Below are positions 1-39,422 of a stretch of 39,422 nucleotides of DNA, one piece after another (within the stretch, counting starts at the first letter, position 1; each line of letters starts with the position of its first letter). The position numbers were made by a program, and so were the translations under genes. The notes below the pieces were generated by a model. It did no database searches. It was not told the DNA's origin and worked only from the letters and a program-made list of their open reading frames with translations. This DNA is from Epibacterium ulvae (GTDB taxonomy: Bacteria > Pseudomonadota > Alphaproteobacteria > Rhodobacterales > Rhodobacteraceae), in assembly GCF_018678075.1 (NCBI RefSeq), contig NZ_JAHHIR010000006.1, positions 1-39,422 on the forward strand, read 5' to 3'.

Positions 1-206
1 TTTGAACTTGTCTGAAAAACTGCGTCTCTTCGTCATTCGTGTATCCTGTTTTCAACGTTGGATACATCGTAGCACCCCGTCCAATTTTGACGGACCACTT
101 CAAAGATAGGCTGGCGGATAACAACAAGAGATTGAGAAAGCATATTGCTGACACGGGCAAAAAAGTATGAGAACGAGAATACACTCACATAATTAGTCCG
201 TAGGTA

Positions 207-827
207 TTGAAACTGCTTAGTTGGGAATGGATGCTAAAGGACTTTCATAGGCTCAAATTGGAGATGCAGTCTTGCAGGCTATGTAAGGATCTCCCGCTAG
301 GTCCAAACCCCATTTTTCAGCTGGATGAGCGGGCAAGGATCTTGATCGTTGGCCAAGCTCCAGGACGCATTACTCATCAAAAAAATCGCCCCTTTGACGA
401 TCCCTCTGGAGATCGTTTGCGAGAATGGCTTGGGATTGATAAGTCTGCTTTCTACGCAGATCCCCAGATCGGCATTTTTCCAATGGGACTTTGCTTCCCT
501 GGTGCAGGTTGTTCAGGCGACAAACCTCCACCAGAAATTTGCGCGACTACATGGCGGAAGAAAACAATGGCAGCTCTCAAGAGTGTCGAACTGACTTTGA
601 TCTTGGGTGCTTATGCCATCGCATGGCACTTGCCTCACCTGAATGGAAAGACCGTTGCAGAGGCGGTCAAACAGTCTTCTGAAGGCCAAGACCGAGTCTT
701 TGTATTGCCCCACCCAAGTCCGCGAAACAACAGATGGCTTAAGCGAAACCCTTGGTTCGAAGCTGATGTCATTCCAAGAATTCGGCAAAGCGTGAGACTA
801 AATCTAAGTGAATCTGAGAGGAAATAA
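207..827 (+). CDS. Uracil-DNA glycosylase-like protein (complete, probably acquired copy)
   Basis: The 206-aa protein has the layout of the UDG superfamily (COG1573-like). There is an N-terminal Cys pair (CRLC), then a GQAPG motif that normally forms the uracil-recognition loop, a PFDDPSGDRLREW block, a CFPG segment, and a C-terminal HPSPRNNRWLKRNPWF motif. Family members remove uracil or related damaged bases from DNA; this exact subfamily is biochemically less defined, so the substrate is inferred. The reading starts at a TTG; an in-frame ATG at 231 with GGGA just upstream is an equally good or better start. Base composition is clearly A+T-richer than the genes beyond about 950. A second, truncated copy of the same family follows directly (956-1279), which suggests this copy arrived by transfer or recombination. 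Confidence 0.8.
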   Translation: MKLLSWEWMLKDFHRLKLEMQSCRLCKDLPLGPNPIFQLDERARILIVGQAPGRITHQKNRPFDDPSGDRLREWLGIDKSAFYADPQIGIFPMGLCFPGAGCSGDKPPPEICATTWRKKTMAALKSVELTLILGAYAIAWHLPHLNGKTVAEAVKQSSEGQDRVFVLPHPSPRNNRWLKRNPWFEADVIPRIRQSVRLNLSESERK

Positions 828-955
828 CTCACTTTTCGCTGAGCAGTTACTCGAAAGAAACTGTCTATAGACGGGTTTACTTGGAGCTCACGGAAAAACA
901 TATTTATATCAATTGGATGGGCGCGAAGTGGACAATTTGCATGTTATGTAATCTG

Positions 956-1279
956 GTCTTTCCGGGCTACAGCGCCAAAGGCGCGGATTTGCCGCCACCG
1001 CCGCAATGTGCGCGACTCTGGCATGCGCAGGTGTTTGACAGGCTGCGCGATGTCCGGCTGCGCATTGGCGTAGGAGGATATGCGCAAAAGTACCATCTGA
1101 AGACGCGATTTGGTGTGACCGAGACGGTTCAGAACTGGCAGGGCTTCGGACCTGACGTCTTTCCCTTGCCACATCCGTCCTGGCGCAATACGGCTTGGTT
1201 GCGAAAAAATCCCTGGTTCGGGGAAGAGGTGCTGCCCGCGTTGCGGGCCCGCGTAAAGGAAGTGATGCAAAATGACTGA
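956..1279 (+). pseudogene. 3' remnant of a resident uracil-DNA glycosylase gene
   Basis: From about residue VFPGY onward this G+C-rich reading frame matches, motif for motif, the C-terminal half of the complete copy at 207-827: FPG, PPPPQCA/PPPEICA, a W in the next helix, then PLPHPSWRNTAWLRKNPWF. The N-terminal half, including the GQAPG active-site loop, is missing. The frame stays open back to 881 (TTG), with ATGs at 917 and 941, but that upstream part is A+T-rich and shows no family motifs. The simplest reading is that a foreign segment replaced the 5' half of the native gene near 950. The remnant's stop overlaps the ATG of the SseB gene (ATGACTGA), so the two were translationally coupled. 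Confidence 0.7.
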
Positions 1280-2063
1280 GGATACAGCTCTGGATCTGGC
1301 CCATGCCGCAATGGAAGCCGCCCCCGAGGATGAGGCAGCGCGCCTGCGGTTTTATGAGCGACTGGCCGACAGTGAGCTGTTCCTGCTTTTGGGTGCAGAG
1401 CCCGAAGGCGACAAAATCCAACCTGAGGTCTTTGCCACAGAAGAGGGCGAGTTTGTCCTGGTCTTTGATCGTGAGGAACGGCTGGCAGAGTTTGCAGGCA
1501 AGATCGTGCCTTATGCCGCGCTTTCGGGACGGATGATCGTGAAGATGCTGGAAGGATCCGATATTGGTCTGGGTGTGAACCTGGATGTCGCACCCTCACA
1601 GGCGTTGATGCCAGCATCCGCCTTGGATTGGTTGCGCGAGACATTGGCGCATAATCCCGAAGAAGTGGAAGCCGGTGTCGAGGAGGTTTTGCCCCCCAAA
1701 GGCTTGCCAGAGGTGCTGTTGACCGCGCTGGATGCAAAGCTCGCGACGGCTGCGGGCTTCGCGACAAGCGCATATCTGGTATCGCTGCAGTATACCGGCG
1801 GCGGACAAGGGCATCTGTTGGGCTTTGTTGGCGCAAAAGACGGCGCGGAATCCGCGCTTGCCCAAGCAGTATTCGAGGCGCTCACCTTTTCCGGCATCGA
1901 GGCTGGCGCGTTGGACGTCGGGTTCTTTGGCGCATCAGATGAAATGTCAGCGCGTCTTGCACGCGTTGGATTGCGCTTCGAGCTTCCCGAAGCCTCCGAG
2001 CCCAAGACCTTTGCGCCGAGCAAACCTGGAAGCGATCCGGACAAGCCACCACGTTTGATTTAA
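1272..2063 (+). CDS. SseB family protein
   Basis: This 263-aa protein has the features of the SseB N-terminal-domain family. Near residue 30 is an ERLADSELFLLL segment, followed by an alternating strand region that includes FATEEGEFVLVFDREERLAEF and a Pro-rich acidic middle. The C-terminal half repeats an alpha/beta pattern and ends in a disordered Pro/Lys tail. SseB-domain proteins are widespread but have no settled biochemical role; the name comes from enhanced serine sensitivity. No signal peptide or membrane segment is visible, so it is probably cytoplasmic. The ATG overlaps the stop of the UDG remnant by 8 bases. It may therefore have lost its original promoter when that gene was cut, unless it is driven from the incoming segment. 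Confidence 0.75.
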   Translation: MTEDTALDLAHAAMEAAPEDEAARLRFYERLADSELFLLLGAEPEGDKIQPEVFATEEGEFVLVFDREERLAEFAGKIVPYAALSGRMIVKMLEGSDIGLGVNLDVAPSQALMPASALDWLRETLAHNPEEVEAGVEEVLPPKGLPEVLLTALDAKLATAAGFATSAYLVSLQYTGGGQGHLLGFVGAKDGAESALAQAVFEALTFSGIEAGALDVGFFGASDEMSARLARVGLRFELPEASEPKTFAPSKPGSDPDKPPRLI

Positions 2064-2161
2064 CTGCGATCAAGTTAGGTTAATGGCTTCGGAAGTAGAA
2101 TTGCCGCCAGCAACGCGTGCTCTCCCGCCCGTCATCAGCTTTTGGAAAAAGCTTCTTCCCG

Positions 2162-2202
2162 TTGGGCATAGCTCCGTGCCAGAGGCACGGAGCTATGCCC
2201 AA
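2162..2202. repeat. Perfect 19-bp inverted repeat with 3-nt loop
   Basis: Bases 2162-2180 and 2184-2202 are exact reverse complements separated by AGA. This stem is far longer and more perfect than a normal terminator, and no T-tract follows on either strand. It lies in the spacer between the convergent SseB and GST genes, with two more hairpins to its right. Confidence 0.85.
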
Positions 2203-2216
2203 GGCCGCCAATGTGT

Positions 2217-2273
2217 GGTGACATCGTCACCGCTCATGCGGGCGCGGGAGCCCCACCGCTCTTTGCGGTAGGG
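2217..2273. repeat. Two further intergenic hairpins (2217-2231 and 2251-2273)
   Basis: GGTGAC/GTCACC pair around ATC at 2217-2231. CCCCACCGC/GCGGTAGGG pair around TCTTT at 2251-2273 with one mismatch. The second sits about 20 bases beyond the GST stop on the minus strand and may act as its transcript end, although it lacks a T-tract. Confidence 0.5.
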
Positions 2274-2292
2274 CGAAGGTCGTAAAAAGGCG

Positions 2293-3168
2293 CTATACGT
2301 CTTCGCTGGCCAATTTGTCCTGCGTCTTGGTCTCAAAATCTGCGGCACTGTGGCGTTCATGCAGTTGCTCACCCAGATCGCCCCAGGTGCGGTTGACCAT
2401 GCGGCCCCGTTTGACGGCAGGGCGTGCGGCAATCATTTCGGCCCAACGCATCAGGTTGGTGTAGCTTTTCACATCCAGGAATTCAGCCGCATTGTAGAGC
2501 GATCCCAGCACCAACGCGCCGTACCACGGCCAGATCGCGATATCGGCGATCGAGTAGTCTTCGCCTGCGATATAGGTGTTGTTGGCCAGCTGCTTGTCCA
2601 AAACGTCCAGCTGACGTTTGGTTTCCATGGTGAACCGGTTGATCGGGTATTCGAACTTCTCTGGCGCATAAGAGTAGAAATGGCCAAAACCGCCACCCAG
2701 ATAGGGTGCAGAGCCCATTTGCCAGAACAGCCAGTTCATCACTTCGGTGCGCGCAGCCCCATCTTTGGGCAGGAAGGCGTCGAATTTTTCCGCCAGATGC
2801 ACCAGGATCGAAGCCGTTTCAAACACGCGCACTGGCGCATCGCCGGTGGTGTCCGTCATCGCCGGGATTTTGGAGTTGGGATTGACCTCAACAAAACCGG
2901 ATCCGAATTGATTGCCGTCGCCAATCTTGATCAGCCAGGCATCATATTCTGCGCCCTCATGTCCGGCCTCCAGCAGCTCTTCGAACATGACGGTGACTTT
3001 GACACCATTTGGCGTGGCCAGCGAATAAAGCTGGAAAGGCTGCGTCCCAACGGGGAGCTCCTTGTCATGGGTTGCCCCTGAAATGGGGCGGTTGATGCTG
3101 GCCCATTCGCCACCGTTCTTGTCGTCCCAGGTCCAGACTTTGGGAGGGGTATATGCGCTGTCTGTCAT
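2293..3168 (-). CDS. yghU: YghU-type glutathione S-transferase / disulfide-bond oxidoreductase
   Basis: The protein is 291 aa from the ATG at 3168; the frame extends 20 codons further upstream, but family members begin close to this Met (WTWDDKNGGEW). Recognisable YghU/Nu-class blocks are SINRPISGATHDKELPVG, then LYSLATPNGVKVT (thioredoxin-fold strand with the catalytic Thr-Pro-Asn region), EYDAWLIKIGDGNQF, and VNPNSKIPAM with the cis-Pro. ETASILVHLAEKF forms the glutathione gamma-glutamyl contact, and an all-helical C-terminal domain follows. Known family members use two glutathione molecules and reduce disulfides or organic peroxides. The enzyme should be cytoplasmic. It stands alone, convergent with SseB. 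Confidence 0.88.
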   Translation of the reverse strand: MTDSAYTPPKVWTWDDKNGGEWASINRPISGATHDKELPVGTQPFQLYSLATPNGVKVTVMFEELLEAGHEGAEYDAWLIKIGDGNQFGSGFVEVNPNSKIPAMTDTTGDAPVRVFETASILVHLAEKFDAFLPKDGAARTEVMNWLFWQMGSAPYLGGGFGHFYSYAPEKFEYPINRFTMETKRQLDVLDKQLANNTYIAGEDYSIADIAIWPWYGALVLGSLYNAAEFLDVKSYTNLMRWAEMIAARPAVKRGRMVNRTWGDLGEQLHERHSAADFETKTQDKLASEDV

Positions 3169-3468
3169 CGTGTTCGCTTTCTTGATGCCCTGTTTTCTGT
3201 CGGCGCTGAGCGCGCTGCAGTTCCACACATAGGCACCCTGACAAAAATTCCAATGACTGGAAGCTTTGCAGGCCGGAATTCACCGAAATTTGTTTACCTT
3301 TCCATATTACCAAAACTTCACGGCCGCTCTTTGGTGGACACAGAGCTGTGAGCCCCCCTTCGCAACGGGGAGAAATCGCATATTGTTCTGCCATGAAGAG
3401 GCCGACTACCCGGTTGGTTTTGAGCTTTTAAAGAAATTACTGACTCATCTGAAAAGAGGATGCTGAAT

Positions 3469-3987
3469 ATGAAACGTTACGCCCTTGCCGCAGTTGCGGC
3501 ACTTGCCCTGGCTGCCCCCGCCTTTGCTGGTGAGCAATTTGTTGACGAAACCGGTTTTGCGGTTTCCGGCTACGACGTTGTTGCCTACCGTTCGCTGGAA
3601 CCAAATCCAGTTGGCACCCCGCAGCCGCTCGCCGTTCCTGGCAAAGCGGATTACACCGCAGACTACAATGGCGCGACATTTGCCTTTGCATCGGCTGAGA
3701 ACCGCGATCTGTTCAAATCCGACCCAGCGCATTACGCACCGCAGTACGACGGTCACTGCGCCTATGGCGTCTCCAAAGGCGGTAAAGTGCCTGCGAACCC
3801 ACATCTGTGGCGCATCGTGGACGACAAACTGTTCCTGAACATCACCAAAAACGTTGTAACCTTCTGGGAAGAAGACATTCCTGGCAACCTCAACCTGGCC
3901 GAAGACAACTGGGTTGGCATCGAGCCCGCGCCAGCATCCGGCAACACGATCCCGAACTTCACATCGCCTGCGCCTGCTCAAGGCTAA
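3469..3987 (+). CDS. Secreted YHS-domain protein
   Basis: A signal peptide (KR, then an Ala/Leu-rich core ending APAFA|GE near residue 20) is followed by a YHS-type domain: SGYDVVAY near the start, YNGATFAFASAENRDLFKSDPAHYAPQYDGHCAYG in the middle, then LWRIVDDKLFLNI. YHS domains are thought to bind metal; the HCAYG cysteine and nearby His are candidate ligands. The exported protein should act in the periplasm; its substrate is unknown. The ATG at 3469 is preferred over the one at 3460 because the ribosome-binding site AAGAGG lies 9-10 bases before it and would overlap the earlier start. A strong terminator follows at 4013. Confidence 0.82.
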   Translation: MKRYALAAVAALALAAPAFAGEQFVDETGFAVSGYDVVAYRSLEPNPVGTPQPLAVPGKADYTADYNGATFAFASAENRDLFKSDPAHYAPQYDGHCAYGVSKGGKVPANPHLWRIVDDKLFLNITKNVVTFWEEDIPGNLNLAEDNWVGIEPAPASGNTIPNFTSPAPAQG

Positions 3988-4012
3988 TCGCTTTGAAGTT
4001 GGAAGTAATGAT

Positions 4013-4042
4013 CCCCGTCGCACCATTGCGGCGGGGTTTTTT
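4013..4042 (+). terminator. Rho-independent terminator of the YHS gene
   Basis: CCCCGTCGC pairs with GCGGCGGGG (one G-T pair) around a 6-base loop and is followed by six T residues at 4037-4042. It lies 26 bases after the YHS stop and just beyond the 3' end of the minus-strand DUF2182 gene. Confidence 0.85.
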
Positions 4043-4053
4043 GGTGCGTGAGG

Positions 4054-4872
4054 TCAGGATAGTAAAACAAATCCACCCCAGAAAATGAGCGCTACACCCG
4101 CAAGCTTTGACACCTGCCGCCCAAACGGGGTGAGCTTTTCCAGCGCGACATAGGCCGCAAGCGCAGTGATCCAATAGAGGTTCATGACCCCGCCCACGAA
4201 CAAAAGCACCATCAAGGCCCAGCAACAGCCCAGACAATAGACCCCGTGGCGCAACCCAAGTTGCAGCGCGCCGTATGGGCCGGGGCGAAAAAACCGGGTC
4301 AGAATCGCGACTGGGGATTGGCAATATTGCAGGCAGCGCTCTTTCAGTCCGGAAAACTGAAACAATCCAGCACAGATCAGCAGAAGACCACCGGGGCCAG
4401 TGTGGATAAAGGTCATCATTGTAGCAGAGACAACGCCCAATGTTTCGCCGCCCCAGTGCGCCACGGTCGCCGCAAGGCTAAACGCGCCCCATGACAAAAG
4501 GTAGCCGCCGACAAAGGCCATAACTTGCAGCTTGGCCCGGTCACGCCCCACCTGGCTGCGACGCATCAACTGCCCATAAAGCAGGGCCGTGGGGGCAACG
4601 CTGGGCAGCATCATAGCCACCATCATCGCCCACCACATCAAGAAGACCAGTATCAGGTAGTGCGCGCTCCACGCACCTGGATCGGTTCCACCAGGCATAT
4701 CGCGCATGCCGGACATGGCCGTCATCTCGAGCGCGGTCATATTCATGCCCACGCCCAAAACGGTATACAGCGCGCTGATGCCGAACAGCAGGGTCAAAAG
4801 CGCAATCAGCAGGCGACGATCTTGGCGCAGGATCCGTTCCGTCAGCGATGATGTCTGCGGGTCAGCTGGCAT
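4054..4872 (-). CDS. DUF2182 integral membrane protein
   Basis: This 272-aa protein has several strongly hydrophobic segments and matches the DUF2182 family (COG5486, predicted metal-binding membrane protein). Conserved-looking features are the first helix (LLIALLTLLFGISALY), MWWAMMVAMMLPSVAP with its Met/Trp-rich helix, KERCLQYCQSP in a cytoplasmic loop, and GVYCLGCCWALMVLL. The Cys and Met clusters would suit metal coordination, probably copper-like, but no biochemical role is established to my knowledge. The start follows the DUF1326 stop by only 5 bases, so the two are cotranscribed and probably function together. Reading is clean with no frameshift. Confidence 0.82.
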   Translation of the reverse strand: MPADPQTSSLTERILRQDRRLLIALLTLLFGISALYTVLGVGMNMTALEMTAMSGMRDMPGGTDPGAWSAHYLILVFLMWWAMMVAMMLPSVAPTALLYGQLMRRSQVGRDRAKLQVMAFVGGYLLSWGAFSLAATVAHWGGETLGVVSATMMTFIHTGPGGLLLICAGLFQFSGLKERCLQYCQSPVAILTRFFRPGPYGALQLGLRHGVYCLGCCWALMVLLFVGGVMNLYWITALAAYVALEKLTPFGRQVSKLAGVALIFWGGFVLLS

Positions 4873-4877
4873 CTGGT

Positions 4878-5516
4878 TCAGGCGGCCTCGACCACGCCTG
4901 TGGTGGAGAGGTGAATTTCGACCAGATGGGCGTGGCTGTCCTGGTTGTTCTCCAGCGATATGGCGCCTTGTGTGCGGGTTGTGCCCTTTGCAACCTCAGC
5001 GACGCGGAATTCAAACCCATGGGGCAGATCGATCCGAGCGCGGTGCTCGGCGCCGGAAACGGGATTGGTCAGCGGCTCTGCGCGGGTTTCAAAGACATTT
5101 GGCACCCGCACGTGACCGGTGCGCGAGGCCATATCCATTTCGAAATCGATCGGCAGAAATAACGTCTCCAGCTTGTTTGGAGACATCGCCGAAAACACCC
5201 ACCACATCGTCGCCATGTCATTGGTGTCCACGCCGGTCATGATCTTGGCCAAGGCATCGCGCTGGGCGGGTGTCGCGCTTTCATCAATGATGATCTGCAT
5301 GGTGCCATTGCCCTGATGAATGGCGCCGGGCCACTTCAAAACCATGGCGGCGCGGGTTCCAGACAGGTCGGTGTCCCCGTGGTAGCCGCGATCAAACTGA
5401 AAACTGGCCGTGGCCTCGCAGGTGCCATGTGTCGGCAGTGCCATGAATTGACACGGACAGCCCGTGTCGCAGTTGCAATTTGCCAGTTCGTGCCCGTGAA
5501 GTTCCCATTGTGTCAT
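4878..5516 (-). CDS. DUF1326 domain protein
   Basis: The 212-aa protein starts at the ATG at 5516, which has an AGGGGGA ribosome-binding site 6 bases upstream; the longer frame to 5564 has none. It opens with ELANCNCDTGCPCQF, a cluster of four Cys in nine residues (CNCDTGCPC) typical of DUF1326 and suggestive of metal binding. There is no signal peptide, so it is probably cytoplasmic. The rest is beta-rich with no further motif I recognise. Gene order DUF1326-DUF2182 on one transcript is recurrent in proteobacteria. The pairing suggests a soluble metal-binding partner for a membrane protein; this is inference. Confidence 0.82.
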   Translation of the reverse strand: MTQWELHGHELANCNCDTGCPCQFMALPTHGTCEATASFQFDRGYHGDTDLSGTRAAMVLKWPGAIHQGNGTMQIIIDESATPAQRDALAKIMTGVDTNDMATMWWVFSAMSPNKLETLFLPIDFEMDMASRTGHVRVPNVFETRAEPLTNPVSGAEHRARIDLPHGFEFRVAEVAKGTTRTQGAISLENNQDSHAHLVEIHLSTTGVVEAA

Positions 5517-5611
5517 GATGTGTCCCCCTGTTTGCGCCGAGAAGACGCATGCGAATATTAACATAATGCAGAGGTTTTTTCCATATCGCCGCGCGGGTGG
5601 TGCGTCGCCAC

Positions 5612-5642
5612 AAAAAAGGCCCGCGCATGTGGGGCGCGGGCC
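5612..5642 (-). terminator. Rho-independent terminator of the TRAP operon
   Basis: On the minus strand GGCCCGCGC pairs perfectly with GCGCGGGCC around a 7-base loop and runs into six T residues. It lies 24 bases past the dctM stop. Confidence 0.9.
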
Positions 5643-5665
5643 TTAACAGATTTTGTTGCGGTTCC

Positions 5666-7066
5666 TTATACCAGGCTAGGCAGCCACAGCACAATGGAGG
5701 GGAAGGCAACAAGTCCAGCAATCGTCAGTGCATCGGCGATGAAGAAGGGGGTCACACCCTTGAATACATCCTGCACGCTGATGTCATCGCGCACACCGGC
5801 AACCACAAAACAGTTGAGGCCGATGGGCGGGGTGATCAGACAGAACTCGGCCATTTTCACCACTAGAATACCAAACCAGATCGCGCACATCGGACCTGAC
5901 ATGCCAAAAGTACTGTCAGCGGCAGAAACAAACTCACCACCGTTCAGAGCCATAACCGCCGGGTAAACAACGGGCAGGGTCAGCAGCAGCATACCAATGG
6001 CGTCCATGAACATCCCCAGAACCGCATAGGCCAACAGGATACAGATCAGAATCAGCATCGGCGACATAGTGAGTGAGGTGATCCAATCCGAAAAAGCACC
6101 GGGCAGATTGGCAAAGCCCAGGAAGCGCACATAGATCAAGACACCCCAGATGATGGTGAAGATCATCACCGACAGCTTTGCGGTTTCCAACAGCGCGTCT
6201 TTCAGCTCGTTCCAGCGCATGCCCTGATAGAGCGCCATCAAGAAGACAACAAAGGCCCCGATCGCGCCGCCTTCGGTCGGTGTCCCCCAAGCGTCGCCGC
6301 CAAAAGGATTGTAGACAAACAGGATAATGGTCGCGACCACGAACAGGATCGGCAGCGCAGGTGGCAAGGCGGTGAAGCGTTCCTTCCACGTGAATCCGCT
6401 GACAGCCGGGCCAAAGCCCTTGATCGTCAGGGCCATGCCGATGATCAGCACGCCGTAGACCAGTGCCGAAAAGGCGCCTGGAATAAAGCCCGCCAACAAC
6501 AGCTTGCCCACGTCCTGTTCCACGATGATCGCATAGATCACCAAAATGGCTGACGGCGGGATCAGCGAGGCCAGTGTACCACCGGCTGCCACAACCCCTG
6601 CAGCAAAGCGTTTGTCATAACCGATTTTCAACATCTCTGGGATTGCGATCCGGGCAAACACGGCCGAGGTCGCCACGGACGCGCCGGATACGGCGGCAAA
6701 ACCTGCAGTGGCAAACACAGTCGATACGGCCAACCCACCGGGCACCCAAGCAAACCAACGTTTGGCGGCCTCAAACAGCGCCTTGGTCAGGCCCGCGTAA
6801 TAGGCCAGATAGCCGATCAGGATGAAGGTCGGGATCAGCGACAGCGCTTGGCTCGACACTTTGGAGTGGGGCACCTGACCTGCGGTCTTAACTGCGACGG
6901 TCACCGCTTTACCAAACCGATCGGGGTCATATCCGAACTTGGCCCAGAAAATCCACACTAGACCAACCATACCGGCCAATGCGGCCGCAAAGGCCACTCG
7001 CATGCCCAGAATGACCAAGACGAGCATACCGGCAGAGACGGCAATACCAATTTCAATAGGTTCCAT
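5666..7066 (-). CDS. dctM: TRAP transporter large permease (DctM)
   Basis: The protein is 466 aa with about a dozen hydrophobic segments, the normal size for DctM. Family blocks are visible: GMRVAFAAALAG near the start, SLIPTFILIGYLAYYAG, GFAAVSGASVATSAVFARIAIPEM, AAGGTLASLIPPSAILVIYAI, and the C-terminal MDAIGMLLLTLPVVYP and LITPPIGLNCFVV. It is the Na+-driven translocation subunit that moves a solute handed over by the periplasmic binding protein. The start ATG has AAGGA upstream and lies 12 bases after the dctQ stop, so translation is likely coupled. The substrate cannot be read from the sequence; the DctBD-type regulators suggest an organic acid. Confidence 0.93.
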   Translation of the reverse strand: MEPIEIGIAVSAGMLVLVILGMRVAFAAALAGMVGLVWIFWAKFGYDPDRFGKAVTVAVKTAGQVPHSKVSSQALSLIPTFILIGYLAYYAGLTKALFEAAKRWFAWVPGGLAVSTVFATAGFAAVSGASVATSAVFARIAIPEMLKIGYDKRFAAGVVAAGGTLASLIPPSAILVIYAIIVEQDVGKLLLAGFIPGAFSALVYGVLIIGMALTIKGFGPAVSGFTWKERFTALPPALPILFVVATIILFVYNPFGGDAWGTPTEGGAIGAFVVFLMALYQGMRWNELKDALLETAKLSVMIFTIIWGVLIYVRFLGFANLPGAFSDWITSLTMSPMLILICILLAYAVLGMFMDAIGMLLLTLPVVYPAVMALNGGEFVSAADSTFGMSGPMCAIWFGILVVKMAEFCLITPPIGLNCFVVAGVRDDISVQDVFKGVTPFFIADALTIAGLVAFPSIVLWLPSLV

Positions 7067-7078
7067 TAGTATATGTCC

Positions 7079-7714
7079 TTATGCGTCTTCATGGCCCGAG
7101 ACATGCTCGGCTTCCATGGCGGCTTGGGTGGCGGCATCTGCGATCATCGGGATCGCAACGGGTTTGGCGTCGTTTTTTACGAATGCGCGGGCATAGCCCC
7201 ACAGCTGTAGCCCCAACCGCAGACACAGCACCGAAAACGCCACGGGTGCCAGCAGTTTTGCAGGCCAGATCGGCAGCGCGATATCCATCGAACTGTCGCG
7301 GCTCCACAAGGGCGAGCCAAAGTCAAAGCTGCGTTGGAAATGCGACCAGGTGCCCCAGACCAAGAGGATCATCAGCGCAAGGATCGCCAAAGTGGTGATG
7401 AATTCCACCAGATAAAGCGCGCGGCCCCTTAGGGCGCCGACAAGCATGTCCATGCGGATGTGACCACCGTCGCGCTGGGTAAAGGCGACACCCATAAAGG
7501 CGATCAGTGGCATGGCCTGTTCGATCCAGTCCACATAACCGGGCAGGGGTTGGTTGAAGCCGTTGCGGCCCGTAACCGAAACCACCGCCAATAACATCAA
7601 AGAGAAAACCGCCAGGCCGCTGAGCAGCGCCAGCACCTTTTCGATCGCATAAAGCCGCGCGTCCAAACGGCTGAGCGTGCTGTCATCCGACAGTACAAGA
7701 GAGGATCCGGCCAT
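7079..7714 (-). CDS. dctQ: TRAP transporter small permease (DctQ)
   Basis: The 211-aa protein starts at 7714, where AAGGAG lies 9 bases upstream; the frame is open further to 7756. It has four hydrophobic helices as in DctQ: AIEKVLALLSGLAVFSLMLLAVVSV, then WIEQAMPLIAFMGVAFTQRDGGHIRMDML, LVEFITTLAILALMILLVWG, and a final helix after SRDSSMDIALPIWPAKLLAPVAF. The QRDGGHIRMD and DIALPIW blocks are family signatures. It forms the membrane complex with DctM. A terminator-like hairpin separates it from dctP, so it is probably made in lower amounts than the binding protein. Confidence 0.9.
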   Translation of the reverse strand: MAGSSLVLSDDSTLSRLDARLYAIEKVLALLSGLAVFSLMLLAVVSVTGRNGFNQPLPGYVDWIEQAMPLIAFMGVAFTQRDGGHIRMDMLVGALRGRALYLVEFITTLAILALMILLVWGTWSHFQRSFDFGSPLWSRDSSMDIALPIWPAKLLAPVAFSVLCLRLGLQLWGYARAFVKNDAKPVAIPMIADAATQAAMEAEHVSGHEDA

Positions 7715-7742
7715 TGCGGGTCGCTCCTTAAATTTAGGATAC

Positions 7743-7782
7743 AAAAAAGCCCCCAACAGGCCGTGCTGGCACTGCTGGGGGC
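7743..7782 (-). terminator. Intra-operon terminator between dctP and dctQ
   Basis: On the minus strand GCCCCCAGCAG pairs with CTGTTGGGGGC (one G-T pair) and is followed by six T residues at 7748-7743. It starts 12 bases after the dctP stop. Partial read-through here would give more binding protein than permease. Confidence 0.85.
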
Positions 7783-7793
7783 ATTGGTTTGGC

Positions 7794-8804
7794 TCAGCTA
7801 CCTTCGGCGATCATGCCGGTAACCATGTCGTAAAGCTCCTGCGCCGGCAGGCCACGCTTGTTGTTCTCTTCAATCCACGCGGCGGCAGCGGGTGCAGCGG
7901 CGGCGGCCTTGAATGCAGCGATTTCATCTGGAGAGAACGTCACCTGCTCGATGCCGCGATCGTCCAACGCGGGACCCCAAGCGTCCATGGTGTTGTTGTT
8001 GTAGTTGTAGATGTAGTAATCCAGCGCCTCTGGCACGGCGTCCAACAAGGCGGTACGGTGCTCATCCGACAGGTCGTTCAGCGCATCGGTGTTCACAACA
8101 ACCGGGCAATTCACGGTGCCAGGGTTCAGGTTCGCAGTCCACCAGGCGCCGTTTTCGACGGTGCCAAACGACATATGGGCGTGTGGAGCAAAGCTCACGG
8201 CCTTGATCACACCGCTGTCCATAGCCTGACGCACTTCGGTTGCGGACATGGAAGTTGGCACGGCGCCAATTGTCTCCATCGCGGCACCGATACCACCGGT
8301 TGCGCGCACGGTCAGACCTTCAAAGTCCTGGATCGAATGTGGTGCATCACCGACACCCACAATGTTGTACTGTGGCAGCGGCGACGGCATTAGCAGGGTC
8401 GCGTTCCAGCGGCCAAGATCGTCAACAACGGCCGGGTGCTGATAGACAGCCATCGACAGCGCGACTTCCTGCTCCAGCGACGACACGCCCAGGAACGGCA
8501 GTTCCAGAACGGTGATCGACGGGTTTTTGTCGCGGTGGTAGCCCGCACAGAACTGCGCCATCTCAAACGCGCCGATTTCGATACCGTCGAGGTTTTCGCG
8601 GTTTTTGGACAGGCCGCCGTAGCTGATGTTCAATGTGAACTCGCCACCGGTCTTGGCGCTGACCAATTCGGCCAGTTTTTCAACATGTTCGGTAAAGGCC
8701 CGGCGTTTACCCCAGAGCGATACATTCCATTCAGTGGCCATGGCTTCGCCGGCAAACGCGACGGTCAATGCAACAACAGCGGTTTGGCTAAGAATTTTGC
8801 GCAT
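7794..8804 (-). CDS. dctP: TRAP transporter periplasmic substrate-binding protein (DctP)
   Basis: Starting at 8804 (GGGAGGAG 6 bases upstream) the 336-aa protein has a signal peptide ending AGEAMA|TE near residue 23. It continues with DctP-family blocks: a first strand NVSLWGKRRAFTEHVEKLAELV, GIEIGAFEMAQFCAGYH, ITVLELPFLG, FEGLTVRATGGIGAAMETIGAVP, and MSATEVRQAMDSGVIKAVSF. The Arg in TVRATGG is the usual carboxylate contact, so the ligand is probably an organic acid. The last 50 residues contain an Ala-rich stretch before the terminal helix. It lies directly downstream of dctB-dctD, the likely regulators. Confidence 0.92.
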   Translation of the reverse strand: MRKILSQTAVVALTVAFAGEAMATEWNVSLWGKRRAFTEHVEKLAELVSAKTGGEFTLNISYGGLSKNRENLDGIEIGAFEMAQFCAGYHRDKNPSITVLELPFLGVSSLEQEVALSMAVYQHPAVVDDLGRWNATLLMPSPLPQYNIVGVGDAPHSIQDFEGLTVRATGGIGAAMETIGAVPTSMSATEVRQAMDSGVIKAVSFAPHAHMSFGTVENGAWWTANLNPGTVNCPVVVNTDALNDLSDEHRTALLDAVPEALDYYIYNYNNNTMDAWGPALDDRGIEQVTFSPDEIAAFKAAAAAPAAAAWIEENNKRGLPAQELYDMVTGMIAEGS

Positions 8805-8902
8805 TCGGTCTCCTCCCAGATGCAAAAGTGAATTCTCGAGGCACAGTTTGGGGAACCTGATAGGGTTTGCCTATGAAGGAAATCGCGTAGTGACGCAGCG
8901 TT

Positions 8903-8924
8903 GCCCTGCGGCTTTCCGCAGGGC
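8903..8924. terminator. Hairpin between dctD and dctP
   Basis: GCCCTGCGG and CCGCAGGGC form a perfect 9-bp stem with a 4-base loop, 11 bases beyond the dctD stop. There is no T-tract, so termination is uncertain; it may also be a transcript-stabilising structure. Confidence 0.5.
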
Positions 8925-8934
8925 GCAAATGCCG

Positions 8935-10278
8935 TCAGAGCAGGGCGTCTTTGTCCAGATCCAGTTTCACGATTTTCTCGTTCAAGGTACGGCGTCCAAT
9001 ACCCAAGGCTTCGGCAGTGTCATCCATGCGGCCCTGATGATCGCGGATCGCTTTGGCAATCAATTCCCGCTCAAACGCTGCCACTGCGTCGCGCAAGGTC
9101 GTGGGCACATCTTCCATTGTATGGTCCCGCCTGATCGCCTCGACCATGCTACCAGAACCGCGCCGCGCGGCCAGACATCTGCGCTCACAAACATGGCGCA
9201 ATTCGCGCACGTTACCAGGCCAGTCATGCGCCAATAGGGCTGCCAGATCGTCGTGTGACAGATCAGGCGGTGCAATGTCATAGATCCGGCCCGCCTGGTT
9301 CAGGAAATGCCGGGTCAACAGCGCCAGATCATCGCGCCGTTGGCGCAAGGGCGGCAGATCCAGCTCGACTGTGTTCAAGCGGTACAAAAGATCCGCGCGC
9401 AGGTTGCCCGCATTGACGGCCTTGTCCGGGTCCTCATTGGTGGAAGCGATGATCCGAAACGAGACCGAAACTGGACGCGCGGCACCCACCGGCAGGATTT
9501 CCTTGTCCTCGATCACCCGCAGCAGTTTGGCCTGAACGGGCATGGGGCAGGCGCAGATCTCATCCAGATAAAGCGTCCCGCCTGCGGCCATCAGCAGACG
9601 TCCGCCTTGCGCGGCATCGGTGCCGAACATATCGGCTTCAAAGGTCTCGGCCGACAGGCTGGCGCAGTTCACCGCCAGAAACGGCACATCCGGCGACGGG
9701 CCAAGGTCATGCAGCGCGCGGGCGCATAGATCCTTACCGGTGCCGGTCTCCCCGCGCAGCAAAATGGGGGCGTCGATATCGGCGAGCGTCAAAATATCCT
9801 GACGCAACGCTTGGATTTCGCGCGATTGCCCCAGCACGATACGATCCAGACCCGACAATTCGTAAAGCCGCGCGGTCAGCCGGGCGTTGCTTTGCCGCAT
9901 CCTGGCGCGTTCGGCTGCGTTTTGCAACACCGACAACAGCCGACGCGGCTCATAGGGTTTTTCCAGGAAACTATAGGCGCCGTCCTGTACAGCCTGCACC
10001 GCCATCGGGATATCGCCGTGGGCGGAGATCAGCACCAGCGGCGGCGCGGTCTCCATCGTGGTCAATTGCGCCAACAGATCCAACCCCGACATCCCCGGCA
10101 TCCGCACATCGGACAAGATCACGTCAGGCACGGAATGGCTCAGGTGCTCTTGGACCTGGGCCGCACGTGACAAGGTCTCCACCCGCCAACCTGCGGCCTC
10201 CAGCAAGGCCAGCAAGGATTTGCGCATGAGCTTGTCATCATCCACGACCAGAACGCTAAAGGGAGTGTGCTCGCTCAT
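8935..10278 (-). CDS. dctD: DctD-type response regulator, AAA+ / Fis-HTH, lacking GAFTGA
   Basis: The 447-aa protein has three domains. The receiver (1-125) has acidic residues at 13-15, phospho-acceptor D57 and LISAHGD. The AAA+ domain (about 145-370) has Walker A GETGTGK at 176-182, Walker B GGTLYLDEI at 233-241, sensor I IIASTNEDP, and the arginine-finger region LRADLLYRLN. The C-terminal Fis helix-turn-helix reads DTAEALGIGRRTLNEKI. In NtrC/DctD relatives the stretch after FG holds GAFTGA, the loop that contacts sigma-54. Here FGTDAAQGGRLLMAAGGTLYLDE runs straight on and the loop is absent. The gene overlaps dctB by 4 bases (ATGA) and precedes dctP. It probably regulates the TRAP genes, perhaps without sigma-54. 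Confidence 0.88.
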   Translation of the reverse strand: MSEHTPFSVLVVDDDKLMRKSLLALLEAAGWRVETLSRAAQVQEHLSHSVPDVILSDVRMPGMSGLDLLAQLTTMETAPPLVLISAHGDIPMAVQAVQDGAYSFLEKPYEPRRLLSVLQNAAERARMRQSNARLTARLYELSGLDRIVLGQSREIQALRQDILTLADIDAPILLRGETGTGKDLCARALHDLGPSPDVPFLAVNCASLSAETFEADMFGTDAAQGGRLLMAAGGTLYLDEICACPMPVQAKLLRVIEDKEILPVGAARPVSVSFRIIASTNEDPDKAVNAGNLRADLLYRLNTVELDLPPLRQRRDDLALLTRHFLNQAGRIYDIAPPDLSHDDLAALLAHDWPGNVRELRHVCERRCLAARRGSGSMVEAIRRDHTMEDVPTTLRDAVAAFERELIAKAIRDHQGRMDDTAEALGIGRRTLNEKIVKLDLDKDALL

Positions 10279-12020
10279 GCCGGTTCACCATGGTCTAGGG
10301 TTGGAAAGGTGAGGACGAAGACCGCGCCGCGGCGTCGCTCCCCATTGCGCGCCTGCAATGCGCCGCCATGTTCCTTGACGATCTGGGCCGAGATCGCAAG
10401 CCCCAGCCCCATCCCACGTCCGCTTTCCCGTGTGGTCATAAAGGGCTCCTGCAGATCCGCCAAAGTGGCCGCGCCCAGCCCATGGCCATTGTCGCGGATC
10501 TCACACGTGATCTCCTGCGCTGTCTGTCTAAGGGTCAGCTCGACCCGCGGATCTTCTTCGCCCTCAACCGCATCCAAAGCGTTGCGCAGCAGATTTGTCA
10601 GAACCTGCTCCACCCGCAACCGATTGCCCCGGATCAAGTGCGGTCGTTGCGGCAGGTTCGTCGCGACAGCCGCGTCGATTGCTGCGCGGTTGGGTTCGAC
10701 TAAACCCAAAACCGCATGGAGGGCTGCAACCAGATCCACAGGCTCAAACTCATCCTCACCGGAGCGGGCAAAGAACTTCAGCTGCCGGGTTATCCCTTCC
10801 ATCCGGTCCACCAGCGATGTGATGTTGCCAATCAGCGGCCCGCCTGCGGAATTGGTCATCTGTGCTGCCGCCAGATGGTTGCGCATCGCCGCGATCGGTT
10901 GACCCAATTCATGGGTAACAGAGGCGGCAACTTGTCCCAAAGCCGCCAGCCTGCTGGTGCGCTCCAACTCTCCTTGCGTGCGGCGTAGTTTGTGCTCGGC
11001 CGTGCGCCGTTCCGAGATTTCATGGGCCAGGCGGACGTTGGCGGCACGCAGCTTGCTCTCTTCGGTTTCTGCACGAAACAGAGCCAGTCGAAAACGCCGC
11101 GTGCGGCGCAGCTGTTGAACGACAAACCCTGCGATCAACAGGATCATCGCCACAGCCGTGACCAGCCCGGCCCGCGCAAAAGCACGGTCGTCATTGGCAA
11201 AATAATGCAGCTCCCAGTCATGCAGGCCGGTGCCACGGGTCAGGTGCAACAGTTCCGATCCGTCAATCTCGGCCCGCCGCTGGCCGGTGATCCGCCAATC
11301 CAGCGCATCAAGCCTCTGTCCGGGAAACTGACGCGCCGCCTCAATCTGTTGCAGCGCCTTGTCGGGCAGTTCAGCCAGCGTGCTATATTGCCAATCCGGG
11401 CTTGAAGCCAGAAGGACGACACCGGATTGGTCGGCGAGCAAGACATCCTCACCCGAATTCCGCCAGCTCTCTGATAGTCGGGTCAGATCCAGCTTGATGG
11501 CGATCACACCGATGACGCTCTCGTCGGATGCGCGGACCGGATCTGAGATGAAATACCCCGGTGCACCGGTGGTGGCCCCGATGGCGTAAAACCGGCCCTG
11601 ACGGCCGGCTAGCGCATTCTGGAAATAGGGGCGAAACGCGTAGTTCTGACCAAGAAAACTGCCGGCAGAGGCATAGTTTGAGGCCGCGATGGTCAGGCCC
11701 TGTGGATCCATCAAATAAATCGCATCCAACCCCGCGCGACGGGCAAAATCGGCCAGGCGAATGTTCAACGTTGCGGTGCTGTCCCTGGTCAGCGCCTGGG
11801 CCACAAAACTGTCTTGCGCCAAGACATGGGTCAGGTGGGAGAACCGTTCCAGTTCCGCCTGCAACGTCGATTGATACAGCGACAATCGCCCTTCGGCGCG
11901 GGCCAGTTCTTCGGTACGGAAATAGTCGTAGGACAGCCGGAACAGGCTAAAGGCGAACACCAGTGCATAGGCCAGGTAAACCAGAATGCGTAGGCGCTGG
12001 ATGATCTTAGATTGGGCCAA
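10275..12020 (-). CDS. dctB: DctB-type sensor histidine kinase
   Basis: This 581-aa membrane kinase has a first helix at about 10-28, a periplasmic double-Cache-type sensor (about 30-285) with DAIYLMDPQGLTIAASNY and GAPGYFISDPVR blocks, and a second helix near 290-305. A coiled segment EISERRTAEHKLRRTQGELERTSRLAALGQVAA follows. The H box is SVTHELGQP with H370, the N box is NLLRNALDAV, the G1 box is DNGHGLG, and EPFMTTRESGRGMGLGLAIS closes the ATPase. These are the DctB/DctS hallmarks; the periplasmic Cache pair senses the transported solute in known members. The start is a TTG and there is no obvious ATG alternative. It is cotranscribed with dctD. Confidence 0.9.
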   Translation of the reverse strand: MAQSKIIQRLRILVYLAYALVFAFSLFRLSYDYFRTEELARAEGRLSLYQSTLQAELERFSHLTHVLAQDSFVAQALTRDSTATLNIRLADFARRAGLDAIYLMDPQGLTIAASNYASAGSFLGQNYAFRPYFQNALAGRQGRFYAIGATTGAPGYFISDPVRASDESVIGVIAIKLDLTRLSESWRNSGEDVLLADQSGVVLLASSPDWQYSTLAELPDKALQQIEAARQFPGQRLDALDWRITGQRRAEIDGSELLHLTRGTGLHDWELHYFANDDRAFARAGLVTAVAMILLIAGFVVQQLRRTRRFRLALFRAETEESKLRAANVRLAHEISERRTAEHKLRRTQGELERTSRLAALGQVAASVTHELGQPIAAMRNHLAAAQMTNSAGGPLIGNITSLVDRMEGITRQLKFFARSGEDEFEPVDLVAALHAVLGLVEPNRAAIDAAVATNLPQRPHLIRGNRLRVEQVLTNLLRNALDAVEGEEDPRVELTLRQTAQEITCEIRDNGHGLGAATLADLQEPFMTTRESGRGMGLGLAISAQIVKEHGGALQARNGERRRGAVFVLTFPTLDHGEPA

Positions 12021-12117
12021 GGCAAATGCGGTTCCGGGTATTGGGGTGTTCTGTTGGTCGCGTCAAACTGGCGCATTTATTCCGGGTTTGGCAATTGAAT
12101 TCCATCCGCCCGACAGC

Positions 12118-12154
12118 AAAACGCCCCGCAACCACATGGGGCGCAGGGCGTTTT
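12118..12154. terminator. Terminator downstream of gcrA
   Basis: AAAACGCCC and GGGCGTTTT pair around a 19-base segment that can itself fold (GCGCCCCATGTGG). The A/T arms make it read as a terminator on either strand; it sits 26 bases past the gcrA stop. Confidence 0.75.
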
Positions 12155-12180
12155 CGCACCTTGCAGAACTGAGCTGGCGA

Positions 12181-12759
12181 TTACCGTTTGCGGTCGCGGC
12201 GGGTGCTCATTGGCTGGAAGGCTACGCCCACATGGGCCTCGCAATAGGGTTTGCCCTGTTGAACGGGCAGGCCGCAGAACCAGAAGTCTTCTGTTGCCGG
12301 ATCCCCAACAGGCCATTTGCAGGTCCGCTCGGTCAATTCCATCAACGTCAGCCTCTTGGCTTTCTTTTCGATCTCATTGACCTTGGCCAGGGCCTCGGGG
12401 CTTATCTCATTGGCCGAAGGCTGCGGCGGCAGCGGCTGGCCTGCGGGGATGATCTGTTTGCGCGCAGGCACCGATGGCTTGGCTTCGGCAGCGGCGGGCG
12501 TAGGCTCCGGCGTGACAGGGCGCGCGGGCTCTGTCTTGGGTTGCGGTTTGGGCTTTGCGGCCGCCTTCGCTGCGGGCTTTTCCTTCGCCTCGCCACCACT
12601 CTTGGCGCCGGTTGCGCGGTTGGACAGACCCAGGCGGTGGACTTTACCAATCACCGCATTGCGGGTCACGCCCCCCAATTCTTTGGCGATCTGACTGGCC
12701 GACTGGCCTTCGCCCCACATTTTTTTGAGCAGTTCGACGCGCTCGTCTGTCCAGGACAT
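12181..12759 (-). CDS. gcrA: GcrA cell cycle regulator
   Basis: The 192-aa protein begins MSWTDERVELLKKMW, then GQSASQIAKELGGVTRNAVIGKVHRLGL, the DNA-binding N-terminal domain diagnostic of GcrA (about residues 1-45). A long Ala/Pro/Lys-rich linker follows (about 50-125). The C-terminal domain contains RTCKWPVGDP, FWFCGLPV and KPYCEAHV, with conserved Cys/His, and binds sigma-70 domain 2 in Caulobacter. GcrA binds CcrM-methylated GANTC sites in promoters and recruits RNA polymerase, controlling division and cell-cycle genes. The ATG has AAAGG 6 bases upstream. It is a single gene with its own terminator. Confidence 0.96.
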   Translation of the reverse strand: MSWTDERVELLKKMWGEGQSASQIAKELGGVTRNAVIGKVHRLGLSNRATGAKSGGEAKEKPAAKAAAKPKPQPKTEPARPVTPEPTPAAAEAKPSVPARKQIIPAGQPLPPQPSANEISPEALAKVNEIEKKAKRLTLMELTERTCKWPVGDPATEDFWFCGLPVQQGKPYCEAHVGVAFQPMSTRRDRKR

Positions 12760-12919
12760 ATTTTGCCTTTCAAAGCTAATAGCGGCCCCAGCATCCTGCG
12801 GCCGCCATCGAATTCCTTATCAGTCGTCTATTCTAATCACTGACGGCGGAGTTACAAGCTGTCTTGCGCTCAGGCGTGCATAAGCTATGCAGCAAGAGCA
12901 CATAAGTTGGGGGACACCG

Positions 12920-13732
12920 GTGCCACAATCAGGATATACCGTCGAATTGGGCGAACGCCGTTTTGGTCACATCAATTGGTTGGGTCTTCAAACCATAGCC
13001 TTGCGCGAAGTGAAGCGGTTTATGGTGGTCTGGACCCAGACGCTGATGGCGCCTTTGGTCACCGCTGGTTTGTTTTTGATGATCTTCAATCTGGCGATCG
13101 GTCCGAACCGCGGAGAGGTGATGGGAGTGCCCTTCCTGCATTTCCTCGCGCCGGGCATTTTGACCATGACGGTGATCCAAAACGCCTTTGCAAACACGTC
13201 GTCTTCTATTGTTATCTCCAAAGTGCAGGGCAATATTGTCGACACGTTGATGCCGCCTTTGTCCGGGCTTGAAGTCCTGTTGGGCTATCTTGCAGGCGCT
13301 GTTGCGCGAGGTTTGTTTGTGGGGTTGGGGATTTCGGCGGGGCTGTTTCTCGTGCTTGGAATTGTGCCGGAACATCCGCTTGTGGCACTGGTTTTTGTGG
13401 TGCTTGGCGCGTTGTTTCTGGGCGGGCTTGGCATCGTTGCTGGCGTCTTTGCTGAGAAGTTCGACCAGATGGCGGCGATCACCAATTTCATCGTCACACC
13501 GCTCGCATTTTTATCGGGCACTTTTTATTCAGTTGATGCGCTCCCGCCGATCTTGCGCGGGTTGAGCCATGTGAATCCGGTTTTCTATTTGATCGACGGG
13601 GTGCGATTCGGTGTTATCGGCACATCTGACAGCTCGCCACTCCTTGGTTTTGTGGTCTGCGCAGGCGCGTCCGCAGTGGTGTGCGCACTCGGCTGGGCGA
13701 TGTTGCGCAGCGGCTATCGCCTGAAACCCTGA
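12920..13732 (+). CDS. ABC-2 type transporter permease
   Basis: The protein is 270 aa from the GTG at 12920, which has GGGGGA 5 bases upstream; an in-frame ATG at 12887 has no ribosome-binding site. It has six hydrophobic segments and the ABC-2 permease layout: REVKRFMVVWTQTLMAPLVTAGLFLMIF, PFLHFLAPGILTMTVIQNAFANTSSSIV, the coupling region KVQGNIVDTLMPPLSGLEVLLGY, then TPLAFLSGTFYSVDALPPILR and NPVFYLIDGVRFG. These are typical of COG0842 exporters (YadH-like). No ATP-binding partner is encoded in this window, so the ATPase must be elsewhere. Cargo is unknown. Confidence 0.87.
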   Translation: MPQSGYTVELGERRFGHINWLGLQTIALREVKRFMVVWTQTLMAPLVTAGLFLMIFNLAIGPNRGEVMGVPFLHFLAPGILTMTVIQNAFANTSSSIVISKVQGNIVDTLMPPLSGLEVLLGYLAGAVARGLFVGLGISAGLFLVLGIVPEHPLVALVFVVLGALFLGGLGIVAGVFAEKFDQMAAITNFIVTPLAFLSGTFYSVDALPPILRGLSHVNPVFYLIDGVRFGVIGTSDSSPLLGFVVCAGASAVVCALGWAMLRSGYRLKP

Positions 13733-13735
13733 CGA

Positions 13736-14632
13736 TCAGGCGGACGTGCGCGCGCGTTGGCGTTGGACACTTTCGCGCCAGGCCAAAAGCGCGGCACCGC
13801 TCAGGATGATGCTTGCGCCCAAAATGCTGACCGCGTTCGGTATCTGCGCAAAGACCGCCATATCGTACAGCGCGGCAAAAACCAGCGTGGCATAGGTGAA
13901 GGGTGCAACAAATGACGCATCCGCCCGCGCCATTCCATTGATGAAAAAGCTCTGCGCGCAGGCCATCATCGCGCCAAGCGCCGCCAAAGCTCCCCACTGC
14001 GCAAGGCTCGGCATGTGCCAGACCGGCAGAACGGCAGCACTGGCAAGCAAAACACCCAGCGCATTGTTGGTCCAAAGCACTTGCAATGGTCCCTCGCGCC
14101 CGGCCAGTTTTTTGATAAAAATCAGCTCCATTCCCATCAGCGCAGCCGCGCCCAAGGCCAGCATTGCGGCCGGTTGAAAGCTTTCAGGCGTAGGCCGCAG
14201 CAAGACCATCGCCCCGACCAAGGCGATCCCGGCAGCCGCCCATCGCCACGCGCCCACCCGTTCCCCCAAGAGCGGGATCGCCAAAAGCATGCCAAAGACC
14301 GGATTCAAAAAGGTGATCGCAGTGGCATCCGACAGCGGGATAAAGGCGACCGAGGCAAACATCAGCGTCACACCACCCCAGCCAAACAATGTCCGCCCAA
14401 GATGCAGGCCAAGGCTCGGTTTCACAAACTTGGGGCGCAAGACACCAACGGCCGTGGAAATCGCGACAAAGGCAAACACAAACCGACCATGGCTGACCTG
14501 CAGCGGATGCAGCGGCTGGCCTAATGTTTCGGTGCCCAGAAGCTTGGCCAACAGCGTCGTGCCCGCGATAAACACAGTCGCCATCAGGATCAACGTGGCT
14601 GCAAGGGGCGGGTTTTGGCGCGCGGTGGTCAT
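13736..14632 (-). CDS. DMT-family (EamA) transporter
   Basis: This 298-aa protein has ten hydrophobic helices arranged as two EamA repeats: the first from ATLILMATVFIAGTTLLAKLL to AITFLNPVFGMLLAIPLLGERV, the second from ALGAAALMGMELIFIKKLAG to SILGASIILSGAALLAW. The PFTYATLVFAALYD and LNPVFGMLLA blocks are characteristic of drug/metabolite exporters. Members move amino acids, nucleosides or drugs outward; the substrate here cannot be told. It is convergent with the ABC-2 permease, separated by only 3 bases, and lies 60 bases downstream of the MFS gene on the same strand. Confidence 0.88.
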   Translation of the reverse strand: MTTARQNPPLAATLILMATVFIAGTTLLAKLLGTETLGQPLHPLQVSHGRFVFAFVAISTAVGVLRPKFVKPSLGLHLGRTLFGWGGVTLMFASVAFIPLSDATAITFLNPVFGMLLAIPLLGERVGAWRWAAAGIALVGAMVLLRPTPESFQPAAMLALGAAALMGMELIFIKKLAGREGPLQVLWTNNALGVLLASAAVLPVWHMPSLAQWGALAALGAMMACAQSFFINGMARADASFVAPFTYATLVFAALYDMAVFAQIPNAVSILGASIILSGAALLAWRESVQRQRARTSA

Positions 14633-14692
14633 AGGCCAGCGATGCGCGGATCAGCTCCCATTAGCAAGAGGAAGCCTGTACCCATACAAATC

Positions 14693-15922
14693 TCACAGAC
14701 GCAGGCGGGCAATCCCATAGATCCAAATCGCGACCATCCCTAGGGTCGCAGCCACATAAGGCAGGCGCAATGCAATCTCGGACCCCAAATGAGACGTGGT
14801 GTGCGCGACCAACCCTCCGCCCAGCAGTGCGCCAAACGGGATCATGCCCCAGCCAAAGAACCGATACAGGCTGTTGACCCGTCCCAGCAGCGCGTCGGGT
14901 ATATGGCGCTGACGATAGGACACGGTCACAATATTCCACAAAAGCGCGGCAAACATTTCAACAAACAGCCCAATGGCCACCCACCAGATCGACGGGGCCA
15001 CGGCAATCATTGCCATCGCACACGCCATGGCAGGCAGGGCAATCAACAGGGCCGCGCGTTCTCCGGTGCGGGCGGCGATACCGGGGCACAACAGCCCGCC
15101 AGCCACGCCACCAGCCGCACCGGCGGTCAGCAACAGGCCGTGTTGCGCCGCATTCAGCCCCCACAGATCCTGAACAAACAGGGGGAGCACCGCCAGGGTC
15201 ATCATCGACAACAGGTTCATCAGCCCCAGCATAATCGCCAGCCTCAGGATCAAAGCATTACGCCAAAGCCAGCTGAACCCTTCGCGCGCATCCTGGCGCC
15301 AACTGCGCTTTGGTGGACAGGGGCGCGCAGGAATACGCATCGCCCAGACCAACATCGCAGCTGCACCAAAGGTCAGCGCATCCACCACAAAAGGAGCAGG
15401 CACCGCATAAGCAATCAACAGACCGGCAAGGGGCGGGCCGACAAAGCTGCCCATCACCTGTTCAATGCTCCACAATTGCCCGTTTGCTCGCTCCAACGTG
15501 TCTTTGGGTACCACAGAGGGCAGAACCGTCTGCGCCGCATTGTCCCGCAGAACCTCGGCACAACCCAACAAAAACGCCAGCGCCGATAGGCCAAAGATAT
15601 AGGGCAGCGGATCAGCGAGTGGAAAATCAGGCACCGAGAAGATGATGCCAATCACACCAAAGGTCAGCGCCAACCGCGCAAGATCGGCGCGTATCATCAG
15701 CTGACGCCGGTCGGCGCGATCGGTCCAAACACCGGCAGGGATCGACAGCAAAAGCCAGGGCAGGCGGGTCGCAAACCCCACAAAAGCGACCAGAAACGGA
15801 TCACGGGTGATCAATGTCGCAAGCCAGGGAAACGCCAGCGCCGACACCCCATCCCCCAGATTGGAAATCGCGGTGGCTGAAAACAAATACCGATAGTTTG
15901 GAAAGGTCCATAAATGGGTCAT
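14693..15922 (-). CDS. MFS transporter (EntS-like, MFS_3 type)
   Basis: From the ATG at 15922 the protein is 409 aa with twelve predicted helices. The frame is open to a TTG at 15958, a possible alternative start; neither has a convincing ribosome-binding site. It begins LWTFPNYRYLFSATAISNLGDGVSALAFPWLA, the usual opening of MFS_3 exporters, and carries the motif-A-like loop GVWTDRADRRQLM between helices 2 and 3. Later VLRDNAAQTVLPSVVPKDTLERANGQLWSIEQVMGSFVGPPLAG matches the family centre. Substrates of this group include siderophores and macrolides; here it is unknown. It is divergent from the arginine locus across a spacer of about 150 bases. Confidence 0.87.
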   Translation of the reverse strand: MTHLWTFPNYRYLFSATAISNLGDGVSALAFPWLATLITRDPFLVAFVGFATRLPWLLLSIPAGVWTDRADRRQLMIRADLARLALTFGVIGIIFSVPDFPLADPLPYIFGLSALAFLLGCAEVLRDNAAQTVLPSVVPKDTLERANGQLWSIEQVMGSFVGPPLAGLLIAYAVPAPFVVDALTFGAAAMLVWAMRIPARPCPPKRSWRQDAREGFSWLWRNALILRLAIMLGLMNLLSMMTLAVLPLFVQDLWGLNAAQHGLLLTAGAAGGVAGGLLCPGIAARTGERAALLIALPAMACAMAMIAVAPSIWWVAIGLFVEMFAALLWNIVTVSYRQRHIPDALLGRVNSLYRFFGWGMIPFGALLGGGLVAHTTSHLGSEIALRLPYVAATLGMVAIWIYGIARLRL

Positions 15923-16068
15923 GCCCCTATCAAGGCTCTGTGAGTGCTCCGCTGTCAATCACGCGTCCCGTCTTGCATGCGATCCATTCGGCTGTTGGCT
16001 ACATTTCGGCGGAATTTGCTGACAAAAGGGGTTCACAGAGGGTGATTCCTCCCTTATGGAGCCTTCTC

Positions 16069-16113
16069 ATGATCAAACGCACAGATATCACGTCTCTACG
16101 ACGCCGACGCTAA
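16069..16113 (+). CDS. Arginine-rich leader peptide upstream of argD
   Basis: A 14-codon reading frame, MIKRTDITSLRRRR, has a well-placed GGAG 7 bases before its ATG. It ends with four consecutive Arg codons, CGA CGC CGA CGC, followed by TAA. It lies 146 bases upstream of argD, the first gene of an arginine-biosynthesis locus, on the same strand. Runs of codons for the end product directly before a biosynthetic gene are the hallmark of ribosome-mediated attenuation (as in trp, his and leu leaders). CGA is normally a rarer Arg codon in high-G+C genomes, which would sharpen stalling. Three short, mutually exclusive pairings follow (16103-16140). The function is inferred. Confidence 0.6.
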   Translation: MIKRTDITSLRRRR

Positions 16114-16143
16114 CTGGCTATGCCGGGGCATTCTGCCTCGTTT
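16103..16143 (+). promoter_or_regulatory. Candidate attenuator region of the arg locus
   Basis: Three competing pairings can be drawn. GCCG at the Arg codons pairs with TGGC at 16115-16118. CTGGC (16114-16118) pairs with GCCGG (16122-16126). CGGGGCA (16124-16130) pairs with TGCCTCG (16134-16140), followed by TTT. A ribosome stalled on the Arg codons would free the middle pairing and prevent the last. The last hairpin has only a short T-tract, so its strength as a terminator is uncertain. Confidence 0.4.
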
Positions 16144-16259
16144 GATCTGCGTGCCTGAATGTTTCCCAATATTTGTGCACATCCCGTCTTCAAAACAATT
16201 GACCCGCTGGCCAGCCTGTTGCACTGATTTGGCCTCAAATTTCTGAAAAGGATGATCCG

Positions 16260-17447
16260 ATGATCCCGTCCGTCTTGCCCACCTATTCGCGCGCCCCGCT
16301 GCACTTCGTCAAAGGCGAAGGCTCCTGGCTGGTGGATACCGATGGCCGACGCTATCTGGATCTGGGCTCCGGCATCGCGGTCAACGCCTTGGGCCACGCC
16401 AATCCCAAACTGGTAGAGGTGCTGACAACCCAGGCGCAAAACCTGTGGCACGTGTCAAACCTCTATGAGATCCCGCAACAACAGGCGCTTGCCGACACGC
16501 TGGTGGACAATACATTTGCCGACACCGTGTTCTTCACCAATTCCGGCACCGAAAGCTGTGAACTGGCGATCAAAATGGCACGGAAGTATTTTGCCGATGC
16601 AGGCCAGCCGGACCGGGTTGAGATTATCACCTTTGATGGCTCCTTCCATGGCCGGTCCTCGGCAGGCATCGCGGCCGCTGGCACGCCCAAAATGGTGGGC
16701 GGCTTTGGCCCAACGCTTCCGGGTTTTGTGCATCTTGCGTTTGGCGATCTGGATGGTGTGACCAATGCGATCACCGAACACACCGCCGCAGTCCTGATCG
16801 AGCCGATCCAGGGCGAAGGTGGCATCCGCGTGTTGCCAGACGCCGAGCTGAAACTGCTGCGCGAAATCTGTGATGAGGCTGGCATCTTGTTGATCCTCGA
16901 CGAAGTGCAATGCGGCGTCGGACGGACCGGCAAGCTGTTTGCTCATGAATGGGCCGGCATCACCCCCGACATCATGATGGTCGCCAAAGGCATCGGTGGG
17001 GGCTTCCCACTTGGGGCGGTCCTGGCCACCGAAAAAGCCGCCTCTGGCATGACTGCAGGCACCCATGGTTCCACCTATGGCGGCAACCCGCTGGGCTGTG
17101 CCGTCGGCAATGCGGTGATGGAAGAGGTTTCAAAGCCCGAATTCCTGGCCGAAGTGAACCGCAAATCCAGCCTGTTGCGGCAAAAACTGGAAGGCCTGGT
17201 CGCCGCCCATCCGGACATCTTTGACGAGGTGCGCGGCTCCGGTCTGATGCTGGGCCTAAAATGTGTCGTGCCCAATATCGACATGGTGCAGGCTGGCTAT
17301 GATGCATCCGTCATCACCATTCCAGCAGCGGAAAACGTCATCCGTCTCCTGCCTGCCCTGAACCTCACGGACGAAGACATAGCTGAGGCCTTCAACCGCC
17401 TGGACGCCGCCGCAAACCAGGTCGAAACCACCATCAAGGCCGCCTGA
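16260..17447 (+). CDS. argD: Acetylornithine aminotransferase
   Basis: The 395-aa class-III PLP aminotransferase has the normal length for ArgD. It starts at an ATG with AAGGA 8 bases upstream. Visible blocks are GSGIAVNALGHANPKLVEVL, FFTNSGTESCELAIKMARK (phosphate-binding region), FDGSFHGRSS, EPIQGEGGI, LILDEVQCGVGRTG with the PLP-ring Asp, and VAKGIGGGFPLGA, where K243 forms the Schiff base. The THGSTYGGNPLGCAVG block also fits. ArgD converts N-acetylglutamate semialdehyde to N-acetylornithine and can also act in lysine synthesis. It is followed by argF after 75 bases and preceded by the Arg-rich leader peptide. Confidence 0.96.
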   Translation: MIPSVLPTYSRAPLHFVKGEGSWLVDTDGRRYLDLGSGIAVNALGHANPKLVEVLTTQAQNLWHVSNLYEIPQQQALADTLVDNTFADTVFFTNSGTESCELAIKMARKYFADAGQPDRVEIITFDGSFHGRSSAGIAAAGTPKMVGGFGPTLPGFVHLAFGDLDGVTNAITEHTAAVLIEPIQGEGGIRVLPDAELKLLREICDEAGILLILDEVQCGVGRTGKLFAHEWAGITPDIMMVAKGIGGGFPLGAVLATEKAASGMTAGTHGSTYGGNPLGCAVGNAVMEEVSKPEFLAEVNRKSSLLRQKLEGLVAAHPDIFDEVRGSGLMLGLKCVVPNIDMVQAGYDASVITIPAAENVIRLLPALNLTDEDIAEAFNRLDAAANQVETTIKAA

Positions 17448-17476
17448 TTTCATCTTTTTACAAATACTTCGGGGGT

Positions 17477-17494
17477 ATGGGGGCTGGCCCCCAT
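17477..17494. repeat. G/C palindromic hairpin between argD and argF
   Basis: ATGGGGG and CCCCCAT form a perfect 7-bp stem around CTGG, preceded by the A/T-rich tract TTTTTACAAATACTTCGGGGG. No T-tract follows. It resembles short repeated intergenic hairpins of Roseobacter-group genomes, which I cannot check here. It could modulate the argF level. Confidence 0.55.
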
Positions 17495-17522
17495 CAGATC
17501 CTCCCCAGAACATGAGACCGAC

Positions 17523-18449
17523 ATGAACCACTTCCTCGATATCCACAAGACGGACGCCACCGCCCTCAGAGGCATGATTGACCAGGCCGCAGCGATGAAA
17601 ACCGCCCGTCAGGGCCGCCCCAAGGGCACGCCGGACGATGACCAACCCTTGGCCGGTCATATGGTTGCGCTGATCTTTGAAAAACCCTCAACCCGGACCC
17701 GCGTTTCTTTTGATGTGGGTGTGCGCCAGATGGGCGGCCAGACCATGGTGCTGTCTGGCCAGGATATGCAACTCGGCCATGGTGAGACCATCGCTGATAC
17801 CGCCCGTGTGCTCAGCTGTTACGTGGATATGATCATGATCCGGACCTTCGACGAAAGCGTCTTGCTTGAGATGGCAGACTACGCCGATGTGCCGGTGATC
17901 AACGGTCTGACCGACCGTTCCCACCCCTGCCAGATCATGGCCGATATTCTGACGTTCGAAGAACACCGCGGCCCGATCAAAGGCAAAAAGGTCGTTTGGA
18001 CCGGCGACGGCAACAATGTCTGTGCCTCGTTCCTGCATGCGGCTGGACAGTTCGGCTTTGATGTGACCTTCAGCGGCCCTGAACAATTGGACCCCGAAGA
18101 GGAATTCGTAGGCCTCGCCCGCAAAGCAGGCGTCAGCGTCACCATTGAACGCGATCCGATCAAAGCGGTTCAGGGCGCTGATCTGGTGGTGGCCGACACT
18201 TGGGTGTCGATGCATGACAGCCAATCCTCCAAGGAGCGGCGTCACAATATGCTGCGCTCCTATCAGGTCAACGATGCGCTGATGGCCCATGCCAAACCGG
18301 ATGCACTGTTCATGCATTGCCTGCCCGCCCACCGCGAAGAGGAAGTGACCTCAGCCGTGATGGATGGTCCGCAATCGGTGATTTTTGACGAGGCTGAAAA
18401 CCGTCTGCACGCGCAAAAAGCCGTCATGCGCTATTGCCTGGGCGTGTGA
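17523..18449 (+). CDS. argF: Ornithine carbamoyltransferase
   Basis: The 308-aa enzyme has all the catalytic motifs: carbamoyl-phosphate loop EKPSTRTR (STRTR at 56-60), HPCQ at 134-137, and HCLPAHR at 265-271 with the catalytic Cys. An SxxxGDGNN-type segment ([16 protein letters not shown]) and DTWVSM complete the ornithine domain. It joins ornithine and carbamoyl phosphate to give citrulline in the cytoplasm, normally as a trimer. It lies 75 bases after argD on the same strand and is closed by a terminator at 18474. Both genes are probably under the same arginine-responsive leader. Confidence 0.97.
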
Positions 18450-18473
18450 TACGCCACTCAGTTTGTGAAAATG

Positions 18474-18504
18474 GGCCGTCCCTGATCTGGGGCGGCCTTT
18501 TTTA
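18474..18504 (+). terminator. Rho-independent terminator of argF
   Basis: GGGCCGTCC pairs with GGGGCGGCC (one G-T pair) around a 6-base loop and is followed by seven T residues at 18498-18504. It overlaps the last codon of the convergent pit gene. Confidence 0.82.
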
Positions 18505-19977
18505 TCCGGCAAAGGTCATCATAACCGTGAACAGCAGCGCCGACAGCGCCGCTGCGGCGGGCACGGTGAACATCCAGGCGACAACAATGGTCAGGAAATG
18601 ACTGCGCCGCACCAGCTTGCGACGGCGCACTTCTTCGGCGGGAAAGGCGGCCTGTTTGGGCTGGGACGTCTTCAGCCTCTGCCGCCTGCGTTTCATGTAC
18701 CATTCACGAAAGAAGCCAACTCCAAACACGCCGCCGACCGCAACATGGGTGGAGGAGACCGGTAGCCCCATCCAACTGGCCAGCAGCACGGTAATGGCAG
18801 CGGAGAGCGACACGCAAAACGCCCGCATTGGGTTCAGCTTGGTGATCTGATCCCCAACCATCCGGATGAGTTTGGGGCCAAAGAGAAACAGGCCAAAGGA
18901 AATCCCCAAGGCGCCGATCACCATGACCCAATTGGGCACCGCCACATCGGCCACGCTGGTGCCGGTCTGTGTCGCATGTACAATGGCGGCCAGTGGCCCC
19001 ACCGCATTGGCCACATCATTTGCCCCATGCGCAAAGGACAATAGGGTCGCCGAAATGATCAGCGGCACCGTAAACAGCGCCTTGATCGAACGGTTGCGAT
19101 TTTCCATGCCTCGCGCTTTGTATTCGATCAGCGGTGCTGCAATCACATAGGTCAAACAGCCGACGCCCAACCCCGCCAGTGGCACGGCTGAAGACGCACT
19201 GGTGAACAACCGGTCGACACCTTTGATCATCAGATAGGAGGTAAAAGCCCCCGCCATAATGGCCACCAGAACTGGGACCCAACGCACGGCAGCGGCGAGC
19301 TTGTCTCGTTGATACATGATCTGCGTTTTGACAAAAGCCAGGATTGCCGCCGCAACGACACCTCCCATAATCGGTGAGATGATCCAATTCGCCGCAATCA
19401 TAGCCACCAGAGGCCAGTTAACAGCGTCAAACCCAAGGGCGGCGATCCCGGATCCAAGGACCCCGCCAACAATCGAATGAGTGGTCGATACCGGCGCGCC
19501 GACCCAGGTTGCCAGATTGACCCAACCCGCCGCCGCGATAAGCGCGGCGAGCATGGCCCAGACCAACCCTTGTGTGTTGGTCACCGTTTCGATCTGTAAG
19601 ATATCGTATGAAATGGTGTGGATCACATCGCGTCCGGCGAGTAACGCACCGGCGCTTTCGGCCACCGCCGCCAACACAATCGCAACCCCCATCGGCAAGG
19701 CACGCGCGCCAACCGCAGGCCCCATATTGTTGGACACATCATTGGCCCCGATGTTCAACGCCATATAGGACCCAAAGACGGTCGCTGCGATCACCAATAG
19801 CAAATTGGGTTGTGCGCCCCAGACCACAGCGGCCACCAGCGCGGCCACCAGCAGGAAGGCAACGGCTATCGCGCGGCCAATGATGCTGCGTGCGACCGAT
19901 CCTGTGGCCAGCTCAATCCGCGAAATACGGCTGAGATCCTTGTCGAGGGTTTTCCAACCTTTCGGCACCGGCGACAT
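18502..19977 (-). CDS. pitA: Inorganic phosphate transporter, PiT family
   Basis: The 491-aa protein has about ten to twelve membrane helices and both PiT signature repeats: YMALNIGANDVSNNMGPAVGARAL in the first half and LLSFAHGANDVANAVGPLAA in the second. Each holds the GANDxxN core that binds phosphate and cation. The usual large hydrophilic loop is present between VKTQIMYQRDK and the second repeat, and both ends are Lys/Arg-rich. Pit proteins import Pi (as metal-phosphate with protons, or with sodium) across the inner membrane. It starts 21 bases after the Nudix hydrolase gene and is likely cotranscribed with it. Confidence 0.93.
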   Translation of the reverse strand: MSPVPKGWKTLDKDLSRISRIELATGSVARSIIGRAIAVAFLLVAALVAAVVWGAQPNLLLVIAATVFGSYMALNIGANDVSNNMGPAVGARALPMGVAIVLAAVAESAGALLAGRDVIHTISYDILQIETVTNTQGLVWAMLAALIAAAGWVNLATWVGAPVSTTHSIVGGVLGSGIAALGFDAVNWPLVAMIAANWIISPIMGGVVAAAILAFVKTQIMYQRDKLAAAVRWVPVLVAIMAGAFTSYLMIKGVDRLFTSASSAVPLAGLGVGCLTYVIAAPLIEYKARGMENRNRSIKALFTVPLIISATLLSFAHGANDVANAVGPLAAIVHATQTGTSVADVAVPNWVMVIGALGISFGLFLFGPKLIRMVGDQITKLNPMRAFCVSLSAAITVLLASWMGLPVSSTHVAVGGVFGVGFFREWYMKRRRQRLKTSQPKQAAFPAEEVRRRKLVRRSHFLTIVVAWMFTVPAAAALSALLFTVMMTFAG

Positions 19978-19998
19978 ATCGGCTCCTTTTTGAGTGGA

Positions 19999-20457
19999 TC
20001 AAAGACCCCGAAGCAGTTTTTGCAAAGCAGGCTCGTGAACAAGCGTCGCGGCCTCATCGGCAGGCATCCACTGGCGTTTGCGTTGGTGTACTTCCGGGTA
20101 GTCGTTGGACAGTTCCTGAACCTTGGCCGCATAGATCAGGGCGGTCACTGGCTCTTCGATGCCAGTGGCGCGCAGCTTGTGATAGTCGAAACTGCCGATC
20201 GGGTTCTCATCGGCTTCGGCTTTGACAACGCCTGCTTCTTCCCAGGCTTCTTGCAGCGCCGCTTGCGCACAGGTTTTGCCATCCATCGGCCAGCCTTTGG
20301 GGATGATCCAACGCCCGGTGCCGCGACTGGTGATCATCAACACCTCGGTGGTGTCGCCCACATGACGGTAACACAGCGCGGCAACCTGCAGCCGTTTTGG
20401 GCGCAAGAGCATGGGACGCAGATATTCTTCCCAAATATTTGAAAACATTGCCGTCAT
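19999..20457 (-). CDS. Nudix hydrolase (DIPP-like subgroup)
   Basis: The 152-aa protein has a Nudix box at residues 55-77, reading GWPMDG, then QEAWEEAGV. Compared with the consensus G-x5-E-x7-RE-x2-EE-xG, the first Glu is Lys and the Arg is Gln, while the metal-binding EAWEE core is kept. IIPKGWPMDGK resembles bacterial relatives of diphosphoinositol-polyphosphate/dinucleotide-polyphosphate hydrolases. The position just upstream of a PiT phosphate transporter, separated by 21 bases, suggests a role in phosphate or polyphosphate-type metabolism. The substrate is inferred only from context. Confidence 0.85.
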   Translation of the reverse strand: MTAMFSNIWEEYLRPMLLRPKRLQVAALCYRHVGDTTEVLMITSRGTGRWIIPKGWPMDGKTCAQAALQEAWEEAGVVKAEADENPIGSFDYHKLRATGIEEPVTALIYAAKVQELSNDYPEVHQRKRQWMPADEAATLVHEPALQKLLRGL

Positions 20458-20650
20458 GATCGGTGGTAGTATACCAGTTGTGGCGAGAAAATTTTTCTGA
20501 ATGTAACGATTTTGTACGCGGGTTCAAGGTTTTGGCGCTGGATTTACGGGCATCTCTGGTGACAATTTGTGACAATCACACAAAATGTTGATACTTGGTC
20601 GCACAATACTGGATGTAGGTTGCAATGAGGTGACCGTATTCGCTTTTTGA

Positions 20651-23116
20651 TTATGGTTTTGTGCTGCGACGCTTGGCGCGCAAGGTCGGGTCCGCTTCGG
20701 TTGGATCCTCAGGCCAGGGATGTTTGGGATACTGCGCGCGCATGTCTTTGCGCACATCCGCATAGGATCCGGCCCAAAACCCCGGCAGGTCGCGGGTGAT
20801 CTGAATGGGGCGTTGCGCGGGTGACAAAAGAGTGACCTTCAAGGCTTCGCCGCCAATCCGCGGATGCCGGGTCACGCCGAACATCTCTTGCAGGCGCACC
20901 TCGATCGCTGGGATCTCACCGGAATAGTCGATCGGTATCTTGCGCCCCAATGGCGTTTTGAAGCTGCCGGGTGCTTCGCGGTCCAACAGCAGCGTTTGAT
21001 CCCAACTGAGCACGGCCTGCAGGGCGGGCAGCAGGTCAAAGCGTTTCCAATCCTCGACGGTGCGTTGGCGGCCCAACATGGGCAGCAGCCAGTCCTCTAA
21101 GGTCTCCAACAGGGCAAGGGTTGTGAAATTCGGCAGATCATGGCCCTCGGCGCGGACCAGCTCAACCCGAGCGACAAGGCGCGCGGCCGCGGGTGAAAAC
21201 CGCAGGCCCAGATCGCGCACACCGTCCAGCATGGCGCGGGCAATGACGTCTTGTGGGGCGTCCTTCCAGATCTGGTCTTCCAATGTGATCGCACCAAGAC
21301 GTTCCTGTTTTCGGGCCACAACGCGGCGGTCGCGTTTGGACCATTCACAGTGATCAACCTCGGTAATTTGTCTTGCAAAAAGCGTGCGGATCTCGCTCAG
21401 GGTGATTTGCGCGGCCATGCGAATGCGGGCCTCGCGCGGGTTTCCATCAGTGTCGATAGCCACCAAAAACGGCGCGTTGGCCAGACCATCGGCGGCATCC
21501 ATTACGGCACCTTTGCCGCCCGACAGAACAAAGCGGGGGATATCGCCCTTGCGGCGCTGACCGATTCGATCGGGATAGGCCAGGGCCGCCATCGCGGCAG
21601 GCGACAGGTCCGAGGTTTTGTCCGGTGCTTGCCGTTGTAGGCGCTTGGTTTCGGATTTGATCCGGTCAACGGCTTGGCGGTTCACCTGAAAGCGACGGCG
21701 TTGGGCAAAGGCCTTGGAGTCCCTCAGAAGTTCCATCCTGAGAGCAAGGTCCGGTGGCGCGCCGCGCAACGGGTCCGTTTCGCCGCAGAGCGCACAAAGC
21801 GGCGCGGCGGCGGGACCTGCGTTCAGGAGCAGATGTCCAAGGCGCGGATGCAGCGGCAGTTTCGCCAAAGCCTTGCCATGGGCGGTGATCCGCCCGTGCC
21901 CGTCCAAGGCGCCAAGCAGGGTCAAAAGCGTCTGTGCCTCGCTCAAAGTCCCGCTGGGTGGCGGTGTGAGAAAGGCGAGATCGCTGGGCTGTGCTCCCCA
22001 AAGCGCAAGCTCCAGCGCCAGGGGTGTCAGGTCCGCCGCCTCAATCTCGGCCGGAGGGAAGGCCATCAGCGCGCCTTCCTCGCCCTTGGTCCACAGACGA
22101 TAACATATGCCCTCTGACACCCGCCCGGCGCGGCCTTGTCGCTGGGTCGCCTCGGCGCGGGTGACCCGCTCGGTGACCAGCCTGGACATGCCAGAGCCCG
22201 GATCAAACCGCGCGCGCCGCGCCTGACCCATATCCACCACCACCCGCACATCTTGGATGGTGAGCGAGGTTTCTGCGATCGAGGTGGCCAGCACCACTTT
22301 GCGTCCCTCGGCTACTGGGCGGATCGCGGCTTGTTGCTCAGTAAAGGGAAGGGCGCCGAACAGCGGGCGGATGGTGCAGTTTTCTGGCAGGCGCGCAGCC
22401 AAGGCCGCCGCGGTTCGGCGGATTTCGCCCTCACCTGGCAGGAAAGCTAGGATTGCGCCGCCTATGCTGCGGGTCTCTTTCTCGGCTCGGGTGATGAGGT
22501 CGACCAACGCGTCCACTTTGCGGGCTTTGGGCGACAGAGGCTTGTCCAGCCAACGGGTTTCGACCGCAAAACTACGTCCTTCGGATGTCACCATCGGCGC
22601 GTCCATCAATTGCGCTACGGGGCCTGCATCTAGCGTGGCCGACATGGCCAACAGCATCAGATCATCGCGCAGCGCCTCGGTGACCTCAAGGCATAGCGCG
22701 AGGCCGAAGTCCGCGTTCAGGGAGCGTTCGTGAAACTCATCAAAGATCACCGCGCCGATGCCGGGCAGGTCGGGGTCAGATTGCAGCATCCGGGTCAGGA
22801 TACCTTCGGTCACGACCTCGATACGGGTGGCTTCGGAGGTCTTGGCCGCACCGCGCATACGATAACCAACGGCCTGACCCACGGGCTCACCCAGCGTTTC
22901 CGCCATCCGTTCCGCAGCGGCGCGCGCGGCCAGTCGGCGGGGTTCCAACATCAGGATCCGACCGATGCAGAGCTCAGCCTCCAGCATCGCCAACGGCACC
23001 CGTGTGGTTTTCCCGGCACCGGGCGGTGCTTGCAGGACCGCGCGTCCGCGCGTGCGCAGGGCGGTGATCAACTCGGGCAGGGCGTCTTCGATGGGCAGGC
23101 GATGGGGCGTGTTCAT
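20651..23116 (-). CDS. hrpB: ATP-dependent helicase HrpB
   Basis: The 821-aa DExH helicase has Walker A PPGAGKTT at 31-38, motif Ia EPRRLAARAAA, motif II DEFH at 126-129, motif III SAT at 159-161, then VLATSIAETSLTIQDV and the motif VI region RAEATQRQGRAGR. Helicase-associated and HrpB-specific C-terminal regions follow, including VLSWDQTLLLDREAPGSFKTPLG and the final IQITRDLPGFWAGSY. HrpB is a cytoplasmic RNA-type helicase of poorly defined function, usually about 800-850 aa, so this copy is full length. It stands alone, divergent from meaB. Confidence 0.94.
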   Translation of the reverse strand: MNTPHRLPIEDALPELITALRTRGRAVLQAPPGAGKTTRVPLAMLEAELCIGRILMLEPRRLAARAAAERMAETLGEPVGQAVGYRMRGAAKTSEATRIEVVTEGILTRMLQSDPDLPGIGAVIFDEFHERSLNADFGLALCLEVTEALRDDLMLLAMSATLDAGPVAQLMDAPMVTSEGRSFAVETRWLDKPLSPKARKVDALVDLITRAEKETRSIGGAILAFLPGEGEIRRTAAALAARLPENCTIRPLFGALPFTEQQAAIRPVAEGRKVVLATSIAETSLTIQDVRVVVDMGQARRARFDPGSGMSRLVTERVTRAEATQRQGRAGRVSEGICYRLWTKGEEGALMAFPPAEIEAADLTPLALELALWGAQPSDLAFLTPPPSGTLSEAQTLLTLLGALDGHGRITAHGKALAKLPLHPRLGHLLLNAGPAAAPLCALCGETDPLRGAPPDLALRMELLRDSKAFAQRRRFQVNRQAVDRIKSETKRLQRQAPDKTSDLSPAAMAALAYPDRIGQRRKGDIPRFVLSGGKGAVMDAADGLANAPFLVAIDTDGNPREARIRMAAQITLSEIRTLFARQITEVDHCEWSKRDRRVVARKQERLGAITLEDQIWKDAPQDVIARAMLDGVRDLGLRFSPAAARLVARVELVRAEGHDLPNFTTLALLETLEDWLLPMLGRQRTVEDWKRFDLLPALQAVLSWDQTLLLDREAPGSFKTPLGRKIPIDYSGEIPAIEVRLQEMFGVTRHPRIGGEALKVTLLSPAQRPIQITRDLPGFWAGSYADVRKDMRAQYPKHPWPEDPTEADPTLRAKRRSTKP

Positions 23117-23293
23117 GCCGTCTTATTGCCAGAGACAGCCGAAAGGTCCAGTGATCCCGACCAGCTTGGTGGTAGACACGGGTGAATTCGCGCGGTTTGA
23201 TCCCAGCCGACCTGCCACCTTTTGTCCTAGCCAAGAGACTGGACTTTGCGCGGGCAGTTGGGTTGAAGTCTGCGAAAGGTTTGGAGGACGGGT

Positions 23294-24277
23294 ATGGTTC
23301 GCGATATTGCGCAACTGGGTGACGGGATCTTGAACGGAGAGCGGCGCGCGCTGGCGCGGGCCATTACCTTGATCGAAAGCGGTCGCGCCGATCATCGCAG
23401 CGACGCCGAAGCCCTGTTGCAGCATGTGCAATCGGCAAACCGACAAGCCCTGCGCATCGGGCTGTCCGGAACGCCCGGCGTGGGCAAGTCCACCTTTATT
23501 GAGACCTTTGGCATGATGCTGATCGGGCTTGGCCTGCGTGTGGCGGTGCTGGCGGTTGATCCCAGTTCCACACGGTCGGGCGGCTCGATTTTGGGCGACA
23601 AGACCCGGATGGAACACCTAAGTCGCGAGCGAAATGCTTTTATCCGCCCATCGCCCAGCCAGAACCATCTGGGCGGGGTGGCGCGGCGCACGCGGGAAGC
23701 GGTCGCCCTGTGCGAGGCGGCCTCCTTTGACGTGGTGCTGATCGAAACGGTGGGCGTGGGCCAGTCCGAAACCGTGGTGTCCGAACTGTGTGATTTGTTC
23801 CTGCTGCTTTTGGCCCCTGCGGGCGGGGATGAGCTGCAGGGCGTCAAACGCGGCATTATGGAAATGGCCGACATGATCCTGGTCAACAAGGCCGACGGTG
23901 ATCTGAAATCCGCCGCCACCCGCACCTGCGCGGATTATGCCGGTGCTCTGCGGTTGCTGCGCAAACGCTCGCAAGACCCCGATGGCTACCCCTGTGCCAA
24001 ATTGGTCTCGGCGATCGAGCAAAATGGCCTGCAGGAGGCCTGGCAGGCGATTCAGACCCTCATCACCTGGCGCCGGGACAATAGCCATTGGGAGGCGCGT
24101 CGGGCAGGGCAGGCCGCCTATTGGTTTGACCAGGAGGTGCGCAGCGCGCTTTTGGCGCAATTGAACACAAGCGATGTGAAGCAGCAAATGGCCGATCTTG
24201 CAGCGCAGGTCTCCGCGGGTGAAGTGTCCCCAACAGCCGCCGCCGCGCGGCTCCTTGACGGGTTAAAAGCCCGCTAA
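23294..24277 (+). CDS. meaB: Methylmalonyl-CoA mutase-associated G3E GTPase MeaB
   Basis: The 327-aa GTPase has a P-loop GTPGVGKS at 59-66, AVDPSSTRSGGSILGDKTRM (90-105), SPSQNHLGGVARRTREAV, the switch region ETVGVGQSE at 151-159, and the base-specificity motif NKAD at 198-201. These are the signatures of MeaB/ArgK, the chaperone that protects and reloads the B12-dependent methylmalonyl-CoA mutase used in propionate and ethylmalonyl-CoA metabolism. The mutase gene is not in this window. Calling it an arginine/ornithine transport ATPase (ArgK) would be the old misnomer. The C-terminal helix region ends normally. Confidence 0.94.
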   Translation: MVRDIAQLGDGILNGERRALARAITLIESGRADHRSDAEALLQHVQSANRQALRIGLSGTPGVGKSTFIETFGMMLIGLGLRVAVLAVDPSSTRSGGSILGDKTRMEHLSRERNAFIRPSPSQNHLGGVARRTREAVALCEAASFDVVLIETVGVGQSETVVSELCDLFLLLLAPAGGDELQGVKRGIMEMADMILVNKADGDLKSAATRTCADYAGALRLLRKRSQDPDGYPCAKLVSAIEQNGLQEAWQAIQTLITWRRDNSHWEARRAGQAAYWFDQEVRSALLAQLNTSDVKQQMADLAAQVSAGEVSPTAAAARLLDGLKAR

Positions 24278-24436
24278 ACGCAATCGCGCCTGCGCGTTGG
24301 CATTTGAGGGCGAAAAAGAGGGCGATTTCAGACGCAAACCCCTCTTGTCCTGCGACAACAGTCTGGGTAGGAAAGCCGCGAAAACGATGCTTTTCGAGAA
24401 TCTGCCCGGACGCGCCATAAAAGCTTTGCATATGGC

Positions 24437-24465
24437 TTGACCCGGACACCGATTCCTCCTAAACG
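24437..24465 (+). promoter_or_regulatory. Possible sigma-70-type promoter of rpmB
   Basis: TTGACC at 24437-24442 and TAAACG at 24460-24465 are separated by 17 bases, about 120 bases upstream of the rpmB start. The -10 element is imperfect, so this is tentative. Confidence 0.35.
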
Positions 24466-24481
24466 CATCCAACCAGTTTTC

Positions 24482-24504
24482 GGGCGCAGCCAATGGCCGC
24501 GCCC
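24482..24504. promoter_or_regulatory. Hairpin in the rpmB leader
   Basis: GGGCGC and GCGCCC pair, and inside them GCC pairs with GGC around AAT, giving a strong near-continuous stem. It lies in the presumed 5' untranslated region of rpmB, about 80 bases before the ATG. It could be a control structure or an early terminator; no T-tract follows. Confidence 0.4.
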
Positions 24505-24584
24505 TTGTGATTTGGCACTTGATTCGGCGCATTGGCGATTTGGCCAGCCTCGGTTTTGGTGCCCCAGAAACGAAGGATGAAACC

Positions 24585-24875
24585 ATGTCGCGTCGTTGCG
24601 AACTGACCGGAAAAGGCCCGATGACTGGCAACAATGTCAGCCATGCTAAAAACAGAACTCGTCGTCGGTTTTTGCCGAACCTAAACGATGTGACCCTGCA
24701 GTCTGAGACTCTGGGCCGTGGCGTAAAGTTCCGCATTTCGGCGGCAGCTCTGCGCTCTGTTGATCACCGTGGTGGTCTGGACGCGTTCCTGGCAAAAGCC
24801 AAAGATGAAGAGCTGTCCTCAAACGCTCTGAAACTCAAGAAAGAAATCGCCAAGGCACAGGCTGTAGAAGCTTAA
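24585..24875 (+). CDS. rpmB: 50S ribosomal protein L28
   Basis: The 96-aa protein begins [33 protein letters not shown], the unmistakable start of bacterial L28 (alphaproteobacterial length, with the C-terminal KKEIAKAQ extension). The ATG at 24585 has GAAGGA about 8 bases upstream; the open frame extends 26 codons further but without family similarity. L28 is a component of the large ribosomal subunit. The gene is monocistronic, with a terminator at 24903. Confidence 0.97.
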
Positions 24876-24902
24876 TTCGCTGCCTGAGATTTGATGAATT
24901 TG

Positions 24903-24937
24903 AAACGCCGCATGGGACCTTCCCGCGCGGCGTTTTT
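24903..24937 (+). terminator. Rho-independent terminator of rpmB
   Basis: AAACGCCGC and GCGGCGTTT form a perfect 9-bp stem ending in five T residues at 24933-24937, 28 bases past the rpmB stop. Confidence 0.9.
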
Positions 24938-24990
24938 GCTTGTCGTTTTGTCGCCTTGTATTGCCTGCGCACAACCGGCATAGATTGCGC

Positions 24991-25341
24991 ATGACACGTG
25001 TGTGGCAGATAGGTTTGGTCTGTGTTCTGGCCTGTACGCTGATCCTTCAGGGGCAAAGCGCGGCCGCGCGTGTCACGATGACCGATGCAGCGGGTCAGAT
25101 CGTGATCTGCACCGGCACTGGCCCCATGACCGTTTATGTGGACGCGGATGGCCAACCTGTGGACGCGCCGGTGCCGTGTCCGGACTGCCTGATTCTCTCA
25201 GTTGTGGCGCTGCTCACATCCGCGCAAGTGGTTTCACCGCCAAGCGCGCTGTCATCAGGCACCACTTTGCCTGACCAAGACCTGCGCGTCGCAGGGACAC
25301 AGATTTCCCCCAGCGCCCGCGCACCGCCGAAACTCGTTTAG
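24991..25341 (+). CDS. Small secreted Cys-containing protein (DUF2946-like), partner of PCuAC
   Basis: From the ATG at 24991 the protein is 116 aa. It has a signal peptide or membrane anchor (QIGLVCVLACTLILQGQSAAA), then VICTGTGPMTVYVDADGQP and PVPCPDC. The C...CPDC arrangement and the position just upstream of a PCuAC copper chaperone match the small DUF2946-like proteins often found there. A role in periplasmic copper handling is inferred from neighbourhood only. The spacer to the next gene is 51 bases, so they are probably cotranscribed. Confidence 0.65.
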   Translation: MTRVWQIGLVCVLACTLILQGQSAAARVTMTDAAGQIVICTGTGPMTVYVDADGQPVDAPVPCPDCLILSVVALLTSAQVVSPPSALSSGTTLPDQDLRVAGTQISPSARAPPKLV

Positions 25342-25392
25342 ATCCTGATTCCCCAATTCCAATACCCTGATCTAAAGAAAGCGGAGACTGTT

Positions 25393-25902
25393 ATGTCCCT
25401 TAAATCCTATGTGCTGGCCGCTGGCCTGATGGCTGCAGCTGTTGCCGGTTGGGCTGAGAGCCACACACCTATTATGGTCGAGGGCGCCTATGCTCGCGTC
25501 TCCTCGCCCACTGCCAAGACCGGTGCAATCTTCCTTGAAATCGAAAACCGCGCCGACGTTGCGGATCGGTTGATTGATGTGAAATCGGATGTCGCGACCC
25601 GAGTCGAACTGCACACCCACAAGGAAGGCGAAAACGGTATCATGCAGATGCTGCATGTCTCCGAAGGGATTGTCATTCCGGCAGATGGTCATCATGAACT
25701 GAAACGTGGCGGTGATCACGTCATGCTGATGGGGCTGCATCACGGGCTGCGGGACGGCGACACCGTGCCGCTGACTTTGGTTTTTGAACAGGCGGGCGAA
25801 GTAAAGATCAAGGTCTCTGTCGACCTTGATCGTAAACCGGGTGCCGATGCGCATGGTGGTCACGATGACCACGACCATTCGGGCCACGACCACGGCAATT
25901 GA
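25393..25902 (+). CDS. Periplasmic copper chaperone PCuAC
   Basis: The 169-aa exported protein has a signal peptide ending at about residue 21 (AAVAGWA|ES). The PCuAC-domain pattern of His and Met ligands is present: VELHTHKEGENGIMQMLHV, then the later HVMLMGLH segment. A C-terminal tail is very rich in His and Asp (HGGHDDHDHSGHDHG), typical of members that also bind a second metal ion. PCuAC proteins deliver Cu(I) to the CuA or CuB site of cytochrome oxidase in the periplasm. A terminator-like hairpin follows. Confidence 0.92.
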   Translation: MSLKSYVLAAGLMAAAVAGWAESHTPIMVEGAYARVSSPTAKTGAIFLEIENRADVADRLIDVKSDVATRVELHTHKEGENGIMQMLHVSEGIVIPADGHHELKRGGDHVMLMGLHHGLRDGDTVPLTLVFEQAGEVKIKVSVDLDRKPGADAHGGHDDHDHSGHDHGN

Positions 25903-25912
25903 TCTCTCCAAC

Positions 25913-25947
25913 AAGGGATGCGGTGCGACCTATATATCGCATCCCTT
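25913..25947 (+). terminator. Terminator-like hairpin after PCuAC
   Basis: AAGGGATGCG and CGCATCCCTT form a perfect 10-bp stem with a 15-base loop, 11 bases past the PCuAC stop. The following CGTTT tract is weak. It also lies at the 3' end of the convergent sirtuin gene. Confidence 0.65.
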
Positions 25948-25975
25948 CGTTTCATGCTCCCGAAAGCATGGTCCG

Positions 25976-26701
25976 TTAGGCGGGTTTCACCTCTCGCAAC
26001 AGCGCATCCACCCAAGTCGACACAGTCTTACTTGCAGGGCCAAAATACGTCTCTTCAAGCCGGCTGACCACGGCCGATGGCTCCAGGTTCAACTCAACCG
26101 TCAAAGCACCTGCCACCTGCGCCTCATCGACAAAACCGGCGGCCGGATAGATCTGGCCCGAGGTTCCAATGGCGGTAAATACATCCGCCTGGGCCAGATG
26201 GCTGTAGATCTCTTCCATGTGGTAAGGCATCTCGCCAAACCAGACGATATCAGGCCGCGCTGTGGGGTGCGCGTACTGCGGGCAGGTCGCGCCCACCTGC
26301 ATTTCCATCGGCGCCACCCAACGATGGCCGCAAGTGGCGCACAGCGCCTGATCCAGCTGCCCATGCATGTGAATGACATCCGTGCAGCCAGCGGCCTCGT
26401 GCAACCCGTCTACATTCTGGCTGACCAGGACCACCTCACCCGGCCAGTTTTCCGTCAGGCGTCGCAGTGCGTTATGCGCGGGATTGGGCTTGGCCTCCGC
26501 CGCCTGGATGCGGCGCGCATTGTAGAACTGATGCACAAGGGCCGGGTTGCGTGCGAAACCTTCCGGGGTTGCCACATCTTCGATCCGATGCTGCGCCCAG
26601 AGCCCGCCCGCATCGCGAAACGTGCCAAGCCCGCTTTCAGCCGATATTCCCGCGCCGGTCAGAATGACGATCTTGTCTGCGGATTGCTCTGTCTGTGGCA
26701 T
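25976..26701 (-). CDS. cobB: Sir2-family NAD-dependent deacylase, incomplete zinc site
   Basis: From the ATG at 26701 (a GTG at 26704 precedes it) the protein is 241 aa. Motifs are GAGIS at 16-20, GTFRDAGGLW, Y60 and R63 (the pair that marks class III desuccinylase/demalonylase sirtuins), SQNVDGLH at 94-101, and catalytic H113 in HMHG. The C-terminal NAD pocket includes GTSGQIYPAAGF. The zinc site shows C121, C124 and C140, but the fourth position, expected Cys, is Tyr143, with a His at 145. Sirtuins remove acyl groups from lysine, consuming NAD. The gene is divergent from the phosphatase gene. Confidence 0.9.
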   Translation of the reverse strand: MPQTEQSADKIVILTGAGISAESGLGTFRDAGGLWAQHRIEDVATPEGFARNPALVHQFYNARRIQAAEAKPNPAHNALRRLTENWPGEVVLVSQNVDGLHEAAGCTDVIHMHGQLDQALCATCGHRWVAPMEMQVGATCPQYAHPTARPDIVWFGEMPYHMEEIYSHLAQADVFTAIGTSGQIYPAAGFVDEAQVAGALTVELNLEPSAVVSRLEETYFGPASKTVSTWVDALLREVKPA

Positions 26702-26764
26702 CACTTTAGAACCTTGTCTCGAACCTTTGCGCGTGTTGCGCCATCACCAGGGAGTTGCCCTTCC

Positions 26765-27214
26765 ATGCCCAAACGCGTCTTGTTTGTCTGTCTCGGAAAC
26801 ATATGCCGTTCACCCGCTGCAGAAGGTGTCTTTCGCAGCCTCTGTCCGCAGGTCAGCACCGACAGCGCCGGTACCTCCGGCTGGCATATTGGCGACGCGC
26901 CCTATGGGCCGATGCAAAACGTGGCCAAGACGCGCGGATATAGCCTGTCTGATCTACGCGCGCGGCAGTTTGCGGCGGCGGATTTTGACAGGTTTGACCT
27001 GATCATTGCGATGGATCAAAGCAACCTGGAAGACATCGAAGCCCTGCGCCCAACCGGGTCTGATACAGCGGTCCGCTTGTTCACAGACTACGCGCCGCAC
27101 TCCGGAATGGACCACGTTCCAGACCCCTATTACACGCGGGACTTTGATGGCTGTCTAAATCTGATCGAGGTTGCCGCCGCCGGTCTAATGGCAGCGGTGG
27201 TAGAGAGTGACTAG
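26765..27214 (+). CDS. Low-molecular-weight protein tyrosine phosphatase
   Basis: The 149-aa protein starts at the ATG at 26765 (the much longer open frame upstream is antisense to the sirtuin gene). VCLGNICRSP at residues 8-17 holds the CX5R phosphate loop (C9, R15), and the general acid Asp lies in DPYYTRDF near residue 120. Members remove phosphate from tyrosine residues or small phosphoesters in the cytoplasm, often on exopolysaccharide regulators. Nothing in the neighbourhood points to polysaccharide genes, so the target is open. Its TAG stop overlaps the stop of the convergent LysR gene. Confidence 0.93.
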   Translation: MPKRVLFVCLGNICRSPAAEGVFRSLCPQVSTDSAGTSGWHIGDAPYGPMQNVAKTRGYSLSDLRARQFAAADFDRFDLIIAMDQSNLEDIEALRPTGSDTAVRLFTDYAPHSGMDHVPDPYYTRDFDGCLNLIEVAAAGLMAAVVESD

Positions 27215-28176
27215 CTGTCGATCGCGCGGAATTCACCGGTCAGCCATGGCAGGCGCTTCAATGCAGGGTCAATCATTTGGGTTTGAACCAGACGACGCAC
27301 AGTTGTGGCCACATCGCGCGGCACCTGTTCCGCCCAATCCGAGGCGGCAAACAGGGAAATCGTCCGCTCCGCGCTGCCAAAAGGCAGGGGGAAAGCATCC
27401 AGCTGATCATGGAACCGTGTCGCACGCATATAGCCGAGCGGCGTAGTCACGGCCCACCCGATCCGACGTGCTACCATGGCCATCAGCGCGAGGTGAGAGC
27501 CGATTTCAAAGCGTTCTTCAAAGTCTAGCTTTTGGCTGAGCATATGCGCTTCGATCTGTTGCGAGATCAGCTGGTCGCGTGCGTAACGCAGGAAGGGCAG
27601 TTTCCCCAACCGGTCCAAATCGCTTTCGACGGTTTGCAAAAAACCACGCGGTGCTACGAGAATGAAAGGATCGCGCACCAGCGGGTATTCATCGATGCCG
27701 CTTTGCTCTTCGCCGGTGGAGGCACCAATGGCGATGTGCAACTCACGAGCTTCCATCGCCTTGATGATTTCCAAGCTAGACGCGGTTGTCATCTTGAACC
27801 GGCATTGCGTCATGCTGTCCGCAAGGATCGTGGCCAGGCGCGGCGTCAGATCATTGTCAAAATCATCGATTAAACCAATGGACAAAGTGCTGAGATGGGT
27901 CAGATCCATCACGGACATTTCGCTTTGGGCAAGACGCAGTTCGGCCAGAATCAATTCGGTCCGGCTCAGGAAATTCCGACCCGCGGCGGTCAAAACCATC
28001 GGGCGGCGGCCATGATCTACCAGATCGCCACCCAGCGCTTTTTCCAGATTGCGCAACTGTTGGCTAACGGCAGGCTGGCTCAACCCCGTCAATTCTGCGG
28101 TCTGTGCGACCGATCCTGTCTTTGCTAGGGCTTCAAAAACTTCCAGCCCCCGTAAAGTCACGCCTTTTAACAACAT
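27211..28176 (-). CDS. LysR-family transcriptional regulator
   Basis: The 321-aa protein has an N-terminal winged helix-turn-helix, GSVAQTAELTGLSQPAVSQQLRNLEKAL (about residues 20-48), and a linker helix, RTELILAELRLAQSEMSVM. The C-terminal LysR substrate-binding domain is recognised by LSIGLIDDFDNDLTPRLA and ELHIAIGAS. The ATG at 28176 has GGAG 7 bases upstream. The effector and targets are unknown; LysR proteins usually regulate a divergent neighbour, but the adjacent 370 bases hold no gene. A CCAATTAAAATTGG palindrome at 28186-28199 covers its own ribosome-binding region and may be an autoregulatory site. Confidence 0.9.
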   Translation of the reverse strand: MLLKGVTLRGLEVFEALAKTGSVAQTAELTGLSQPAVSQQLRNLEKALGGDLVDHGRRPMVLTAAGRNFLSRTELILAELRLAQSEMSVMDLTHLSTLSIGLIDDFDNDLTPRLATILADSMTQCRFKMTTASSLEIIKAMEARELHIAIGASTGEEQSGIDEYPLVRDPFILVAPRGFLQTVESDLDRLGKLPFLRYARDQLISQQIEAHMLSQKLDFEERFEIGSHLALMAMVARRIGWAVTTPLGYMRATRFHDQLDAFPLPFGSAERTISLFAASDWAEQVPRDVATTVRRLVQTQMIDPALKRLPWLTGEFRAIDS

Positions 28177-28548
28177 GCCCGCGCTCCAATTAAAATTGGT
28201 TTCTGATATTCTGAAAGCAATCTAGAGAAAAAGGTGCGCGTTGACTGTCTTTTCCCCATAAATTCTGGAACCTAAACGCAAAAAACAACGGGGTTATTTA
28301 CAATACCCAACATTCGCGACTGCAGCGCGAGACCGCGGATTTGGGGCGAAGACCTCTGGAGTGGGGTGGTTAAGTCGTTGTTTTGGAAGTTAAAAGGTGT
28401 AATTCGTTCGTGTGGAAGTAGTTTTTGTGCGGGTTGTGAACACGCGTCCGCCCGAGCGCCTTTGGTCTTTCAGATATGAAAATAGACCTGTGTTTTTTCA
28501 TGTATGGTGGTTGAAAAACCACCTAACATGCGCGGGGTGACAGGAAAA
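28177..28548. other. Intergenic spacer of about 370 bases, no gene seen
   Basis: The spacer holds the CCAATTAAAATTGG palindrome (28186-28199) near the LysR start. A 12-bp imperfect inverted repeat lies at 28499-28530: CATGT and GGTGGTT arms around GAAA, with two mismatched positions. It is A+T-richer than the flanking genes. I saw no convincing coding frame, RNA gene or promoter. Confidence 0.5.
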
Positions 28549-28860
28549 TTAGCTGCAAACTTGTGCAGCGGTTTGTCCAAAGTCTTTGTATCGCTTCCAC
28601 AGGCGGTTATCGCTAACGCTGCTGGATTGGCGGACTTCCTGGGCTTGGTCAGGATCGCTGAACCATTTGGCGACTTTGCGCTGCTCCGAACGGCTCAATT
28701 TCGCGTCGGCCACGCGGCCAATGCAGGTGCACAAAGATCGGCTGGAGCTGCGATCAGATTGTTTGCAGGCGCGTTCTATGTCTGCACTTGCGGGGCTCAG
28801 CGGGGCAAAAAGAGCCAATCCAATGGATAAGGCGCCGACGGCCAGCAAGATTCGAGTCAT
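28549..28860 (-). CDS. Small secreted protein of unknown function
   Basis: This 103-aa protein has a clear signal peptide (ILLAVGALSIGLALFAPLSPASA|DI) followed by a short mature part with three or four Cys: RACKQ, RSLCTCIGRVAD, and a C-terminal QVCS. LSRSEQRKVAKWFSDPDQAQEVRQSSS reads like a conserved helix-turn-helix-shaped segment found in small Rhodobacteraceae proteins, some of which carry the doubtful name arginine transporter. I give no function. Conserved cysteines suggest disulfides in the periplasm. It is a lone gene between two long spacers. Confidence 0.75.
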   Translation of the reverse strand: MTRILLAVGALSIGLALFAPLSPASADIERACKQSDRSSSRSLCTCIGRVADAKLSRSEQRKVAKWFSDPDQAQEVRQSSSVSDNRLWKRYKDFGQTAAQVCS

Positions 28861-28882
28861 AGATGTTCCCTCTTTCCTATGC

Positions 28883-28905
28883 CCGGCCTTCGTTCATGAG
28901 GCCGG
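28883..28905. repeat. Hairpin upstream of the small secreted gene
   Basis: CCGGCCT and AGGCCGG form a perfect 7-bp stem with a 9-base loop, 23 bases before the start codon of the 103-aa gene, in its presumed leader. Confidence 0.4.
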
Positions 28906-29024
28906 TGACGTGTCCCGGGGTTTTCCCCTTGTGCGGGTTATGTGCCACACGTTGCCCCACTATGTGTGGGCGGGTACGAGGGATCAATCAAATGATAGTA
29001 AAATATTTGTCTGTGCAATTTATC

Positions 29025-29060
29025 GCCGATCTGCAGCGAGGGTGGTGCAGATCGGCAGTT
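29025..29060. terminator. Hairpin downstream of the 451-aa gene
   Basis: GCCGATCTGCA and TGCAGATCGGC form a perfect 11-bp stem around a 10-base loop. The T-tract (AGTTTT) lies on the plus-strand side, whereas the gene that ends here runs on the minus strand, so its orientation as a terminator is unclear. Confidence 0.55.
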
Positions 29061-29070
29061 TTCTCAGACG

Positions 29071-30417
29071 TCATGCGGCTTTGCGCGCGCTTTGCCATTG
29101 ACTTGTAAAGCCTTCGTAACGTTCAACCAATTTTCCATTTGGACCAGCCAGAATCAACAGGCCGCTCACCAGATTTCCCAGTACCACCGGATTCCCGAGC
29201 ATCGGTGAGACCACAGCGCGATCGCCAGGCGCACATGTCTGTGCATTCAGCTTGCTCAAGGTGCTTTCGAGCACGTCAAACGCCATATTGAATTTGGCCA
29301 CTTCTGATTTCAGCGCGGATATCGCCGGTTCAGCGACGGTGCCAACCGGCAGGCTGCGCAGTTGTGTGGCGATTTGGGTCAAGCTTTGCGGCATGTCCGA
29401 CAGTGCAGCCTGAGCCCCGATTGCTGGGGTGTCTGCGGCGGGTTTTGGTGTGGTTGCGCGCAGCGCGGCGGCGGCTCCGTCCAAAACCGCGGTGGCCAGG
29501 ATGCGGTTGTCCAACAGGTGGTCAACAGATGCAGGCATCGCGGCCTGGATACGCTCCTGTGCTGCGGCTTGGGCTGCTGCTGCGGCTGCGATCGCTTCCG
29601 CCTGTTCCGCTTCGGCTTTTGCGCGTGCGGCCGCGGCGGCGGCCATCACAGCACGCAGGCGCTCGATCTCTTCTGCGACCGCTTGCGCACCCTTGCGCCA
29701 GATCGCATCGTCAATTTGCGCGACCGCAAACTGGAATTCCCAATCAATCGGGCGCCCGCCCATAAGCCCTTGATACCATTCAACCCAATAATGCCAAACC
29801 GGATCGTCCTTGGTGGCTTTGACAAAGCCTTCCCAGAACTCAATGACCGGCATCGGGGCTTTGCCGGTGGACCAGAGGCGGGTGATCAAAAGCTCTGCAC
29901 CAGTGCCAACGGCTGCGTCTTTTAACACGGTATCTTCGGAGTCAAACGGGTTCAAACCCGCCGTCAAAGTCGCTGACCGGGCCGTGTCTGCCGCCAGCTG
30001 CATCGCTTGCGATGCGGCATCTGCGACCGACGCGCGCGAGCTGCTGATGACCGTCTCCGCCGCGGACATGCCCGCCAGCGTTGCGGTGCGGTCGGTGACC
30101 GATGGGTACATCCGGGGGGCGGCACTGATTGCGGCATGCGCCGCTTCCTTCAGCTCGGCTGCCGGCGTATCGTCACCATTGGCAGCCACACAGGAAATCA
30201 ATGTCGCCCGAAGGCACGCAACCAACGACGCGCCGGCATTGACGTTGTTGCCAGAGGTCCGCTCGACCTGGTTCATCACCGCCGGCAGGCTGCGCAATGC
30301 TGCTCGCGCAGCGATTGCCCGGCTCAGCCCGGCAGGCTGCGAAGAGAGCCATGCATAAAGCTCCCGCTCGTTGGTGACCTCGTCCATATTCACCTGCATC
30401 GCCGCCTCTGCTGCCAT
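29071..30417 (-). CDS. Ala-rich coiled-coil protein of unknown function
   Basis: About 448 aa; the start may be the ATG at 30417 or at 30426. The protein opens with ERELYAWLSSQPAGLSRAIAARAALRSLP, a helical N-terminal block. The middle has an aromatic-rich stretch around FWEGFVKATKDDPVWHYWVEWYQGLMGGRPIDWEFQFAVAQI, and then a long Ala/Glu/Lys helix (AAAAARAKAEAEQAEAIAAAA), a coiled coil. No signal peptide or membrane segment is visible. I know no family with this layout. It is divergent from lepA, separated by about 100 bases. Confidence 0.7.
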   Translation of the reverse strand: MAAEAAMQVNMDEVTNERELYAWLSSQPAGLSRAIAARAALRSLPAVMNQVERTSGNNVNAGASLVACLRATLISCVAANGDDTPAAELKEAAHAAISAAPRMYPSVTDRTATLAGMSAAETVISSSRASVADAASQAMQLAADTARSATLTAGLNPFDSEDTVLKDAAVGTGAELLITRLWSTGKAPMPVIEFWEGFVKATKDDPVWHYWVEWYQGLMGGRPIDWEFQFAVAQIDDAIWRKGAQAVAEEIERLRAVMAAAAAARAKAEAEQAEAIAAAAAAQAAAQERIQAAMPASVDHLLDNRILATAVLDGAAAALRATTPKPAADTPAIGAQAALSDMPQSLTQIATQLRSLPVGTVAEPAISALKSEVAKFNMAFDVLESTLSKLNAQTCAPGDRAVVSPMLGNPVVLGNLVSGLLILAGPNGKLVERYEGFTSQWQSARKAA

Positions 30418-30514
30418 GGCTACCATTACTCCTGCGTCTTCCGCTTCAATTTTCCTGTCACTTGGTCACACAGATGCTTGACCAATTCGTAAATCCCAAC
30501 CATATCCCCAAGCC

Positions 30515-32329
30515 ATGACAGAGCTCTCGAAAATCCGAAACTTCTCCATCGTCGCCCATATTGACCATGGCAAATCCACCCTCGCCGACCGTCTGATCCA
30601 AGAGACGGGCACGGTGGAGGAACGTGATATGAAGGAACAACTGCTCGACAGTATGGACATCGAGCGTGAACGTGGGATTACCATCAAGGCAAATACAGTT
30701 AGAATTGACTATAAAGCCGACGATGGTGAGGACTATGTCCTGAACCTGATCGACACCCCCGGCCACGTCGATTTCGCCTATGAGGTCTCCCGCTCCATGC
30801 GTGCGGTTGAAGGCTCGCTTCTGGTGGTTGATTCCACCCAAGGGGTCGAGGCGCAGACATTGGCCAACGTCTATCAGGCGATTGAGGCCGATCATGAAGT
30901 CGTGCCGGTTCTGAACAAGATCGACTTGCCCGCCTCCGATTGTGACCGTGTGGCGGAGCAGATCGAAGATGTGATTGGCATCGATGCGACCGATGCGATC
31001 CAGGTCTCTGCCAAAACCGGGCAGGGGATCCGTGAGACGCTCGAAGCCGTAGTAAATAAACTGCCCGCGCCCCAAGGCACGCTGGACGCGCCGCTCAAAG
31101 CGATGCTGGTCGACAGCTGGTATGACGCCTATCTGGGTGTGATCGTTCTGGTGCGGATCATGGATGGTACCCTGAAAAAGGGCATGCGCGTCAAATTCAT
31201 GTCCAACGACACGCTACACCATGTGGACCGCGTAGGCGTATTCCGCCCCGAAATGCAGATGGTTGACGCGCTCGGGCCCGGCGAAATCGGCTTTCTGACC
31301 GCCTCGATCAAACAGGTGCGTGATACCCGAGTGGGCGACACCATCACCAATGACCGCAATGGCACGACCGAGGCACTGGACGGCTTTAAACCCGCACAGC
31401 CCGTGGTGTTCTGTGGCCTGTTCCCGGTCGACAGCTCCGAATTCGAAGACCTGCGCGACGCTATCGACAAACTGGCGCTGAACGACGCGTCATTTTCGTT
31501 TGAGATGGAAACCTCTGCCGCGCTTGGCTTTGGCTTCCGCTGTGGTTTCCTGGGACTGTTGCACCTCGAAGTGATCCGCGACCGGATTGAGCGTGAGTAT
31601 AACATCGAGCTGATCACCACCGCTCCATCGGTAATTTACCACATCTATATGAAGGGCAAGGAAAACCAGCCCGGCGAGATGATCGAGCTGCACAACCCCG
31701 CTGACATGCCCGACATGTCCAAGGTCGACCACCTCCAAGAACCCCGGATCAAGGCCACCATCATGGTGCCCGACGAATATCTCGGCGATGTGCTCAAGCT
31801 CTGCCAAGACCGTCGCGGCATTCAGGAAGACCTGACCTATGCCGGCACCCGCGCCATGGCGGTCTATGATCTGCCCCTGAACGAGGTGGTGTTTGACTTC
31901 TACGACCGTCTGAAATCTGTGACCAAGGGCTATGCCTCCTTTGACTACCAGATGATCGGCTACCGCGAAGACAATCTGGTCAAGATGTCGGTGCTGGTGA
32001 ACGACGAACCCGTCGATGCGCTCTCTACCATGGTCCACCGCGACCGCGCCGATATGCGGGGCCGCGCCATGTGTGAAAAGCTCAAGGATCTGATCCCGCG
32101 CCACATGTTCAAAATCCCGATCCAAGCGGCCATCGGCGGCAAGGTCATCGCGCGTGAGACACTTTCGGCCATGCGCAAAGACGTGACCGCCAAATGCTAC
32201 GGCGGCGACGCCACCCGGAAACGGAAGCTGCTGGACAAGCAGAAGGCGGGTAAGAAGAAGATGCGCCAGTTCGGCCGGGTTGATATCCCGCAGGAGGCGT
32301 TCATCTCTGCGTTGAAAATGGACGATTGA
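30515..32329 (+). CDS. lepA: Elongation factor 4 (LepA)
   Basis: The 604-aa translational GTPase has AHIDHGKST at 14-22, [20 protein letters not shown] at 80-87, NKIDLPA at 134-140 and the SAKTG motif. The LepA-specific C-terminal domain carries [37 protein letters not shown]. LepA back-translocates or aids 30S assembly on ribosomes. The length and C-terminus are normal, so the downstream insertion has not cut the gene. Its TGA stop directly abuts the TAA of the minus-strand cassette (32330). Confidence 0.98.
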
Positions 32330-33088
32330 TTAACCGAAGAGATCCAACTGTTTGGTTTCTTCAACCGGAAATATTCCGAGAAGTTGCCAAGTCTGGGGTC
32401 TCTTTTTTATGTTGCCCAGTGCAAGCACTAGACCCTTTTTGACGTAGTCGTCGCAGTACGTTTTTTCGAGATGTCTGAGCACGTCCTTCTCAGGCATACT
32501 TTGACGCAAGTTGAAGAAGGTTGCTGTAGTCTCCCAGTCCGCACATGTCTTATTATGTGGGCCATGCTCGTCATCGTAATGCAGCTTAAATTTGTAGGGA
32601 CATGGTTCATAGGCTGCAAGCTCCTCCTCGAGTAAAGAAAGTTGCATTGCTTGCTGGGCGAATTTTTCGCGGTTTGCTTCAATTTCAATTTTTGATAGCG
32701 CCTCCCACGAAAAGGAAACGTTTTGTGGTCGTATCAATGCAAGGGATTGCCCCTTTCTAACTGCCTCATTTTCCGAAGTGACAACGGCTCTTTGAATTAA
32801 ACTTGATTTCTCAAGAGGTTTTCTGACATTGCCTTGAATTTGGATGCTGTCCTCGTGAACGCGACAGCTTTCAGCCCTGCTATCGTCCCGGGGCTTGCTG
32901 TATTTGAATTGAACAATGTCCCACCTTTTAAAGGCCTTTTCTCCAGATAGGCGCCGAAAGCGAATCGGGAATAACCTTTTCCAGCTACCATCCTCTTGTA
33001 GGCCAGCGCAGCATACAGTTTCTGAGTGCTTCTTACTTGGCTGTGGAGATGCTTTTACGAGGATTGTAACGCGGGATGGTGTTGCCAT
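32330..33088 (-). CDS. DUF488-associated protein with C-terminal clamp-binding motif
   Basis: The 252-aa protein starts at 33088 and overlaps the DUF488 gene by 56 bases, so the pair is cotranscribed and probably coupled. The N-terminal half is beta-rich: VTILVKASPQPSKKHSETVCCAGL, RLFPIRFRRL, RWDIVQFKYSKP, then RAESCRVHEDSIQI. I read this as a possible OB-type barrel, but I cannot prove the fold. The C-terminal half has Cys residues (C163, C182, C212) with His nearby, and the sequence ends KQLDLFG. QLDLF at 247-251 is the canonical beta-sliding-clamp-binding pentapeptide. The gene is much A+T-richer than lepA. It may be a DNA-transaction or conflict-system component; function is inferred. Confidence 0.72.
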   Translation of the reverse strand: MATPSRVTILVKASPQPSKKHSETVCCAGLQEDGSWKRLFPIRFRRLSGEKAFKRWDIVQFKYSKPRDDSRAESCRVHEDSIQIQGNVRKPLEKSSLIQRAVVTSENEAVRKGQSLALIRPQNVSFSWEALSKIEIEANREKFAQQAMQLSLLEEELAAYEPCPYKFKLHYDDEHGPHNKTCADWETTATFFNLRQSMPEKDVLRHLEKTYCDDYVKKGLVLALGNIKKRPQTWQLLGIFPVEETKQLDLFG

Positions 33089-33551
33089 TCTGTAGGTATT
33101 GCTCGGCTCTGTCAGCCACGAGATTATATACTTCGAAGCCATTTCGGGAGGCTTCATCCGCGATATAAGACCTATGGCAATGGGTTGCGCTTCGTTCAAA
33201 ACACATCATGCAAGTTTTACGTGCATTTGCAACCTTTAGGAGTTTTTTCAGTTCCTCTTGCGCCTCTTGCGTACCGAGATGGTTCAAATAGATTTTTTCA
33301 AACTGTTGAAAATCGCCCTTTTTCGCGGCTTCTCGGCCCGGCTTCGGGTCTCCCAGTGCCTTGTAGTGGCGATATTCTATCCCAACTTCGGCCAATCTTT
33401 CAGCAAGTTTGTTCTTCGAAAGCCCTTTTTTTCTCGACAAAGGCAGCTCTCGAACATCAGCAAGCACCTCAACGTTCAAAGCAATAAGTGTGGAAACTAA
33501 GTCTTCGACTGTAGAACCTTCATACCCAATGGTGAAAAGTTCGGTGCTCAT
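33033..33551 (-). CDS. DUF488 family protein
   Basis: The 172-aa protein has the DUF488 pattern from end to end: FTIGYEG near the start, DVRELPLSRKKGLSKNKL at 32-49, EYRHYKALGDPKPGR, and the signature CMMCFERSATHCHRSYIA with C114, C117, C125, H126 and R127. The family is widespread in bacteria with no established biochemistry; the conserved Cys/His/Arg set suggests catalysis or metal binding. The ATG has GGGAG 9 bases upstream. It is the first gene of a two-gene A+T-rich unit, with a possible operator in front (33589-33622). Confidence 0.88.
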   Translation of the reverse strand: MSTELFTIGYEGSTVEDLVSTLIALNVEVLADVRELPLSRKKGLSKNKLAERLAEVGIEYRHYKALGDPKPGREAAKKGDFQQFEKIYLNHLGTQEAQEELKKLLKVANARKTCMMCFERSATHCHRSYIADEASRNGFEVYNLVADRAEQYLQNGNTIPRYNPRKSISTAK

Positions 33552-33588
33552 CCAAAGATACTCCCACGTCCAAATGATACATTTTTGC

Positions 33589-33622
33589 TTAGTGTATGCC
33601 TGAGTAGTTCGGGTACACCTAA
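33589..33622. promoter_or_regulatory. Near-perfect inverted repeat in front of the DUF488 unit
   Basis: TTAGTGTA at 33589-33596 and TACACCTAA at 33614-33622 are inverted copies (one extra base) separated by 17 bases, about 40-70 bases upstream of the DUF488 start. This spacing suits a repressor operator or a promoter-overlapping site. No regulator gene is present in the unit. Confidence 0.4.
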
Positions 33623-33777
33623 AAATATCTGTTTGAAAGGCCCGTCTCTAGACAGTATTGCCCCGTCCGCCTCCACGCGGGGTCTGTTTCGCCTCTCAGG
33701 CTTGGGCGCTGCACTTGGCGTTTGGGGGTGCAGGTTTTTCAAAAAAGGTCTAAGTTGTCGGAGTTAAAAAGCGGAGC

Positions 33778-33918
33778 TTATTGCCCCACTTTTTCTTCTT
33801 TCTTCTCCTTGTCCTGATCATGGTGCCATTTGATGGCGAAATACATGCCGACGCCCAGCACGATCAGCTTGAACGGCAGGAAGACAATCGGGAAAAACTC
33901 CATCCAGCTTAAGCCCAT
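33778..33918 (-). CDS. 46-aa single-helix membrane protein
   Basis: This short gene encodes MGLSWMEFFPIVFLPFK followed by a hydrophobic helix (LIVLGVGMYFAI) and a charged His/Lys/Glu tail (KWHHDQDKEKKEEK). GGAG lies 7 bases before the ATG. It is too small for a 60-aa cut-off. Single membrane anchor with a cytoplasmic basic/acidic tail is all that can be said; I do not recognise the family. Confidence 0.65.
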   Translation of the reverse strand: MGLSWMEFFPIVFLPFKLIVLGVGMYFAIKWHHDQDKEKKEEKVGQ

Positions 33919-34018
33919 TGCAGATCTCCACTTTATGACAACAGTGTCTTTTCAGTCAGGAGCGCTACGCCAATGCGGGCAGGGGCTGAATTCGCCAGAT
34001 TGACGCAGGCCGAAGCCG

Positions 34019-34156
34019 CTACAGCGCCTGCTGCACGTCCTGTGCGGCTTTGCCGATGGCCTGACCAGCTTTTTCAATGTCGCGCCCCGCGCCTTTGGCG
34101 GTCTCGCAAGCAGCGAGAGAAAAGAGGGCGAGGGTAATCAGGGCTGCTCGGACCAT
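34019..34156 (-). CDS. Entericidin A/B-type small lipoprotein
   Basis: The 45-aa protein has a short signal peptide ending in the lipobox LAAC (C17), then ETAKGAGRDIEKAGQAIGKAAQDVQQAL, the amphipathic helix typical of EcnA/EcnB lipoproteins. In E. coli these form an antidote/toxin pair; in alphaproteobacteria a single small lipoprotein is common. It should be anchored in a membrane by its acylated Cys. GGAG lies about 10 bases upstream of the ATG. Confidence 0.78.
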   Translation of the reverse strand: MVRAALITLALFSLAACETAKGAGRDIEKAGQAIGKAAQDVQQAL

Positions 34157-34386
34157 GTGCGGCTGTCTCCGGTGTGTCATACATCATCTGGTGCCACTGT
34201 TGCACAGCCACAGGTTTTGGCAAGGTGTCGCCCTCCGGTTTCGTGCTGTGAAAATGTCGCACGGATCCTGCGCATGACAGGCGCTCGCGCCCAGTCACAT
34301 TCGCGTGCAAAATGTAGAATATAGGGAATTTATCCCGAATAAACAGCTGGTTGAATTTTGGTGATTCACATGACTAGGAGTTTAAA

Positions 34387-34991
34387 GTGAAGAATTTACT
34401 GCTCGCCGCTGGATTGGCTCTTGCCTCTGCTTCCGCCGCGTCCGCTGCCAATTTTGTTGCAACCTTTGACAACCTCGGCTTTGATATTTTCGAAGGTCCA
34501 GATGCCTCCCTTGGAACCACGAATTTCCTGAACGGAACCCTGTCTTTCAATTCCAGTTCCAACCTGTTTTTGACCAAATCATCGAAGCAGACGTTTCCGG
34601 CGTTGTGACCGAAAATTTCGAACTGTCGGGCTTTGGCTTTGGCGGCGATGAGGGCGGCGACTTTGACTTTATCACCGGATTTACCCTGTCCGGGTTCGGC
34701 CCAAACGGCTCGGGCGGCGATCTGCAGCTTGATTTCGTGAGCTCCGATGTGAACCCATTTGCCAATGCCTCTGTCGGTTTCTCGTTTGCCGTGACTCCTG
34801 AAACAGGCATCGAATTCGCCCAAGACCTGGACGGAGATATCTTTGTCTCGCGCTTCAACGGTTCGGGTTCTGTCAGCTTCCAAGTTGTCGAAAGCTTTGA
34901 TGAGCCAGCGCCAGTGCCGTTGCCAGCCAGTGGCCTGCTGCTGATTGGTGCTCTGGGTGCCGCGGGGGCTCTGCGCAAGCGCAAGTCCTGA
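34387..34991 (+). pseudogene. VPLPA-CTERM surface protein, frameshifted
   Basis: The first frame gives a signal peptide (LLLAAGLALASASAASA|AN), then ATFDNLGFDIFEGPDASLGTTNFLNGTLSFNSSS, and stops at 34608. The second frame (from upstream of 34605) reads DQIIEADVSGVVTENFELSGFGFGGDEGGDFDF and ends VPLPASGLLLIGALGAAGALRKRKS, a complete VPLPA-CTERM anchor (VPLPA, helix, Arg/Lys tail). The frames join smoothly if one T is restored to the T5 run at 34567-34571, giving NLFFDQIIEADV. This is a single-base deletion or a sequencing error. Such proteins are sorted by an exosortase-type system and exposed on the envelope. Confidence 0.8.
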
Positions 34992-35015
34992 TCTTCAGAG
35001 GCTTTTCAAGATGAA

Positions 35016-35047
35016 GCGCGTTGCCTGCAAAGGGCGGCGTGCTTTTT
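35016..35047 (+). terminator. Terminator of the VPLPA-CTERM gene
   Basis: GCGCGTTGCC pairs with GGCGGCGTGC (three G-T pairs) around a 7-base loop, followed by five T residues at 35043-35047 and more T downstream. Confidence 0.75.
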
Positions 35048-35190
35048 CTTTGGGGGCGACCTATTGTACGGCGCGTGATTTGGCGCGCAGGCCATATGCC
35101 CGCCGCACCAAAGGGGATCGCGCTTTTCATACCTGCCGCACTGCTCTAAAGGGCGAAGGGACCAATTGCCCCAAGGAGTGCACGCCGCCC

Positions 35191-35700
35191 ATGACCTGTG
35201 ACCTCTGCGCCAGTGATGCGCCACTTGCCCCGTTTGCCGTAACCGGCGGTCCCGATGGGGCTGTGACGCAAATTTGTGCCACTTGCAGCGACCAGATCGC
35301 GAAGGAATTAGACCCCAACCACTGGCGCTGCCTTGCAACCGCGATGTGGAGCGAGACCCCAGCCGCGCAGGTTCTGTCAGCGCGGTTGCTGAAACGCCTC
35401 GGCGATCAGGACTGGGCGCGCGATCTGTCCGACCAGCTGTGGCTGGATGAAGAGACCCAGGCCTGGGTCGATGCGGTGCCCGCCGAGACGGCGCATAAAG
35501 ACAGCAACGGCGCGCCGTTGCACGCAGGGGATACGGTGGTTCTTGTCAAGGATCTGCCAGTCAAAGGCGCAGGCTTTACCGCCAAACGGGGGACGGCCGT
35601 GCGCAATATCTCTCTGGTTATGGACAACGCCGAACACATCGAAGGCCGCGTCGAAGGCCAGCGCATTGTAATATTAACCAAATATGTGAAACGAAAATGA
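35191..35700 (+). CDS. phnA: PhnA-domain zinc-ribbon protein
   Basis: From the ATG at 35191 the protein is 169 aa. Two Cys pairs, CDLC near the start and CATC near residue 30, form a zinc-ribbon. A middle helical region (HWRCLATAMWSETPAAQVLSARLLKRL) leads to the PhnA C-terminal domain: KDSNGAPLHAGDTVVLVKDLPVKGAGFTAKRGTAVRNISLV and HIEGRVEGQRIVILTKYVKRK. AAGGAG lies 12 bases upstream, a little long. PhnA is not a phosphonate hydrolase despite the name; its function in these bacteria is unclear. Confidence 0.9.
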   Translation: MTCDLCASDAPLAPFAVTGGPDGAVTQICATCSDQIAKELDPNHWRCLATAMWSETPAAQVLSARLLKRLGDQDWARDLSDQLWLDEETQAWVDAVPAETAHKDSNGAPLHAGDTVVLVKDLPVKGAGFTAKRGTAVRNISLVMDNAEHIEGRVEGQRIVILTKYVKRK

Positions 35701-35804
35701 GTTGCCCATGCCACAATCACAAGGCAAAAGGGTGCTGAATTGTTGCCCAAGCGCCTTTGCTGTGGCACAAAGAAGAAACTGTCTAGGATAAACGAGCTGT
35801 GCCC

Positions 35805-36458
35805 ATGACTGATTTTGCTGAACGTCGCCGCATGATGGTTGATACACAGGTCCGTCCATCGGATGTGACCAAATATCCAATCATCGAAGCGATGCTGGCC
35901 GTGCCGCGGGAGCAATTCGTACCCAATGCGCAGGCCGAGGGTGCCTATGCTGACCAAAACGTGCCGTTGGGGAACGGTCGGGTGATGGTCGAAGCGCGCA
36001 CTTTGGCCAAAACGCTGGACGCGTTGGACATCAACAATGACGAGATGGTGCTCGATCTGGCCTGTGGGCTTGGGTATTCAACTGCAGTGGTTGCACGTAT
36101 GGCTCAAATGGTGATCGGCGTCGAAGAAGACACATCCATGGCAAGCGAAGCTGCGTCGCTGCTGTCTGATGTTGGGGCTGACAATGCGATCGTGCACGAG
36201 GGGCCTTTGGCCGACGGCGCGGCAGAGCATGGCCCGTATGATGTTATTTTGGTACAAGAAGCAGTGGAAACACTGCCTGACGATCTTCTGGCTCAGCTCA
36301 AAGACGGCGGTCGCATTGCGGCGCTGATCATGACCGGGGCCTTGGGGGAAGTGAAAATCGGCTACAAAGCAAACGGCGCAATCTCCTGGCGCTTTGCTTT
36401 CAATGCAACCGCACCGGTTCTGCCCGGTTTCGAAGCTGCCAAAGAATTCGCTCTGTGA
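35805..36458 (+). CDS. pcm: Protein-L-isoaspartate O-methyltransferase (PIMT)
   Basis: The 217-aa protein starts at the ATG at 35805 (a GTG at 35799 is in frame). It has the PIMT opening MVDTQVRPSDVTKYPIIEAMLAVPREQFVP, then the SAM motif VLDLACGLGYSTAVVARMA and DVILVQEAVETLPDDLLAQLKDGGRIAALI. PIMT uses S-adenosylmethionine to repair isoaspartyl residues in aged proteins. The family normally has a G-x-G-x-GY motif; here ACGLGY fits. It lies 165 bases upstream of tolC on the same strand, an order common in Rhodobacteraceae. Confidence 0.88.
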   Translation: MTDFAERRRMMVDTQVRPSDVTKYPIIEAMLAVPREQFVPNAQAEGAYADQNVPLGNGRVMVEARTLAKTLDALDINNDEMVLDLACGLGYSTAVVARMAQMVIGVEEDTSMASEAASLLSDVGADNAIVHEGPLADGAAEHGPYDVILVQEAVETLPDDLLAQLKDGGRIAALIMTGALGEVKIGYKANGAISWRFAFNATAPVLPGFEAAKEFAL

Positions 36459-36623
36459 TCCTGTAACGGGTCAGGGGCGGTCGACCAGGGCTTGGGGTCT
36501 TGGGCGAAGTGATGTGAATGGAGACGCGACGTGGTCAGAATGGGTGCGTCGTAGAACCATGTTGGAATTCACGCCACGATGCTTCCGAAACGGGGGCGGG
36601 GCGGCGGCAGATAGGTGAAAAGA

Positions 36624-38069
36624 ATGCTGAAGACCATTTTCGCAAAACGATCCCCGAACGGTGGCTCCAGACGCGCTGTGCGCGCTTTGGCGATGGCAGG
36701 CACAATGCTGGCCGTCCTTGGCGCCCCCGCGCAGCTCAAAGCCGACAACCTGTCGGATGCGCTGATCGGAGCGTATAAATCCAGCGGACTTCTCGAACAA
36801 AACCGCGCCCTGCTGCGGGTCGCAGACGAAGATGTGGCCGCCGCCGTGGCCTCCCTTCGCCCGATTGTCAGCTGGGCGTTGACCGCAACCCACCAATACA
36901 CGCGCGCCCCCGGCACATTCACGCTGCAGGACGGCGACACCAACGCTTTTGATGCCAGCATCAACCTGACTTGGGTTCTGTGGGATGGCGGTCAACGCCA
37001 ATTCACCCGCCGCGCCGCGCAAGAAGCCGTGTTGGCGACCCGCCACACACTGCTGGATGTTGAACAGCAGGTTCTGTTCAGCGCTGTGACCGCCTATGTC
37101 AGCGTATTGTTCCAAGAAGAGAACGTGCGCCTGCGCAGCAACAACCTGCGTCTTTTGCGCGAAGAACTGCGTGCCGCGCAGGATCGTTTCGAAGTGGGCG
37201 AAGTCACACGGACCGATGTGGCCTTGGCCGAAAGCAGTGTTGCAGGGGCCCAGGCCGACCTGATCCAGGCACGCGGCGATCTGGCGTCTGCCCGCGCGAC
37301 TTATAAGCAAGTGGTCGGACGTGAGCCGGGTGCAACCCAGGGCCAGCCGCCATTGCCATCCGGTGCCCGGTCCGAGCGGGACTCGCAATATCTGGCGCGC
37401 CGCAACCACCCGTCGCTCCTGTCACAGCAACATGCGGTGAAATCGGCGGAGCTGCGGGTCGAAAGCACCCGCGCCGCTTTGGGACCATCGTTCACATTGC
37501 GCGGTGGCATTGGCCACAACCAAGTGTTTGATCAGCGCACCGACACGGATACGCGCAACCTGTCGCTTGAACTGGGCCAGACCATCTATGCCGGTGGCGC
37601 GCGCCAATCAGCCTTGCGCGCAGACCGTGCGCGTCTGGATGCCGAAAAAGGTGTCCTGCTGACGGTTCAACGCCAGATCGAACAAGGTGTTTCGGCAGCT
37701 TTCGCAACCCTTGCAGCCAACCGCGCCAGCTTGACCTCATCTGAGCAGCAGGTACGCTCCGCACGCGTCGCCTTTGACGGTGTGCGTGAGGAAGCCACAT
37801 TGGGTGCCCGCACCACGCTGGATGTGTTGGAAGCCGAACAGGAGCTGCTGGACGCACAGGTTGAACGCGTACAAGCCCGCGCAAACCTGTCGCTGGCCGC
37901 TTATGAATTGTTGCAGTCTCAAGGTCTGTTGACAGCCGAGCACCTCAACCTTGCGGTCGAAGTGTATGACCCGACGCTCTATTACAACCTGGTCAAAGAC
38001 GCGCCGGGCAAAGGCAGTAAACGTGGCAAAGATCTGGACCGCGTGCTCAAGGCGCTCGGCAAGCAATAA
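36624..38069 (+). CDS. tolC: TolC-family outer membrane efflux protein
   Basis: From the ATG at 36624 (AGGTG upstream; a GTG at 36615 is in frame) the protein is 481 aa. It has a signal peptide (RALAMAGTMLAVLGAPAQLKA|DN) and the two TolC structural repeats of paired helices and strands. Recognisable are ALIGAYKSSGLLEQNRALLRVADEDVAAAVASLRP, NLTWVLWDGGQR, RFEVGEVTRTDVALAESSVAGAQADLIQARGDLASARATYK, then LSLELGQTIYAGGARQSALR and ATLGARTTLDVLEAEQELLDAQV. It is the outer-membrane channel of type I secretion and RND efflux. No inner-membrane partners are encoded in this window. Confidence 0.95.
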   Translation: MLKTIFAKRSPNGGSRRAVRALAMAGTMLAVLGAPAQLKADNLSDALIGAYKSSGLLEQNRALLRVADEDVAAAVASLRPIVSWALTATHQYTRAPGTFTLQDGDTNAFDASINLTWVLWDGGQRQFTRRAAQEAVLATRHTLLDVEQQVLFSAVTAYVSVLFQEENVRLRSNNLRLLREELRAAQDRFEVGEVTRTDVALAESSVAGAQADLIQARGDLASARATYKQVVGREPGATQGQPPLPSGARSERDSQYLARRNHPSLLSQQHAVKSAELRVESTRAALGPSFTLRGGIGHNQVFDQRTDTDTRNLSLELGQTIYAGGARQSALRADRARLDAEKGVLLTVQRQIEQGVSAAFATLAANRASLTSSEQQVRSARVAFDGVREEATLGARTTLDVLEAEQELLDAQVERVQARANLSLAAYELLQSQGLLTAEHLNLAVEVYDPTLYYNLVKDAPGKGSKRGKDLDRVLKALGKQ

Positions 38070-38159
38070 CGTATAAAACGAACCGGGGCACAGGACAGTT
38101 GCCGGATGCCTCAGTGCAGGCTACAGTCCCGTAAAGAGGCCAGAAGCAGTAAGGTTATC

Positions 38160-39278
38160 ATGTCAGGTCCACTCGAGCAGGCAGGTGTCGAAGACGTCCT
38201 TTCCTCCATTCGCCGACTGGTGAGCGAGGACAATCGAAAGACACGCCCATCCGGCGGCGCACGTCGCCCCGAAGGCTTGCGCCCGCGTTTGGTCCTGACC
38301 CCGGCACTGCGCGTTCCACCCACCACTGATCTGGAGCCTGCTGCGGCAGAGGACGACGATCTGCATCTCGAGGATGCGGATTCGGATGACCTTGACACGG
38401 TTGAGGCTGCGCAGGGTGGGGCGGACGCGGATCTCGGCCAAGAGGGCGCCTCAGATGCGGCAGTTGCTCCCCAAGATCCGAAACCCACATTCCTAGGCGG
38501 TGCGGACACGGTCGAACACGCGGCGTCCCTCGATATGTTTCGTCTGAACAAAACGGTTTCTGAGGACATTGAGTCCGCAGAAGAGACGTCAGAAGACGAA
38601 GTTCTGCCGTGGAAGGACCCGGAAGCCACATTGTACAGCGCTTCTGAAATTGTCACTGGCGATGAGACTGCTGACGATGAGGCGGTGGACACTGCCGACG
38701 ACGACGCGGTGGACAAAAACGTGATGGTCGAGGCTGTGCACCAGGTTGAGCCTGAACCGATGCCTGACACAGCCGAAGTGACCCATCTTCACAATGCCTC
38801 TGCCCGCCAACGCGCCGCTGCGGTGGTGCGCAAGATTGCTGAGATGGAAGCGGCGACAGCTCAATCGGCAACGTCTTCTCCCCAGTGGGAGCCAGACGCC
38901 AGCCAAAACGGCCCCTTTGCGTCAGAGACGATGACATCAGCCTCAAACGATTGGGACGCGCCGGAACGAGTGGATTCGGCAGAGACTGTCGATCGACCCG
39001 CAGCGTCGCAGCAGGTGGACGCAGATGACATTGCCGCGCAATTGACTGCTGATGTGATTGACGCCACTGCCGAAGATGTAAGCGCCGATATCGCGGAGAA
39101 TACGCTGGACGATTTGGATGACGCCACGCTTATCGACGAAGACATGTTGCGCGATTTGGTGGTGGAAATCGTACGCAAAGAGCTGCAAGGCTCACTGGGC
39201 GAAAAGATCACCCGCAATGTGCGCAAATTGGTCCGCCGCGAAATCCAACGCGCGCTCGCCGCGCATGATATTCTCTGA
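38160..39278 (+). CDS. PopZ-like / DUF2497 protein
   Basis: The 372-aa protein begins MSGPLEQAGVEDVLSSIRRLVSED, the short N-terminal helix shared by PopZ/DUF2497 proteins. A very acidic, Ala/Asp/Glu-rich disordered middle follows. It ends DEDMLRDLVVEIVRKELQGSLGEKITRNVRKLVRREIQRALAAHDIL, the oligomerising helical C-terminus. In Caulobacter PopZ forms a polar network that anchors the chromosome origin and cell-cycle proteins. This copy is longer than Caulobacter PopZ (about 177 aa). The start at 38160 has AAGG 5 bases upstream. Confidence 0.8.
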   Translation: MSGPLEQAGVEDVLSSIRRLVSEDNRKTRPSGGARRPEGLRPRLVLTPALRVPPTTDLEPAAAEDDDLHLEDADSDDLDTVEAAQGGADADLGQEGASDAAVAPQDPKPTFLGGADTVEHAASLDMFRLNKTVSEDIESAEETSEDEVLPWKDPEATLYSASEIVTGDETADDEAVDTADDDAVDKNVMVEAVHQVEPEPMPDTAEVTHLHNASARQRAAAVVRKIAEMEAATAQSATSSPQWEPDASQNGPFASETMTSASNDWDAPERVDSAETVDRPAASQQVDADDIAAQLTADVIDATAEDVSADIAENTLDDLDDATLIDEDMLRDLVVEIVRKELQGSLGEKITRNVRKLVRREIQRALAAHDIL

Positions 39279-39377
39279 ACAACCGTATCCAGTGGTCGGC
39301 GCGTATCAAGGCTATTGAGCGCTGATGACGTTCCGTCGCCAATGTCTTCTACCTTCTGTCATTCACCGGGATACTCC

Positions 39378-39422
39378 CGCCCAGCTTCGGCTTCCTGATA
39401 GGAAGCGCGCGCCAGTTGGGCG
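39378..39422. repeat. Nested inverted repeat at the right edge
   Basis: CGCCCA (39378-39383) is matched by TGGGCG (39417-39422). Inside, GCTTCC and GGAAGC form a perfect 6-bp stem with a TGATA loop (39390-39406). It lies downstream of the PopZ-like gene at the window edge; what follows is not visible. Confidence 0.45.

Follow-up and report, generated by a model that had tools for sequence, protein, structure and literature searches.

The partner protein encoded beside a DUF488 gene in Epibacterium ulvae ends in a sliding-clamp-binding motif that its relatives retain, and it carries a second motif of the same form in an internal loop. We consider it likely that this protein docks on the sliding clamp DnaN. 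With somewhat less confidence, we favor a model in which an OB-fold adaptor, equipped with a pair of clamp-docking peptides, would bring the DUF488 enzyme to the clamp and act against invaders. The family is already listed in PADLOC as PDC-M19; the clamp connection, drawn from sequence comparison, is what we add here.

The window, meaning the whole 39,422-nucleotide stretch of DNA that we analyzed, holds the pair on its minus strand. The DUF488 enzyme gene (PADLOC PDC-M19A; 33033–33551, minus strand, 172 amino acids) was assigned from Pfam DUF488, the PADLOC profile PDLC04505, and an AF2 model. The partner gene (PADLOC PDC-M19B; 32330–33088, minus strand, 252 amino acids) encodes a predicted tandem OB-fold protein, as judged from its translation, profile matches, and AF2 model. 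With the ATG at 33088 as its start codon, the partner would begin 56 bases inside the DUF488 gene. The pair lies directly 3′ of lepA (30515–32329) and is convergent with it. Its G+C content is about 0.46–0.48, with about 0.55–0.63 on the lepA side and 0.49–0.63 on the opposite side, and it is present as a single copy in the source genome. The next frame past the pair (34605–34991) has a weak PEP-CTERM-like end that scores below the cut-off, and a further frame (34945–35700) encodes a PhnA/YjdM-domain protein.

The sequence-only reading had noted QLDLF at the very C-terminus of the partner, and translation bears this out. The frame ends in FPVEETKQLDLFG*, the last residues are ETKQLDLFG, and the predicted clamp-binding motif occupies residues 247–251 (32336–32350, minus strand), with one residue remaining after it. 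QLDLF fits the original beta-clamp consensus, QL[S/D]LF, as given in PMC9690074, as well as the revised form Q-phi-x-[L/M]-[F/L] with an aliphatic second residue, as given in PMC13254535.

A lone five-residue motif is weak and could be a chance match in a random C-terminus. We therefore weighed it against its homologs. The survey counted 181 loci, including places fetched twice such as L001 and L171; 173 have a full-length partner, and the 8 incomplete ones were excluded. There are 156 distinct partner proteins, of which 154 have a closed end and were aligned. Within the last 12 residues, 137 of these 154 distinct full-length relatives bear the motif in some form: QxxLF in 79, QxxLx[FLI] in 30, QxxLL in 22, and QxxL[IWFV] in 6, leaving 17 with none. 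The same stretch of 2,220 background ORFs from these loci (stop-to-stop frames of at least 200 amino acids, many of them not genes) holds QxxLF in no case and any form in 36. Shuffled tails of the relatives give QxxLF in 1.4% and any form in 12%, and 1,226 non-overlapping neighbor ORFs give 0 for QxxLF, 17 for any form, and 2 for the revised consensus. As a negative control from within these loci, 163 distinct DUF488 proteins were scored with a slightly narrower pattern, and 2 of them bear a motif at the C-terminus. At the level of sequence, the QLDLF tail is beyond chance, and the homolog survey, the shuffles, the background ORFs, and the DUF488 tails together rule out the random match, to which we attach next to no credence.

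Nor is the result a product of redundancy, since a form is kept in 45 of 54 tails at less than 60% mutual identity and in 13 of 17 at less than 45% (these threshold counts, like the PIP counts below, omit L106, L110, and L138). The homolog alignment shows the motif kept while the surrounding residues vary, which speaks against random C-termini among the homologs and gives clamp docking good support at the level of sequence. On a FastTree tree of rows below 85% identity, built with the loop and tail columns removed and without the six rows L034, L106, L110, L133, L138, and L140, the 117 tips require at least 48 changes of tail sub-form, while 105 of them retain a motif; between presence and absence of a motif, at least 9 changes are needed on the same 117 rows. 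Such repeated swaps among accepted variants are the expected trace of selection for one binding pocket.

Several of the 17 motif-less tails are altered copies or narrowly miss the pattern: L140 and L133 carry the motif ahead of an extra stretch, L005 stops early, L003 ends in QLSLGRM, and L008 ends in EPTLF. Motif-bearing tail fragments are found in the incomplete loci L052, L087, L088, L090, L162, and L180, and also in L181, which is the same place as L180; in the incomplete L051 the tail is absent. Separately, a branch that includes L009, L010, L012, L070, and similar loci has a long DUF488 protein of about 300 amino acids with an additional N-terminal part, and the partners in L010, L012, and L070 end a few residues past YPP without the tail motif.

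Gene order is tandem in 157 loci, with DUF488 upstream and mostly overlapping frames, and convergent in 15 (overlaps were counted on open frames with presumptive start codons). An artefact of gene overlap was considered and rejected: in the 157 tandem loci, the window included, the tail is clear of DUF488, so the motif is not imposed by an overlapping gene. At the convergent loci, the partner 3′ end meets the opposite-strand DUF488 gene, and the two 3′ ends overlap in 14 of 15.

The tail had also been described as flexible. The AF2 model agrees to the extent that no helix or strand follows residue 241; flexibility itself is only an inference, since model confidence drops only slightly there (mean pLDDT 89 for residues 241–250 and 76 for residues 251–252).

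The sequence-only reading named the tail motif alone and missed a second, internal clamp-like motif, which is kept in more relatives. In the window protein this is QLSLL at residues 149–153 (32630–32644, minus strand), which follows helix 133–148 and opens a loop assigned to residues 149–164 by DSSP on the model. The pattern Qxx[LMFI][FL] occurs in this loop in 147 of 154 relatives, and elsewhere in the same proteins in 152 of 29,847 18-residue windows. Q149 is kept in 150 of the 154. At position 151, 68 relatives have S, 50 have D, and 16 have N; L, F, or M stands at position 152 in 148, and F or L at position 153 in 153. The loop motif is retained in 48 of 54 relatives at less than 60% mutual identity and in 14 of 17 at less than 45%. 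Both motifs are present in 132 of the 154 relatives and neither in 2. Frequent loop forms include QGSFF, QGSLL, QGDLF, QSDLF, QADLF, and QGNLF; three relatives have exactly QADMF, and many loops have an Asp right after the motif. Distant bacterial relatives fit this picture. Loop and tail read QLDLF and QLSLF in a cyanobacterial relative, and an actinobacterial phage relative has QEVLF and QISLF. An Arthrobacter relative has QEDLF in the loop with the tail motif absent, and a Streptomyces relative has QMNIF with a tail that lacks the Q.

A rival reading denies that DnaN is what these peptides bind: the tail would dock instead on DUF488, a phage clamp, or another protein with a similar cleft, and the loop motif would be a fold element. 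In the model, neither motif falls within a helix or strand, but both are modeled with fair confidence (about 88–91 for the loop), so neither is demonstrably disordered, and the loop motif could be retained for folding. The window protein satisfies the revised consensus in both tail and loop; among the relatives, only 59 of 154 do so in either place (36 tails and 32 loops), with 9 of 2,220 among background tails, and the second motif residue is G, T, S, or P in many. A motif picked by eye can mislead, as the RecB peptide QALRF illustrates: in PMC13254535, its binding was undetectable by NMR, while two-hybrid data hinted at a role. Against this reading, the allowed forms QxxLF, QxxLL, and QxxLx[FL], together with the preference for S or D, resemble known clamp motifs, and in one archaeal tail a PIP form takes the place of the bacterial motif. 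We regard it as distinctly improbable and retain docking on DnaN as the preferred interpretation.

The partner had been called a protein of unknown function, yet its kind is not simply unknown: we predict from the model that it is a tandem OB-fold protein. The PADLOC profile PDC-M19B (PDLC04508) matches residues 5–251 of 252 with an E-value of 2.6e-41, and all 79 rows of alignment A6, among them the window protein, match it too; this alignment took relatives at less than 72% identity from L013–L170 and without L034, L106, L133, L138, and L140. PHROG 25907 also matches (E 7.5e-30). No Pfam family matches the partner over its cut-off. The best is DuOB (PF22557, “dual OB-containing domain”) at 16.4 bits and an E-value of 0.0096, where the cut-off of 27 is not reached, which limits the claim to a likeness to tandem OB proteins. 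NCBIfam matches neither the partner nor the DUF488 protein. The AF2 model, made from 79 aligned sequences, has a pLDDT of 95.7 and a pTM of 0.91. Foldseek returned ten solved structures at an E-value of 0.001 or better (1.3e-4 to 1e-3); nine are CST, RPA, HIN-200, or telomere end-binding proteins, and the tenth is a repair-complex chain. TM-scores by query for these OB matches are only 0.22–0.34 and identities 8–12%, and a sequence search of solved structures gave only two chance-level matches. The core of the protein is large and well conserved, far beyond the two peptides. We consider DNA binding by the partner likely.

The 172-residue protein matches Pfam DUF488 (PF04343) at 104.8 bits, with a cut-off of 22.2. 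Its match to the PADLOC profile PDC-M19A (PDLC04505; E 4.5e-32) covers only profile positions 149–283 of 294; this is a short DUF488 form that matches the C-terminal part of the profile and is without the N-terminal part. The AF2 model (pLDDT 92.2) has an alpha/beta fold. A comparison of the model with the PDB gave no fold match at an E-value of 0.001 or better, the weak matches including a thermophilic PTP and a DUF442 phosphatase, and a search of solved structures by sequence found none. Fifteen positions are invariant among 72 aligned DUF488 proteins (alignment A9, comprising 71 of 77 DUF488 references and the window’s own). They include the stretch C117-x-E119 ... C125-H126-R127 (33171–33203, minus strand), a candidate active site, and also T7, G9, Y10, E11, D32, R34, G43, Y60, G67, and R73. 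We predict an alpha/beta enzyme with an invariant Cys/His/Arg site. In 2023, Burroughs and Aravind reportedly predicted DNA-end processing for the DUF488 clade; that the enzyme here acts on DNA ends is a tentative proposal. PMC9503650 proposes that DUF4326 acts on ADP-ribose derivatives by processing their terminal phosphates, and an archaeal ParB-DUF488-HTH fusion binds CTP (PMC12704722). At locus L054, DUF488 has an N-terminal HTH domain.

The two genes travel together. DUF488 adjoins the partner in 172 of 173 loci (some places counted twice), and at the sole exception, L110, the partner frame begins at base 76 of the locus. Tandem and convergent arrangements with the same partners argue for a joint function, and we think physical contact between the two proteins fairly likely. 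Among 14 further loci (L182–L195, comprising 12 plasmid or phage record stretches and 2 viral contigs), a DUF488 domain is nearby in 10 and absent nearby in L183, L192, L194, and L195.

So tight a two-gene arrangement would also suit a toxin–antitoxin system in which the partner plugs the clamp clefts and halts replication while DUF488 controls the partner. Clamp-directed toxins exist: SocB of Caulobacter binds the clamp via the usual motif (PMC9690074) and RipA of pneumococcus acts on the clamp (PMC12795458). Two motifs could, moreover, occupy both clefts of one ring. Set against this analogy are the invariant DUF488 positions, as expected for an active enzyme, a conserved partner core that extends far past the two peptides, and a gene order that varies by lineage. 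We judge the toxin–antitoxin explanation improbable and continue with clamp docking in the service of the enzyme.

To describe the surroundings of the pair, neighboring genes were called with a greedy ORF script, giving 75 chromosomal and 64 viral-contig immediate neighbors, of which 63 and 55 were scanned. Among the matches listed, the 63 chromosomal neighbors compared with Pfam and PADLOC are varied, with only single defense-type matches and no constant companion. Likewise, the 55 viral-contig neighbors compared with PHROGs have no constant companion among the matches listed, which include integrases (5 of 55), DNA methyltransferases (3), and ParB proteins (2). On the strength of these scans, a fixed third gene was rejected. 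On a Pseudomonas plasmid (L190:6455–7753), a gene annotated as HEPN/Toprim-associated adjoins the pair, a possible defense neighbor.

The partner family is widespread, spanning Proteobacteria, Actinobacteria, Cyanobacteria, and Archaea, and its distribution is patchy. A partner match was present in 12 of the 385 genomes sampled within the class, in 10 of 398 within the phylum, and in 10 of 295 within the family, with the window’s own genome counted each time. Relatives are found in 25 plasmid records, 7 Gordonia phage records, 78 viral-contig loci, and 171 places in the genome collection, the best 80 of which were used. E. coli genomes gave no DNA match by blastn. Searches of viral contigs with the window protein alone, or with the Sulfolobus and Natronococcus proteins alone, gave no confirmed relative, and searches of phages with the Natronococcus and Sulfolobus proteins returned Gordonia phages only.

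At the lepA site, the pair is found in 0 of 19 relatives examined. One of the closest relatives, L198, has a different 233-amino-acid frame at the site. In L206, lepA is followed at about 190 bases by sequence that in the window is located about 1.7 kb past lepA. Elsewhere in the Rhodobacterales, the pair is convergent with lepA in L092, L093, L094, and L217, and L222 has a decayed partner at the site that still keeps its QGDLF tail. The pair or its remnant in these five loci indicates that the lepA site is either old in part of the family or repeatedly used.

The sliding clamp of archaea is PCNA. Its partners carry Qxx[I/L]xxFF, the PIP motif (PMC9690074). The archaeal relatives found comprise four distinct sequences from three lineages, all without the bacterial tail. 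The Natronococcus relative ends in ...SQPGLDSF, with a PIP-like QPGLDSF at its C-terminus; a random 12-residue tail of Natronococcus composition matches the PIP pattern in 0.9% of cases, and 2 of 154 bacterial tails match it. Two Sulfolobales plasmid proteins, 78% identical, have QATLDQY and QATLEQY at the loop place, both matching the PIP pattern, which is common anywhere in a shuffled protein (24–29%). Their tails, GIDKWLQ and GIDRWL, do not match the pattern used; they resemble the clamp tail of Dpo4. The Haloquadratum relative has no PIP match and has QAKLF in the loop. We regard these archaeal forms as suggestive, not as proof.

Domain variants accompany these relatives. On the Haloquadratum plasmid PL100 (L193:3980–6170), the partner relative lies beside a ParB-HTH-DUF488 fusion, and two annotated DNA methyltransferases are nearby. 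On two Sulfolobales plasmids (L182:1936–4358 and L184:1924–4352), the gene immediately before the partner is annotated as ParB and scores with the DUF488 profile as well (E about 1e-28 to 1e-27); in pSOG2, the third such plasmid, an integrase occupies this place. The gene after the partner in L182 and L184 encodes 163–168 amino acids, ends in NTKLF or NKTLF, looks nuclease-like by eye, and has no Pfam match over the cut-off. In viral contigs L194:704–2612 and L195:3944–6040, remote partner relatives adjoin DUF4326 proteins, not DUF488, and one of these DUF4326 proteins also matches ParB_N; the L195 relative ends in QGQLFTT and the L194 relative has no motif.

The sequence-only reading had suggested recruitment to replication forks or repair sites and a candidate anti-invader system. 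The two clamp-type tags support docking at the level of sequence and suggest a module working at replicating or damaged DNA. The anti-invader part draws indirect support from the PADLOC PDC-M19 match of both proteins, from patchiness, and from occurrence on plasmids and viral contigs. With the PADLOC candidate listing, mobility, and patchiness as its basis, a defense role for the pair is slightly favored. Alternatively, clamp docking may be real and the module may serve DNA repair, recombination, or the maintenance of mobile elements. The pair resides on plasmids and viral contigs, in some cases beside integrase, DNA methyltransferase, or ParB genes; DUF488 is found within a ParB-type protein in two Sulfolobales plasmids and Haloquadratum; the pair sits beside lepA at one site in some Rhodobacterales; and the modeled partner fold resembles RPA and CST. 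This role fits less well with a chromosomal distribution as patchy as that of accessory genes (10 of 295 family genomes), with the PADLOC status of both genes as candidate defense, and with the lack of a fixed third gene among the matches listed for the neighbors scanned. We consider it unlikely, and favor the clamp-recruited module directed against invaders.

Given these features, we propose that the two genes form a mobile module of the type that PADLOC lists as PDC-M19, in which a tandem OB-fold adaptor, probably DNA-binding, would use two peptides, one in the inter-domain loop and one in the C-terminal tail, to dock in the hydrophobic clefts of DnaN. Each of the two identical subunits of the sliding clamp offers one pocket (PMC13254535), so one partner could fill both pockets, or the motifs could serve in turn. 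The adaptor would carry the DUF488 enzyme to clamp-marked DNA, including forks, nicks, gaps, and the ends of replicating invaders. Recruited in this way, the enzyme would reach forks, gaps, and sites of repair, places rich in the DNA of phages and plasmids, and there it may process or modify DNA ends or nucleotides at the cost of phages or plasmids. A broader and more speculative hypothesis is that PDC-M19 represents clamp-docked immunity, in which the adaptor would hold a clamp ring on replicating DNA with its two peptides and place DUF488 there as a DNA-end-processing enzyme, replication itself exposes the invader, and archaeal members have swapped to PIP motifs. If loss of the motifs abolished DnaN binding and phage protection together, immunity, like repair, would be seen to use the sliding clamp as a recruiting platform, and the two short motifs offer a precise and cheap handle on module function.

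Among known systems, PADLOC PDC-M19 is the closest: both proteins match its profiles A and B and the genes are adjacent, whereas the profiles have no description and clamp motifs appear in no description found. A literature search, with most subscription papers outside its scope, returned no paper with the word PDC-M19, no stated function for the pair, and no clamp link. Pfam DuOB and the DUF488/DUF4326 rhodanese-phosphatase-like conflict systems of Burroughs and Aravind share with the pair DUF488 in full and an OB-type fold with a weak DuOB match, the partner score falling below the curated cut-off; to our knowledge, no clamp docking is mentioned for them. The tandem OB proteins RPA, CST, and HIN-200 are the top Foldseek matches of the partner and differ from it in their low TM-scores and 8–12% identity. 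SocB and RipA resemble the pair as two-gene units with a clamp-directed protein; here, a conserved OB-type protein stands beside a conserved enzyme instead. The nearest parallels for the peptides themselves come from polymerases. DNA polymerase III alpha has an internal QADMF and a C-terminal QVELEF clamp motif (PMC13254535), and UmuC has an internal QLNLF followed by Asp (PMC3716654). The clamp motifs of the partner match theirs in form and in being dual or internal, and in many relatives the loop motif is followed by Asp as in UmuC, yet the partner is an unrelated protein without a polymerase domain.
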